In this document: positions 1-64,000 of the stretch, one piece after another | How positions within the stretch are numbered: the stretch's first letter is position 1 | Layout of the letters: each line of letters begins with the position of its first letter | DNA from: Jaapia argillacea MUCL 33604 | Taxonomy: Eukaryota; Basidiomycota; Agaricomycetes; Jaapiales; Jaapiaceae | DNA length: 64,000 bases | Assembly (NCBI GenBank): GCA_000697665.1 | Contig: KL197709.1 | Coordinates: forward strand, 134,000 to 197,999 | Direction: 5' to 3' | Program-made: the position numbers and the translations under genes | Notes under the pieces: generated by a model | What the model saw: the letters and a program-made list of their open reading frames with translations, nothing else | Database searches by the model: none | What the model was told of the DNA's origin: nothing

Positions 1-3000
1 CTGATTTCTGTGTTCGCACTGAAATAAATGACATCGGATCCTTTCAATCAAGACTCAAATTTCGTTTTACGCTTGTCCTGCGACTGGAGAAGTCAGCTGG
101 GATCCTCCCGTCGGGAATTTCGTGTGCGCCGTTATCATTTCTTTGACCACTTCATGTTTGATCTCATCCCCGACGCGTGTTTAGACTTCCACCTAATGAA
201 GAGGGCGAATGGTGGGAGATTTTAGACGAGAGTCGGGGGCTTCCGTATTATTATCAAACGAAGACGGGAGAGACTGTTTGGGAAAAGCCCGATGCTTTTG
301 TGATACCTCTTGCGATCTTGCAAGTGAGTTGGATCACATCTACGCATCAGAGCCAACATCTCATTGCTTCATAGAACACGGCTTTAGGTCGTCGCCTGTC
401 CACACGTTTCCGAGCCTCACAAGCCTTCGACGACGACGTCAAACCTCCTACAAAGCCAGAGAAGACCCCCGTCTCACTTTCCAGTAAAGCACTCAATCGC
501 CGGTCTCGTTCATACAACGAAAACGACAGTTCCCTTCGATTATCACCACAGCAAGCACAACCACGCGTCTCTATCTCATCAACTCGCAGTTCTCCCGGCG
601 GCAAGTCTTCAAACGGCCTAAACGGATACTCTCCTTCACACCCCTCGTCTTCGAAGAGGACGCCTCCTCGTCGGTCATTCTCAAATGATGCCCATCATAC
701 CCTCAGCACTAGCTTCGACCCTCGTTTAACACCCATCCCAGGCTCGCCATGTGGAACAGACGCGTCATCCTCTCACCTCTCTCGCAAATCTACCTCGTCG
801 AACTCGCCAACCACCCCCAACGGGATGACCAGCTTCAAGCAGGATGGATCACCGCACAGCAGCCATGGACATGGACAAAGTCACGGGAAAGACAAATCAT
901 TCGGTTCAAGCCTCGATTCAGACGGTTACCGAACTCGATCCAAATCCTCCTCCTACCTCCCCATCCGACCAACTCAACCCCAAAACCTCGACGCGGCAGT
1001 TGAGTTGTTAACTCATACACCTTCGGCCCTCCTTGACCACACCCACAACCCACGCGGGACGAGCTTCGACGTTCGATCACCTTCGTTATCGTTGAGTGTT
1101 CGGACGAATGGTTTGGCGTCGCCTCATACGGCGCCGCCATCTCCTATGGGTATACCACGACGGCCATCATTTCCGTCTGGGTCCTTGAGAGATAAGGGGA
1201 AAGGGAAGAGTGGTGGACCTCCACCTCCGAAGCGACCTGCCCCTGCTCCACCCATCAAGACGTCCCAAGGAAAGATCATCAGCACACCAATTGTTAATCA
1301 CGGTACGTGCACCAGTGTGTGTTTCGGAGTGGAGCTGCCGTTGAATATGGTTGTTTTGGTTGCTTTAGAGGCGACTCTGAACATGAGTCCTGTCAAGAAT
1401 CGCGCCGCTGGTAAACCTATACTTGTCGATCCGAGACCGAGACCTTTGCCAGGTGACTCGGCGATTTCTCTTGGGTATGAAGCGTCACTTTTTGTTACAG
1501 CATTCTGGTATTCATACACTGTATCGGTGACCTTAGGACATACCCAATTTTGCCAGAAGACTTGGCTACGGATATCCAACAATTTATCGAGTCCGAGTTT
1601 GCGAAGCAATACTTTTCCACGCACCGAACTGGGTTTATTTTCAAGAGGAAGGTTCCAGTGGCCCAAATGATGAGTTGGCAAAAGGTAAGTCGCCACGTCC
1701 CCCCTATTTCGTGTCCGTCTAATGAAGTTTGGTAAAGGCACTTCTGAGTTCCCCCCTCCTAAATCTCAATCGTTCACTTCACAAAGACGCAGTCAAAGTA
1801 TTCAAGGTCGTACAACGATTAATGGGTGATCGTGAGCGAGATCGTGCGATTGGCCTACGAGGTCAGCAGGAATCACATATATCAACTATTGCGTCGATCA
1901 ATAGTAGTCAAGTTACCCTTCCTGGGAGTGGAATGAATGTTGGATTGTTGGAGGAAGAGAGGTGGTTGTTGAGTGAGGGATTGGCGCATGGGGAGTTAAG
2001 GGATGAGATTTATTGTCAGGTTATGAAGCAACTTAGTGGGAATCCTAATACGTGCGTCCTTTATCGTGGGGGTTGGTTTAATGTCTTGACTGACTTTTCA
2101 TGGTTCTTACTCAGGGAGAGCGTGTTCAAGGGATGGCAGTTGCTTTGCGTCCTTTTGATCACGTTCCCGCCTTCGAAGGATTTTGAACCCTACCTACAGT
2201 CGTTTATGCAGCAGAGGACGACACATCCCGAAGGTCGCGTAGATGTTATGGCCAAGTACGCCATCCGACGATTGACGTACATCTCCAAGAAAGGGCCGAG
2301 AGGGAAGCCACCAAGTATTTCGGAGATTGAGGTTGCATCTGTGAGTCCTCCATCGTTTTAATGAGAATACACCACTCACTCGACTCTAGGACGCTGCTTT
2401 CAACCCTTCGATATTCGGGGAGTCGCTTGACGCCATCTATCGCCTCCAAGAGCGAAATTATCCGCGAGAAAAGGTCCCTATCATCCTTCCTTTCCTCGCA
2501 GACGGTATCCTTGCTTTGGGAGGCACTAAATCTGAAGGCATCTTCCGCGTCCCTGGAGATGGCGACTCGGTTTCTGAGCTCAAACTGCGTATCGATCGAG
2601 GGTATTACAATTTGGACGGCGTTGATGACCCCAACGTTCTCGCATCCCTCCTCAAACTTTGGCTTCGCGAACTACTCGATCCACTCGTCCCGGAAGAGAT
2701 GTATAACGACTGCATCGCCCACGCTTACGAACCCGAAGTCTGCGTACAGATCGTCCAAAGACTGCCTACCATCAACCGAAGAGTGGTGTTGTTCGTCATC
2801 AGTTTCTTGCAGCTTTTCTTAGAGGACAAGGTGCAGAGTGTGACGAAAATGACGTCTCCGAATCTGGCACTGGTTATGGCGCCGAATTTATTGAGGTGTA
2901 ATTCGGATTCGATCGGTGTCGTGTTTACCAACTCTCAGTGAGTGTTGTGTATCCTCGATCCTTGGAATTGCTCCTGATATTTGGGTATAGGTACGAACAA

Positions 3001-3135
3001 ACGTTCGTTCACAACCTGCTGCTACATCTCAAGTCCAACGAGGTTGATCCTGATTACACGCCTGTCCATGGCCTCGGAGCCACCCTGTCTGCTCCTCGAC
3101 GACCGCGTCCCTCCGAGTCTCGGAATCGACGGTAG
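1..3135 (+). CDS. WW-WW-MyTH4-RhoGAP protein, Vilse/ARHGAP39-like (5' partial)
   Basis: A GTPase-activating protein for Rho-family GTPases, likely acting on cytoskeleton and polarity (family knowledge). The first readable exon (to 123) holds the end of a WW domain (GEVSWDPP). After an intron at 124-184 a complete second WW follows (EGEWWEILDESRGLPYYYQ, second Trp in TVWEKP). A long Ser/Pro-rich linker covers about 375-1300. The MyTH4 domain spans about 1540-2340 (GELRDEIYCQVMKQL is its signature). The RhoGAP domain spans about 2390-3060, with the arginine-finger region GIFRVPGDGD and the NLALVMAPNLLR segment. The last exon ends at a stop at 3133-3135. The WW-WW-MyTH4-RhoGAP order matches Vilse. 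The start lies upstream of the window. Splicing between 1452 and 1537 is unresolved: the frame closes only with a 7-nt exon at 1501-1507 and a 29-nt intron. Confidence 0.9.
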
Positions 3136-3427
3136 CCTCACCCTCGGACCGCTTACCCGATCCGGATTCTTGCCCGCCCCATTGTTGTTGTTCATTCATT
3201 TGTACCCCCACGTTCATTAATGTACCCCCTCATCGCACTCTTTAGCTCTTTAGGATCACCATCTCATAATTCGATTCCATCACTTTCATTATCCTGGACT
3301 AGTTTCTCGCTTGTAGAAAATGTACCATTGCTCCGCAATAATAATCTCGATGCCGTCATTCACTCCAGTTGTGGTCGAAGTAAGCCAGGTAGATTAACTG
3401 CTGCGACGACGGCTGATCAATGATCCC

Positions 3428-4471
3428 TTAACAGCTAGGGGCCTTCAAGTCGAAGAACTCTAGATATCCTAAATGGTCGTACAACCCGTGCAACTCGGGG
3501 TCTCTCTTCACTTTTGCATCGCGAGGCGTCCAGCAGAGAACATGGCGAGACCTGCACGAGAATGAATGTCCCATCCCATTATTGAATTCCACAATAGTAC
3601 TCACCAGGCCGCATTCCCATAGTGACACCGTGTCCATACGTGCTCCTCCTTATTCCACGACAACATAGCCTCCCAAAGCTCCGAGAGAAAGCTGTTGTGA
3701 CTGACAAACACAACATGCGGGATTCCCTCAACCAAAGTCCCCTCCTTACAAGTCTCCTTCATCGCGGATAATGCCTCTGCGCCAGGACCTTCCTTCAATT
3801 CGACACCATGATTCTCTAAAGCCTTCATCAATTCCACAACAGCTCTCTCAGCCACATCGTGCAAGCTCTCCCCACCCTCTCTAGGCCTATGCCCCCTGTC
3901 CTGTTTCCCAAATAGACAAAGTCCCACTCGCTCACGATACGCAGCATCTAGAGCCCCGTTGTTGCAATATCTTTCATAGTATTCGCCGTGAGCTTGTTCG
4001 ACGAGTTTGTTGTTGAGGATGATTTGAGCTGGAGGTGTAGAACTGCTTATGAGGCCTATGGCTGTATGATGGGCTCTTTTGAGGGGGGAAGAGTATAGGG
4101 CGTCGATAGGGACATTGGCCCAAGCTTGACCGAGGGTGAAAGCTTCTTGGCCACCAGTCTTGGTGAGTTGATCGTCCGTACCAAACCATTCGCAAGGGTT
4201 TTCGTTATTTTGGCTCTGACATATCGAGCAACATCTCGTTAGGGGAATTCGAGCAGTGCAGACGTGAAGGACAGCGTACTTCGCCATGTCGAATCAACGA
4301 TAGCGTCAACCAAAGCTTCTTGGGGGCCTTCTCGTTGTCGGTGGGTGCCTCGTTTTCTTTGGATTGCGAATCATCGACGACGACACTATCTGTGGTGCCC
4401 AGTTTTTCAGGCATGATGCGAAGTTCAGAATCCGTAGCCAAGTCAGGCGGAACGGCGGGTGCTTCGTTCAT
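3428..4471 (-). CDS. Histidine phosphatase (phosphoglycerate mutase-like) superfamily protein
   Basis: A predicted phosphomonoesterase of the histidine phosphatase superfamily; the substrate cannot be told from sequence. Three exons. Exon 1 (from 4471) carries an acidic, poorly conserved N-terminus and ends in the phosphohistidine motif LIRHGE. The second exon begins SQNNENPCEW and contains the family segment DALYSSPLKRAHHTA and a glutamate-rich stretch. VFVSHNSFLSELW supplies the second conserved histidine. A further intron (about 3552-3608) follows NAAW, and a short exon ends LEFFDLKAPSC. The RHG arginine and histidine, the SSPLKRA arginine and the late His are all present, so it should be active. 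It is convergent with the RhoGAP gene, with 292 nt between stops. The start is the first ATG of the RHGE-encoding exon, and an upstream exon cannot be excluded. Confidence 0.85.
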
Positions 4472-4847
4472 TACCGAAGGAGTGTTCTTTATGTTGGATT
4501 TAGAAGGGGAAAGGGAGGACAGGAGAAATAGGGGTGAAGACGCGACAATTTATCCACGGACGCGGTCACGTGCATGACGCGTAGAGTTGCTCGATCAAAT
4601 GCGTGAAATGACTCTTGCGCCGAGCACAGGCAACGACCCATGCCCTCAGAAATCGGGATCATCATTTAGAAATTGTATTGCTTGGTACATCTATGCTACA
4701 TCGAATCTATGATCCAAGGTCAGCGATTCAGCCCCACACACGAATCGATGGGAAGAACTCACCCAAGGTACACACGTGATACTTCTCCACTCCAATCGTA
4801 CAACCGACATGAAAACACCATCGATGTTCCCCAACGGCCATCCGACT

Positions 4848-6157
4848 TCAAACTTCATCCAAAAGATCAACAATAATAGGCCTGAAACCTAACCCTCCAA
4901 ACTCCGACCTCCCAACACTCCGAGCGATCATCATTCGCTCTCCCATGGGCCAATTCGCAGCGTTGACGAAGACCGTCCTCTCTTCATCTGGAGCTTCTGA
5001 TGGGACCGCCGAGGTAGAGGGTTGAGCTTCCGATCCCGGCTCCGTTTGCGGTTCTGGGATAGGTAAGGAGGGAGTGGTTGTAGACGGCCAAGAGCGGATC
5101 TCGGCTCCGTGTCCTTCGTGGATATGTCCAAACAGATGGAGGCGAGGGCGGAGGGTGGGGAGTCGAGCCGTGAGAGCTTCGCAACCGGCTTCTTCGCCTC
5201 CCATAGTCATGTCGAGGATACCGTGCGGTGGTCCGTGCGTCAGCCTGTAAGACAGGATTGTTAAGGATTCGGAAGAAAATCAGCGGAATGGGAGTGGAAT
5301 GTACAGGATATCAGTCTTCGGGAATTTGGCGACGAGTTCTGAGGGAGGCGGTTGGTCAGAGTGGCGGTAGATGGATATGACGTTGCGTACCTTCGGCCGT
5401 ATCACGACGATAGTTGAATGCCCATTCACCGTACCAAGGACTCCACTAATATCAATTCTGGTGAGACAAACGAGGAAGGACGAGGTTCCGTAGGTCAACA
5501 TACCGGCGACCCATAGACAGACCATACTCTTCCACCCTCCTTTGCGCGGAACTCGAACTTCTCGTCCTCAAGGTAGACGAGGTTCGCTTTCTTGGCTTTG
5601 TCGCCTTTGATCATCTTCAGAATGGGCTCGTATTTCTGTATCGTAGGAGGCTTGATAATGAACCAACTTGAGGGAGGAAGAGAACCGTACCTCTGGGCCT
5701 TGCCAGTGCCAGTTTTGAAAGTGGGTTTCGTACCACCCTCGATGAAGAGGTAGATCATGATTGCCTCCAATAATACTATTCGGATTGTCAGGCGTAAGTA
5801 TTGTGAACCTCTTGAGACAACGAGTCATACGTACATCTTCGTTGCATGTGGCAAACCGTATAACCACTCCATAGTAACTTTGAACTCCTCCACCCTCCCT
5901 GTGGCAGTCAAATCACCACTATGGAGTAAGACATCTCCATTGGGGACAGGGAACTGGTGACAATGTGTATCGCTGATGCAGACGAAACGAGTCCAGTTGG
6001 GACCTGGGATAGGAGGTGGATTCGACGGATCGTATTCGAGGTGGGCGATTGCGGATGGAGAGGTTAGAGTGGACGGTAGGGATGGCAGCTCTGTTACTAC
6101 CGGTGGTGGTGAGGAATTAACGGGTTTCGAGGCTTTGGAACGAAATGAGCGAAACAT
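4848..6157 (-). CDS. Calcineurin-like metallophosphoesterase, MPPED1/2 type
   Basis: A metal-dependent phosphoesterase of the MPPED/UPF0046 branch. All metal-binding motifs are readable in order: CISDTHCH, LLHSGDLTATG, the EWLYGLPHATK region, then GGNHD after an intron, and finally HLFGHIHEGHGA. The N-terminal 50 residues are Ser/Pro-rich without a signal peptide, so a cytosolic enzyme is likely. At least six exons are separated by 50-60 nt introns. The C-terminal exon ends in FRPIIVDLLDEV with a stop at 4848-4850. The GH motif is intact, unlike in mammalian MPPED2 where one ligand differs (family knowledge). The next gene downstream is the histidine phosphatase on the same strand, 376 nt away. 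The start at 6157 is the first ATG of the exon that carries the SDTH motif. Confidence 0.9.
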
Positions 6158-6348
6158 AGGGTAGACGTGGGGAGCGAAGTTGGCACACTTGGGCTAGCTT
6201 GAACCGTGACATCGACCACCGTCGTCCCGCCGAGTCTGACTCGACCTCGCAGCCGCAGCCGCTGTATCAGGACGAGGAATTGTTATCTGCTTCAGCAGCT
6301 CAGCCCTACAGGAGTTACCGACGCATTACTATCCAGTCGACCTGAACT

Positions 6349-7679
6349 ATGGAAGTAAATGGCGAGAGGCTGATAGCCTCCCAGCACGTCGAGCTCGAAG
6401 TAAGTCGAGTCAATCAATCATCCGCCGCTTACAGGCATGACCGACCGCCTACACTATCCAGGAATCCTCAACAAATTCTATTCCTAACGAGTTGTTACTG
6501 GTCATTTTCGAATTCGTGGTAGCCGAACCCTCGACGAAGAACGACTTTCATATCCCCATACGTCTATCGCAAGTCTCCACCCATTGGCGCACATTGGCCC
6601 TTCACAATCCGTCCTTATGGACCAACGTTCACCTAAACCTCTCTTATCAGACCACATTCTTCCTGGCCTCTCGTTTCCTCGACAGATCCAACCTTCTCCC
6701 CGTACACATCATAATCACAGCTACCGTCCCTTTCGATCGTCTTCTGGTCGAACGGAGCATCAGCTTTGTCCGTGATCAATTACCTCGATGCCGTTCCCTT
6801 ACCATATCTTCTCCTTATGTGGGCTATATCACTCGTCTAACTACCCTCGTCTCCTTCCCCGCGCCGAAATTGCAGAACCTCGAGATCGATTACTGCAGTG
6901 GTCACGAGCGCGTTCAGTTTCTTCGAATCGATTACGCCAATGGCATGAGTCCTCCTCCTCTCAGACGAGTCCGGTTAACTGCAGTCGTATTACCTTGGGA
7001 AGGCCCGTCGCTCTCCAATCTGACCACGTTCGAGATTGGTGGTCTTGGGAAGCAAGCTTATACTGTGTCTCAACTCCGCTGCTTCTTCGCCAATAACCCT
7101 TGCTTGGACACGCTCATCATAGGATCGCAACTCCTGGCAGCAGAAGACGTTCACCCGAAAGTCGAAATCCCCTCCCTCCGCTCCCTCAAACTCACCCGAT
7201 GCACCCGTTACGAAACCCCCATCCAGTTCGCCATCAGCCTTTCTACACCTGGTCTCACCTCACTCGTCATTATCAACGACCCGCGCCAGCCCGGCGACGG
7301 TGGGTGGTCAGGTTTCGTCAACTACGTCAAAGGGTGTACCATTCCCTGCTATCCATCCTTGGCATCTCTTATCCTCCGCGGTGTACCCGTATCCATGATT
7401 GATGCGGAATTCACGAAATCGTCACCGGCTCTAACCGACCTGGTCTTGCTAGGCGACAACCTCTCCTTCGATTTCCTTCTCCCTCCGCGGGTTGGTGGAG
7501 GAGACAGAGGCGAAGAACCGAAAGGATGTCCGTGGCCCAAATTAGAAAATCTCCGGTGCGAAGGGAGATCGTTGACTCATCATTTGCGAGAGGTTTTGGA
7601 ATTTCGAAGGACGCTGGGCTTCCCTGTATCGAGTGTCGCTGAAATCTCTCCCGGCGAACTACTGCATTCCGGAGCTTAG
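6349..7679 (+). CDS. F-box-like domain protein
   Basis: A probable substrate-recognition subunit for an SCF-type ubiquitin ligase (inference from the F-box). A short first exon (6349-6399) encodes MEVNGERLIASQHVELE. An intron at 6400-6461 (GTAAGT...CAG) follows, and exon 2 begins with the F-box: SIPNELLLVIFEFVV, then SQVSTHWRTLALHNPSLW. The remainder is a leucine-rich, repeat-like C-terminal half with periodic LxxLxL strands (PSLRSLKLTRC, PSLASLILRG), as is usual in the large Agaricomycete F-box family. It is about 425 residues long and appears intact. It is divergent from the metallophosphoesterase, sharing a 191-bp promoter interval. The short first exon is inferred from a matching frame and good splice sites, not from transcripts. 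Confidence 0.8.
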
Positions 7680-7924
7680 GGGGTGGATACGGAGATATAT
7701 CCGTCAGTTGTGCCGATAATATGTCTTTGTGGACGGTGCTTGGGGGTTAGGTTCATAGATTAGAATCCTGGGTTTTTGGAATGCGTTACCTTCTTTCCTT
7801 CTGTCCAGTCTGCGGAACATAGAGTACTGCGCTGACGCGGGCAAGTCGTGTATTTTCCTGATGGTGTTACACTATCGGTACACGCAAAAACTGATGCTGC
7901 CTAATCGTCCACTGAAACACAATC

Positions 7925-10775
7925 TCATGACGTCTCAACCCGACCCGTCTTGATCTTCTTGCGCACATCCTCCACCTTATCCATCTTCATCCCACAGGTC
8001 CCTCCAAAACACACCCGCCCAGTCACACCCTCCTCCTTCCCTGTTTCAACACGCTCACGAACATACACCACATCAGGCTCCCACCTCCCGCCCCTCACAC
8101 CCTTCACAAACTCTCCCGCCTCTTCCTCACTCCTACCCCCAGAAAATATGATGGTCCTGACTCCAGATTCCCGAATCAAGGCGGCGGAGATCATATCCGG
8201 GAGAGCCGTCGCGTGATCCTGGATGTTGGCAGAGAAGTTCGCAAGTAGTCTGTCTGCCTTCCGTTCGTATCTATCCTCAGGTTCCGAGGAGACTTCTGGT
8301 GAAAGACCGAGGAGGTTCGGTGACGTAGCGTGTATGATGGCGTCCAAAGTAACGAGGTTGTTGAGCGAGGTACTGTTTGACGAAGGCTCAGCGCTGTCTT
8401 GATCTGAGTATAGTTGTCAGTTCGAAGGGATGATAATCAACTCTGAAAATATCTCTCACCATCTTTCAACCTCATGATTCTCGATCCATCATTCGACCCA
8501 ACAATCGAGCTGGAAAAGTAACCGCCCTTTTCTTGGTCCCAAAACAGCTCGTCCTGTTTCGCCTGCAGCCGAATGGCGCGTCGAAGGTATTTTGGTTCAA
8601 ATCGCACCTGGTAGAGCGCAAGAAGGAAAGAGATAACATGGGCGTAGTCGTCCACAACTCTGAATGGGAGCCATCGGTCATCTAGGTCAAAAGATTTTCG
8701 AATAGCAATGTAAACTCACCCTTCGACCTCGCTCCCAAACACCCTCCTCAACCTCCCACCGTCCATCCCCATCCGCTCCTCCAAAAACTCCGCCAAATCC
8801 TGCGCAACTTGATACCACCTCTCCGCCTCCTGCATACCTCTCTCTTCCAGCACCCTAGAAACCCAAGCCAAAGCCCTCCCCATCATCCCGTTCCACGCCG
8901 CCACAACTTTCTCGTCCCTATGCGGCCTCACTCTCGTCCTTTCCTTCTCCTCGAACAACTTCTCCTTCCCCTCTCTAACAGCCCTCTCCACATCACTCAG
9001 CGTTAGATTCGGGAAACGTCCAACCATAGCAACATGTGTATCTTCCAACGAACCAGATTCCATTAAAACATTCTTTCCCGTCAATTCGTCATGTGGGTCA
9101 TGTTGTGGGTCGACGTTCCCATCTTGTTTGATAGAGAAATGATGTTTGAATATTTCTGCTTCTTGGGAAGAACAGAAGATTCGATCAATGTCTGCTGCGG
9201 TCCAAACCCAGAAAGCACCTTCTTCTTTTTTGGAAGATGTCGGGGTGGGGAGACTCTCTGCGTCTTCAGCTGCATAGAATGCTTTGAGTTCGGGAGAATA
9301 GAGATCTCTAGTTGAATACTTCAGTATATCCAACGTCGTTTCGAGGTAACCCGACTCTCCCGTGAGTGAGTATTGACGGACTGATGTGGAAAACGAACAA
9401 AACAAGGTCATTGAATTATGGAAATATGGTGGGAACGACTGGAACTCACGATAAGCGAGAGCTAACTGAGATTGATCGTATAACATCTTCTCGAAATGAG
9501 GAACATGCCATCGTTCGTCGACACTATACCTATGAAACCCGTTTCCAACATGATCGTGAATACCTCCCCTCGCGATTTTCTGCCCACCAAATGACATCAA
9601 AAAGAAGCCAAGGCAGGTGTTAAAAGATTTGGGAGACATACAGTAAGAGTGAACCCAGCCATCTCGAGTGATTTCTCATCCTGCACTCCCTGATCTTGCT
9701 GGTCGAAGTAGGCTTTGGTGTGTAGGAAAGTGAAGATTGGGGTAGTGGGGAACTTTGGAGCCCCTCCAAATCCTCCGTTAACTTCGTCGAACCTCCTGTT
9801 GTATGAATTCAACGCGCTCTCGACATTAGGTTTGATCGACGTAATGGTCCCAGCAGGTGGTGACGATCCGAGATGCGAAGAGAGAGCCGCATGAATCTTG
9901 TTGGCAGAGTTGACAAGTGTGTCTCGCGAGTTGTTCCATCTGCATCGAGCATATCAACGGTCGCCGCATCATTCCAAAACTCTGGAATAAACCCGTACTT
10001 GTCGTCAATTTGCTCCATCAGAGAGACGAGAGCACTTGGTGGGAAATATGTCCCGCCAAAGAAAGGTTTGAGATCGGGAGTTAGGAAAACAGACATGGGC
10101 CAGCCTCCACGGCCGGTGGTTGCTTGTACGAATAGCATATATATCCTAAAGCGCTTCGCTTTAGGTTTCGAGACCAAGGGAGGAGGAGCGTAGATGCATA
10201 CCGGTCGATATCAGGCAAGACCTCCCTGTCGACCTTGATATTGACGCATACTTCGTTCATCACTCTTGCCACTTCCTCCGATTCAAAGGACTCCCTGAGG
10301 TCCAAAACTTGAGTATGGAACGAATCCGTCGGGGTTCATACATGTCAGACTTACCGTTCCATGACATGACACCATCGACAAGTCGAGTACCCAACCGAGA
10401 GGAATATGGGCTTGTCCTCTTTCTTGGCTTTCTCGAATGCCTCTGAGCCCCACGGATACCCTAGGGACCCGAGTCAATGTATAGCAATACAGATTAGGAC
10501 TGGGAAAACATACAATCAACAGGGTTGTGTTGGTGTTGCAAGAGATACGGAGAGGTCTCGGCCGCCAGTCTGTTCGTAGGTTTTGGGCTATTGCTGTGCG
10601 TGGTCATCCTCCTTCTATGGGTGTGTTGAGGAATGCGCCGTATAAGGCTGAGAGGGCTGGGATTAGACGGAAGAGATACAGAACCTCGAGTCTGTGGTTG
10701 AGAAGCAGTGCAAAGATGGCGTGCCAATGGCGCTCTTGAGCGAGTACGATTCAACAGTGCCCGAGCAAGACGCAT
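7925..10775 (-). CDS. SPATA20/YyaL-family thioredoxin-fold protein (DUF255)
   Basis: A member of the conserved SPATA20/YyaL family: an N-terminal thioredoxin-like domain joined to an (alpha/alpha)6 barrel. Its biochemical role is unsettled in the literature. Hallmarks appear in order: [39 protein letters not shown], the CxxC-type [77 protein letters not shown] and [14 protein letters not shown]. The start at 10775 gives [20 protein letters not shown], an Arg-rich, acid-free leader that looks mitochondrial. An internal ATG nearer the conserved core (MTTHSNSPK) could yield a cytosolic form. About nine exons with short introns are present. No broken motif was seen. It is divergent from Mn-SOD across 322 bp. 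Confidence 0.9.
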
Positions 10776-11097
10776 GCCAGTATACCTACTGTGATTCGGA
10801 AAACCGGTATTATTCTGATGTTGAGGGCTCAAAGAGATACTTTTTCGGATGTCCCTAGCATGCAAAGGACGGTTTGTGGGACGACAGACGGGATGGTGAA
10901 AGCATGAGATGTGCGGGAGCGCTGACGCGGGTGAATAAACTTGAGCCACAACGAAAGCCACGTGAGGTGCACAGCCACCATACACGATCGGACTCTATTT
11001 CAAAATCGATAGCGCTATTTGTATATCGACAGTTCAAGAATAACTGACCAAATCCTTTCCCTTTCGCACCACCACCATCTCCCACACAATCACTGCC
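10776..11097. promoter_or_regulatory. Shared divergent promoter interval, SPATA20-like / Mn-SOD
   Basis: This 322-bp interval lies between two start codons that face away from each other, so it must hold both promoters and both 5' UTRs. A CT/CA-rich stretch just before the SOD start (about 11050-11095) resembles a fungal transcription start region. I see no convincing TATA box. Co-expression of the two genes is only a possibility. Confidence 0.5.
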
Positions 11098-11954
11098 ATG
11101 TCTTTCACTCCAGGCGTCCATACTCTCCCCGACCTCCCCTATCCTTATGATGCTCTCGAGCCATATATTTCCAGGCAGATCATGGAGCTTCATCACAAGA
11201 AGCATCATCAGACCTATGTCAACGCTCTCAACTCTGCTGAGCAAGCGTACGCAAAGGCTCTGACGCCAAAAGAGAGGATCGCCCTTCAGGCTGCCCTCAA
11301 GTTTAACGGTGGTGGTACGTTCCTGCTCGTCCTCCCCCTCTACGAGGTTTTGCGGTCGATCGCACATGAAGATCGGTTGAGATCGTCGATGGATATGGAG
11401 GGATATCTGATTCTGATCTGCAGGTCACATCAACCACTCTCTCTTTTGGAAGAACCTCGCTCCCTCTGCTTCAGTGCAGAAAGGAAACGGAGGAGCCCTC
11501 AAAGACGGCCCTCTTAAGCAAGCTATCGAGCAGAACTTTGGTTCCCTCGAGAACCTCATCCAGCAGTTCAATGCCACAACCGCCGGTATCCAAGGATCCG
11601 GTTGGGGCTGGCTCGTAAGTTGCATATTATGAGTCCGACGTAACCTGTTGAGACTTACCTGTATCTTTCTGCGGGAATAGGGCGTTAACCCGACGACTAA
11701 GCGTCTCGAGATCACCACCACCGCCAACCAAGATCCTCTCCTTACTCACTTCCCAATCATCGGCGTCGATATCTGGGAACACGCTTTCTACCTCCAATAT
11801 CTCAACGTCAAAGTCGATGTAAGTTTCGAACTTCCTTCTTATAACGGTGTCTAATGATACGTGTGATCTGGGTTCCATACAGTACCTCAAGGCCATCTGG
11901 AGTGTAATCAACTTTGAAGAGGCCGAAGCGAGATTCGTCGAGGCTACCAAGTAA
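11098..11954 (+). CDS. SOD2: Manganese superoxide dismutase without presequence (probably cytosolic)
   Basis: Converts superoxide to oxygen and hydrogen peroxide. Four exons: 11098-11314, 11424-11614, 11681-11818 and 11883-11954, all with GT-AG introns in matching phases. The protein starts directly at the conserved N-terminus ([18 protein letters not shown]). Metal ligands are visible in [13 protein letters not shown] (first His), [11 protein letters not shown] (second His) and [11 protein letters not shown] (Asp and His). The Gln in [10 protein letters not shown] marks the Mn rather than Fe type. It is about 205 residues long, the usual size of the mature enzyme. There is no mitochondrial leader before HTLPDLPY, and fungal cytosolic Mn-SODs of this kind are known. 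[11 protein letters not shown] differs slightly from the common DVWEHAYYLQY. It is convergent with the F-box gene downstream. Confidence 0.95.
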
Positions 11955-12279
11955 GCGACTTCTTGTAGCAGGGGTTGAACCTGGTGCTGTAAGCTTGTTT
12001 CGATGGAAGAAAAGTGTCTTGTATGAATATTTTTGAATTCAAGTACTTCCCTTCGTTGACTTGTAAGATTCTGGTGTGACTGGGAGATTCAATGGTTCCA
12101 TCCCACAATACCAATGTCCTTCAATGATGATCAATCAACATATATTCGTACGACAAAAACTACAACCGAAGCTCCCGTCCGTTTGGTAACAATTATTCTC
12201 GAAAAGACGGTCTTGTTTACTCGACTCGACTCTTTCGTCTCGTTGCCCATAAAACCTCCAAATAACCACGACCCATCCC

Positions 12280-13998
12280 TCATGGCAGATACATGATAGA
12301 CCACCCGCTAGAATCGTGCGTGACAAGCAATTCAAGACCACCCTCAATGCAACTATTGAGCCGTACCGAGATGAGGTCACCAACCCATTCAGTTTCAGCC
12401 CTCGAAAAAGCCTCCAAGAATATAAACTCTGCGCGAAGTAGTCGCATCGGAAAGTCAACGGTGGACGCCGACGACGCGTTGCCCGTATCCCCAAAGGGCA
12501 AAGCATCGCGTCGTAAATAGATCCAAGCGAGCATCGTGTCCAAATCTCGCTCAGAATAGCTTTCCAGAACAAACGTGGCTTGCTGTAATCGAGGCAGGGA
12601 CAATGAATGTTGATATTGAAGGGACGAGGGGTGGTGGGATATCATATCGAAGAATGTCCTATCTTTGTGGCGAGTTGGCCGGTCCAAGAAGAATTGAAGG
12701 TGTGTGACAGTCGATAGGTGAGATAGACCCTCTATCCAACCCACTTTCACGTTCAATTCCAGGGTCTCAAGACGGCACGAAGACCTCTCAATACATCCCG
12801 CAAGAGCCCTGATCGATTTGATCATCCCCTTTCCCGAAGAGTCCTTTGGGAAATATCGAAGGTCGACCAAAGACGGAACCACGAGATGTTCCAACAACAA
12901 TCTATCACCAAACGTCCCAAAAATCCTGAGGAAAGTAAGTTTCGGTAGTCTGATTGGTGCCACGATTTGCTCGGACTCCAATCGGGGACGAGTGCGGCAG
13001 CCTATCCAACAATGAGTGAGCTCCACACATTGCCTGAGCACATCAAAGCAACTATTCAGGGCGAATGTGTCCTGGCGTTCGTCGGGGTTGCCCAGGTGGA
13101 GGTGCGTCAGTTGTGACCACGGTAAGGCTATCAGAGCTGGCCTGGTCTGATGGAGGAGAGCGACGGTCCGAAGGCGAGGTGCTCGGAACGATTGGAGATC
13201 GGCAGATTTTTCTAGCTCATCGGCGATGATGAGAGTTTCCAAGAGGACGGGATCCCTCTCGACCATTGCATGGAGGAGTGGTACGACGCCGTGGATGCTA
13301 TCACCCCAGTTTGTGAGGCGGACTTCTTTCAGTCGGTGGACGTGGGGGCAAAGAGCGGCGAATATCGGGCCTGCATTAAATATGGATACGGCGAGGGAGA
13401 TCGTCAAGGGAGACTCGCCGGATCGGGAGAGTAAGACGGCCAGAGCTGATGCCCAGAAATTCCTGAAATAATTTAGGGACTCCCTCGTCGCCTCCTCAGA
13501 ATCCGGGAGATCGCACTCTGCTTGGAACGACGACCAAATGGTCGGGTTTTGGAGCGCAACTTCTCTCCAATGCCAACACACTTCCAGGATTGGATCGCGA
13601 ATGTCGAGTGGGTGTTTGTAGTGGAGATCAATGTCGTGGAATATTTGAGCGAGAATTTCTGGGGGTAATCGACGGATGGGTGAGAGGAGAGAATTGATGA
13701 GGTCCAACCGCGTTCGAGTGTCTTCCAGTTCTCGAGCCAGAGAGTCTATCTGGTCTTTTGCTAGAGCAGCAATCCCCGTGCCTTGCTGTAGCGCAGCAAT
13801 TCGAGCTGGGAGGAGGACGATTTCATCCTCAAGATGAGCGACCTCGTGGACTAGGTCGACTCTACTAGGAACCGACAAGTTAGAGCGGGATGCCTGAAGA
13901 AATGACGCGGTGGAAAGGAATTTGGAAGGGGCATCTTCGTCACGGATGAATATGTGGCGAAGGGTTGATTCGTGAGGCGGCAGCTCACCTAGAGTCAT
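12280..13998 (-). CDS. F-box-like protein with N-terminal coiled coil
   Basis: A typical Agaricomycete F-box-like protein of about 572 residues in one coding exon. Residues about 50-95 (EVAHLEDEIVLLPARIAALQ, then LARELEDTRTRLDLINSLL) form a coiled coil. It is followed directly by the F-box: SPIRRLPPEILAQIFHDID and DPILEVCWHWREVALQNPTIW. The C-terminal 400 residues show irregular leucine-rich strands. The start at 13998 (MTLGELPPHE) is preferred over the in-frame ATG at 14085. A TATA-like box at 14188-14197, a donor (CTCAG|GTAAGT, about 14125) and an acceptor (CCTTCCAG, about 14014) suggest a spliced 5' leader that removes the upstream ATG. The role as an SCF adaptor is inferred from the domain. 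It is intact and convergent with SOD2. Confidence 0.85.
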   Translation of the reverse strand: MTLGELPPHESTLRHIFIRDEDAPSKFLSTASFLQASRSNLSVPSRVDLVHEVAHLEDEIVLLPARIAALQQGTGIAALAKDQIDSLARELEDTRTRLDLINSLLSPIRRLPPEILAQIFHDIDLHYKHPLDIRDPILEVCWHWREVALQNPTIWSSFQAECDLPDSEEATRESLNYFRNFWASALAVLLSRSGESPLTISLAVSIFNAGPIFAALCPHVHRLKEVRLTNWGDSIHGVVPLLHAMVERDPVLLETLIIADELEKSADLQSFRAPRLRTVALLHQTRPALIALPWSQLTHLHLGNPDERQDTFALNSCFDVLRQCVELTHCWIGCRTRPRLESEQIVAPIRLPKLTFLRIFGTFGDRLLLEHLVVPSLVDLRYFPKDSSGKGMIKSIRALAGCIERSSCRLETLELNVKVGWIEGLSHLSTVTHLQFFLDRPTRHKDRTFFDMISHHPSSLQYQHSLSLPRLQQATFVLESYSERDLDTMLAWIYLRRDALPFGDTGNASSASTVDFPMRLLRAEFIFLEAFSRAETEWVGDLISVRLNSCIEGGLELLVTHDSSGWSIMYLP

Positions 13999-14187
13999 GA
14001 TGATAGCGAGAGGCCTGGAAGGTATAATTCCAGAGTTGGATAGTAGAGCACGCAAGTGAACTAGTAGTATGGTGGGTGTTTTCAATCAACTAGGACGTGT
14101 ACGAGGGAAAGTTATAGACTTACCTGAGAGTATCGAAAGCTGAGTTCGTCCAGGGGATTCAAACTTCCATGTAGTTTTGGGTTGTTC

Positions 14188-14197
14188 CTTTATAGGC
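14188..14197 (-). promoter_or_regulatory. TATA-like element of the coiled-coil F-box gene
   Basis: The minus strand reads CCTATAAAGG here, about 190 bp upstream of the proposed start codon and about 65 bp before the donor of a likely 5' UTR intron. The spacing fits a transcription start around 14150-14165. Confidence 0.5.
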
Positions 14198-15039
14198 AGG
14201 GATCAACGAAACGAGTACAATAGCCGTGGCTTGACCACCAAGTCCACCATGAGCCGGCTTGTCCTGTGGCTACGTGGGTCCCTCCCCCGTTCTTCATGCC
14301 ACAGAATCAAATGAGCGGCCATTGTTCTTCACTGGCGTCTGGCAAAGGGTGGTCGAGGATGATTTTATACCTGCCGACTGTGTTGCAACGAATCGCCTAT
14401 AACGATAAGAGGGCCGCTGATGCTGGAGAGGATGGAAAGTAGTAAAATCAACTTGCTGAGGGGTCACGCTGTCACAGATGTCACCTCCCTTCTCTCCAAG
14501 TTCAAGTTCATGAAGCCTGAACCGATCTTGAACCTTCCAAACGTCAATTGTGACACGTATTCGTCGGCGACGTCAATCGAGGAGTCACTATTCCGGTGTT
14601 GAGCATATTCCCCAGGGCCATCTGGTCTTCGGTGAGCTTGCTCGGTCTCCATCGTCCAGGTAATCTGTGCCAGTCTCACATCTCACTGTCGAATCACATG
14701 CAGGAGGTTTGGACTCGAGGCTCACTCGTCGCCCCCTCGCTCCATCACCATGTGCTCTCAGTCCTGACCTCAAATGCTGCAAGGCGGTTAGTTCCACAGA
14801 CCACTCGCAGCTGGTCAGAGATATTCCCGACGTTCCAATAGCCATAAGTACCTTAGCAGGAGGCCCAAGAAAACTTGTGGAGTCGTTATCCCCGTCTCAA
14901 CTGGGAACGATGATGTCATTCCATCTATTCCAATCCAATCTGTCCTCTATCTTTGGCGCCAATTTACCATCGCCTCATCTGCTCAGGATCTCTCCCAGCA
15001 ACCCACACGCAAACCACTACCGCAATATTCACCACCACA
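14198..15039. other. Intergenic, no supported gene
   Basis: Open frames on both strands are short, lack family motifs and have no consistent splice pattern. The last 100 bp (CA-rich, ending ACCACCACA) is probably the 5' UTR of the cupin gene. Confidence 0.5.
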
Positions 15040-15382
15040 ATGTCCCTAACGAGAGCAGAGGCCGAGAAACTCGTTCGTTCCTGGGGTTTCTCACACGTCT
15101 TCACCTGGACCGACTCACCGTACGCCCAACCTTCCCTCTCAACATCTCTTCTTCCACGCTAAGACACAATGCAGAAAGTACCACTACAACCCCCATTCCC
15201 ACTCCTCCCTCACAACCCACCTCATCCTCTCCGGTTCTCTCACCATCGCTTACCCCACCAAAGGCCAAGTGGACGCTGAGAAAGAGACGTTCGGGGTGGG
15301 AGGGAGGATAGACGTCGACGCGAATCAGGTTCACGAAGTTTGGATTGGGGAGGAGGGTTGTACTTATGTTATTGGCGAGTGA
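15040..15382 (+). CDS. Small single-domain cupin (RmlC-like) protein
   Basis: A 95-residue protein from two exons (15040-15119 and 15175-15382; intron GTACGC...GCAG with branch-like CTAAG). Exon 1 encodes MSLTRAEAEKLVRSWGFSHV. The spliced frame reads YHYNPHSHSSLTTHLILSGS, a cupin motif 1 (HxH, then the Gly of the barrel turn). GGRIDVDANQVHEVWIG follows as cupin motif 2 with its His. Length and motifs fit the small bacterial and fungal cupins that bind a metal through three His residues. The substrate is unknown. The glutamate usual in motif 1 is replaced by Thr/His in HSSLTTH, so metal binding may differ. It is easily missed because neither exon alone makes a notable frame. Confidence 0.75.
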
Positions 15383-15642
15383 TGGTTACCCTGCCGGGCC
15401 CGTGTTGGAAGACAGTAGATTGTTATCTTTGTTTGGAGGGAGAGATGGCCCAAAGTCGAAGCATGTCTGTGGCAGACTGACCTGAGAGCTCTTTGCCAGT
15501 CGAGAAGTGCGACACGTGTGACATGGATTGAGTTCCTGCCTCAGGACATCCGATAGTCAACGATCCAGTTGGTGTATCCTGGTATGCCGCTTTTGCCCTC
15601 GGACCGTTGTAGAAGGGGGCACAACCTGATGGTATTCGCATT

Positions 15643-16344
15643 ATTGTTGTTTGCATAAATCGTGAGAATCTCAGTTTCCGCGAGAGAAACGCGAACGGGA
15701 AATTGGTCGCAAGAATCACTTCTCGAACCCTCACTACGCTGCTTACTTCTACTTTCCATACTGTGTTCGACTCGTAAAATATGCCCGAACCACCATGCGA
15801 AGCAATGGCAGCAAACGGACTCGCCAAACTCGACTTGTCAATTCTCCCAAACCTCGACAATTAGCATCATAGCGGCTGCTTCTCCGACCACTCACGACTT
15901 GCAGGGGCCTTCATATTGGACTTGTGTCGCACCATGCACCCTCGAGATCTTTTGTCGCCGCGATTTCTGGAGTGTGGGTTCTTGTGGATGTGGGGGCGGA
16001 ATTGTGGCGCGAGTTTCTCCATTGCATTAGATGTTCCTTGTGTGAGCGATTTACCACGTACTCATACTGACCGTATGATGGTGATGAAGCCTGATTTGAC
16101 CAGGCTGCAGAGTTGTATTCTGAGATATGGAGGGCGGAGAGTTGAGGATTGAACCATCCCATGCGGTTCCCGCCACGGTTCAACCTTGGAGTAGGGTATA
16201 GGGGCTATTTTACTGAGTGGAATACAAGTCGAATTGTGTCTATACCTTGGCTTGTACAGTCTCTGCAAACATGTCTTCCGCCGAATTTCTGCGCCGCCTT
16301 TCTTTTGCGGAAACTGAGATTCTCACGATTTATGCAAACAACAA
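15643..16344. repeat. Perfect 39-bp inverted repeat with 624-bp spacer
   Basis: The arm at 15643-15681 (ATTGTTGTTTGCATAAATCG...) is exactly reverse-complementary to 16306-16344. Similarity continues weakly for about 20 bp inside each arm. Both arms, read toward the 5' side of the left arm and the 3' side of the right arm, translate to the same peptide (AETEILTIYANNN). They therefore look like fragments of two oppositely oriented copies of one gene family rather than transposon ends. The spacer holds no intact gene. Confidence 0.7.
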
Positions 16345-16439
16345 TAGATGGCTATGTCAGCGCGTGGAACTTCGACGTTCCGAAGATTGATCACAGCTGT
16401 GTTGTGATCATAACCGTATGAGTCTCTGAACTCCCATTG

Positions 16440-16529
16440 TCCGATATGGTGTAACGGCTAACATTGCCGCCTTTCATGGGGATATCCCATTGATCGCGGC
16501 AGCTCGGGGTTCGATTCCCCGTATCGGAG
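16440..16529 (+). tRNA. tRNA-Glu (anticodon TTC) with 18-nt intron
   Basis: The acceptor stem TCCGATA pairs with TATCGGA (G discriminator). The A-box region TGGTGTAACGGCTAAC and B-box GGTTCGATTCC are present. The anticodon stem GCCGC/GCGGC encloses the loop CTTTCA, with TTC at positions 34-36. The extra 18 nt lie after position 37, the canonical nuclear tRNA intron site. The intron contains the palindrome GGGATATCCC. A second copy lies in opposite orientation at 18668-18757. Confidence 0.92.
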
Positions 16530-16805
16530 TTCCACAAGTTGATTATGGATTTTGGAGGAGACGAGAAATTGCTACTACTTTTTTTTCTTCCATTCATTGA
16601 ATTTCCATGTACATTTTCTTGCGGGGCATGGCCCGACGTTGCATAGATGAGGAGGGATTTGTTGTCTGACATGAATGAAATTCAAGGATAGAAGAATGAT
16701 CGAGAGGAGTGAGATATGACATCATGGAATTAGAGTGACGCACACTCCCACTCCGTCTGACCATACATAAACGACGTCCGTTCATGCTTGTCGCCCCCAT
16801 CCAAC

Positions 16806-18555
16806 ATGCTCTCAACACGCACAACAATCCTCCGTACATCGCTCAGCCGCGCCCGACTGCTGCACACGTCACCCACCCTCTTCGCCTCCAACACATCCGG
16901 CGGCCAAGACGCGTCCATCTCTCAAGGTCACACAACCTCCCCCTCCAACAAATCTCCTCGAGACCCCCAATCACAATCCGCTTCATCCGGTATCAATCAA
17001 CGCGCATCTTCATCAGACTCTTACTCTCTTGACGCTTCCTCGTCGGAACCCTCCCAGCACCAGAAACATACTCCGAAAGGCGGGAACCCCGAAGGCGTAG
17101 GTTTCACCGACCAAGTCGGTAGTCAATCTGCTTCGTCACCTGGTTCAGGCACAGTAGGGGAACATGGGAAGAAAGGAGAGGAAGAAGCTTCCGCTCCCGG
17201 GTTCGTAGCAAGCGTGAAGCAAGCCTTGGGTGTAGGAACGAGCGCCGGAGAGGTTAAGCAGAACAGATGTGGTGGGGAAGGAGTGACTGGTACCGGTACT
17301 GGTCCGAGACAAGCTGGGAACAGAAAATTCCACACGAGCGCGTTCGTCAGTGAAGCAGGTAATGGAGCTGGAGCAGGAGGGGTCCCTGATGCAGCTAGAC
17401 AGCCGAAAGAGCCGACCTATGGAGAGCAGAACGAGCATTTGAGGCATAAGAAGAACGCTGGTGAGGAGCCAGAGCTGCCTTCTCGTCGGTCGAAGAGTGG
17501 TGGAGAGGAAGTCGATAGGATAACCAATCCAGCAGGAGGCAAGACCCAACGTCGTTCCTTCTCGACTACTTCTTCCTCGAATTCGAAAACCACGAAGCAC
17601 ACGACAGATTCGTATATGAAGGATGCGGATACGACTCCCCCACCCGATAAGACCACGCATACAGTCGCCGATTTGCATGGTGAAGGTAGCCAGGTCCAGA
17701 AAGCTTCCGAGCCCGAACCTGCCACAGGTGGATGGACGCCTCTCGCCAACTCCATTTTACCCGATACCAACTCGACTCAAGGCTCCATCCCAGAAAAGTC
17801 ACAACAAAAACGAGGTTTCGTAACCTCTGCGATCTCGTCGTCGAGACGTGGATTCTTCACCTCTGCGGCTCCGTTCCAAGCGAAACATTCGGCGGAGAGT
17901 TATTTCAAGGACGTAGATTCTTCGCCTCCGCCTGATCAGAAGACGCATACTGTTGCTGATGCTGATACGGAGGGAGGGGCGCAGGTGCAGAGAGCTAGTG
18001 AGGCTGCTAGTGGGGAGTGGAGTCGTGCTGGGGTTGGTGAGGGAGAGGACGGGAAGGATGTGGGAGGGTATGAGAGGTGAGCCATTTCATTTTATCGCGG
18101 ATTGACGGGAAGATTGGCCATTTGGAGCGATGGTCTGGCGAGGACCTTGTTCATGTTTGTGTTGGCGACGAAGCTGTTGGATGTGATCGTGTTTCGGTAC
18201 GGAGATGTACTCCCTATGGCTCGATTGGTTCGGTTGAGGTGCTTAGATGTGGGCGAATCGATTTCGTTCTTTGGACACGCTCCACCCCGTTATTCCCATA
18301 ATTTTCTCGACCAACCATCTCTTCCACTTCGACTCTAACCGATGTCCATCCAGCGTGAGCAAAACCGAGCCCTACTCAGCTTCGACTCCATCATCGCAAG
18401 AAGGTCAATCTGATTTGAGGTATGGTGGGAAGGAGAAGTGGAATGAGGATGAGGGGAAGGGGAAAGGTGGGGTTAGTGGCAGAGGGGAGGGGCCTCATGG
18501 GGGTAGTCGAGGTGGGAGGGGACCTGAGGGGAAGAGGAATAGAGAGGGGATGTAA
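16806..18555 (+). CDS. Orphan repeat protein with mitochondrial leader and internal leader-like motifs
   Basis: I do not recognise a known family. Exon 1 runs 16806-18076, intron 18077-18353 (GTGAGC...CCAG), exon 2 18354-18555, giving about 490 residues. The N-terminus (MLSTRTTILRTSLSRARLLH TSP) is Arg/Ser/Thr-rich and acid-free, like a mitochondrial presequence. The body is low-complexity, Ser/Gly/Glu-rich and hydrophilic. A roughly 35-residue unit occurs twice, with consensus SYxKDxDxxPPPDxxTHTVAD followed by EGxQVQxASE. Short motifs like the first cleavage site recur along the chain: RKFHTSAF, RRSFSTTSS, KRGFVTSA and RRGFFTSAAPF. The C-terminal exon has DLRYGGKEKW and a Gly/Arg/Lys-rich tail. 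No upstream in-frame ATG exists in this exon. It sits between the two inverted tRNA-Glu genes. Without exon 2 the protein would end at 18080. Confidence 0.7.
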
Positions 18556-18667
18556 AATACACGAGACAATGGCAACGTTGGTTTTGTGATAATAGCAGTT
18601 CGAATAAATAATGGGGTCAAACGAACGAGAAGATTAGAGCGGCAAAAAGGGCGTGATGGTCAGCTGA

Positions 18668-18757
18668 CTCCGATACGGGGAATCGAACCCCGAGCTGCCG
18701 CGACCATTGGGATATCCCCATGAAAGGCGGCAATGTTAGCCGTTACACCATATCGGA
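18668..18757 (-). tRNA. tRNA-Glu (anticodon TTC) with 18-nt intron, second copy
   Basis: The exonic sequence is identical to that of the plus-strand copy at 16440-16529. The 18-nt intron at the same site differs at two or three positions near its 3' end (CCCAATGGTC versus CCCATTGATC) and keeps the GGGATATCCC palindrome. The two genes form a 2.3-kb inverted pair around the mitochondrial-leader repeat protein. Confidence 0.92.
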
Positions 18758-18769
18758 TTGTGAAGGCGT

Positions 18770-19740
18770 CAACTTAGGGCCAACATCACAGTGTACGTTT
18801 CAGATTCCAAATCGGTCAGAGAAAGGTGGAGACTCAAAAGTAACGGTCTTACCAAGAGATCCGAGATTTGGCGAACTAGAGGGGACCGACCGAGATTCGT
18901 CAGAAGCGATTCGATCATTTCCCCAAGAATAATAGACATACCAAGAGTCTCTGTGGCCAAATGTTCAACGAGGGTACTCAAAACACCGCTGTCCTCCTTA
19001 TTAACTTCAAACGAGAGCTCAAAGGGTCGTTACTCATTCTCTACCCGCTCCATCAAACATCGAGCAAGCTTGGAACCAACTGCTCCTCTAATGCGTTGCC
19101 CTCGACATACCCATAACCAATCCTCTTGAGCTTAAGAGCCTCGAGCGTGGGACAGAAGATATCCGAGTCGCTGCCCGCACTTCCCTTGTTCTGTGAGATC
19201 TCCGCAAGGTAGTGCAGAGAACACCGACATCGCCCTCCAGAAGATTCAAGGTCTGTAGACCATTCCATCGGAGGAACCAGACACCGAAAGCACCTTTGGG
19301 AGGAATTGTCGAGAATGAGGTGCGGCGGGAGGGCCGTCTCGAAAACCGATTGAAAACTCAGGAAGCAGCCAGTAGGGAAAGGTTCAGAATTGACATGTAG
19401 AGACGTTTGCCACATGCGAAATGAAGTTCGACATCACACTTCGCACGGAACTCGTCGAACATATTCGCCAAATCGAGTCAAACGCGAATCTAGAGGAAGA
19501 AGGATGTCCTAAAAGTACTCTAGAGTGTACAGCAGCGCCAGCAAGGTTGATACTTGATGTCAATGGTGCGAGAAGATGCGAAAGCGTACGAGATGTTGGA
19601 GTGATGGTGGAATATTAATATGGGGGCGTCAAGGCTTGGAGACAAGGCAAGTTGGCTAGTCGAGGTGATCGAACTTGTGGGTTCGCGTCGCCGTTTGGAG
19701 GAAGGATGGAACCTGCACTGGTGAGCTGGAGGAGCCACCT
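18770..19740 (-). pseudogene. Decayed F-box/LRR-type gene
   Basis: Minus-strand frames carry fragments typical of the leucine-rich half of local F-box proteins: FLRWNGLQTLNLLEGDVG, then in another frame AEISQNKGSAGSDSDIF and LEALKLKRIGYG, then LVEHLATETLGMSIILGEMI near 18940. The fragments are colinear but change frame at least twice, contain stops, and have no splice sites at the changes. No F-box N-terminus is found upstream. I read it as a broken paralog. The upstream limit (19400-19740) is vague. Confidence 0.6.
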
Positions 19741-19813
19741 TGGACGTGGTTCAACGATACAAGAGTGTCGTGACAGCGACATCACAGGAGTCACACACCC
19801 ATCATCGACGACC

Positions 19814-21006
19814 ATGTCCTCTGAACAGCCCGAAGCAGGCCCGCAACCCATCGCGCCCGTATCTGTTCTCTACTGTGCAGGTTTGTGACCGCATTCTTCA
19901 TACTCAATCTCTGGCGAAATCTGACCCCACGATTTCTTTGATCTTCCTGCTTTACTCGCCATCCGCTTCCAATCTCATCGGGGACGACCAGTTTGCACGT
20001 TCCCCGTCGAATTCTGCGAGTTTGGATCGAGTATTACGAGATGTAGAGAATGGTTGAAGGCTGAACATGAAGAATTGTTTGATAAGTACTATTCTGAAGG
20101 TACGTATCCAATTCTCCTGGTGCATCATTCCGCCCTCGCTGATCTACCCTTCTCGTTTCCCGATCGTCTCACCTGACTGTCCCATTTCCATTTCTTCATC
20201 GCTGATCGTCCACCTTACTTTATAAAATCGACGTCCATTTGAATCATGCGCCGTATCATCATCATCATCTCAAGACGCATTGCAAGCGAAACTAGGCACA
20301 ATGTCCCTCGAAGCCCAATCCAAACTCGAGAAAGATGTTGCAAAGAAAGAAGCCAAAGCTGAAGCAAAGGCAGATGCGAAGTTGAAGAAGAAGATGGTGA
20401 GGTTTTATTTCCCTCCTGTTAGGATTACCTTTTCTTTTATCGTATCTTGCTAATGTGTCTCTCGTATTGCGACTTTGACTGGCCCACATCTGTGTATGAA
20501 TAGGCATCACAAGTACGTCCAACTCCCTATATTCTCCATCGTTTCGAAGACTCAACGTTCCACTCACCCCGTCGATGATCGTAGGTGACGATCAAGCGCA
20601 TACAACGACAAAAGAATAAATATGTCACTGCCATACACGGCCTCGAAGCATTCGGTACGTCCTCCCCCCTATCCTCCCGCACCCTGTCTTTCGTTTTGTT
20701 CTCCTGACCAACCACACCTCAGATATCGACCTGAAAGCAGCAGCCAAACTCTTTGCTCAACGATTCGCCACCGGGTCATCAGTGACGAAAAACTTACAGG
20801 GCCAAGATGAGGTCGTCGTACAAGGTATATCTCATCACCTCTCCTCTTGTCTTCGCTCCCTGATTACATCACTTGCAGGCGACGTGTCAGACGAAGTCCT
20901 CGACATGCTAGTCAAACCCGAAGGCAAAGCGGTTGGGATATTGAAAGGTATTCCAGAGAATAATGTGGAATGTATTGAGGAGAAGAAGAAGAAAGCTGCG
21001 CAGTAG
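19814..21006 (+). CDS. TMA22: Density-regulated protein / translation machinery-associated protein 22 (SUI1 domain)
   Basis: DENR/Tma22 works with MCT-1/Tma20 in ribosome recycling and re-initiation (established knowledge). Seven exons: 19814-19880, 19992-20099, 20275-20396, 20504-20512, 20585-20654, 20723-20824 and 20879-21006. The N-terminal Cys-containing segment reads VLYCAVCTFPVEFCEFGSS, followed by KYYSEDALQAKLGTMSLEAQ. A Lys/Ala/Glu-rich helix (KKEAKAEAKADAKLKKKM) leads into the SUI1 domain (ASQVTIKRIQRQKNKYVTAI, HGLEAFDIDLKAAAKLFAQ, QGQDEVVVQGDV). The tail ends EEKKKKAAQ. The fourth exon is a 9-nt microexon encoding Ala-Ser-Gln, needed for the conserved ASQVTIKR. The length (about 200 residues) is normal and nothing is broken. 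Confidence 0.93.
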
Positions 21007-21642
21007 ACCTTGGTCATTGCTTCTATTGGCCCTCGTTGTACCACTTTACATCGTGTGGGGGGTGTAGGGGAGGTGAGCACCTTGACCACTGTACGCATCT
21101 TGGAGCTGACGTGATGGTTAGAAGTTGGGGTTATGACTGTACGATTCCGAGAAGCCGACCTTGATTTGTAGCTTTCCGCTTGATAAGGATTATCACGTCC
21201 CACCTTTTTCACGTATCCAGGGATCGACAACTCCCTATTCACCTCCCTTCCCTATTCCCAAGGGACGCAATAAGTCGATGTGAAGGTTCATTTCCTTCGT
21301 TAACATGTGGAGTTGAGTTGGTTATGCGGCCAACATCCGTTGTTGTCCTTTTTTCATTTTCTGGCCTGAGTCTGACGCGGACATTGACAATTGGGAGTCA
21401 GTCGCTTGCATGCCGGCGATTGGATGGGAAACCACTCAAAAAAATGTGCAATCGTCGTGTTCGAGAAAGAAATGGGAAGACAAGACGATGGCGCATGGGC
21501 TCGCAAGCGATCTGGTGAATTTGGGATCTCCGTGGATGGGAAAAGTGGAAACGACATTGAGATACTCGACTTTTCCAGAAGGATATCGTGATGAGAGGAA
21601 ATACTCAACTGCCTGAGGAGACCGAAGAGTCGCTTACGGAAG
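21007..21642. other. Intergenic, no supported gene
   Basis: It holds the 3' UTR of TMA22 and the upstream region of the next locus. Small frames on both strands have no motifs. Confidence 0.5.
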
Positions 21643-21650
21643 TATAAAAG
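21643..21650 (+). promoter_or_regulatory. TATA box of the F-box-like locus at 21.7-22.7 kb
   Basis: TATAAAAG is followed by a GA-rich stretch, and the first downstream ATG is at 21729. The promoter signal is well preserved although the downstream reading frame is broken. Confidence 0.55.
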
Positions 21651-21728
21651 GAGGACTGTCCTGCGTTACTTCAGTGACTTGCACACGCACGGTTACATAA
21701 AGTTTGTGACGTACATTCCTTCCTCACC

Positions 21729-22717
21729 ATGGCTCCCGGAAATTTACCACTCAATAGACTCGCGCAGCCGCATTCGAACTGAAGCATTCTGCCACCTCAT
21801 TACAGCCTCTCCTCGTCTTGGACCATTTGCACGCACACCGAAACCCGCCAACAATGACCGACAGTCTCGAATCCTGCTTCCGCCAAGTTTTGGTCGGTTG
21901 TAGCAGAGGACTTGAAACCGTTACTCGAAGTCCTGGGATCCACGATGGGTTCGACAACCCCAACGCTTGAGTTTTACATGGTTATTCTTTTGTAGACAAG
22001 GAACCGGCCTGCGACTTTGCGTTGGAAGATTCTTTTGCGGAGTTTCTTCATATTCAATCGAGTATCACCACCCTCCATTGGCGTGACCCGCATCTACCAT
22101 GGATCACCGTACCTGTCCTTCACACCCTCCTCTCAGACGCCCTCCCTAACCTTCGAGCCCTACAGACCGATTCTGTCGACATGGCAAGTAAGCTCGTACC
22201 AGGTCACCCGATAACACACTTATGGGTGACGAATGATCCCGTAGGGGTCATTCAAAGCTTCACCCCCCCCCCCCCCCCCCCCCCTCGCTTCGTTATCCAC
22301 GGGGCCATTGAAGTCACTTTGCATGGCATTCCCGTTCCAACAGGAGTGGGTTTCGGAGAGTTTGATGGCTCTTGCTCAGCACACACCCGAGCTTCGTACG
22401 TTAGGGTTTCTGAGGCCTTCACGCACAAGGTACGCTTGATCAATATCCCTCAATTCGAACATTCCTAAGTCGCAAAATCTGACGACCACGACTTGATTCT
22501 CGCCATCTCGAAGTTCAAGCATCTCCATACACTCGTCCTTTGGAATGTCATCACGCCAGATACCCTTAGGGCTCTCGAAGCCGCAGGTCCGGCGCTCCGC
22601 GCCGTCGCCTGTCTTTATTACTCCTACTCCTCAGAGTATATCTACATCTCGCTACATCCGTCGGGGATTCCTAGGGTTCTACACGATGCAAATGCATCTC
22701 TATGGAAGGATATTTAA
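21729..22717 (+). pseudogene. F-box-family-like gene with broken frame and poly-C tract
   Basis: Segments of a typical basidiomycete F-box-family protein are readable in order but in different frames: FWSVVAEDLKPLLEVLGST (about 21885), FLHIQSSITTLHWRDPHLPW (about 22045), THLWVTNDPVGVIQSF (to 22262), then CMAFPFQQEWVSESLMALAQ and HTPELRTLGFLRPSRT (about 22320-22430), then ISKFKHLHTLVLWN and TLRALEAAGPALRAVA to a stop at about 22717. The third and fourth blocks meet at a run of 22 C (22263-22284). The family-like frame continues only if the run were 21 or 24. The final block also does not join in frame across the GTACGC...CTAAG candidate intron. No F-box motif itself was found. It may be a pseudogene or a locus with assembly errors in the homopolymer. 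Confidence 0.55.
22263..22284 (+). repeat. C22 homopolymer inside a reading frame
   Basis: Twenty-two consecutive C residues encode polyproline in the frame that enters from upstream. The downstream family-like frame is offset by one base. Homopolymers of this length slip readily in replication and sequencing. Confidence 0.95.
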
Positions 22718-23098
22718 ACTCGGATCGGTCATTGAGGCTGTTGGAGAGCGTGAGAAGTTTACGGTCGAGGTCAGAGCTCATCGTTTTCTGGCGACTTCCC
22801 TGTATTCATGCTCATTTAGCCGCGTCATCTAAATTATACTTGGCATCGTCGAATGTTTCTTTCTAGCATGTTTCGAGACAATGCATCTTGCTCGACCTCC
22901 TCCCCTCGATTCGTGGCCTACAAAGCAATTATACAAGTTTCTCCGTAATGTCACAACAGCAAACCTTCGAGATATCATACAACGCCTGAACAATCAATGA
23001 GCAACGAAACCGCCTATCCGTTACGACAATCTCATCCGGAATGTTCCAACGTCAAACGATGACAAGTGGGCTTTGCATCCAATGGTGATCCCTCAATC

Positions 23099-24589
23099 CT
23101 ACCACGGATAGGCATCGTCAAATGATTCATCCGAATAGTAGTCCATATCCACTTCCTCAAATGGTCCATCTCCATCTGGCTTTGCAATATTCCTCTTCAT
23201 CAACCCCTCAGGTTCAGGGAAATTCGCAAGAAGCTGCACATGCATTCCAATTTCCCAGCAAAATCCTCCGCCTTCCAACTCTAATAACTGGGCAGTTCGA
23301 TCCGTCAGAGCGAGATGGGTTATAGGGCGCCCACAAGATCGGAGTCCGGTCATGACTTTGGAAAGAACCTCTTTTGTCACGTCGCCGTCGAGCGTGAGAC
23401 TAGTCAGGGACGGCCAGAGGGCGCCCCCCTCTGCCGGCTGTGAATTCTGAGTAGTGTCGGATGAATGTAGCAACGACGCTGTTCGCAGGAATGACTGGAA
23501 CAAAGCTGGGATGAAACTCCTGCCCGGAGTTGTGGTATCCAGTAACTGGAGGATAGGATCTACGTCGACTTCGATGAGGGTTAAAGTTTCCAGCTTGGGG
23601 AAACCCTTCATGAAGTATGGCTCGATAACTGTGGTATCGATGCGAGAGAGGGTCAAGCTCCTGAGGACCGGGTACCGTGGATTGTCAACCTTCAATGAAT
23701 TCACAAACTCCAACCAACCCGAATCTCCGTCGTCATTCAATCGGAATGAAAAAGGTTGCTCCTCATCTCTCATCACCAGGGTCTCCAACGCAGGTGTCGC
23801 GAAACAAGCTGCCTGGCGAAGAACCTGATGCATCCCAGTCGACTCGATCAACTCCAAACTCCTGAGAGATGGAATATCGATGAGGGGGTTTGGATTGTCG
23901 TAATCCAACAAGATCGACGAGTGGAGGATAAGATGTCGTAGGGTGGTCAAGGACGCAAAGAATGGGCGGATTTCATACGCATGTTTGGTCATGAAGAAGT
24001 ATACCCTCCCAACCTCGAGCGTGTGTAAGCCACAGACAAGAGGCGACGGAGTCTTCCAAAACGGAGTGACCTGGTTGAGCTTGAGATGGAGCGAAGGGGT
24101 GCGCCCATCGAGGAAGTTCGGAAGGTACCCCGTATTTTGCATATGGTCGAGGTTGACAATCTCGACTAGCTGTAGGCGAGGAGCCCTCGTGGCTTTATCA
24201 ATGCCTCCAAGGACGGTGTGTAGGTCGTCAAAGACCCGGACGGTAATCGACAGCGTGGCGCAACGCTCAATTCTGGAAACGACAAATTCGGTGATGAAGG
24301 GTATCTGGTGACTTCCCGACTTTTGCACGTCGAGAACGAACTCCAGGGGGATCGTGCCACACCTCTCTATCTGAAGCAATGCCAGATTGTGAGAAGAAGT
24401 GAGGGGGGCACGTAGGTGGATTGTCTTCCAAAGGACGGGACTCTCAATGCTGACTCTTCGCCAGCGCCGAGAGACATGAGAGCTCCGAAGAGCAAAGGTA
24501 TAATCCTTTTCACCAACACCTTCTTTCTGACCCAAACTAATGAGCGCACGAAGGACCTTGTCCGGTAGGGAATCGAAGTTAGCGGGCAT
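23099..24589 (-). CDS. F-box-like domain protein
   Basis: A 496-residue, single-exon protein. The N-terminus holds the F-box: FDSLPDKVLRALISLGQKEG, then SSHVSRRWRRVSIESPVLWK. The rest is leucine-rich with regular strand-like segments (PSLRSLELIEST, PVLRSLTLSRIDT, PKLETLTLIEVDV, PSLTSLTLDGDV) and an acidic C-terminus (EEVDMDYYSDES). It is probably a substrate adaptor of an SCF ubiquitin ligase (inference). There is no frame damage, in contrast to the two broken relatives on its left. Compared with the 6.3-kb F-box protein the layout is the same (F-box first, no coiled coil), so these two belong to one subfamily. Its start lies just left of a segment that is duplicated at 28.1 kb. Confidence 0.85.
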   Translation of the reverse strand: MPANFDSLPDKVLRALISLGQKEGVGEKDYTFALRSSHVSRRWRRVSIESPVLWKTIHLRAPLTSSHNLALLQIERCGTIPLEFVLDVQKSGSHQIPFITEFVVSRIERCATLSITVRVFDDLHTVLGGIDKATRAPRLQLVEIVNLDHMQNTGYLPNFLDGRTPSLHLKLNQVTPFWKTPSPLVCGLHTLEVGRVYFFMTKHAYEIRPFFASLTTLRHLILHSSILLDYDNPNPLIDIPSLRSLELIESTGMHQVLRQAACFATPALETLVMRDEEQPFSFRLNDDGDSGWLEFVNSLKVDNPRYPVLRSLTLSRIDTTVIEPYFMKGFPKLETLTLIEVDVDPILQLLDTTTPGRSFIPALFQSFLRTASLLHSSDTTQNSQPAEGGALWPSLTSLTLDGDVTKEVLSKVMTGLRSCGRPITHLALTDRTAQLLELEGGGFCWEIGMHVQLLANFPEPEGLMKRNIAKPDGDGPFEEVDMDYYSDESFDDAYPW

Positions 24590-24970
24590 TCAGACGTTTT
24601 CTCGTCCTATGAAGAGCTGGGTAACTCGACGTTGGGTGAGAGACGAAATGGCAAAGACATACGTTACGCCTAGCTGGTTGATCGATGAGGAGGGGTCGAC
24701 GCCCAAGAGCATCGATGGGAAGCACGAAGTTTGGAACGTGGTTTGCACGAGTTAGCTGCTATATTGTTCAACTTTAACGTGACTAGAGAAGACAGGTCAC
24801 CGAATCCATCAAGCAATAGACAGAACCTTAGGAGAGGGCCGAGTCAAAATCGTCTCAGTGCAATCCACCTACTATACTGCCACCATGCCAAGCGCCAACA
24901 ACAGGGCAAACACTCCCGCGATCATTGAACTCAGGGTTAGGCTCGTCCCAACAGCTCCTGAGGTAGTTGA
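24590..24970. repeat. Left copy of a segmental duplication (phospholipase B 3' end)
   Basis: This stretch spans the 3' flank and last codons of the phospholipase B-like locus. It recurs, diverged but alignable throughout, at 28117-28475 in the same orientation. Shared landmarks are GAAGAGCTGGGTAAC, GGGTGAGAGACGAAATGG, GACAGAACCTTAGGAGA and CTATACTGCC. Confidence 0.8.
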
Positions 24971-27038
24971 CACAGCGACCTGTGTTCCATTCCAACAATA
25001 CTTGGCGAAACAACTCGAACAAACCCCACTCCTCTCGATTCCTTCGCGAGCCCTGACACGATCGACCACGGCGCAAGCCAAACACGCTGGGTACTCGGGA
25101 TCTTTCGTATAGTCCGATGGGATACCCTGAGTGGCAATGTCAAATGCTTGTGCTAGGACGGCTTGAGCGAATGGCTCCTCGAAAGTGTCGCCGGTATTGT
25201 TGATGTATGCAGTTTGGCCAAGTGGTGGACCTCCCTTAGCGATGTAGACAAGGAGAGGAGAACTCGTATTATCGCAACCGAAGAAAGTGGGATGGAGGGT
25301 AAGGTTTTGGGCGATGAACTGAGTGGTGCTTGTCGGAACTGCTGGAAACGAATATGCGGAAGAATATATCTCAGCGCGGATTTGGGCGTTCTAAAGAATA
25401 TGTTCTCAGGGAGATTGGCCACGATGTACAGCAATATCTTACCACCATCGAACTTCCTTCTGTCCAAAGTTGAGTATTGTCAGCGCTCTACAAAAGCGAA
25501 TTAAGCCACCGGGATTTGGATGGAGGCCTAAATGACGTACACCATCCACGGCGACAATTAAATCCACATCGCGAGCCTTGACCAACAACGGTTGGACGGG
25601 AACGGCTTCACCATCCTCGCCTCCATAGACTAGACTCAAATATTTTTCCTCTGCATCGACAAAGGTTCCGTGGTTGAGACCATAGAACGGATTCGGGTAG
25701 AGTGCAACATCCATGGTGACACCTGGCTGCGGGTAGGATATGTTGGCAATCTCAATCCAGGGCCAGGCGGGCGAGTTCATGAGATTAGATGCCTGGAAAG
25801 ATGAGGTGAGAAATTGGCGTTCTATCCGGGAAGGAATGCACCCACAGAACTGTTGTAGATGACAAAAATGTTAGAGGAAGCCCCAAGGACAAAGTCTGCC
25901 TGTTCGAATCCGGTGACGCAGATACTTGTGTTGGTAGTGCCCAAGTACTCGATCGGGGTAAAAGCGGCAAGGGTGGGATCATAGGAACCCATTTCGTCTG
26001 AACGCAGAACATCAGCTGGAACGACAACGTTCAGTAAGGAGGTAGGCTCACAAGCGTTGAATTCATAGATAACATTTGCTGCTGGGATGTAACTCCCGGC
26101 AATCCCGGGCCCTGGAGACCACGAGTCCACTACGACGATTGGGAAGGGCTGCTCATACGAGGTGAAAGTAGAACTACGCCAATCAAGAGTGAGCATAAAG
26201 TTATCAGATAGCTCGATGCACATACACATTTTGAATGCTGGAGAACAGTTGACCCGCACCATGGTTTGAAGTGGTATTGTCGAAGAAGTTCGTCGAGGTG
26301 GTCCCGTTCAAGAAATGTCTCGCAAGAGCGCGAGCCAAAACGTCGACCAAGGGTTACTGGGAAGCCGGCTTCGTATTTCCCACCAATCTCCGTTGCCAAC
26401 TGAGCCGAATACAAGGCGGTGGTTTCACCAACGTTATCCACACCCAAAGTAACATAGTCGGTGATCCAACCGCCGTATCCTCCAGGTGTAGCAGTTCCAT
26501 AGGGTGGGCCAAAGATAAGGTTTTGCACAGTGGGGAAGTTCGCCTGTGAAAGTGAATAAACAATCCAGGAACCTCCGGAGAGACCTGAGATGTAGGTAGC
26601 TGCTTGGAGTAAACCTCCCGTCCCAATCTTAACGGCTGAGGCGTTTCTACCATCCAATGCGTTGATGACTCCAGCGCCAAACATGGCAGCCCCGGAGGTC
26701 TCGCCGCTGATGGCGATCCCCACCGTCGGCAAGTTACCGTTGGTACCCCCAAGAATTGATGAGACGTAGTCGGGTAGTGCGACGTTGGTGCCTTGGACGC
26801 TTGAGAGGTAAGATTTAAATGCACCAGGAAGAACATTCGCCCTCCTCGACGACACATATTGAGCCTCTCCGGTACTGAGGCTTTGGTTAACGCCGCTAGC
26901 ACCCGTCATGCGAACAAGGGAGAAGTTGGAAGGACAGGCACCAAAGCGGGGAGTCCAAGCCTGGGCTGCGGTCTGACATAGTACAGAAACAGTCGCAGTT
27001 GAGAGAGCCACGAATGCTAGAGCCACGGTCGATAGCAT
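24872..27038 (-). pseudogene. Phospholipase B / lysophospholipase-like, frameshifted and catalytically altered
   Basis: Fungal secreted PLBs release fatty acids from (lyso)phospholipids. This locus has a signal peptide (MLSTVALAFVALSTATVSVL), the PLB N-terminus (QAWTPRFGACPSNFSLVR), the nucleophile elbow SGLSGGSW, the block VDVLARALARHFLNGTT, and the Cys-rich C-terminal block (YPACLACAVVDR, SGVCSSCFAKYCWNG). A hydrophobic GPI-type tail ends at 24872. About nine exons are otherwise consistent. Three defects show. One extra G near 26352 shifts the frame between AGFPVTL and VDVLARA, with no splice site to bypass it. The SGGGYRAM arginine motif reads SGETSGAAMF. The DGGED motif with the catalytic Asp reads VYGGED. 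It is either a recent pseudogene or, if the extra base is a sequence error, a non-catalytic PLB-like protein. Confidence 0.75.
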
Positions 27039-28116
27039 ACTGAGTGCCTTGCGAGCGTCAAACTTGAAAACAAATGTAACATCATTTGAGCGAATTCACA
27101 TAAGGCAATCCGATGGTGAGTCACCCCGTGGGGAGGATTCCTAGAGAATCAGGTCGTTGCCAGGTTACCGAACTCTCATGGCGGGGAGGGAACACCGCAC
27201 TGAGGTGGGCGTCGACCCAAATCTTCGGACTGTTGAGGACAAGCCGGAGTGAGGGTCAAGAAGACAGAGGCCTTAAGCTTCGGTCGGAACGTCCATCATC
27301 TCGTCCATCATCTCGATAATGCATGCATTATCATTAGAACGCCGCGAGACAGAGGCGTCTGCAATAATTGATATGCAGTATGTTTGGCTCGCTATCGCTT
27401 AATTACGTACATCAGGAAAATGTGGAGGTGGTATGGCAAGGTTTAGACCGCGTATACCTCCATACCACTGAACCTGGTATGGAGTTGGTATGGGTCTGGT
27501 ATGGAGCGGTCCGGGACCATGTCTAAATCCAGCAGTACTGATTTCGATCCCGGAAATCAGTAGTCTCCCATGGCAGACCAATCACATCATCCTTTTTGAG
27601 AAGAGACAATATCATTCTGACGAGGTCAAGGAACCAAATCGAGAAATATTTCCCTTATATAGTAGGCGTCCTGTACAGGTCCATACCAAACATGCAAAGG
27701 TATGGACCGGTTTTTGGTACGGCTGGTACAACGAAGTATGGCTCGGCTACCGTTTTCCTGATGTAGGAGGAAGAAATGGCTTCATATTCTCAGAGCTAAG
27801 TAATCCACCACATTATGCACCAAAGGATGCCAGCCGTGGTGCATCCATTTCCCCCTACGACTCGTAAGATCGAACCTGCTAAAGGAATCGTTTCGTAACG
27901 AAAAATTACTTAATAGCTAGTGGAATTGGTGCCATGGCATGGGAGTACGGTTGGTTGCGTCCGGCAACCTGAATTCTAGCGTCGACATCTCGTGGGTTAC
28001 TTACATAGCTAGTGATGTTCAGAATTCGTGATGTTGTGATGCGTCGCACACTGTACAGTACCCAAACTATGTAAAGTTTCTCAGGCAATCACAACATTCC
28101 CCGAACTAACATCTTG
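27039..28116. repeat. Gene-free stretch with GGTATGG-rich palindrome cluster (27420-27710)
   Basis: Nothing coding is supported here. Between 27420 and 27710 the heptamer GGTATGG or its complement recurs about ten times, several copies arranged as hairpins. One is GGTCCATACC/GGTATGGACC at 27678-27687 and 27699-27708. Another is GTGGTATGG/CCATACCAC around 27429-27478. A further perfect hairpin is TACTGATTTC/GAAATCAGTA at 27536-27545 and 27553-27562. It looks like the remains of a small non-autonomous element. Confidence 0.6.
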
Positions 28117-28475
28117 AGACGTCTTCTCGTTCAATGAAGAGCTGGGTAACTTGACGTTGGGTGAGAGACGAAATGGAAAAGATATACGTTACGCCTGTTT
28201 GGTTGATCGATAAGGAGGGGCAGAACGCCCAAGAGCATCGACGGGAAGCACGAACGACTTAGCTGCAAGATTGCTCAACTTTCAAGTGACTACTCAGGAG
28301 ACAGCTCGGCGAGTCCATCCAGCGATAGACAGAACCTTAGGAGAAGAACGAATCGAAATCATCTCAGTGCAAACCGCCTGCTATACTGCCGCTATGCCGA
28401 GAGCCAACAACGAAGCGAATACTCCTGTGATCCACGAGTACCTGTTAGGCTCGTTTCAACAGGTCCTGAAGTGCA
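28117..28475 (-). pseudogene. Stump of a second phospholipase B copy
   Basis: This is a diverged copy of 24590-24970. On the minus strand the last codons read ITGVFASLLALGIAAV and then stop, against IAGVFALLLALGMVAV in the locus at 24.9 kb. Only the 3' tail and downstream flank of this PLB copy survive. Beyond about 28475 similarity is lost and an unrelated gene begins. This shows that the PLB locus was once tandemly duplicated. Confidence 0.8.
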
Positions 28476-28597
28476 AATCGAAACAGGATTTTCAAAGTCA
28501 AGTCCTTCACTTGTTTATCAAGAAATCAACAGCCATGAAGCGTCAGCTAAAGCGTGGTTTCCGAAATGTTGCCACTCACTAATGTCCGCAAAGATGT

Positions 28598-30259
28598 TCA
28601 GACGAACCGTCTCCAGATAATATCATCCTGACATCGTTTCAAGTACATCATCAAGTCCTTCGTGCCAAATGAAAACCAATCTTCGTTCACCGTCCCCCTT
28701 ATTCCGTGCACCGTCAACTCCACTGCCAATACAAATCGAGGACTGGGCACTTTGTTCGCGTTCACTACAGCGGCCAAACAATCCAAATACTCCCGCTGCA
28801 ACGCCCCGTTCGATTCCCGACGTGGCTGTACTGGGTCCAGTGCCAGCTCCTTCCGACTTTCAGGAGAGGAGGCATTCGGTTCAACAAGTGTGAGATATCG
28901 AACAGGGAGTGTACCACCATTGCCGGAGGCCTGCGTGGACATAGGGTAGTACGGCTGGCCGATGTACACGCCCGGCGTACGTGATTGCCACTTGACACTC
29001 GTCGCATTCTCTACGACGATATTCCTCCCGACGCATACCTCGGTGAACGTGTATCCCGGTGCTGACGAGATCACGATTGGCAATTTTGTTGTGCGGTCGG
29101 GTAAAGGGGCGGTGTGCGAACGCGAACGCGAAGTCGGCGGAGTTGCACTGGCGAGGGATACCATCGGTGAAATGTCTCGGATAGGTATCTGTCGTAATGG
29201 CTCGAGGCTGAACACAACCTTAACGAAGGTAAGAGCGACCTGGTACCCGAGCCACCCGTATGCCCATGAGTTCAGACCAACAATGAATACGGTCGCAAAG
29301 ACGTCAGAGACGCCGCTGAAAATCATCAAAGCCCCAACAATTTGGAGAGTCCTGTTCTCGTACTTGGACCCGAAGAAATTGAAAGTCTGGATATTGGTCA
29401 TTTCCGTGCTCATAGTTGCACTTTGGACGCGATGTCCAAGGAGCTGTAACTGGAAGCAGCGGTACTCGGGTGTATTGAGACGATTCAAGTTAATGAACCG
29501 ATTGCCTTGACCACGGTTCATCTGGAGGACCCAAACCGCTACCAGCCAGCAGCACCCACTGACCGCTTGCATACCAACGAGTGTTCGCCACATCCCTGTC
29601 GCCACATTCTGAACTCCGAGGTACGTTTCGAAAGCGTAGATGATTGTGTAAATGCCCATACCGACAAATATTCGTCGACCATTCCTCTGCTCCAATTCTA
29701 CCCTCGCAGGTTCGCCCCGCGTTTGGAACCACGCCTCAACCATGTAATCCTCTGTCGCGTTATGATTGATGATGACGTTTGAGGCATGACGTTCGGGTGT
29801 ACCGGTTGGGATGTGGATGAGTGGAGGAGAGAAAGTGTTGACGTACTCTTGATGATGGTAAGAGAAGTCTCCGACGAGGTTTCGGTAGAGGTCACGGCTA
29901 TAAAGAAGTACTCCCATTTGGAGTTTGGATAGGACCCGGCCTGCACCAAGCCCTGCGATGGCTAGAGAGCCGGGGAAAATTCGTCCAGCTATCATCTTTA
30001 CGTTCTGGACTTTTCCGGTGAGCACTGGGATGAGCGAAAGGATAGAGCTGGTGCCGTTGATATTTTGAAGAGCTGCCGCTAGCGAACGGTCGTTACCGGA
30101 GCCTGAGGTTTGCGCAGCGACACTCTTTGCGAAGAGGAGTGCGACTGCATACGATAACTTCATACGAAGCATTGAAGGCGTGGAGTATCGCGAGAGCCAC
30201 GGGTGGTTTCCGCCCAGAATATTGACCATAAGTGTGGAGTGTGGAGTGTAGGGCTGCAA
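28598..30259 (-). CDS. Orphan multi-span membrane protein
   Basis: I do not recognise the family. It is a single exon of 553 residues from the first ATG. A start at the internal MLRMKLSYAVALLFAKSVAA (30 residues in) would give a good signal peptide ending AAQT. At least four membrane spans lie in the middle: GRRIFVGMGIYTIIYAFETY, LVGMQAVSGCCWLVAVWVL, IVGALMIFSGVSDVFATVFI and WAYGWLGYQVALTFVKVVFS. Long soluble segments lie on both sides. The extracytosolic N-terminal part carries possible N-glycosylation sites (NGTS, NATE). The C-terminal third is Ser/Pro/Arg-rich and then ends in a compact FVLAVELTVHG...DWFSF block. A TATA-like box lies about 130 bp upstream. It is probably a lineage-specific plasma or endomembrane protein. 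Confidence 0.7.
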   Translation of the reverse strand: MQPYTPHSTLMVNILGGNHPWLSRYSTPSMLRMKLSYAVALLFAKSVAAQTSGSGNDRSLAAALQNINGTSSILSLIPVLTGKVQNVKMIAGRIFPGSLAIAGLGAGRVLSKLQMGVLLYSRDLYRNLVGDFSYHHQEYVNTFSPPLIHIPTGTPERHASNVIINHNATEDYMVEAWFQTRGEPARVELEQRNGRRIFVGMGIYTIIYAFETYLGVQNVATGMWRTLVGMQAVSGCCWLVAVWVLQMNRGQGNRFINLNRLNTPEYRCFQLQLLGHRVQSATMSTEMTNIQTFNFFGSKYENRTLQIVGALMIFSGVSDVFATVFIVGLNSWAYGWLGYQVALTFVKVVFSLEPLRQIPIRDISPMVSLASATPPTSRSRSHTAPLPDRTTKLPIVISSAPGYTFTEVCVGRNIVVENATSVKWQSRTPGVYIGQPYYPMSTQASGNGGTLPVRYLTLVEPNASSPESRKELALDPVQPRRESNGALQREYLDCLAAVVNANKVPSPRFVLAVELTVHGIRGTVNEDWFSFGTKDLMMYLKRCQDDIIWRRFV

Positions 30260-30384
30260 GAGAGTCGAGGCACCCGAGTCAGTTTGATAGACTTCACGCA
30301 GGAAGAAAAACGAACCGCTTGAACGGCGATGAGAAGACGATCAAAACAAAGCGGATCCTGCGGTTGGATATGGATCCCCAGGGA

Positions 30385-30392
30385 GTATATAC
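30385..30392 (-). promoter_or_regulatory. TATA-like box of the orphan membrane protein
   Basis: The minus strand reads GTATATAC about 130 bp before the first ATG (30259), which is plausible spacing for a fungal TATA element. Confidence 0.4.
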
Positions 30393-30399
30393 CAGCTCA

Positions 30400-32330
30400 G
30401 CCGCAGTAGGCTTAGGTCGTGTAGAGCTTGCAGGGCGCCTATTCATTTTGCAAAGCGTAGCCCAGCTTGTATCGCACTAATTCCGATACATGAGGCAGGC
30501 TGGAAGTCGATCGAGAACATAGTGAGGATGATTCGTGGAGTTTCTGGGGTACAATGAATTGCAGAGACGGTGATGCGGGGGTGGTGGGCTGGACATCCTA
30601 CACAGCAGTTGTCCCACGTCGAGAGGAAGATTAAGCGCCGAACGTTGGAACGGGTCTAGCTGTGGGAGCTTCAACTATAAGAACTAATCCGAGGCGGTGA
30701 GTCCTTTTGTGTCGCCCAAAGTATCATTGAACTCTACATGAGAGTTGGCGCGTTGTTGCAGATGACACATACTCGCCGAGAGCTGCAACCTTGGGTCGTT
30801 TATTCCGATGCAAGTGCTGACATTCCGTGCGTTCCAACAAGGGGCCATCCTGAATGGAACGAGATGAGTTGAGTGAAAATGAGATGAAAATTGGAAGGTT
30901 TCGGACTGACCACCTGTGGTTCATGTTCCTTAAGTGTAACAACGCAAGTATGGAACGAAGAGCAGCAGCGTGGCTAGACTCAACGAATCTCTGGGCCAAT
31001 ACAAAAGGAGGGAGAAAGAGGGGCCAAGGCGTCAATCGTCCAAATAGGACGACGAAACCTTACTGCCATACCATGTGCCACAGTTGATTGGATGATCACA
31101 ATTCCCATGCCGTACTGGCGTGTAAGGAAGGGTGGTACAGTTATGTAGGAATGGGCGGAACATGGCCAATATCGAAAGGTCCTGAGCATGATCAGCGTGC
31201 ACCTACATATGCCCATGATGACGGCGCCAATCAATAACGTTGCCCCCAGAGTCGAAGTAATTATAGATGATCTGCATGATTGAGCTATATCTCTGAGCGT
31301 TATTAAAGTGGATGAATAGGATGACTGGAATAGGGATTCCCAGCCGACCTTCTCCATCAATTAGGCCTTCGTCGACTTGACGGAAGTTCTTGCGTTGATG
31401 GGTGAACCCTGGTAGGCTCATACATGAAGCTATTTGACGGGAGGGTAACACCGTGTAAGTCGAGTTATGTGACAGAGAAGTAGGACGGTGAATACCGATG
31501 TAAGATGATATAAGTCAGCTGCAGGATGCCATCATTATACAAGCCGATGAGGAACGGAGTCGCATCACAAGTTCCCAACGTCCTCCTCAAGGCGCTCGTG
31601 TATTCCACCGTCGGTGTGAGGTGACTATTTAGAATTTATCGAGTTTGGACGGACGTCATATATTGTTGTACTCGTCTGCTGTGGTCTTCAAGTTGGTGGA
31701 CACGTTCCCGAATGTCGGAGATGACACCGATTCATTCGCCGTTCATCACCAAGTTGAAGATCCTCGTTAACTCGCAGCTTCTATAGAAGAGATCGGCAGG
31801 AATTCCAGCCTGTTGAATGAGGGAAACTGGGTTGAGTTGGGTGATGATAAGTACATTGGGGTGGACGCACTGTGGATTTCATCTCGCTCGGGCTAGTGGT
31901 CAAGCGTCGACTATACAGCTCAGAAATAGATGATCTCCGCTTCTCCAGTCGATAGATAGGACCGAATGAGCTGAATGTCAGGTTGTTGAACTTAAGATGG
32001 TTGGGTGGGCTAAACAGGACGCGTCCACGTGACCCAGACGCGTTGACGGTTCAATTCAAATCAAAGTCTCTGTATTTGCACAGACGGAACGATGTGATGA
32101 TGAAGAGGAGAACTACTAAGGCTACAGTGGGTATGTACAAAAAGTGAGGTGAAATGCGATGAGAAGGAGACGAGACAGTAAAGACCGAACATGATTCGAA
32201 TAACCTGAATTGCGGAAAAATAATAATAAATGATGCGATCCGAACAGTCCTTGATGAAGTCCATGAGGGAGAAATGCAGTGGTATGATGCAGAGCCCGAA
32301 AATCCAAGAAGCGAAGGAAAGGAAACCAGC
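30400..32330. other. Unresolved region, possible decayed membrane-protein gene(s)
   Basis: No complete gene can be assembled. On the minus strand between about 31950 and 30980 there are hydrophobic pieces (TPFLIGLYNDGILQLTYIIL, TLGATLLIGAVIMGICRC) and a soluble piece NPVSLIQQAGIPADLFY. They sit in different frames with stops between them. They could be exons of a divergent multi-span protein or its relic. I recognise no family. Confidence 0.35.
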
Positions 32331-32337
32331 ACGTCGT

Positions 32338-33048
32338 TCAAGACCTCTCGATAGTGATGGTGGCTTGCCAAACGTCGTCCAGAACGTTGGTGATGGACAT
32401 TAGCACAAGGTGTTCGACGCCGAGGTTAGGATAACCAAGTCTCCACTGAGCGAATTGAGAACCGCTAATATTCTCGTGTTGGCATTTCTAGAAAAACAGA
32501 AGGGGGAGTCATTTTAGCGCCGATGGAAAGGATGAAGGAAATGAGAGATGGACGAACCTCGATGAAGCGCATGTATTGTTGAGATACCAGAGCCGCGAGT
32601 TGAGAGCGGGTAATAGGTCCCGTAGGTGTGACGATGTCGATAGTACGAAGCCATTCGACATGTGGATATCCAGGCCACTACAATGGGGTCAACCTCCAAC
32701 CTCACAAATCACAAAACCAAAGAGACTTACAGTGATACAAAACTTGATATTTCTCATCCCAGTATGTACCAAGACAGGATCGTGAGGACCAGCCATCATA
32801 GCCGCAACACCATGAACACCTCTACTTGCAACCTCCCTAATCTTGACTCCCATACCACGGTGACCGGCAAAGTCAAACGTAACTGTACCACCGGTCGCTC
32901 GGCCGATTGTGGACTTCCACTTGGACGTGGTGTGAAAGGGGATGAGGGGGACTGAGGTGCGGGAGTAGGCTGAGCGGGGTACGGCGTTTGTGAGAGTGTA
33001 GGAGGAGTTGTTGGTGATATTTGAGTGGAGGGGATTGTGGTAAGACAT
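32338..33048 (-). CDS. Orphan protein, paralog A (MSYHNPLH family)
   Basis: Family unknown to me. Three exons with two introns: the first donor follows the codons for FCIT near 32730, and exon 2 starts WPGYPHVEWLR. The second intron is about 32502-32560. The protein is about 182 residues: MSYHNPLHSNITNNSSYTL..., KWKSTIGRATGGTVTFDFAG, VKIREVASRGVHGVAAMM, SQLAALVSQQYMRFIE, QHENISGSQFAQWRLGYP, and the C-terminus VWQATITIERS. A close paralog with identical intron positions lies at 45523-46240 on the other strand. No signal peptide or membrane span is seen. The repeated charged/amphipathic segments and the KIREVASRG block are the most conserved. Both copies are intact, and conservation at protein level with diverged introns suggests selection. 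Confidence 0.8.
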
Positions 33049-33560
33049 CGTTAGTAGGGCGAGGATGATTCGGTAGTGAGTACTGGAGACGATACGATGA
33101 GGAGTGGGGGGACATTACCTGTAGATCCAACGCATTTTGTACGAGGATGGTCCACAAAGCAAAAGGGATACGTTCCTGTGGTGTGCTATCCCGTCCACAA
33201 CCAAAGCGGTTGGTGGCAAGTGAACCGAGCTCAAAGCACCATTCATGATCAAATCCCACTCATTCATTAAATGGCTTTGGTCCACAACGTCCCACAAGAG
33301 AACGGCAGCGGGGAGGGAACAATAAAGAAAGTGGCCATTGAGCAGAGCAAGTTTTGAGTCGGAGGCGCCCAATGGAAGATGTGAACGACAGAGTTGTACA
33401 CCCTCTCGACAAGTCACAAAGCAATCCCAGATTTGGACGACACGTGCAGAGTATTGCTATGGCCCATGGTGACAGAAAAGCGAGCGACAAAGCAATGGAA
33501 ACACTATGCAAAGGCTTTGTGAAGGTGTTTCTGTGGACGTGATTGGTGAGGAACCTGTCG
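33049..33560. repeat. Duplicated upstream region of orphan paralog A
   Basis: The about 500 bp before paralog A aligns, in inverted orientation, with about 45040-45522 before paralog B. Shared landmarks are TGTGGACGGGATAGC, ATGTCCCCC followed by TCCTCATCGTATCGTCTCCA, and CTTTGTGACTT. It may contain promoter elements or an unrecognised upstream exon, since a short peptide (GCTTLSFTS versus STTLEFTS) is also kept. Confidence 0.65.
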
Positions 33561-33881
33561 GCGAACCAAGCACAGTTTTGGGGAAACACCACTGTTCCAG
33601 GAGTAAGCTGCCTGAGCCACGCCGCCGAGTAGGTAGGGCCTCGTAGTCGAAATGCCAGGATTGAACCCAAGGAGGAGTAAAGACTAGATAAACGGGTCGT
33701 GATTCGTGGCCATGGTGGTTCAACGTTGCATGCTACACCAAAAATTTGATGTCCGACGTCTGAAAGTACCCTATCACCGTCCCTCCCATTACCGAATCCC
33801 AAAACAACAGTCATGTTAGTCTATTCTATTCCATGCACATATACTCCATATACGATCCCTAACCCCCAAAAAACCAAGATA
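33561..33881. other. Intergenic, nothing recognised
   Basis: It lies between the duplicated block and the stop of the auxilin-like gene. A minus-strand open frame covers much of it but has neither motifs nor a partner in the other copy. Confidence 0.4.
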
Positions 33882-36800
33882 TTACTGCTTGAAAGCATTC
33901 CAAGCATCATTCAACGCTCCAAACACCCCATTAGCGATCATCCTCTGCTCAACCGTCGTATTACTCGCGTTCAACTGGTAAAAAAAGCCCCATCAGCGTT
34001 CATCCATCCATCCATGCAACAACAAAACTCGTCACAAAACCGAATGAAACCCAACCCAAACACTCACCTTATCAGGATGAACCTTCGCAATAGCCCTAAC
34101 ATACCTCCCCTTAACCTGTCCCTCACTAACCAACTCATGCATCCCAACCTTCACCCACCCCAACTCTTTCCAAAGCACCATATCCAAACTAGCAATCAAC
34201 GCTCTCACATTCCCCTCTTTCCCTCCTTTCCAAGCTAAGATCTTGGCATCGACGGAATCTTTGAGAGAATGACGGAGTGTGTCTTCTGCTTCTGCTGCTG
34301 AGGTTGCGGTGCGGAGAGCGGAGAGAGCGGAGGAGGGAGGGGTAGGTGCTAATGAACGAGATATACTCTCCGCCTTCTCTTTCAGTTTAGGTGTCGGTTT
34401 AGGTGTCGGTTTCACAACTCCATCCCCACCCGCACCCGCACCATTAACCATCCTCCTACACCTCCCAGCGGCCTTAACAGCCTCCCCCCTAACCTTCCCC
34501 CCAGCCCACGAGCACCCAGCAACCCACTCCCAATCCCTCCCCGCCTCCTCCCACTTCTCCTTCCCCTCCTCAGCCTCCGCCCTCCTCCTAAAAGCCTTAA
34601 CCAACCCCTCCCCAAGCTCCACTCCTCCCCCCTCTTCCTCCCTCTCCACACGCTCTTCACTCCCAGGTTTATACGAAACCCCAACCAACTCAATGACGAA
34701 AGTAGCATCTTCGATCGCTCCGGTATAATCACCAGTTTTGAGACGGGACAAGGCGCGGTTGTTGTATAAGGGTATTTGGAGTAGGTGGGTGGGGGGTAAG
34801 GAGGAGATGGCGAGTGTGTAGGATGATTCGGCTTCTGCGTATTGACCTAGTTTGAATTTATCTGTTCCGGTGGTTTTGTGTTTGTTGGCGGTTGCTATGG
34901 CTGTAGGAGAAGCGGGGACGGTGGGTCGTTTGATGAGAGGGGGAGGAGCGGGTGGTTGGGTGGGGGGTACGGAAGGTGATGCCGTTCCTCGAGATTTACC
35001 ATGTCGGAATGGTGATTGGTATACTTTGTTTGGATTGCTAGTCGATGACGATGGAGTTTTAGTCGGATTCGAATCCCTCGTCGCCGAGCTAGCGATGGAA
35101 TCAGAGAATAAATCAACAGTCGGGATCTCCCCAGCCACACCTGCACCTCCCCTCCCTCTCGGCCTCAAGTTCTCAGGTTTAGCAGGTTTCGAAGGAGGCT
35201 GTTTCTTCCCAACCCCATTCCTTCCTTGCCTTCTCCCATCCTCGTGATCCCGACCAAGTTCACCATGATCATCGCCATGATCATCCTTGAACCCCCCTCC
35301 CACTTCATCATGTTGATCAAGATGTGTCGAATCATCACCATCATGTACCCCATCCATCATCCACCTCGGTTTCGTACCCCTACCTCCACCTCCCGCCCTC
35401 CCACTCCCTTCTCCGCCTCCCCCTTCTCTACCTCCCCTACCCCCACTCCCACTCCTCGCCAAACCCGGTAACCCCCCACCAGACCCCCCAGCCCTCTCCT
35501 CATAAACTTTAGCCACCTTCTCCCTCCCCTCCCTCCAAAACGCCCCAGCCCGACTGAACACACTCATCCCAATCTCCGAAGCTTGGGCTAACAACTTATC
35601 AGCTTGTTCCTGTATTGCGATAGAAGAGGTGGAGGGTGCGGTGGGGTCGAGGTGGGGAGAGGTGGTGGAGTCTCGAGGACGTTGAGATGCGGGGTCTCGG
35701 GAACGTTGAGGGGCAGTACGCCTCGGTCTCTCATTGGCTTCGAGTGGAGCTTCCCTCCTCCTCGGCCCTTCTCCTTCCTCTCCCCCGCCTCCTCCTTGCC
35801 CAGCTAACAAAACCTCCAAAGCACCCTCCACATCCCATCCCCCCTCTCCCTGGCCTCTCTCCATCAACGCACTCCTCGCTTGTCCAGGCGAAAACCCCAT
35901 TTCAACAAGTTGACCGAGAATATGAGGTGGTGGCGAGGGCGGGCTCGGACGATTCTGAGATGAACGGGATTGGATTGACGAATGTTGCCGTTGTTGTTGT
36001 TTGGGCTGAGTGTGTGGTGGGAAGAGGGTAAGGTCAGGACGTGTATTCGAATGATGTAGGTTTAAGAAACGGAAGAAGGGAAAAGGAGGGAAAGTAGTGA
36101 AGAGGAGGAATAGCAGGGAGAGGCGCTCAAGAAAAGATGCCCAAAAAAAATGAAATGAAAGAGGAGGGAAAAGACGTACAGAAGCTTTATTTCGAACGGG
36201 CCTATCCAACTCACCCCAGCCATCATCCACTGCTCCTGCCTCTCTTCCTCCACCCATCTCATCATCACTGGAATCTAGCAAGTTGTCTTCTCTATCTCCG
36301 AAATCGAAATCGCCGGGGGTGTTGGTACCAGATTGGTGTGTACTGTTGGTGGTGTTCGGAGTGCGAGATTGGAGTGGACGAGAAGGTATTGATGGTTGAG
36401 GTGAAGAGACGGAAGGAGAAGGCGAGACGAGATCATCGAAATCCCATATGGTAGCCTGTTTCTTCTGAGGTTGTGAAGAAGGTGCAGGTGATTGCGTAGG
36501 ATTGGAGGAGGACGCGGGAGAAGCGAACTCGTCAAAACCCCAATCATCGAGTGATACCGCTTGCGAAGGTTTGACGGGTGCAGGTGATGGAGCGAGTGTA
36601 GGAGCTGAGAACCCAAAAGCCCAATCGTCTTCCTGTGGCTTATTCGGAATAGCTGGGGACGAATTCCTGGCGCCGAGAGAATCCAAGCCATCCCAAGGAG
36701 AGGATTGGCGCGAGTTGGATGATGTTTGATGAGATGGGGATTGAGCAGCTCTAACAGCCGCAGCTCGTTCGGCTATAGTCATCCCACCACCCGCTCCTGT

Positions 36801-37112
36801 GCCCTTGCCATTCGACCCTCCACCAAAAGACGAAGCAGAAAGCAAGTCGCCAAATGCATCGCCCGATGGTTTCGGCGTTGGTCGTTGTTGTTGTTGTGAG
36901 TGCGTGCGTGCGATGGAAGCAGCGGAGATGGGACGCGAGGTGGAAGGCGAAGCTGCAGACGTCGATGCGAGCAGTGAGAATGCGTCATGGCGTTTGTTCG
37001 GTGGTGGCAGCGATGGCGAAGGATTGGGGGAGAGTGTTCCCAGTTTTTGGGGTGGTTTGGAAGATGGGGTTGGGGCAGAGAGGTTCCACAGATCGGCGAA
37101 CGAGTCGGACAT
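33882..37112 (-). CDS. SWA2: Auxilin/Swa2-like J-domain co-chaperone (UBA-TPR-J)
   Basis: A clathrin-uncoating co-chaperone that recruits Hsp70 to coated vesicles (family knowledge: yeast Swa2). The N-terminal 350 residues are disordered, with repeated acidic clathrin/adaptor-type motifs (SLDDWGFDEF, TIWDFDDLV, DWAFGF). The UBA domain is HILGQLVEMGFSPGQARSAL. A TPR-like unit runs KHKTTGTDKFKLGQYAEAES to IEDATFVIEL. The C-terminal J-domain has LWKELGWVKVGMHELV and the HPD motif (AIAKVHPDK). The last exon adds TVEQRMIANGVFGALNDAWN and AFKQ. Introns lie at about 33980-34066 and 36006-36179. The latter is 174 nt long, a multiple of three, and has no stop. About 1000 residues makes it longer than yeast Swa2, owing to low-complexity linkers. 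Confidence 0.9.
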
Positions 37113-37454
37113 GGTGTTACTTGGAGACCGGCTGTAAGTGATGGGTGTCGTATTTGAGCGTCTGGAGGTTATCGACTGGTCGGATATGTAGACCCTGCGA
37201 TGATTAGTTACAACACTACGATTGGATGCGATGACCGAATCATCCGATGGCGAGCACAGTCTGGTATTCCAGCGACGACGTCCTCGCTGCGCCGGACAAC
37301 GCTCAGATCGTCGGTCTCACAGGTCCATCATCGGTCTCACAAGTCTCAAAGGGCTCACAAGTCCAGGAGAGTGAAGCAAATGCACAGCCACTACACAGCT
37401 CTCGCCAACCGTCGACCAACCGTAATGTAAACACAACCTACCCTCCCAACCAAC

Positions 37455-39630
37455 ATGGATCCATTCCTCCCCCCATATACCCCAACCGAACTTCCTCCCC
37501 CAGTCTACGGTCTCTCCCTCTCCATCCCAACCCCCTCCTACCCCCTTCCTACCACCTTCACAATCGGTCCCAACCGTCTCTCCGAACCTCTAGTCACCCC
37601 CGAACAAATTAAGGCCCATCTCAAACTATTGAGAGCTTTTGGGGAGCTGAAATTGGATGTTGAGAGGAGTTCGTGGGCAGGGGAGAAAGGAGGGCGAGGA
37701 GATACGTTGGGGTGGGCTTGGTTTGTCGATCTTGCAGTTCATAGGTACGTCCGCGTTAGACCCACTTACTATACACGACTCGATGAACCCCCCACCCAGA
37801 TTCGAAAAATGGATAACAACACTCCCCGTGAAACGTATCAGCGACACAACCATCTTTGTCGAATCACACATCCCTCCATTAGACGTCCTAATAGTCTGGC
37901 ACGCCTACCTCCTCCACCCTACGTTCGTCTCCCACTCCTTCCTTCCAACACTAATAATCATGGCACGCATCATCCAGCAAATACGCTCGAGATCGAAGAG
38001 CGAACAACACTATTGACAGGTTACCAAGGATATACAACAACCTCATCGATATCGTCGTACGTTCCTTTCCTCCCTCTAACCATACCTCCCTCCTCACTCC
38101 CAAAAGAAATACATAGGTGATCCAGGAACGTCCACACCAACCAAAGAACGAGCCATATCCTGGCGAAAAAGCACAAACACCCCATTCGACCCAATACAAA
38201 GTGCTTCAGAAATCCTTCCAGCTAGGATGAACACACACCCGATCGACGAGAAAAAATCTCAGGAGAAATGTGAAGACCCCGCTCGAAACTCGTTGTACGT
38301 CCCCTCCTCCAACCACCTCACTCGGGAATTTCACTAACGATGTACCAAAACCAGATTAACACAAATAGCAGAGGGATCATCTCCTTACCGACCATTCTCA
38401 TTCGAACTAGTAGGAGCGGTACGTACCCCCCACCCCCAACACCTCTCGTCAACCTCCCATAACCATTCGCGTTCAGGTCTTCCGACAATCAACGTTCACC
38501 ACCAAGATGCACGATATAGGTTGGACAGACCCTTCTTTCCTTGAATCAACCAGGGGGAACGTAGTGTTACGATATACCATCGTTCGATATCACGCGTTCG
38601 TCCCCCTCCCCTCTTCTCCCCTCCTCTCAATCTCACCCATCAACACCAAGTTTCCTAGACATATTTTCCTCCCACCGCCACGAATCATTAATCCCAACAC
38701 TCGACATAAGCTTGGCATGGCACACACACCAAACATACGACGACCAATACGCATGGGATTGTGAGAGGTGGATGGTAAGCGGTAAAGAACAATTCAAATG
38801 GGATTGGACAGAGAGACGGTTTGAGTTGTGAGTTTCTCTTTTGGCTTCAAGGTTTTTGTGTTGTTGAGTTTGTGTAGTGAAGACAAGATTGACGCGGTTC
38901 GGATGGAAACATCATTACATCAAACTCGTCAAATATGGAAAGTGAGTTCCCCCCTCCCCTCCCGGCTCTCACATCAATTTTGGAACAGGATCAATTCAGC
39001 TCCGAATACATTCAATGCCCTTGCTCCCCTCCCTCCCCTTCCCAAAAACCCCAGGCGAATACGGGGGGAGATGTATCCCCGTCGTGTGATGACCCGATGT
39101 TATTATACGGTACACACCCGAGTGTTCATACCACCTCCAAACTCGATGATCACAGCAAGGAGGATCAACACAGTGGGAAGGGGAAGGGGAAGGGGAAATG
39201 CAAGGACGATCAGTACGAGCTGGATCTGCATTTGGATTTGGATCGAAATAAAGATGAAGGAGATGAAAGCAAAGTCGATCGAGCATGTATAATGGGATGT
39301 ACACCAATCCACAAATTCACTTCCGGACCATGTCCAGCCGTAAGCCTCCCCTTCCCCCCTCCCTTCCCCCTAACCACTACCACTCAACTCACTTTTGTCA
39401 CACAGTCAAGACAAGTTTGTCCACTAACAGGCCGAACATGTTGGACGAGTGGGTATACCCACGTAGAGGGCTCTCAGAAGATTGAGTATGATGATCTTCA
39501 TGGACCGTTGATGACGGAGTCCTGGGATAGACCTTGGTCTTTGGGGCTTGGGAGGAGGTTGGAGCAGGATAGAGGGGAGGGGAGCTCGAGGAGTGGGTGG
39601 AAAGTTTGGAAGAGGTGGAAAGGGAAGTAA
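37455..39630 (+). CDS. DUF1399 / glycine-rich-domain (GRDP-like) protein 1
   Basis: A member of the DUF1399/GRDP-like family, of unknown biochemical function. The N-terminus reads MDPFLPPYTPTELPPPVYGL, then VTPEQIKAHLKLLRAFGELK. The two DUF1399 hallmarks follow in separate exons: PPLDVLIVWHAYLLHPTKYA and LIPTLDISLAWHTHQTY with DDQYAWDCERWM. A Lys/Asp-rich low-complexity stretch (about 39170-39280) precedes a Cys-containing tail (ACIMGCTPIHKFTSGPCPA). About nine exons. Most junctions are clear, but the one near 38050-38116 closes only with a weak GTTCCT donor, so a frameshift there is possible. The paralog at 48406-51223 shares domain order and the N-terminal helix block. Copies of its 3' end appear in the repeats downstream. 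Confidence 0.75.
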
Positions 39631-39914
39631 GTAAGTTGTGCTCGCTTTGGGGTTAGGTTTGTACGTTGTTGAATTGTTGAAGGACATTGGATTTGGAGGT
39701 CTTGGGAATATATCATGTCATCCGTCTTTTTGAAAACGCACGGATACGTGGTGCCGTAGAACTCGGCATCGTGGCTGAGGATGCCCCGTCTTGACCAGTA
39801 ACGGGAACAGGCAAGATTCGAGCTGACGATACAACATCGTCAAGTATCAACCAGTGCGAGATCGTCACAATTCGAACAATTTGGTAACACAGGTCCAACA
39901 AAGTGTCGCGCCAT

Positions 39915-40870
39915 TGCCAAGGATGCCCCCAGACGAATGTCGTGACGTGAGCCTCTTGACTGTTAACGGAACGATGGATAGTACCAGCTTCGAGATGATG
40001 ATACGGCGGAATTGTCAGGTATACCCGCTGACGAGAATGGTATCTCGTCATGGATGTCAAACCTTTGCACCAGGAGGCACAGATCAAGTCGTCCATGGGG
40101 TTCCTCAAACCAATGGAGGAGGAGCGGCATAGTCAGCGTTGGGAGATTGAGTTTGGTGTGATCAGGAGACTGGAGGAAGATCATTGGAGGGGAACTTCAA
40201 GGTAGGTTCGGGCTCGGGGACTCGGAGTGGGTGGAAGTGTTAAGTAGGATTTGTTTGAGTCATCTTTTCGGTTGGGGGTTGTGAGTTACCAATGACACTG
40301 GGGTCTCGGGGATAGATATCAGTCGTCCGTCCCTTCAAATCAGGGAAACTTTGAGCTTGCATTGTTACTGAGGATGCTCCGAGATGTCAGCACGGAGATA
40401 GCCTGACGTGAGCCTCTTACGAGTCGGGGTACCAGCTTCGGGATGGTGGTATGAGATAGTCAACTTTCCCCGCTGACAAGAAAGGAATCTCGTCATGGAG
40501 GTCACATCTTCGTCGCATGGGAGGTGAGAATGCAGATCGACTTCAGAACGCGACACTGTCACCAGGAACCCCTCGCAAGGGTAGGGAGTCATACAGTATC
40601 TTGGATTTTGGCACCCGGTTACTAACACTGGGTGATTGCGAGAAAGCTCACCTGTAGCCATACGGAGGGAGAACCTCGACGACGGCGAACGATCCAGTAG
40701 TAAGGTGCGACTCGGAAGGGCCCATACACAGAACATTTCTAGAGTTTAGATTCTGTGTATGAGACACGGTAAGTAATAAGTCTATCGGAAGGGATCAAAC
40801 AATACCCCCCACGTGGGGAATGAATATCTTTCGCGGTGACAATCGATACCTTATGATGAAACCTGATCTC
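39915..40870. repeat. Direct repeat block 1 (contains subrepeats R1, R2)
   Basis: About 0.95 kb that aligns in direct orientation with 42278-43240. Within it a shorter unit occurs twice (from 39917 and from 40371). Hallmarks are GTGACGTGAGCCTCTT, GATGTCAGCACGGAGATA and TCTCGTCATGGA. A segment near 40200-40250 resembles the 3' end of the DUF1399 gene (AGTGGGTGGAAG). No open frame is shared between copies. Confidence 0.8.
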
Positions 40871-40872
40871 TC

Positions 40873-42021
40873 ATGGCCTGTGCCAGTCTCCTTTCACTGC
40901 CCGATGAGCTCACTGGAGAGATCATCGATGCTATCCCCAGTCCTTCCGATATCCTATCCCTCGCATTGACCTGTCGCTCCCTCGAACAACTTCTCATCCC
41001 TTCCGTTCTGAACTACAGACATATCACACTCGGAGTAACCAAATCACTACCGCTCTGGTTGGACCTCGCTCGCTCCCCAGGTCTCGCTCGGAATGTTCGA
41101 CACCTTGAAGTAGATTATGCCACTTTCTTCGGGGAGCCCGAGGAGCCCGAGAGCGAAACATACGCTGCATTTTGTAGGGCGTTGAGGGGAATGTCTGGTC
41201 TTCTGAAGTTTGGTTGTAATTATACGGACGGGACAGTTACCTCGATGGGTTTGGGTGGGGTGTTGGAAGCCATACGGATCTCTTGTCCACACTTGAATAA
41301 CCTCGGCCTAGCAGTGAAACTTGAGGATGCAGTGGAAGACGATTGGGATGCTGAGGTACGGAGATTTCGTTTTGCCAAGTAAGCTCGAATAACAGGAGCT
41401 CATTTTTCACAGCTTCCCAAGTTTCGCAATATCGAGACCTTCTACTATTACCTCGAGCTATTCCCGACCGTCGACTACCCCTCCTTCGGCAATGTACTCC
41501 GTTTCCTGTTTAATAACCCATCCCTGGTATCCATCCAGCTCCATTTCCACGACGGTCCACAGCCTCTCGAGGATTCCATCGTCAGCCTTCACTTCCCCAA
41601 CCTCGAAATGTTCACCCTGACTCACGTCACTTTCACTTCACCAGCATTCTGCTCCTTCCTCCGTCTCAACAATTCGCTAGTCAGCCTCCACCTCTACTCG
41701 TGCTCATGTTTGTCTCCGGGGACTCCGATGCTCGACTCCTTGCGAGTGGGCGACCTACCAAACCTTCGAAACTGTTGGGTCGATAGTGACAATAGCTGGA
41801 TGTACGTTTGCGAAGCCAAGCCTCCGCTTTTGAGATCGTTGGGAAGAGTTCGGGCCCATCATTTCAGCCACCAGGGCAAACGGGCATTTGAGGCTATTAG
41901 AGCTGTTTCGGGTAGCTTGGAACTTTTGCGTGGCTCTCTCGGCCTTCAACGCCGTGGCTACAAAGAAGCTGTGATTGCGGCATTCCCTTCGTTAGAGGTA
42001 GTGTGTAGTGCGCAATATTAA
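40873..42021 (+). CDS. F-box protein (short type)
   Basis: Two exons (40873-41355 and 41413-42021; GTACGG...CACAG) give 363 residues. The F-box is at the very N-terminus: LLSLPDELTGEIIDAIPSPS then LSLALTCRSLEQLLIPSVL. The C-terminal part is leucine-rich: NNPSLVSIQLHFHDGP, FPNLEMFTLTHVTF, NNSLVSLHLYSCSCL. This subfamily (F-box then RHITLG and WLDLARSPGLARNVRHLEVD) differs from the other F-box proteins here, which have the HVSRRWR-type box. It is intact, with a stop at 42019-42021. It lies exactly between two 0.95-kb direct repeats and so may have been captured or duplicated with them. Confidence 0.85.
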
Positions 42022-42277
42022 CCTTTCCCATCTCAAGTCTTGGGGCCGGTGTGAGAGATTTGGGTTTGGACAATAGCCTGCGATGGAGACGAGGAGCACA
42101 TTCATTGTCTTGGAACAGCCCATTTATGTAGCTTCGTGTACTTATATATATGTCGAACGTTGTCAACCTCATGCACCGATCAATAGGGTCGGTGACCCCC
42201 TCCGAAGGCTTCACTCAGACCGCCGCCATAGCATGTCCTGGGATGATGGCTCAAGTTTGAGCGATTCGGTGGTACCC

Positions 42278-43240
42278 ATTGCTGAGGTTGCTCCAAGATG
42301 TCAGTGCGGAATGTGACGTGAGCCTCTTGACGAGTAACGGAGCAATACTACAGTACCGGCTTCGAGATGACCATACGGAATCGTCAGGTATGCCCGCTGA
42401 TGAACACGGTATCTCGTCATGGATGTCACATCCTTGCCCCAAGGATCCACATCAATTTTGGGACATGTCCAGACGGGAGGCACAGATAAGGCCGTATGTG
42501 TGGCTCTTCATACTTTGCCCAATAGAGGAGGAGCGTTATGGAACATATTCCGTGTTTGATTACGTTGTGGTCAGGAGACTGGGGGAAGATCATTGGAGGA
42601 GAGCTCCAATATAGGTTCGGGCTCGGGGAGTAGGTGGAAGGGGCGGAAAGGGAAGTAAGATTTGCTCGAGTTATCTTGTTGGTCGTTGTGAGTTACCAAA
42701 GACACTCGGAATCTCGGGGATAGATATTAGTCGTCCGTCCCTTCAAATCCAGGAAACTATGACCTTTCATTGTTGTTGAGGATGCTCCGAGATGTCAGCG
42801 CGGAGATATCCTCACGTGAGCCTCTTACGAGTCTGAGCAAGACCGGCTTGATGATGGTATGGGATAGTCAAGTATCCCCGCTGACAAGACGGGGATCTCG
42901 TCATGGAGGTCACATCCTCGTGCGCAAGAGCAAAAATGGGAGGCAGAAACCAAATCGCCTTCGAAGAGTTTCAGGGCGGGTTTCGAGAAACGATACTGTC
43001 ATCGCGAGCCTCAGAGATGCCAGAGATAGAGCGATATCTTGGGACCTCGTCCGGTCACTGACACTGGGAGATCACGAGAAAGCTCACCTATAGCCAGGCG
43101 GAGGGAGAGCCTCGACGACAGCGAGCAATCCAATAAAGTACGAAGGGATCGTGGGCTAAACAATACCGCCCACGTCACGGTGGGGGATGAATATCTTCCG
43201 CAGGCAATTGGGAGATGTACACAAGTTTAAGCAACAAGCC
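42278..43240. repeat. Direct repeat block 2 (contains subrepeats R3, R4)
   Basis: The second copy of the block at 39915-40870. The subrepeats begin at 42282 and 42778. Identity is highest near the CTCGGGGATAGATAT and TAGTCGTCCGTCCCTTCAAA segments (42713-42750, matching 40305-40345). Overall divergence is moderate with many small indels, so the duplication is not recent. Confidence 0.8.
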
Positions 43241-43549
43241 GCCCGATGGGCGATGAGCTGTGGTCAAGCACCTATCTGGTTTCGCAAGCGATTTCAATGC
43301 CGACATAGGATTTGAGCCTATTGGAGAGACTGAAATCAATGACGGAAGTATTGGACGGAAGATCTAGGTCAATGTTTGCAACGTTGAACGCCCGTCTCGC
43401 ATGTGATCGTTGAACAGCCAGAGAGGAGGAACAGCGTTGGGGCAAGTTCGCCGTGCGCCGGATTATGATAGTTTATCCAGTGAGTTACAAACTGACAGCG
43501 ATGGGTGATCTCATCACCACACACGCAAGTCAGTAGGGTATGAGGTCAG

Positions 43550-44734
43550 TTACAATGTGGCCATCGATGATATCCTTGCGCTGTTGAACGCCTCTACTCG
43601 TTGGTAAGATATCAGGGATGCAGTACCATACAGGTTATGGTCACGTACAGGATCAGTTTCGAGACGACGAAAAAATGGGTTAGAAACCAAGATCCAGCTC
43701 AACCTTGAGTGACGGTCGTTTCTTATCAGACCGAGAGCAGATGCGAGGGAGATTGAACTCACTGAGGAGACTTTTTCGTCGATAACAACCTTCACGCTTT
43801 CGCGGTAGGTGAGAATCCTTTGAGAAGCGTCCACAGGACAGTTGGGGCATCTCACGGCAAGCGACAGAACTAGCAACTCTAGGTCCATGACTTTATCACC
43901 ACAAGGGCGAATTTTCAGCCTTTCGATAAGATTCTGGTTGAATAGGTGCCAAAACTTTGGTCGATATCGAATCTCCACTGGAAGAAGACCGATTTGACCG
44001 GGGGGACTGATCGTGAACATCGCCCCGCACGCACGACAATCGGGCAACCAGTGTCTAGCAGCTGTAAAAAGTTCCCCGGGGGTGATTTTGCCAAGGATTT
44101 GTGAGCACCGGCTGTGGTACTGTAGTAGGCGAAGATACGATGGCGCTGCAGAAGTGAGGTAAATGTCGGGAAGTGTCATTTGGTTCAGGAGGTCGGCGAA
44201 AGGTTCTCTCAGACAATATTTAGCTGCAACTCGAGCTTCCTCTCCAAGCCTGTGGTGACACAGCGTGGCGAAGACTCCGATTGGAGTACTACCACCAGCG
44301 CTGAGCGCCAGTAACCTCCCTGCCAGGACGATGGTAGCTTCCTCTAGCTCGTACTTGATAGCCGCGGCTAGCACGGGCCGTATATGCGTCAAGGTGTCGA
44401 GCACCGCGTCCTCGATGGGATAAACCAGCCGAAGGACAGCATCGAGGGTAGGCGCGGTCTCTGAAATGGGAACGACAGGAACATCGTCCATCCTATCCGC
44501 CAGAACCCCGGCTGTCCCAGCGCCCTCACTACGTGGCTGGGGAATGGTGAATAATGTCTTGAAAAATGGGCTCGCGAGGGATAGGATTAGTTTGTAGACG
44601 CGAAAGTCGACGTGGTCCGAGGATCGAAGAACAACGTCAGCGTCCTCGACATCAAACGGAGGAGGACCCAGTTTGATCTCATCGTGATTCTCCGTGCTGG
44701 AGACAGGGGGTTCGATCATTTTTGCATCGGCCAT
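43550..44734 (-). CDS. BTB/POZ domain protein
   Basis: A BTB domain protein of the large Agaricomycete family, a possible Cullin-3 adaptor (inference). Residues about 20-110 form the BTB core: PFDVEDADVVLRSSDHVDFR, VYKLILSLASPFFKTLF, then TLDAVLRLVYPIED. The alpha-helical C-terminal part includes IKYELEEATIVLAGRLL and a Cys-rich patch (DCRACGAMF, RCPNCPVD) that is common in this family. The start at 44734 (MADAKMIEPP) is chosen. An in-frame upstream ATG at 44773 would add 13 residues. The last 75 residues after EKVSS begin with GTGAGT on the DNA, so an intron and a different C-terminus are possible. Confidence 0.8.
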   Translation of the reverse strand: MADAKMIEPPVSSTENHDEIKLGPPPFDVEDADVVLRSSDHVDFRVYKLILSLASPFFKTLFTIPQPRSEGAGTAGVLADRMDDVPVVPISETAPTLDAVLRLVYPIEDAVLDTLTHIRPVLAAAIKYELEEATIVLAGRLLALSAGGSTPIGVFATLCHHRLGEEARVAAKYCLREPFADLLNQMTLPDIYLTSAAPSYLRLLQYHSRCSQILGKITPGELFTAARHWLPDCRACGAMFTISPPGQIGLLPVEIRYRPKFWHLFNQNLIERLKIRPCGDKVMDLELLVLSLAVRCPNCPVDASQRILTYRESVKVVIDEKVSSVSSISLASALGLIRNDRHSRLSWILVSNPFFRRLETDPVRDHNLYGTASLISYQRVEAFNSARISSMATL

Positions 44735-45522
44735 CGTCGAGGAAAGAGAGAAGAATCGGATGACGAAAGCCACGGCGGCGTCTGATTTGATAACTGGCCA
44801 ATTATGGAAATGATGCGCTCATCGAAATGGCCGACACCGCCGACCACGTCTCCGCGCTTTGGTCGTTTCCTATGTGCTTGAGCTTCATTCCACCAACACA
44901 CTTGAACGAAGTGGCTCAAGCTTGTTCTTCAGGGCCCTGATCCTCTGTGCATCCCTCCTTCGCGTCACCAGAAAGGATCGCGACAGATCGCGACGCCAAC
45001 CACACCGAACAATCACTCTTTCACAACAGGCCTTTCTACTCGTGCGCTTTGTCGCGTGCTTTTCACGCGCGCTTCGGCACACCATATTATCTTCCACACG
45101 TGTTGACCAATCTGGAACCGCTTTGTGACTTCTGGAGAGGGAGTACCACCCTGGAATTCACATCTTAGATTGCCTCCTCGTCGAGTCGTCAAACCTTGAA
45201 GCTGCTGAATGACTGCTTTTTCGAAATCGGATGCCCGACTCTCTCTGTTATCACTCGTCGTCGTCCATGACATTCTTCCCCTGGAGCCACTGTCGACCAA
45301 AGCCTTTGAACGAATGAAAGTAAAATAGTGCTTTGCATATTCTGCCACCAAGAGCTTTGATTGTGGACGGGATAGCGAACCACAGAACGTATCTCTTTGC
45401 TTTGTGGGCGTCCTCGTACAAAATGGGTTGAGTCTGCAGGTAATGTCCCCCAGTCCTCATCGTATCGTCTCCAACACTCACCTACTAAATCATCCTCACC
45501 TTCTCATCCAACCCTCCTAAAA
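44735..45522. repeat. Upstream region of orphan paralog B (partly duplicated)
   Basis: From about 45040 to 45522 this matches the inverted upstream region of paralog A. The first 300 bp has no match and no gene. It serves as the divergent promoter space between the BTB gene and paralog B. Confidence 0.55.
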
Positions 45523-46240
45523 ATGTCTTATCACAATCCCCTCCACGCCAGCGTCACCAACAACGCATCTTACGCCCTCACTAATGCCAACCCTCGTTCT
45601 GCCTACTGTCGCATTCCAGTCCCCCATATCCCCTTCCAACCCGCATCGAAGTGGAAGTCCTCCGTGGGCAGGGTGAGCGTCGGGACAACTACGTTCGACT
45701 TTGCTGGTCACCCCGGTCTGGGAGTCAAGATCAGGGAGGTCGCAAGTAGGGGTGCTCATGGTGTCGCTGCTATGATGGCTGGTGCGCATGACCCTGTCTT
45801 GGCGAATACTGGGTTAAGGTCTATTCAGTTCGCTATCACGGTAAGTATCATTGCTTCCCATTTTCGAAGTTGCCGATTGCTCATTTTGTTGGTCTTCGTA
45901 GTGGCCCGGTTATCCTCACGTCGAATGGCTTCGCTCAATCGAGATCGTCACGCCTTCGGGCCATATCACCAGATCCCAACTAGCGGCTTTAATTTCTCAG
46001 CAATACATGCGTTTTATCGAGGTTCGTTCTATCCCTATCTTATTCTCGTTTCCTCTAGTTTCTGGATGTTAATTATACATCATCTCGCAGAAGTGTCAAC
46101 ACGAGAATATCAGCAGTTCTCAATTCGCTCAGTGGCGAATCGGGCATCCTGGCCTTGGACTCGAACATCTCGTTCTCATGTCAGTCACCAATGTCTTGGA
46201 TGATGTCTGGCAGGCTACAATTGCCATCGAGCGGTCTTGA
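45523..46240 (+). CDS. Orphan protein, paralog B (MSYHNPLH family)
   Basis: Paralog of the gene at 32338-33048, with the same three-exon structure and the same intron sites. The first donor follows the codons for FAIT (45841), and exon 2 starts WPGYPHVEWLRS at about 45900. The third exon starts KCQHENISSSQFAQW at about 46091. The protein reads MSYHNPLHASVTNNASYALT, KWKSSVGRVSVGTTTFDFAG, VKIREVASRGAHGVAAMM, SQLAALISQQYMRFIE and VWQATIAIERS. No known family is recognised. Replacements relative to copy A are mostly conservative, and introns have diverged more than exons. It has no signal peptide. It lies divergent to the BTB gene. Confidence 0.8.
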
Positions 46241-46773
46241 ATGATCCCCTCGTTTTTCTGTTTCTTTCCTTCTACTCTGGCATTAGATTATGCCTTTGAC
46301 CGGTTCCCGTTCTCATCATTACTGTATTATCCTCGATTCTTGATCACTGCACTCCTCCTTCACATTTCTTGCTGCTTTCGTTGTTTGGTCGGATAGTTTC
46401 TTCATGTTAATACCCCACTGTAGCCTTAGTCTTTCCCCTGTTCTTACTCATAGATCGTACCTTTGCATCAATCACATTTCTACCTCCCGAACTAGAGTCC
46501 GAGGTACTTACTCCGTCGGCGTCACTGGTAGGATGCCTTAAGTTTAAAGTTTGAACTGCTTTGCTGGCCCCGGGCCCCCGGCAGACTCCTTGGAACGGCG
46601 GCGGTCCTCATACACCTCCTATATCCATTCCCAAACATTGTCCGACCTCTCAGCACATTGGACATTCGGGCTTGGAAGTTCCTTCAGTAAGATGCCGCAC
46701 AAAGATGATGTTCGTCCCTTGCCAGTCACCTCATCGTCGATAACATCCCACTGATAGTGACGGCTGTTAGCAG
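46241..46773. other. Intergenic, no supported gene
   Basis: A T-rich 3' UTR of paralog B is followed by the presumed promoter of the F-box gene, including a short GC palindrome (CCCCGGGCCCCCGG, about 46567). Open frames are short and without motifs. Confidence 0.5.
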
Positions 46774-48048
46774 ATGGTCAGCCCCATTGGTACCTTACCA
46801 CATGAGTTGTTGGCGGATGTCTTCGACCTGGTGTCGAGCGAGTCGGCTGGACAGCGTTTATATCCCAACCTCCCTCTCTCTCATGTGTCGCGTCGTTGGC
46901 GCACCGTCGCTCTCGCCACGAGCTCATTGTGGACCGAAATCGAGATCTCATTGTCATCTCCGCCATCTTGGTCGCTCGCAGAAGAATTCCTAGTTCGGTC
47001 GCATCCACTTCCGATCAATCTCTGCGTCAGCAGTCTGCACGAGGATGTTTGCGCTGAGATTGGGGATGCAGTTGATACCTTCAAGCGTTGCATGGATCGT
47101 TGCGTAACATTATCGATTTTCTTCAATAACACGGAGTGGGTTGACGCTCTCACGTCGCTCTTCTTCCCTGTGGCACCCTCACCCAAGCTCCATTCCCTCG
47201 ACATCCGGTTTAGACATCAGTTCCTGCCAGAATCAGAGCATCTCGAAAAGCCTCTTATCCTACGAGATGCCCCAGCGTTGAGGACTTTGCGGCTGGATGC
47301 CGTCATGCTTGACCTGGGGTTGGCATCGCTGAAGGCATACTCCTCGATCACAACCCTCGACATCGGACGTATGACACTTTGGTCTCATACCGCGGTGCAG
47401 GAAATGTTTCACGCCATCCCGTCATTGGAGGACCTCCGCCTTCGATCCCACCTCCTACCACTCGGGCATCTTATAGACTGCCCGCCCATCCTTATCCCCT
47501 CCCTGCGTCGTCTTGTTCTCGACTGCTATCGAGACGACCCATGTCCCCTCGCAGCACACCTTTCCCTCCCAGCTCTCGAAGCACTCACCATCTCCGCTAA
47601 TACATCAGGCCCCATCACCAACCCCAGATGGACAATTGTGTTCGGTTCAACCCCGGAGTCACCTCGTTTCCCAAAACTTACCTCTCTCACATTGGAGGGA
47701 CTTGATTTCCAGCGGATGAGAGTTGGGGTTAGCAGCGCATGCCCTGCTCTCAAGCACCTGGTCGTTGAAGGCGCGAATCTCCTTCCTGTGACCTTCTTGT
47801 TGAGGCCACCTCAGGGTTCCTCTGTGGTGTCACCAAGGCCAGGTTCGAACTGGCCAGCGCTCGAAACCGTGAGATTGGGTGGTGCAGTGGAATCGACTGT
47901 CGTGTGGTGGGTGCTCTCGCACCGCGAGGCCTTCGGCAAACCCCTCTCCAAAATGTATGTCAAATCAATTTGTGGTGGGATGCTGGGTAGAGACCAGACG
48001 GAATGGTTACGCGGGAGAAAGGAACTCTCCTTCGGTTCTATGAGCTGA
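46774..48048 (+). CDS. F-box-like domain protein
   Basis: A single exon encoding 424 residues. The F-box is at the N-terminus: SPIGTLPHELLADVFDLVSS, then LPLSHVSRRWRTVALATSSL with WTEIEIS. Leucine-rich segments follow (PALRTLRLDAVMLDLGL, PSLEDLRLRSHLLPLGH, PSLRRLVLDCYRDD, PALEALTISANT, PKLTSLTLEGLDF). It has the same HVSRRWR-type box and overall plan as the genes at 6.3 and 23.1 kb. No defect was seen, with a stop at 48046-48048. The role as an SCF adaptor is inferred from the box only. Confidence 0.87.
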   Translation: MVSPIGTLPHELLADVFDLVSSESAGQRLYPNLPLSHVSRRWRTVALATSSLWTEIEISLSSPPSWSLAEEFLVRSHPLPINLCVSSLHEDVCAEIGDAVDTFKRCMDRCVTLSIFFNNTEWVDALTSLFFPVAPSPKLHSLDIRFRHQFLPESEHLEKPLILRDAPALRTLRLDAVMLDLGLASLKAYSSITTLDIGRMTLWSHTAVQEMFHAIPSLEDLRLRSHLLPLGHLIDCPPILIPSLRRLVLDCYRDDPCPLAAHLSLPALEALTISANTSGPITNPRWTIVFGSTPESPRFPKLTSLTLEGLDFQRMRVGVSSACPALKHLVVEGANLLPVTFLLRPPQGSSVVSPRPGSNWPALETVRLGGAVESTVVWWVLSHREAFGKPLSKMYVKSICGGMLGRDQTEWLRGRKELSFGSMS

Positions 48049-48405
48049 TACCATGAGGGTCGGCACCTGTCTGGCTTTCTGCCTTTCTGGTGAGTTCGAC
48101 ATACATTTCTCCATTGACGTTCATTGGGAACCTCCTTCAGGAAACGTTCCTCTGCATCGGAGACGATTTGGGATTGACTTAGCTACTTTGTCAGTATTCA
48201 ACCGTGATTCTTGTACCAAAAATGAAGTAACAGTCGCCCAGATGGGTGACTCGCACACTCGTCATTTTGTGATACTCACGGCATATAAAGAAAATCATAT
48301 CGAGAGTGGTCATCAGGGTCGAGGAGGGATGCGGGAAGGAACCATATCCCTGTATATAAATAAGATACGACTAGTAGAAGTTCCTCCTCCGAGATGATAA
48401 CTGAC
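48049..48405. other. Intergenic, nothing recognised
   Basis: 357 bp between convergent genes. It contains an AT-rich patch (TGTATATAAATAAG, about 48351) that is more likely 3' UTR than promoter given the gene orientations. Confidence 0.5.
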
Positions 48406-51223
48406 TCAAGCACTGAAGTTCCCAGCGGCAGCCAACCCAATCTCATCTTTCCGATCACAGTCCATATCAACCACCACCTCAAAAGCCAACGCATGACCCT
48501 CTGCCCTGACCAAAACCTCCTCGCTCATCTTCCCCTTCTTCACCATCTTCACATCCCTCTCCCTCCTATCCGCAACTTTAATCTTTCTCTTACTCCAATC
48601 TTCACCCGACCGCCTCCTAAACGGAAGACCATCTCCTCCTGAGCTTGAAGAGGAAGAAGGGATAATAGCGTAAACAGCGTTATGGTCTGATGGATGAGTG
48701 GCGGCGTAGATTGTTGGGTTTGTTGGGGGTTGGAGGTATGAACGGATTTGAGCCGTTGCGGATATTTTCGTGAGAGCTGTGTTTACCCGTTTGGAGAGAC
48801 GGAGGCCCAGGGTATCGCCTGGTAAGGGACATCCACAATGCATATATGGGACGTTATAACGAGCTTTCCAAGCTCTGCATGTCTCATCGAACGCGGACGA
48901 TAATTGGATGTTGTCGACTTTGTCCTCACTTTAATATTCAAAGGTTATTAGCATCTAAGTGGTGAAAAGGAAATAATAGGATGAAACTCACTGATCGACG
49001 TGTCGTCCCACAAACTCCATACAGTCCGACGCGTATTGCCATGGTGTGAGCATATGTGTATGCCATGCCAAGTCGATATCCAAAGTGGGTACGAAATACT
49101 CAGTCGGAGAAGTCGCCATCAAATCCAAGAACCTGAACCACAGAACTTTCATCAGCTCGAGTTCCATGATGAAGGATGTAGAGAACGTCATGAACATACG
49201 CATGGTATCGAGCAACAGCATATGGCATAGTTTCACCATCTTCCTGTAAGTCAAATTTCGCAGTCTCCAACCACCCAAGTTCGTTCATCTTTGCGATGAA
49301 AGATCCTTGACGGACGACCTATCAGGAAATCCATCAGCAAAGCGCTTGAGGGAGGGAGGCAAGGAGAAATATAACGCACTGCCCCAACCAAGTCAAGAGA
49401 GAAAGGCCTATCATCCGTATACGCCATCAAAATCGTCTCCAGCCTACCCAAAACCATAAGTCTCCTTCACAAACTATAACGCAAACCAAACTCACAGCTG
49501 TTCCCCAACTTCTGCATTCCCCAAAACCTCCCTCGCCGAGTGTATGGAATACCCAAGAGCTTCGATGATAGCCCGTTTCCTTTTGGCTATCGTACCAACT
49601 TTGCCTGATCTGAGACCCGAGAGGATTGGTAAGCGAGAGAGGATGTTGGATGTTAGTTGTCGTGCGTGTGCTCTGTCTTCTGGGTTGGAAGGGGTGTGTA
49701 ATGTACCACTTGACGAAAGCGTTTCCATCAGAATAGCCTAATGGAGAGTAAAGAATGGGCAAGCTCACGCTAGGTAGGTATTGGAATCTTCCTCAAGATC
49801 AAACTCGGCCCTCGCGAGTTCAGCTGCGAACTTGGACGCTGCTAACGAACTTTTTGACATCCTGAATCCACACGATGGACATTTGAGGAAAAAGTCTCGT
49901 TGGGCATATCCCGTGCCTATCGAGTTGATAAACGCTACACAATAAAAGGGTCTCATGAGCGCCCCCATTTCGTAACAAAAAAGAGGAAAGTGCACGAGGG
50001 GGAAAGAGTGGTTGTTGACGTACGAGTTTCAGTCTCCTTACAACAATTCGGACAAACGAGACCCTTGTGAGTCAGCTCGGTTGCAGCTTTGAATGGATCA
50101 AAGTTGGTTTGGGTTTGGGCCAGCCAGGACTTGAGGCGGTTGGAGGAGGGTCGGAATTTAGGCCAATTCTCTACGAAGGTCTGCGAGAGCGTCAGGTGAG
50201 GTCAACTGAGTGTGCGAGTAGCAGTGATAGACGAACGGAGACATCGATCAGAGTATGAAATATTGTATGAAGGTGTTTGAGTTGAGGGAGACGGATCGTG
50301 TCTTCTGCGTGACGACTTGACGGCAAAGAATGAATTAGTTATATGTTTGAACGAAGGAATCTTGGCAACTTACCTTGGGTTCAGAAGGTATGTATGCCAA
50401 ACCATCAAAATGTCCACAGGCGGACACTCTTCCTCCACCCATAAATCGATCGGTTTCGCACCGGATAGTTCAGTTAAGGAACAAACCCATCTTTCAAACC
50501 TAGATCCAACACAATTATTAGATCAAGCAACGCCGTGAAACCAAGAGGAGTAAAAAAAACCTACCTCTCGACAGCCAAATTAACGAACCAATACCATCTC
50601 TTGTTCTCATCCTCAACGCACTCCTTCAGCCTACCATCCTGCAAAACCTTCTCTTTCAGAGTACGAAAATGAGCCAACAACCGAAGATGGGCGATGAGTT
50701 GATCGGGAGAGACTAGTAGACGGCCGGTAGGTTTTGAGCCAATGTTGTAAGAGGTTGGGAAGGTCGATGCGTAGTACGATGGAGGTGCTGAGGAGGATGA
50801 AGGGCCCGCTGCTGGTGGAGGACGACGAGTTGCAGTTGTTTGTGGGCCCCATGGGTTTAGGGGGTCCGCAACGATTGGGGCAGAAGGACCACTTGGACTC
50901 GAACTCGAACTTGGAGTTGGGCGGGGCGCTTCAGCTCTTCCAACTAGCGCTTCATCTTCGTCGTAGAGCTCCTCTGATGTGAACTCTTGCTGCAGCGAAG
51001 TACTCGATGTTGAGGTACTGGGTCTGATGATTCCCCAGAACGAGCTGCTTCGCTGTTGGGATGCAATTAAGTTTCGATTTATATAAGATGGCGAGCGCGT
51101 GGGACGTACCGAAGAGGAAGAACCATGGCTACTCCTCCCACTCGTACCGGACGAGGAGGGGTCTGTATCTGTCGAAGGAGCGCCCGGAGAGCGAGAACGG
51201 ATTCGACTAGTCAAAGCCAACAT
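48406..51223 (-). CDS. DUF1399 / glycine-rich-domain (GRDP-like) protein 2
   Basis: Paralog of the gene at 37455-39630, with a longer Ser/Pro-rich N-terminus (about 170 residues) before the shared block VSPDQLIAHLRLLAHFRTLK. The DUF1399 hallmarks are complete: ECPPVDILMVWHTYLLNPR and YFVPTLDIDLAWHTHML with YASDCMEFVGRHVDQ. Between them lies a CxxC segment (GLVCPNCCKE), probably paired with a second Cys pair for zinc, and the helix LPILSGLRSGKVGTIAKRKR. The C-terminus has YMHCGCPLPGDTLGLRLS and a Ser-run (PSSSSSSGGDG). About ten exons. The start at 51223 is preferred; an in-frame ATG-like codon at 51262 cannot be excluded. An intron of 57 nt (about 51053-51109) is frame-neutral. It is convergent with the F-box gene on its left. 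Confidence 0.85.
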
Positions 51224-51859
51224 GTTCGTCGATGACAATGCAGGGCGGGGAAGAAGTTGCAAAGGCGTATCGCTGTTCCGTTCTTATACTATTGCCCGAG
51301 CTTTGTGCGCACATACAAGTCACGACCAAATCCAGGGCTGTGCATCAGGGACGAGATCAGAAGGTCCAGTGCCAGCGCTAAGTATCTTCGTTTATTCCTG
51401 ATTGAACGGTGTCTGTAGCACCGTGGGGCTGAGAGTAGACAGCACTGAATCATGAACATAAGTACATAACGTGGGTAGCATGAGGCGATGTGCTTGGAGA
51501 TGGGCAGTCACGGAAGCTTGTAACGAGATCCATTGCATTTCACGGCCTGCGTTCAAGCTCGGGGTTGGCTGGGGGTGTTCACAGCATGACTTAAATAGCA
51601 CACGACAGGAAATGCAGGGACCATCGTGCGTCGGAAAGGGAAGGAGGACAAGATTGACCCATCAGTGGCTGTGCACGAACGTGCTTGAGAAGGCCTCGGA
51701 TCATCGGGTCCGCGAGACAGGTCCCTGTTATGGTCCCCTGGTCGGTTTGGAACCTTCCGCTGGCTGTGAACCTCCGCATTCTGGAATGGCTGTCAAGTTT
51801 GACACATTTATTGTACAATCCCCTGTTTCTTCGCTTCTGTTTTCTTTCTCCCAATGGAC
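51224..51859. other. Intergenic, no supported gene
   Basis: Promoter side of the DUF1399 gene and 3' side of the UPF0303 gene. Short open frames on both strands carry no motif. Confidence 0.5.
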
Positions 51860-52426
51860 CTACTGCTTCCCCAAATACTTCTCAATAGCCTCCACAATAA
51901 CTTCATGATCCTCCTGCATCGTCAAACCGCTCACAACGATAACACCCACAACACCCTCGACGCCCTTCACTTTAACCGGGAACCCACCTCCATGAATCGC
52001 ATAGTCCCCTGCATTTTGCCCCAACTGGAACTTATCCCTGAATTCCGCCTCGTCGTGCTTAAACCCTATAGCCATAGCATATGTACTTGAACCCCATCTC
52101 AGTACAGCCCTGCGTTTCCGCGCGACCCATTGGTCGTTATCGGCTTGGGTACCGGAACCAGTTGCGCAGTGGAAGAGGAGTTGGTTGGAGTTTGCGAGAG
52201 TGATGTTCACAACGGCTGGTCTGTGGGAGGCGGATTGGAGACGGGTGCGAATGAGGCAACCAACTTCCCATGCAGTTTGGGCGGTGAAGGAGGGGAAGAT
52301 GCACCGCTCTTCTTGAGCTTTGATCTCCGCGACCTGGACAGAGTGTCTCGGTGCTCTGCTTGGATGCAAGTTGAATGAAAATGCACGTACGATAGTTGGA
52401 GCAGCGCGCAAAGGGGTGATTGACAT
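51860..52426 (-). CDS. UPF0303 / heme-degrading (GlcG/HbpS-like, DUF336) family protein
   Basis: A conserved small protein of the UPF0303 family; the exact activity is unestablished. Two exons: MSITPLRAAPTI, a 57-nt intron (GTACGT...CCAG), then VAEIKAQEERCIFPSFTAQT. Conserved landmarks follow: WEVGCLIRTRLQSASHRPAV, LFHCATGSGTQADNDQWVAR, KRRAVLRWGSSTYAM, and the signature YAIHGGGFPVKVKGVEGVVG. VSGLTMQEDHEVIVEAIEKYL closes the domain at the stop. About 170 residues, the normal family length. The intron is a multiple of three with no stop, so the unspliced frame is also open. The upstream ORF on the same strand ends only 12 nt before this ATG. Confidence 0.85.
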   Translation of the reverse strand: MSITPLRAAPTIVRAFSFNLHPSRAPRHSVQVAEIKAQEERCIFPSFTAQTAWEVGCLIRTRLQSASHRPAVVNITLANSNQLLFHCATGSGTQADNDQWVARKRRAVLRWGSSTYAMAIGFKHDEAEFRDKFQLGQNAGDYAIHGGGFPVKVKGVEGVVGVIVVSGLTMQEDHEVIVEAIEKYLGKQ

Positions 52427-52438
52427 TTTGTTCAACGT

Positions 52439-52843
52439 TTAGGGTGACGTCTGGTGAAGTGGGAAGACGATGGGCGTGTCGTTAAACTCGCTTAAGGCTG
52501 CAATTATAGGGTATCCATTCTTCAATTCGCGCAGGAACACCGGAGAAAGTCTTCTCCTCTCCTCTGCAGTTGTGAGCTTACCAAGGCCAATCTTGAAAGT
52601 CACACCACCTTTCAGGCGGACCGGGACTCCGAGAAAGCACTTTGCTAACCGTCCCCAAGCGACACACCGGTGAGAGGTATCCCTGCTATTTTGTCCACTA
52701 CCAGTATGACATGACTTACCGGTTTGTGTATGCTCGACCAGATTTGGCTGTCTTGTCGGAATGTTAGTTGGCTGCACATGTGACGGACGCACGTGAATGT
52801 GACCGATCGCACCCAATCGCTCCGAAAGGGAAGCAGCACTCAT
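52439..52843 (-). CDS. Orphan small protein, 12 nt upstream of UPF0303 gene
   Basis: I do not recognise the family. The frame from MSAASLSERLGAIGHIH to FNDTPIVFPLHQTSP is open for 135 codons. Introns inside it are likely, with possible GT-AG pairs after GHIH and after EHTQTG, so the true protein is probably shorter. The C-terminal part looks like a folded domain: RLAKCFLGVPVRLKGGVTF, GLGKLTTAEERRRLSPVFL, RELKNGYPIIAALSEFND. The stop lies at 52439-52441, and the start of the UPF0303 gene at 52426 on the same strand. That spacing leaves no room for separate UTRs and promoter. Either both are read from one transcript or the two are exons of one gene. Confidence 0.5.
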   Translation of the reverse strand: MSAASLSERLGAIGHIHVRPSHVQPTNIPTRQPNLVEHTQTGKSCHTGSGQNSRDTSHRCVAWGRLAKCFLGVPVRLKGGVTFKIGLGKLTTAEERRRLSPVFLRELKNGYPIIAALSEFNDTPIVFPLHQTSP

Positions 52844-52861
52844 CGACCTGCTCACGACCAC

Positions 52862-53405
52862 GGTATCGTTTTAGGAGGCATACCCACCCACATTAGAACT
52901 ATCCTCAGGTTCTGGCCTTGGTCACTTCGAAACTGGTCAGGCCATGGTGCTTATGTCGGTGAGCCGGGAAACGCTGGGGAGTGAAGTGATTGGCTCCCAG
53001 TGTACCCCCTCGGCAGATCATGGCGATGGTCAATGAGTGGCGGTGTGCTATAAACCAGCTGAAGATATGCCAAGTTATTGGACTCGAGGACGTTGGTGAG
53101 CTTCAATTGCAAGAGACTCCGCAAGTCTGACAAAGTCTGGACTGCCGGGAATAGCCGATCTCGCCGCCCAGCCAAGCTCAACGTTCAAGCGTCCACCGCT
53201 CAACCTCAGTCACCAGACAACTTCATGGCAAATATCTCGCCGCCGACAGAGTCCATCATTGCCTCTGGGCCACAAAGTCCTCGCAAACACCACCGTCGCC
53301 GCCTAGAACTCATCCTTCCTTCGAGGGATCTCGCACACTTTTCAACGTTAAGAACTCATTAAACCTACGGGATCGCATCCTCTTCATCCCTTTCACGATT
53401 CCATC
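52862..53405. other. Divergent promoter region, nothing else recognised
   Basis: It lies between the orphan/UPF0303 pair and the proline-rich gene. A short minus-strand leucine-rich piece (TLSDLRSLLQLKLTNV, about 53100) resembles F-box C-termini but is too short to call. Confidence 0.4.
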
Positions 53406-55430
53406 ATGAGTGAGGAAAGACAATCCACCCATCCACCTGTACGCCCAGTTGGTGGATCTCGTTACCGTCGCCATCAACATGACACTGAGATTCCACCAGC
53501 TATACCTACACCCGATGCACCGTACGTTGCACCCCCTGAAAGATCTCATCTTCCTGCCCATCCTGCGCGCCATCACCCTCAGCCAGTTTATTCCGCACAT
53601 CCTCCTGAAGCGGCACCTCAACCCCAATCTTTCAATCAACCGGTTCGTTCCTTCGCGGCGCCACAACCTCGATACGCCCCTACTCCACTTTATGACCAGT
53701 TTGGTACGCCACAGTCAAGTCATAGATTGCCACGAGGGTGTTGCTGACACAGCTTCGGCAGAGTATGCTGCGCCACGACCACGACTACCGCCCCCAATGG
53801 TCGTGCGAGGTCCAACTCCTCCATGTCAACCTGCCATGCTTCCATCGCCTGATGTACCTTACTATCATCCGAGCTCACCTCTACCCGTTCCCCCTATGCG
53901 GCCACTCCCAAATTCGCCACCAATACCATTGCCAAGACCTATAATATTCTCCAATGAGAGCCCCGCGTCTCTTCCCCTTCCTGTCCGATCACCTTCTTCT
54001 CCTCCTGATTTGAGCCATTCTCGACTTGTCTTCTCTACGCCACCTCCACCTCCACCCCCACCATCGCCTCCAGGATCGATATCAATGCCCACTCCTTCTT
54101 CGAGAAATATTCCGTCTCCTGCTCCCTTTCCCACTCCTCCGGAGCCCCCTCGACGTGAGTCCTCGCAAGCCATCCATACGAATACGACTAATGTATGATC
54201 CGAAGGCCTGACTAGACATCAGGAAACCCTGTCGGTTTATTACAGAGATCCCTTAGGCGCATCTGTTGTGTCATTCCTCGGGATGGACGTAGTAGTGGAA
54301 GTAGAACAAAGGCGATCGTGGCTAAGACGACGCGGATTCATTAACCCCAGGCCAACACAACAAGCTGAGAATTCTATGATATACGATAATCTCATTGGGG
54401 ACTCGTTGTGTAAGTGCTATTCTTCTGCTCCTGCGATATCGCACTCAATTGGTCTCTGATTCAGCGCCTTTATCCAGGCAAACGAAGTTGAGAGACGAGT
54501 GTAAACAGTTTCTGAGTGCCTTCGCCCTTGATGGTGAGCGTCTACTCTTCTCCTTGTCGTTAATTTGTAGGCCTCACCCTCAGAGCTGCTACCAGCTGAA
54601 TGGACAACTTTCGTCAACGACAGCAAGGGCACACGTTTACGCCCCGAGACTGTCTTTCTCCGATTTCGTCAGCCTGGGATTCGATTCGACTGGCGAGTCC
54701 TTACACAGTCTATACATTTAGGACATACCAATGGAGAGAAAAGAATCCGGACACAGTGGCGAGCAATCTCTAGCAAAGGTACGCTCGCTCCACCCTCAAT
54801 TTAAACTAGGCTGACTCCGTCCCAGCTCGAAATTCCGATGTTGCGAGTGGTGATATCGTCGACAAGGTTATCATTGTTGATTCATGTCCGAAGATCTGGA
54901 AACGTTACTTTCGGATTCAGATCATGCAACAACCGGAGTTGTTCCATCCTGAATCACTGCCTCTCGCATCATCACGGTGAGTCTCCTCGTAAAGCAACCG
55001 ATCGCCCCGATTTGATTCCTGTCTCTCTTGCAGGTCCATGTCAGATTCAGATGGAGAGAAAGATAGCTGGTTCCCTCAACCCCCGTCATATCGCCAGCGA
55101 TTTATCCAGTGGATGCGCACGTCAGAAGATGTGATGACCTTCATCATTGGTCTCGCAACCGCCGTGCTCTCTACTCAATCCCTTGTTCATCCCAACCTAA
55201 CGGACTCTCACGCGATACGAGCGTTTTCACTGTTCTCTCTCACTTCTGCGTTTGCTTCCATCGTTGCTTTCTTTGCCCATCAGCTTGGGTCTTGGTTGGA
55301 GTGGAAAACGGTGAAGAACACCCTCATTACACAGCCCGAGGCTAGGAGAAGCGGTGGAGAAGGCGACAGAGGCAAGATTGCATATTTTGACGAGGGCTTG
55401 GTGATGAAGGATATCAAAGTTGTTCCATGA
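53406..55430 (+). CDS. Proline-rich protein with C-terminal two-span membrane domain
   Basis: Family unknown to me. Exon 1 starts MSEERQSTHPPVRPVGGSRY and is Pro/His/Arg-rich. An intron at about 53703-53760 (GTACGC, branch CTGAC, CGGCAG) joins LYDQF to EYAAPRPRLPPP, followed by a 130-residue polyproline region. The middle is less certain (about 54170-54470). Then clean exons give KLRDECKQFLSAFALD, ELLPAEWTTFVNDSKGTRLR, FRQPGIRFDWRVLTQSIHLG, DIVDKVIIVDSCPKIWKRYF. The last exon holds FIQWMRTSEDVMTF and two membrane spans (FIIGLATAVLSTQSLV and FSLFSLTSAFASIVAFFAHQ). The cytosolic tail ends VMKDIKVVP. The layout suggests a tail-anchored or hairpin membrane protein with a long proline-rich arm that could bind SH3/WW partners (inference). 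Two genes (split near 54200) remain possible. Confidence 0.6.
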
Positions 55431-55682
55431 CAGAAGCAATGCCGTCACTTCCCAATCTTTATCGTAAAGTGTCCACGACGTCAGTACACACTTACAAGTC
55501 TCTTGAAGTTTGCAATTGCCCATCTCTGGCACACACAAACACTGAAGGCAACACGAGACTGACGACATTGACATTTTTCGACCAACTGACCAGATTTGGA
55601 GTTGCCGCGTGGTTTCCTCGCGAGCTCGAGCTCGGGGCAATGGAGAATTTAAACGCCACTCTACATCTCAACCCTCTCCCTC

Positions 55683-57972
55683 ATGGATCTCAACCAGGTC
55701 GACTTGACGAACCCGGAAAGTGTATATCTGGTGCTCAGTGGTCCTAATGTTGCTCGCAACCTACCCATCATCTTTGCCAAATTGGTGGAACCAGATGCAA
55801 ACCGTCTGTTCATCCAAAACTACTGTGTCTGTTTGATCATCTAAGTATTCCATTGCTGATGTCTCATTCCTTTCCTCTGGTATTTATAGGGTGCGCTTGA
55901 GCAAGCTTTTGCCCGAGATCAACGTCAGCCAGGCCAGATAGGATTGGACTCTTTCGGCAAGCTTTGTGTGAGGAACGGGGTTTTGGAAACGACGTTAAAG
56001 ATGGCCTGCAGCGATAGACCCGAGAAAGAGTGTCAGATTGGAGCGTACCAAGCTCTGGACTGCGTTTGCCACCTGATGAGCACTGCGTCGCTGCAAGAAC
56101 GGCGAGAACTAACCGTGGAGCTGATCGAGCGTGGTATCGTGAACATATGTCTTGAGGTGAGCGCATCGGTCGGCGATGATGTATACTCAGGGTTCAGAAC
56201 TGACCCCTCCACTCATCAAGAAAGCATTCAATCAGAGACTTTGTCTTCATCGACAATCTGGCGTCAACACCCTTCGTTCTTTGATATGTGACAGTTTCCT
56301 GGGTGATGGCCTTTCGCCTGCAGTCACTGCCGATATTATCCTCAAAATGGCACAATGGACTCTTGTTGGTCCCGATTTCTTCGTCACACAGATGCGAGAT
56401 AGCCAAACCACTTGGCAAAGCCAGATGATGTTGGGCACAACCAACGTAGGTAACCACCCTCGTTCTCGTCAACATTACGCCGAAGTGGATGGATGCAGGT
56501 ACCCGCAACCTTTGCTGCACGCTACGTACCAAGGTATTACGCCATGGCCCAAGAAACCGCCTTGTGGGCAGCTCACGGACTGCTCTGTTGTACACCCACT
56601 CGTAGTCGGCAGTACATCCTAGAGATGCTCCGGTTAAAGCCAGAGATTATAGATACGCTGTTCAAATGCGCTGTGAGTTCGGCATCTCGTAGTCTTTCTC
56701 CGCTAGAGGAAGCTTAGCTTGATCATAGGCAATTAAGCGACTCCCATACTATCCGGAAACCCAAGTCGACTCAGTAGCATGCGAAATTCTGGGTCTTCTC
56801 TTCGATTTCCCCCTCGACCTTGTCCCCGGAATTGCGGTTTCACTCGACGAGACAAATCCTGAAACGAAGGCATCCCTTGAGTCTCTTTCTGTATTGGTTT
56901 CTCGGGAAGGTTGGTCAGAGTACATCACGGACACTTGGAAAAGACTTGACGACGAGAAATGGGAACATTCGCGAAGGCAGGCCTTGGTTAATCATTCTTT
57001 TGGCGAGACGATCTTTACATCACAGTGACCAGACTATTCGACCGCGTCACTCATGATTATGGTGCTCAGTGTCCTCCCAACGATGATTCATTCCGTCGGA
57101 TCTTCGAATACAGGGGTACGCCGTATCACTACATCCTAATTTCTTTCTTTTTGACGATATTCCTAGGTACATCCCGCATAACGATATTACGCATCATCGC
57201 CAATCTAACATACCTTGACACCGTTCCTGACTTCGCTCTAATATCGTTCCTCCACATCGCGTACCTCTCTGTCCAGCACAAGCTCAAACTTCAAAGCCAG
57301 GTAGACCCCGATGACCTTGACGAACTTTATGCTTGGCTCGAAAATGACGTAGACCTCTTCCGAAGTCCAATGTGGACGCTCGCCTCTGGAGATCAAGTTG
57401 AACCAGCGCAGCAGGTCCCTCCTGTCCCAATTATGGGAGCCATCACTCTCTTCCGTTTATACATCGCCCTGGCCAAGCGTCAGCTTCTGTCAAACGTACC
57501 CAGATGGTCGAGCTTACCGGCAGGCGTCACCTCAAAGACGAACTTGTCAAGAGTCAAGCAGATCACCTCACCCGAGATCGTCAAGAAGTTCCTACCCAAC
57601 GCAATCAAGAGGGTTACCAAACGACGGGAGGTCGGTCACGAGAGGCTGAGGGAAGTTGATTTGCAATTCTCTCGATTCGCGTATTCCAGCGGAGCAGAAT
57701 TGGCTTGTGCCATCGTTGCGTTTGACGAATCGACTGGAGGAATGTATCAAAGACAGGCGATGGGGGCTCGGAAGGAAGCCGTTCTCTGCTTGGGCAATAC
57801 TGCTGAAATCTCCCTTCGTCTGAAGCAGTGGGATTTAGTCGCTAAATTCGCGTCGGCGGCGATCGATGTTGGGGGAGATGCAGATCCGCGAGAGGGTTTG
57901 GAAGAAGCTACTCTTGCGAAAAATCAGCGCAGACTTGCCTTGGCGAAGAAGAGCCTCGCTGTAAAGCGGTAG
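55683..57972 (+). CDS. Orphan large helical protein (ARM-like, unknown function)
   Basis: No recognised family. The chain starts MDLNQVDLTNPESVYLVLSG and is almost wholly alpha-helical in pattern. Successive 30-45 residue helical pairs recall ARM/HEAT solenoids (CQIGAYQALDCVCHLMSTAS, RELTVELIERGIVNICLE, SVACEILGLLFDFPLDLVPG, FALISFLHIAYLSVQHKLKL). The C-terminal 130 residues have a basic patch (AIKRVTKRREVGHERLREVD) and end in LRLKQWDLVAKFASAAIDVG and AKKSLAVKR, a TPR-like pair. About seven exons; junctions near 55830, 56400-56500 and 57000 are inferred from frame only. Agaricomycete genomes carry many such solenoid orphans (general knowledge, not checked here). Confidence 0.6.
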
Positions 57973-58241
57973 AAAGACGATGGCACCAAGCAAGGGAGGT
58001 TTAATAGAGCCTAGTGGATGCAAAGGCTATGTTACAGACTGTACAATTAGTATGAATGTTTACGGGTGCTGGACGATTGGCCAGTGCAAAGCAAATGCGA
58101 TACTGGGTGAGCGGCGAAAGCAAACAAGAAATTTCAGAATATTGCTACAACTCCTTCAGATCAAAAACAATCAGTCTCGGCGACACAACCCGCCACGGCT
58201 ACGCGACTACAACACCAACCCGAAACACGAATTACTGCGTG

Positions 58242-59965
58242 TTATCCATGGCTGACAACGCCTTCCCTACTAGCCTGTATCTTAGCCAGTGTCTCTCCGA
58301 AACCTTTACTATCCAGTCCGGTGCCGGAGAAAACTTTGTTAGCCAAAGCGGTGATCGCGGCTGCGTTTGCTGCTTTACTGTTAGCGGCACTAGTACTGGT
58401 AGCGTTGAGCATAACGTTAGTAGCGTGGGATTTGGTAGTGAGGGGAAGGGTGACGTTAGTTTTAGAGCGGGAGAATGTCGAGGACGAGGAGGGGGAGACC
58501 GAGAGATGGGACTTGAGATAGGGATGATCGGCTGACGGAGCGTAGGAACATGCTTCGTAGAGCTCTAAATGTTTTGTGAAATTACGAGTGCCATTGAAGA
58601 GAGGCAGTCCTATGATCACCATGAAATTATGTTAGCGGCGAAATAATGGATAAACGTCGAACGGACACGAGTGGGTCAAGAGAATATTAACTCACCTTCT
58701 TCTAGAACTGCCGTGGCTTGACTGGGCGAAATGTGCCTGGACGACATCACTGCAAGTAGTGTCAGTTGAATCACAATTCATGTCTGAGGTTTGAACCGTC
58801 CGCGACGACGGACGCACGATAAGCACAAACTACAACGGCTGCCTTCCACTCTACTTCACAGTGGACAAGGACCTGCCCTCCACAGTTGATCGCACTGGCC
58901 ACGAACGCGACAGCGTCAGGCAACGCAATCATTAGCTGTAAAAAGCTTTCCTCCTGCTGCTTGATACGATTAGGAATATTGATATGATAATGTTTAACGG
59001 TGGATGGTATACGTGATGGTGATATATTCTCGGACGGAGATAGTGAGAGGAGGTGGGTGAATTCCATGTCGTGGAGGAGACACTTCGCTTGGATTGGGTC
59101 GTGGGGGTAGTCACTGGAATAAATAAACAGATTTGGAGCGATAGTAGGGGGTGAGTGAAATGCATGAAAGAAGGATGATGAGGCAAACCTGCTGAGGAAT
59201 AGTCTATCGGGTATGATGGCAGCGGTATCGTGAACAGCGTTCAAGTAATTCGTAACGTCTTGGGCTTGTCGCCGCTTCCATGAAATATATGTTACGTTCG
59301 TTGCAGAGGGTCGGTAACTGCATTTCTCAAACACTTGCAATTGTTTGATGAATCCGTAATTGGGGTGAACACTCGGTCGTCCTGCCGGTTTCTAATCGAT
59401 AAATTTGCAACTACGATCATTGGAAACTGAACTCACGGCTTTTAACGACGGAGAGTGCTTTCGTAGCAGATAAATGGCGGGATTCCATCACTAATCAGGC
59501 GAATATTTGACATTAGCAAGCCAAACGGACATAGGTAGGTTCTAAACCCGACGGCGCGAAAGGCCATCGCGGAACCGCAAATATAGCACACGGATCACTC
59601 ACAATATGCGCAAACGACAGTAACACTCCTCGAGATTCCCATGACGCAGTGGACGAGAACTCTCCCGCCTTGCTCCAAGGCGGTCTGGATGAATAAACAT
59701 GACTTGGGCAAATGGATGAGGAGGTCTTCGTATTCAGAGTCCTCGACGGGTATGTGAAGATGGTTCGTTCCTTGGGAGGGGCATTCTGGGCATACAGACA
59801 GAATATGGGTGATCCCGAGGCGTTTTCGGTGCTCAAGCGAATTCGCTGCGGACAAGCTTGTGGCGAAGTCAGTAAAAATACCACAAGATAGACAAAGGCG
59901 ACGAGAACTTACTTTCCGATGTAAAGTTGGTCGGGTATGATGCAGTCAATACTGGGGGTATCCAT
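58242..59965 (-). CDS. Tandem dual-specificity phosphatase, second domain without catalytic Arg
   Basis: A protein phosphatase of the DUSP class with two repeated domains. The N-terminus is MDTPSIDCIIPDQLYIGN, followed across an intron by NSLEHRKRLGITHILSVCPE. Domain 1 has the full P-loop HCVMGISRS and the helix after it (VCAY, LMESRHLSATKALSVVKSRR, PSVHPNYGFIKQL). The linker KCSYRPSATNVTYISWKRRQ leads to domain 2: IIPDRLFLSR, EFTHLLSLSPSENI, VKHYHINIPN. In place of the P-loop domain 2 has HCEVEWKAA, where the Arg of HCX5R is Ala. The tail (PLFNGTRNFTKHLELYEACS) resembles domain 1's end, then a Ser/Ala-rich C-terminus. About 430 residues in about six exons. Domain 1 should be active. Domain 2 is probably regulatory or phospho-binding. 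Confidence 0.87.
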
Positions 59966-62900
59966 GACAAGCTTTTGAGATATCGAGTTGGGGGGGAGTT
60001 GAGATGGTTGAACGGAGAGGAATATTCGGCTTTTTGTGCGTGGAGCTGTGTGGCAGACGGCAGTTCGGTCCCCTATTTAGAGACCGCATGCCTTACGTAA
60101 CCATGATCTCCCACGTTTTCACTCCTCGATGCGTCCATTCCCAATGCGCCACAAGGTGATCTCCCCCCGCCATCCTCCATTTGACGACGACAGCTCGATA
60201 TTTCAGGTCTCTTGCTCATAATTTCTTGACATAAACGAACTAGGTCTCTCTACCTTTCTGCCTGCAATCAGAGACGTCATTCTCCGACTCCTGAGTCGTC
60301 GGAGCTCCCAAGAAGAACCCCAAAACAGGCACCACCACAACGTGTGCTCAGAGAAGGGAAAAGGAATGTGGCTAGAGTCAACCGTTTTCCACAATGAACA
60401 ATCACGCTCGGTTTTACTCGGGGGCTCAAGGTAAATTTATAAAGGAACACTATGTGATGTCCAAGAAACTCGTGCATGGAGCAGGTAAATGAGCGCCTCT
60501 AGCGCTCGGCACGAAATTGTTACACATCCCGATGTTTGGTATCACACCCCAGAAACCAGTAGCGCCTTTTCATTGCCGGTTATGGGGAGTGCTTACAAGT
60601 GAGTGTTACGGATCTCTTCTGAGCTCCGCACATTCTGATCTTGCAATCGGTGTCGCTAAGCACTTGCTGAACCCTCGTTCCATTTCCGGATTCCTCTGCA
60701 GATAGAGACCGCTATCTTTGTGGTTTTGCGCCAGTGACTCGGAAGAAACGACGATAAGCTGACGGATAGCTGCATGAATCGCACCGGACTGACGTCGCGA
60801 TGAGACCTTATCAGCTACGAGAGGGTCATGCTTGGTGATCCTGACCAGTGCTGGCCGACTCAATTAGCCTACCTGTTGGGAGAGATGATGCCAGCAGATG
60901 GTCTCTTCAGCCCTCCACGTCGTCGTTGAGACGGGCACAACGCTCTTTCCGCGGTTCTGTTTCGATGCTCCACTCCGTGCTGATAGTATCGATGAGTGAC
61001 GATAATTACCGATTATCCCATGGTGACGCCATGGCGTACAAATGTTAGGGATACCTCCAGAACGAGTGACTTCGGTGGAGCCACGACGATCTAAATCCCT
61101 CGCTGTTCCCGTGCAACAAGTAAAGTGCCAAAGTAGATGTAGGTCGCGAAGAAATTCCGAACGGTGGGCTCCACTCTGCTTCGACATAGAGACCTTTTGG
61201 TACGACGAGGACATTGTGACCACCGATTCATCCAAGTAGGGATATACATACCTCATAGCTCGACAGGTATAACGCGGAGAGGATGACGGGTGGAGTACAA
61301 GGAGGAAGGTGAGAATCAGATCAAGCACCTAGCCAGGGCCCCTGCGAAACGCAATCTGGGGATTTTGGATTGAGACTTGCCAAGCATATTGATATTCCCA
61401 TGGGATTTGGATGCCAGTGCGAATTCGAGGGTGACATCGAGTCGAAAATCGAGAGGGGGAACCTGCAGGCAAACGCTGCCTGCCCTGTACCGTCGGCCCG
61501 ATCCCGGAACGCGCCCTCATCAGGATCGAACAACCCGTTCCATCCAGCTGTGTGGGCTGCTACTGGTTCTCTCTCACTGCCGACACCTCGCGGATTCCTG
61601 CACAAACCTTCCCTGTCAGCCTCGGGACTCGATTCACCTGACATTAGCAGGGAATGCAACAACCGGAGCTCCATTCACCTTCAGGTTCAATATTCAGGCA
61701 TGTACTGATGCTTTTCACCCGTTAATTGACATTGTATCGATACCCAATTCCAATTCCAGGCCTTCAAGAATGCCGCTGAGAACGATTAACGCCAAACCCT
61801 TGCCTCACTCGGCACATGCGTAAGAGATCTGTCGGATGTACAGTACAGATCCAGTTGCAACTTCCACGCACTTTTTCCGATCCTTGAATGCCGCACACAT
61901 CTCCACCACCAGCAGACTATTGTTAACGTGGATCCGGTCGTGCTTGATGGGGTCTTGATAGCTCACTGTCTGTTCGGCTCTAAATTAGGCGACGATGCCA
62001 TTCCCACCTCGGCGAGGTTTGGTCCTCCCTGCGGCCGAACATCAGCCAATATCTGTGTCATAGCATCCCTTGCTTTCAGTCCGTGGAGCTCCAATAATCT
62101 ACCCCTACCCACCCCTTCCGTCCGTCCCACACCAACTCCCACCCTCGCGCTGATATGGAGGGGTAGCTCCGTGGGCTCCTCTCTGCCCTATACAAGGTCG
62201 GATATGGGAACACCTTGAGGAATCCCCTTGCGATGTCGACACCGGATACGACAAGTGTTATGGACCCTTTTCAGAATGGTTTTTAGGCAACGCGTGATCC
62301 GAGAGGCTCATGCCCAGCTCTGGGAGAGTCGACAATGACTTCGCTCTGAAGGTGTTGCCAACCCTTCCGAGATCCCTTTTCTATGGGCGCATCATCAGGG
62401 AAGTCGCTTGCAGCCTAACATCCTTCCAGTCGTCCCCAACTGACTTGTTACTAGGAGAAGTACAGCAACCGATGCTTCGCGGGAATTCGAAAGTATCACC
62501 CGTGGGGGTTTGAAGCTACCTGGGATATATTTTATCAAAATTCCCAGATCTACCAGAAGTTTCGGAGTTTTCGAGGCGGAAAGGTATGTTGCACGTGGGA
62601 TAAGTGTACAAAGCCAATACTGAAGTCGAAAATACAATATCCCCGAACTAATCTTTGAGACAAGCCAGGATATCAGTTCAAGGGATGTGGGGGGGCGGAG
62701 TATCCGAGTTACAGAGGTTCGTCCGTCCTCTTTTCCCTCCTGCCAATTTGAAGTTGCTCACTCGATTGCAGTCGGACTTGTGAGGCTATCATCTCCGCGA
62801 GAAATGGCTTTCCAAGGGTTTCGCACTCGCGCTGATATTCAACTACACGAGGCCCATATGAGAGGGCTACAAGACGCAAGCCACCCTTCCGTACCATTTT

Positions 62901-64000
62901 GCGACCTCATCCTCACCTATGTACTCTGTCGACGGACACCCAAAATACAGTGCAGCTTTGGACAATTATCGACTTCCAAGGCGAATTTGGCAGCAGCGCA
63001 CCTTCGGATTGAATCAGACAAAAGCAGGGCACTTCATTGGGACTGTGAGACTCCCATTTGGCGTCGGGCCCCAAATCCTGTTGTGGCTACCTGACAGAGA
63101 TGTGGCCCGAGGATCAGAAGGCGGCTGTGGGATCTCGGGGGGCTTGCAGGTTATCAATTTACCATTCGCGGGGCGACTAGTGGTGCGTAATCTACCTGGG
63201 GATAAACTAGCTCAATAGGATCTACAAGGCGGGGAGTGGGGCTTCACTCGAATGCACCAGGTCGGGCATGGGGAAGATTGATTGTCAATTGGCAACTTCC
63301 CAGGCCTTGGGGGAAAACGGGTTGGGCAAACGATTTCTACCTGCAACGCGGGTCTGATACATAGGGATAAGTAGGAATAACGAATGTGTTTGGTTCTCCA
63401 AAGTTATAAATAGCTCGAGCCTTGGACAGCCCCGAAAGCTGATGCGCTCAGGACGGAAGACCAGAAGAAGGGTTCTCAGTGGTCCGAACACCCAAGGTAC
63501 TGGTGAGGCTCAGCAGCTGTGCACTATGGGAAGTAATAGCATTTATTTTGAGTGCTCCTGTCACTTTTCTGCTACGAATGAGTGCTAAGTCCACTGGTTT
63601 GGATGGCGCGCGAAAAGAGTGCTCCAAGGATGACTGCTCCGGGCACTCGTGAAAAAGTGTCTGTAGCCAAACAAGTCCCCGGGGCACTTCTCATGAAAGT
63701 GGCGAAGGCACTCATTTACAAGTCAAGGATTTACAGTGCTCGCGTGGCTGAAATCGATAAGTGTTACCCCGATACGGTATGCATACATTCAATACCCGCC
63801 ATGATCCCAACAGGCCATCGAGAATGGCAAACAAGTGATTAATGCGCAAACCTTGCCAGGCATGATGGAGGCGAGGAGCCGGGCGGGGCATTCGGGGGAC
63901 AAGGATGGTCCCGTGGTCGGACCACCACCGATGAATTCAAGGGAGAACTACACAGTGCGGGGGCCGCAATGCATGGAGACCTTGGGAGCGAAAAGCCGTC
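59966..64000. other. Gene-poor end of the window
   Basis: About 4 kb without a gene I can support. Open frames are all short (under 155 codons), overlap on both strands and share no motif with known families. One decayed frame lies at about 61480-61910. Between 63540 and 63760 the pentamer AGTGC/GCACT recurs at short intervals. This is either an intergenic or degenerate repeat region, or the flank of a gene beyond 64000. Confidence 0.5.
61480..61910 (+). pseudogene. Possible relic of an unknown protein gene
   Basis: Frames read SRIPAQTFPVSLGTRFT, then after a frame change LTLAGNATTGAPFTFRFNIQ, then (after a GTACTG...TTCCAG intron-like gap) FKNAAEND, a stop, and QTLASLGTCVRDLSDVQY with RSSCNFHALFPI. 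The pieces look like one once-continuous protein, but at least one frameshift and one stop interrupt it. No family is recognised. Confidence 0.35.

Follow-up and report, generated by a model that had tools for sequence, protein, structure and literature searches.

The plastid polyproteins of Euglena consist of repeated mature units joined by decapeptides, the units being folded photosynthetic proteins. For mitochondria, excerpts of two papers (PMC8847149, PMC10450427) describe the fungal Arg5,6 precursor, in which acetylglutamate kinase and reductase lie in tandem and are separated by an internal cut of the mitochondrial processing peptidase (MPP). Sections of PMC10450427 add SDHB-RPS14 of rice, a nuclear polyprotein reported to be cut by MPP, and sections of PMC8847149 name Atp25 and Rsm22-Cox11 as composite candidates. 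The same sections of PMC10450427 deal with engineered polyproteins: when the 10-residue sequence RGGGRRAFHT (S10) linked GFP to RFP in E. coli, yeast MPP cut the construct to completion; in yeast mitochondria the signal was strongest with S10 in double copy; FHT or FST is cited as the most efficient set of P1'-P3' residues; and cutting was inefficient in the shortest test peptides when lysine replaced arginine at -3. A search of the open-licence literature returned no report of a natural MPP polyprotein that is repeated and cut many times.

Here we describe a predicted two-exon nuclear gene of 490 residues from the fungus Jaapia argillacea (Table 1) that carries a mitochondrial-type leader and four internal copies of a leader-end-like motif. 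It lies in a 64,000-nucleotide stretch of DNA (the window, G000:C1:134000-197999) of a genome that was searched as 43.7 Mb in 95 contigs (G000). By eye, its introns and a number of F-box-type frames are those of a fungus, probably of a basidiomycete. Alternative splice pairs are possible, one of which yields a longer frame; the pair used here was chosen because the junction YE↓SVSK aligns with YGTVSR of an intronless paralogue.

Table 1. Features of the gene in window coordinates. Arrows mark predicted cleavage points.
Feature	Position	Strand	Basis
Whole gene, ATG to TAA, 490 aa spliced	16806..18555	+	paralogue backs frame and splice
Exon 1	16806..18076	+	predicted
Intron, 277 nt, GTGAGC...CTAAC...CATCCAG, CTAAC close to 3' end	18077..18353	+	splice signals and unbroken frame of paralogue
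Exon 2, C-terminal tail with LRYGG, common to paralogue	18354..18555	+	tail alignment
Mitochondrial-type leader MLSTRTTILRTSLSRARL↓LHTSPTLF, MPP-like R-L↓L then Oct1-type octapeptide	16806..16883	+	sequence
N-terminal domain core GGQDxSISQGH...NPEGxGFxxQVGS, common to paralogue	16899..17123	+	alignment
Putative internal site 1, RK↓FHTS	17322..17339	+	
Putative internal site 2, RRS↓FSTT	17550..17570	+	
Repeat unit 1, residues 248-311	17547..17738	+	
Putative internal site 3, KRG↓FVTSAISSS, copy 1 of 36-nt tandem	17808..17843	+	
Putative internal site 4, RRG↓FFTSAAPFQ, copy 2 of 36-nt tandem, heads unit 2	17844..17879	+	
Repeat unit 2, residues 346-406	17841..18023	+	

The first 26 residues contain four arginines and no aspartate or glutamate, with a best moment of 0.47; by sequence the N-terminus has the features of a mitochondrial presequence, and import would be expected. 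The preliminary description had pointed to such a leader and to four later motifs resembling its end. Both observations hold: the leader ends in RLLHTS, and this end (R17) and the four later motifs, all in frame (R173 RKFHTS, R250 RSFSTT, R336 RGFVTS and R348 RGFFTS), fit one looser pattern, R-x-[FL]-x-[TS]-[TS], giving five sites in all, four of them internal. That each motif opens a new section stands for three sections, not four, because sites 3 and 4 are only 12 residues apart.

The recurrence of the motif is well above chance. Between residues 31 and 490 RxFxT occurs four times against a mean of 0.04 in shuffled sequences, and a count of four did not arise in any of 20,000 shuffles. As background we took 635 six-frame ORFs of at least 100 residues (103,242 aa, many of them not genes) from the window and 20 other stretches, leaving out the frames that hold exon 1 and the paralogue. 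These ORFs contain RxFxT 12 times and [RK]RxFxT once, so that 0.057 and 0.005 occurrences are expected per 490 residues where four and three are seen; RxFxT is thus some 70 times commoner in the gene than in this partly non-genic set. A further pattern, R-x-[FY]-x-T-S, occurs four times in 217 ORFs of at least 150 residues: three times in the gene and once in the paralogue. These three patterns were drawn after the gene had been seen. At the level of DNA, a pattern approximating RRxFxT[ST] (which admits some serine codons) was not enriched genome-wide (337+349 matches versus 461+474 for the reversed pattern).

The R-10 motif of substrates of Oct1 (MIP) is R-x-[FLI]-x-x-[GST]-x4, a looser pattern that we took as it stands and did not fit to the gene. 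It fits all five sites, and its four internal occurrences compare with a shuffle mean of 0.44, a count of four being reached by 18 of 20,000 shuffles, which is less striking than the result for RxFxT. The pattern is also common (2.8 per 1000 aa in the 217 ORFs), and one other ORF, of 387 aa, likewise has four. Arginine at -10 of Oct1 substrates is given in sections of PMC8847149.

At least one leader-like end of this type occurs elsewhere in the genome. A 90-aa frame (L016, start at 6176, reverse strand) begins MASMCLRLAFRRSFSTSPACLSG, and its leader, MASMCLRLAFR-RSFSTS, shares its type of end with the internal sites. Among the 19 leader-like starts listed, one is the gene itself, several are one locus repeated, and about two others look real by eye. 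F-x-T ends are not universal in the genome, since the GroEL leader, whose end seems to be VRGAHKEIKF, lacks F-x-T; a genome search for citrate synthase as a control identified no leader. These leaders bear on the idea that RxFxT is a short binding motif of a disordered protein, recognised by a matrix chaperone or a membrane, and that its likeness to a leader is a coincidence of composition. The position of RxFxT, at the same place before both repeat units, would suit a binding motif; however, the gene's own leader ends in the same form, as does the leader-like start in L016, and we regard this explanation as very improbable.

How well the internal motifs would serve as MPP sites can be judged from the portions of PMC10450427 that report S10. 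The RRx↓FxT core of S10 is present in site 2 (RRS↓FST) and in site 4 (RRG↓FFT). Site 1 (RQAGNRK↓FHT) shares with S10 FHT, an arginine at -2 and a distal arginine at -7, but has asparagine at -3. Site 3 (KRG↓FVT), with lysine at -3, is the weakest match, but it stands 12 residues before site 4. As putative sites, then, 2 and 4 match the published short MPP site closely, site 1 partly and site 3 least. The stretches ahead of them appear to be poor presequences: the flanks contain 3-8 glycine or proline residues, where the leader has 1, and 1-3 acidic residues, where it has none, and although moments of 0.28-0.51 are found, they occur in these glycine- and proline-rich, partly acidic stretches. 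Poor helix potential before the internal sites is nonetheless a weaker objection than it might seem, because a short site of the S10 type works without a full presequence.

Two of the sections carry the same unit. The preliminary description put it at 35 residues; the sharing is real, but the units extend over 61-64 residues including an RRxFxT head, and SYxKDxDxxPPPDxxTHTVAD is a 21-residue core inside both. Units 1 and 2 are 53% identical, a level of likeness reached by none of 1000 shuffles. Over 60 aligned codons synonymous sites are saturated (pS 0.80), so the duplication is old, while pN is 0.32: amino-acid change between the units is restrained. Identity is unevenly kept, with four of six residues in the head, none of seven in the linker that follows, 17 of 26 in the core and 11 of 20 in the tail; when six-residue stretches of the protein were paired at random, 94 of 100,000 pairs reached four identities. 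Of the kept head residues, one arginine (CGT/AGA) and the threonine (ACT/ACC) are encoded differently in the two units; the other arginine (CGT) and the phenylalanine (TTC) each have one codon in both. Because four of its six residues are kept against none in the adjoining linker, the head looks to be under selection.

That duplication took place is certain: a unit was copied together with its leader-end head, and the head alone was duplicated as a 36-nt tandem, giving sites 3 and 4. Such copying could by itself have produced the internal motifs. The protein would then be a single, uncut, disordered mitochondrial protein in which internal leader ends remain from the copying of a unit that bore a leader, and are tolerated owing to the disorder of the chain and its richness in serine and glycine. 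The visible duplications that take in the motif, the predicted disorder and composition of the chain (below) and the poor presequence character of the internal flanks are all as this explanation would have it. Passive copying alone, however, does not easily explain old copies in which the head has outlasted the linker, its residues lasting at saturated synonymous divergence, and since two sites have the core of a sequence reported to be cut by MPP, a failure to be cut would itself need explaining. We consider an uncut protein somewhat unlikely, though it is the strongest competitor of the polyprotein reading. The two readings offered at the outset, an MPP polyprotein and a duplication that copied the leader end, each apply in part, the duplication with certainty; the accompanying statement that neither is described for any family went too far, internal cutting by MPP being known for Arg5,6 and SDHB-RPS14.

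The paralogue (G000:C1:121349-122338, 330 aa) lies 28 kb away on the opposite strand. Near its start it has leader-like ends RLLRTS and RRLHTS, followed by a GGQDxSISQGH...NPEGxGFxxQVG domain, a single internal KRTYATS and an LRYGG tail, and it has no unit; because it keeps one internal site and no unit, the number of units varies within the genome. Over residues 1-111 the two proteins are 48% identical (0 of 1000 shuffles as high; dN 0.51 and dS 2.2 over 110 codons of the N-terminal domain), and the tails align with a score of 55, equalled by one shuffle in 1000. In the middle, which holds its internal site, the paralogue is not significantly like the gene (305 of 1000 shuffles as high), although uncorrected BLASTP extends one alignment through it; for the whole C-terminal part 18 of 300 shuffles were as high. 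Depending on the alignment, the internal site of the paralogue falls opposite site 1 or site 3.

This arrangement of N-terminal domain, one internal site and LRYGG tail would also be expected if two precursors had been fused, as in Arg5,6, the one giving the N-terminal domain and the other the C-terminal unit and LRYGG, with one or two cuts and a later duplication of the unit that had no proteolytic importance; the natural MPP-cut examples described in the excerpts cited above are likewise two-part. By the published preferences, however, sites 2 and 4 are no worse than site 1, so that a single cut is not what would be predicted, and we think a fusion of this kind unlikely, more so than an uncut protein.

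The genome was searched for relatives of the exon-1 protein, of the paralogue and of the unit; this returned the one paralogue and no further unit. Two weaker rows were dropped as relatives: one (L005, E 0.05) is the opposite strand of the paralogue itself, and the frame of the other (L008, E 0.25) resembles by eye an ABC-type transporter. The exon-1 protein gave four pattern matches in viral contigs, and an alignment of the units gave 70 in bacterial and archaeal genomes, with no confirmed relative in either. Pfam, NCBIfam and PDB sequences yielded no family match, a DUF4680 match of the paralogue being set aside at E = 1, and short peptide strings of the protein had no match in the paper text of the open-licence literature.

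The chain is predicted to be disordered, by charge-hydropathy and, for exon 1, by structure prediction from the single sequence without alignment (mean pLDDT 42.6, no residue at or above 70); a folded structure is thus not expected to hide the sites. The precursor contains 14.5% serine and 14.1% glycine with a GRAVY of -1.07, and after the leader the values are 14.9% glycine and -1.14. The usual cut-offs for hydrophilins are more than 6% glycine and a mean hydropathy below -1. The precursor lies within both, as do the four predicted fragments (hydropathy -1.01 to -1.56, glycine 7.7-19.5%) and 2 of 41 other ORFs of at least 250 aa; the paralogue precursor falls short on hydropathy (-0.95) and comes within it from residue 33 (-1.02). 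High glycine and high hydrophilicity are the features given for hydrophilins in parts of PMC4190154. Hydrophilins and dehydrin-like proteins are thus similar to the gene product in being glycine-rich and very hydrophilic; the gene product has no Pfam family match.

The leading reading, whose chances we put at close to even, is that the gene encodes a matrix-targeted precursor acting as a natural MPP polyprotein, its import, cutting, trimming and function being read from the sequence. The N-terminal leader would bring the chain into the mitochondrion, and MPP would take the leader off at R-L↓L. The same peptidase would cut at the R-x↓F-x-T sites inside the chain, following residues 174 and 251 and, at a double site, residues 337 and 349; an Oct1-type peptidase may trim eight residues from each new end. 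The predicted products are an N-terminal protein of ~148 residues, a linker of ~69, unit 1 of ~78, and unit 2 with the tail, ~133. Each of them would be a disordered, hydrophilic protein rich in glycine, and this points to a hydrophilin-like protection of the matrix, although such a role, taken from composition alone, is only a guess. In favour of the reading are the five sites of one type, the retained head residues, the internal site of the paralogue, the likeness to S10, the predicted disorder, the candidate processing enzymes of the host and the L016 frame; against it are the residues at -3 of sites 1 and 3, the poor presequences before the internal sites, the unlike middle of the paralogue, the DNA pattern that is not enriched and the GroEL leader. 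In its fullest form, with up to four internal cuts (two of them in the tandem double site) that free several hydrophilic, disordered proteins (the two repeats among them), and with sites that evolved by copying a presequence end along with the unit, the proposal is tentative and its chances are distinctly below even.

Such a polyprotein would share with those of Euglena the presence of repeated, organelle-imported units in one precursor, and would differ in organelle, in linker and in lacking folded photosynthetic products. Like Arg5,6 it would be a nuclear-encoded fungal precursor with an N-terminal presequence and an MPP-type site inside the chain; unlike Arg5,6, which yields two enzymes, it has four internal sites, at which cutting is predicted, and its products would probably be disordered and partly repeated. 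SDHB-RPS14 is also a nuclear precursor cut by MPP (reported in rice, predicted here), but it is a plant protein that joins two unrelated proteins without repeats. The engineered polyproteins (S9/S10), as described in part of PMC10450427, likewise place short RRx↓FHT-type sites between their pieces, also in double copy, but they are designed and not natural. Since internal cutting by MPP is already known for a few two-part precursors, the novelty would lie in the small, repeated products. If the polyprotein reading is true, the ends of presequences serve as cutting sites that can spread and be reused, mitochondria obtain small proteins from polyproteins much as engineers now do by design, and 'mature' mitochondrial proteins predicted from a single N-terminal cut may be wrong.

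Candidate processing enzymes were sought in the same genome. An MPP-beta/core-1 homologue is present on contig C3 (324135-324548), with YALI0A14806p as its top PDB match, followed by many entries named MPP-beta and then by bc1 core-1 proteins. A second M16 locus (C2:1089987-1090482), a relative of insulin-degrading enzyme and several M3-family peptidase genes were also found; the last are Oct1 candidates, none of them proven, and the search identified neither MPP-alpha nor Oct1 with certainty.

Some features of the surroundings deserve mention in their own right. Inverted tRNA-Glu (TTC) genes, 98% complementary over 91 nt, flank the gene (window 16440-16529, forward strand; 18668-18757, reverse strand); ARAGORN (bacterial code) found no other tRNA in the window. 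An element of 0.7 kb (window ~15641-16350), bounded by inverted ends of 73 nt, resembles a non-autonomous DNA transposon, although no clear target-site duplication was seen at this copy. At least four copies exist, the others (G000:C1:124354-125029, C8:1362373-1363085 and C18:637062-637769) being 86-91% identical to that in the window; two of the copies lie upstream of the gene (~0.46 kb) and of the paralogue (~2 kb). F-box/leucine-rich-repeat-like frames, recognised by eye (window 6492-7679, 12280-14085, 23099-24589 and 46774-48048; L002:2498-3490), appear to have expanded locally and also adjoin the paralogue.
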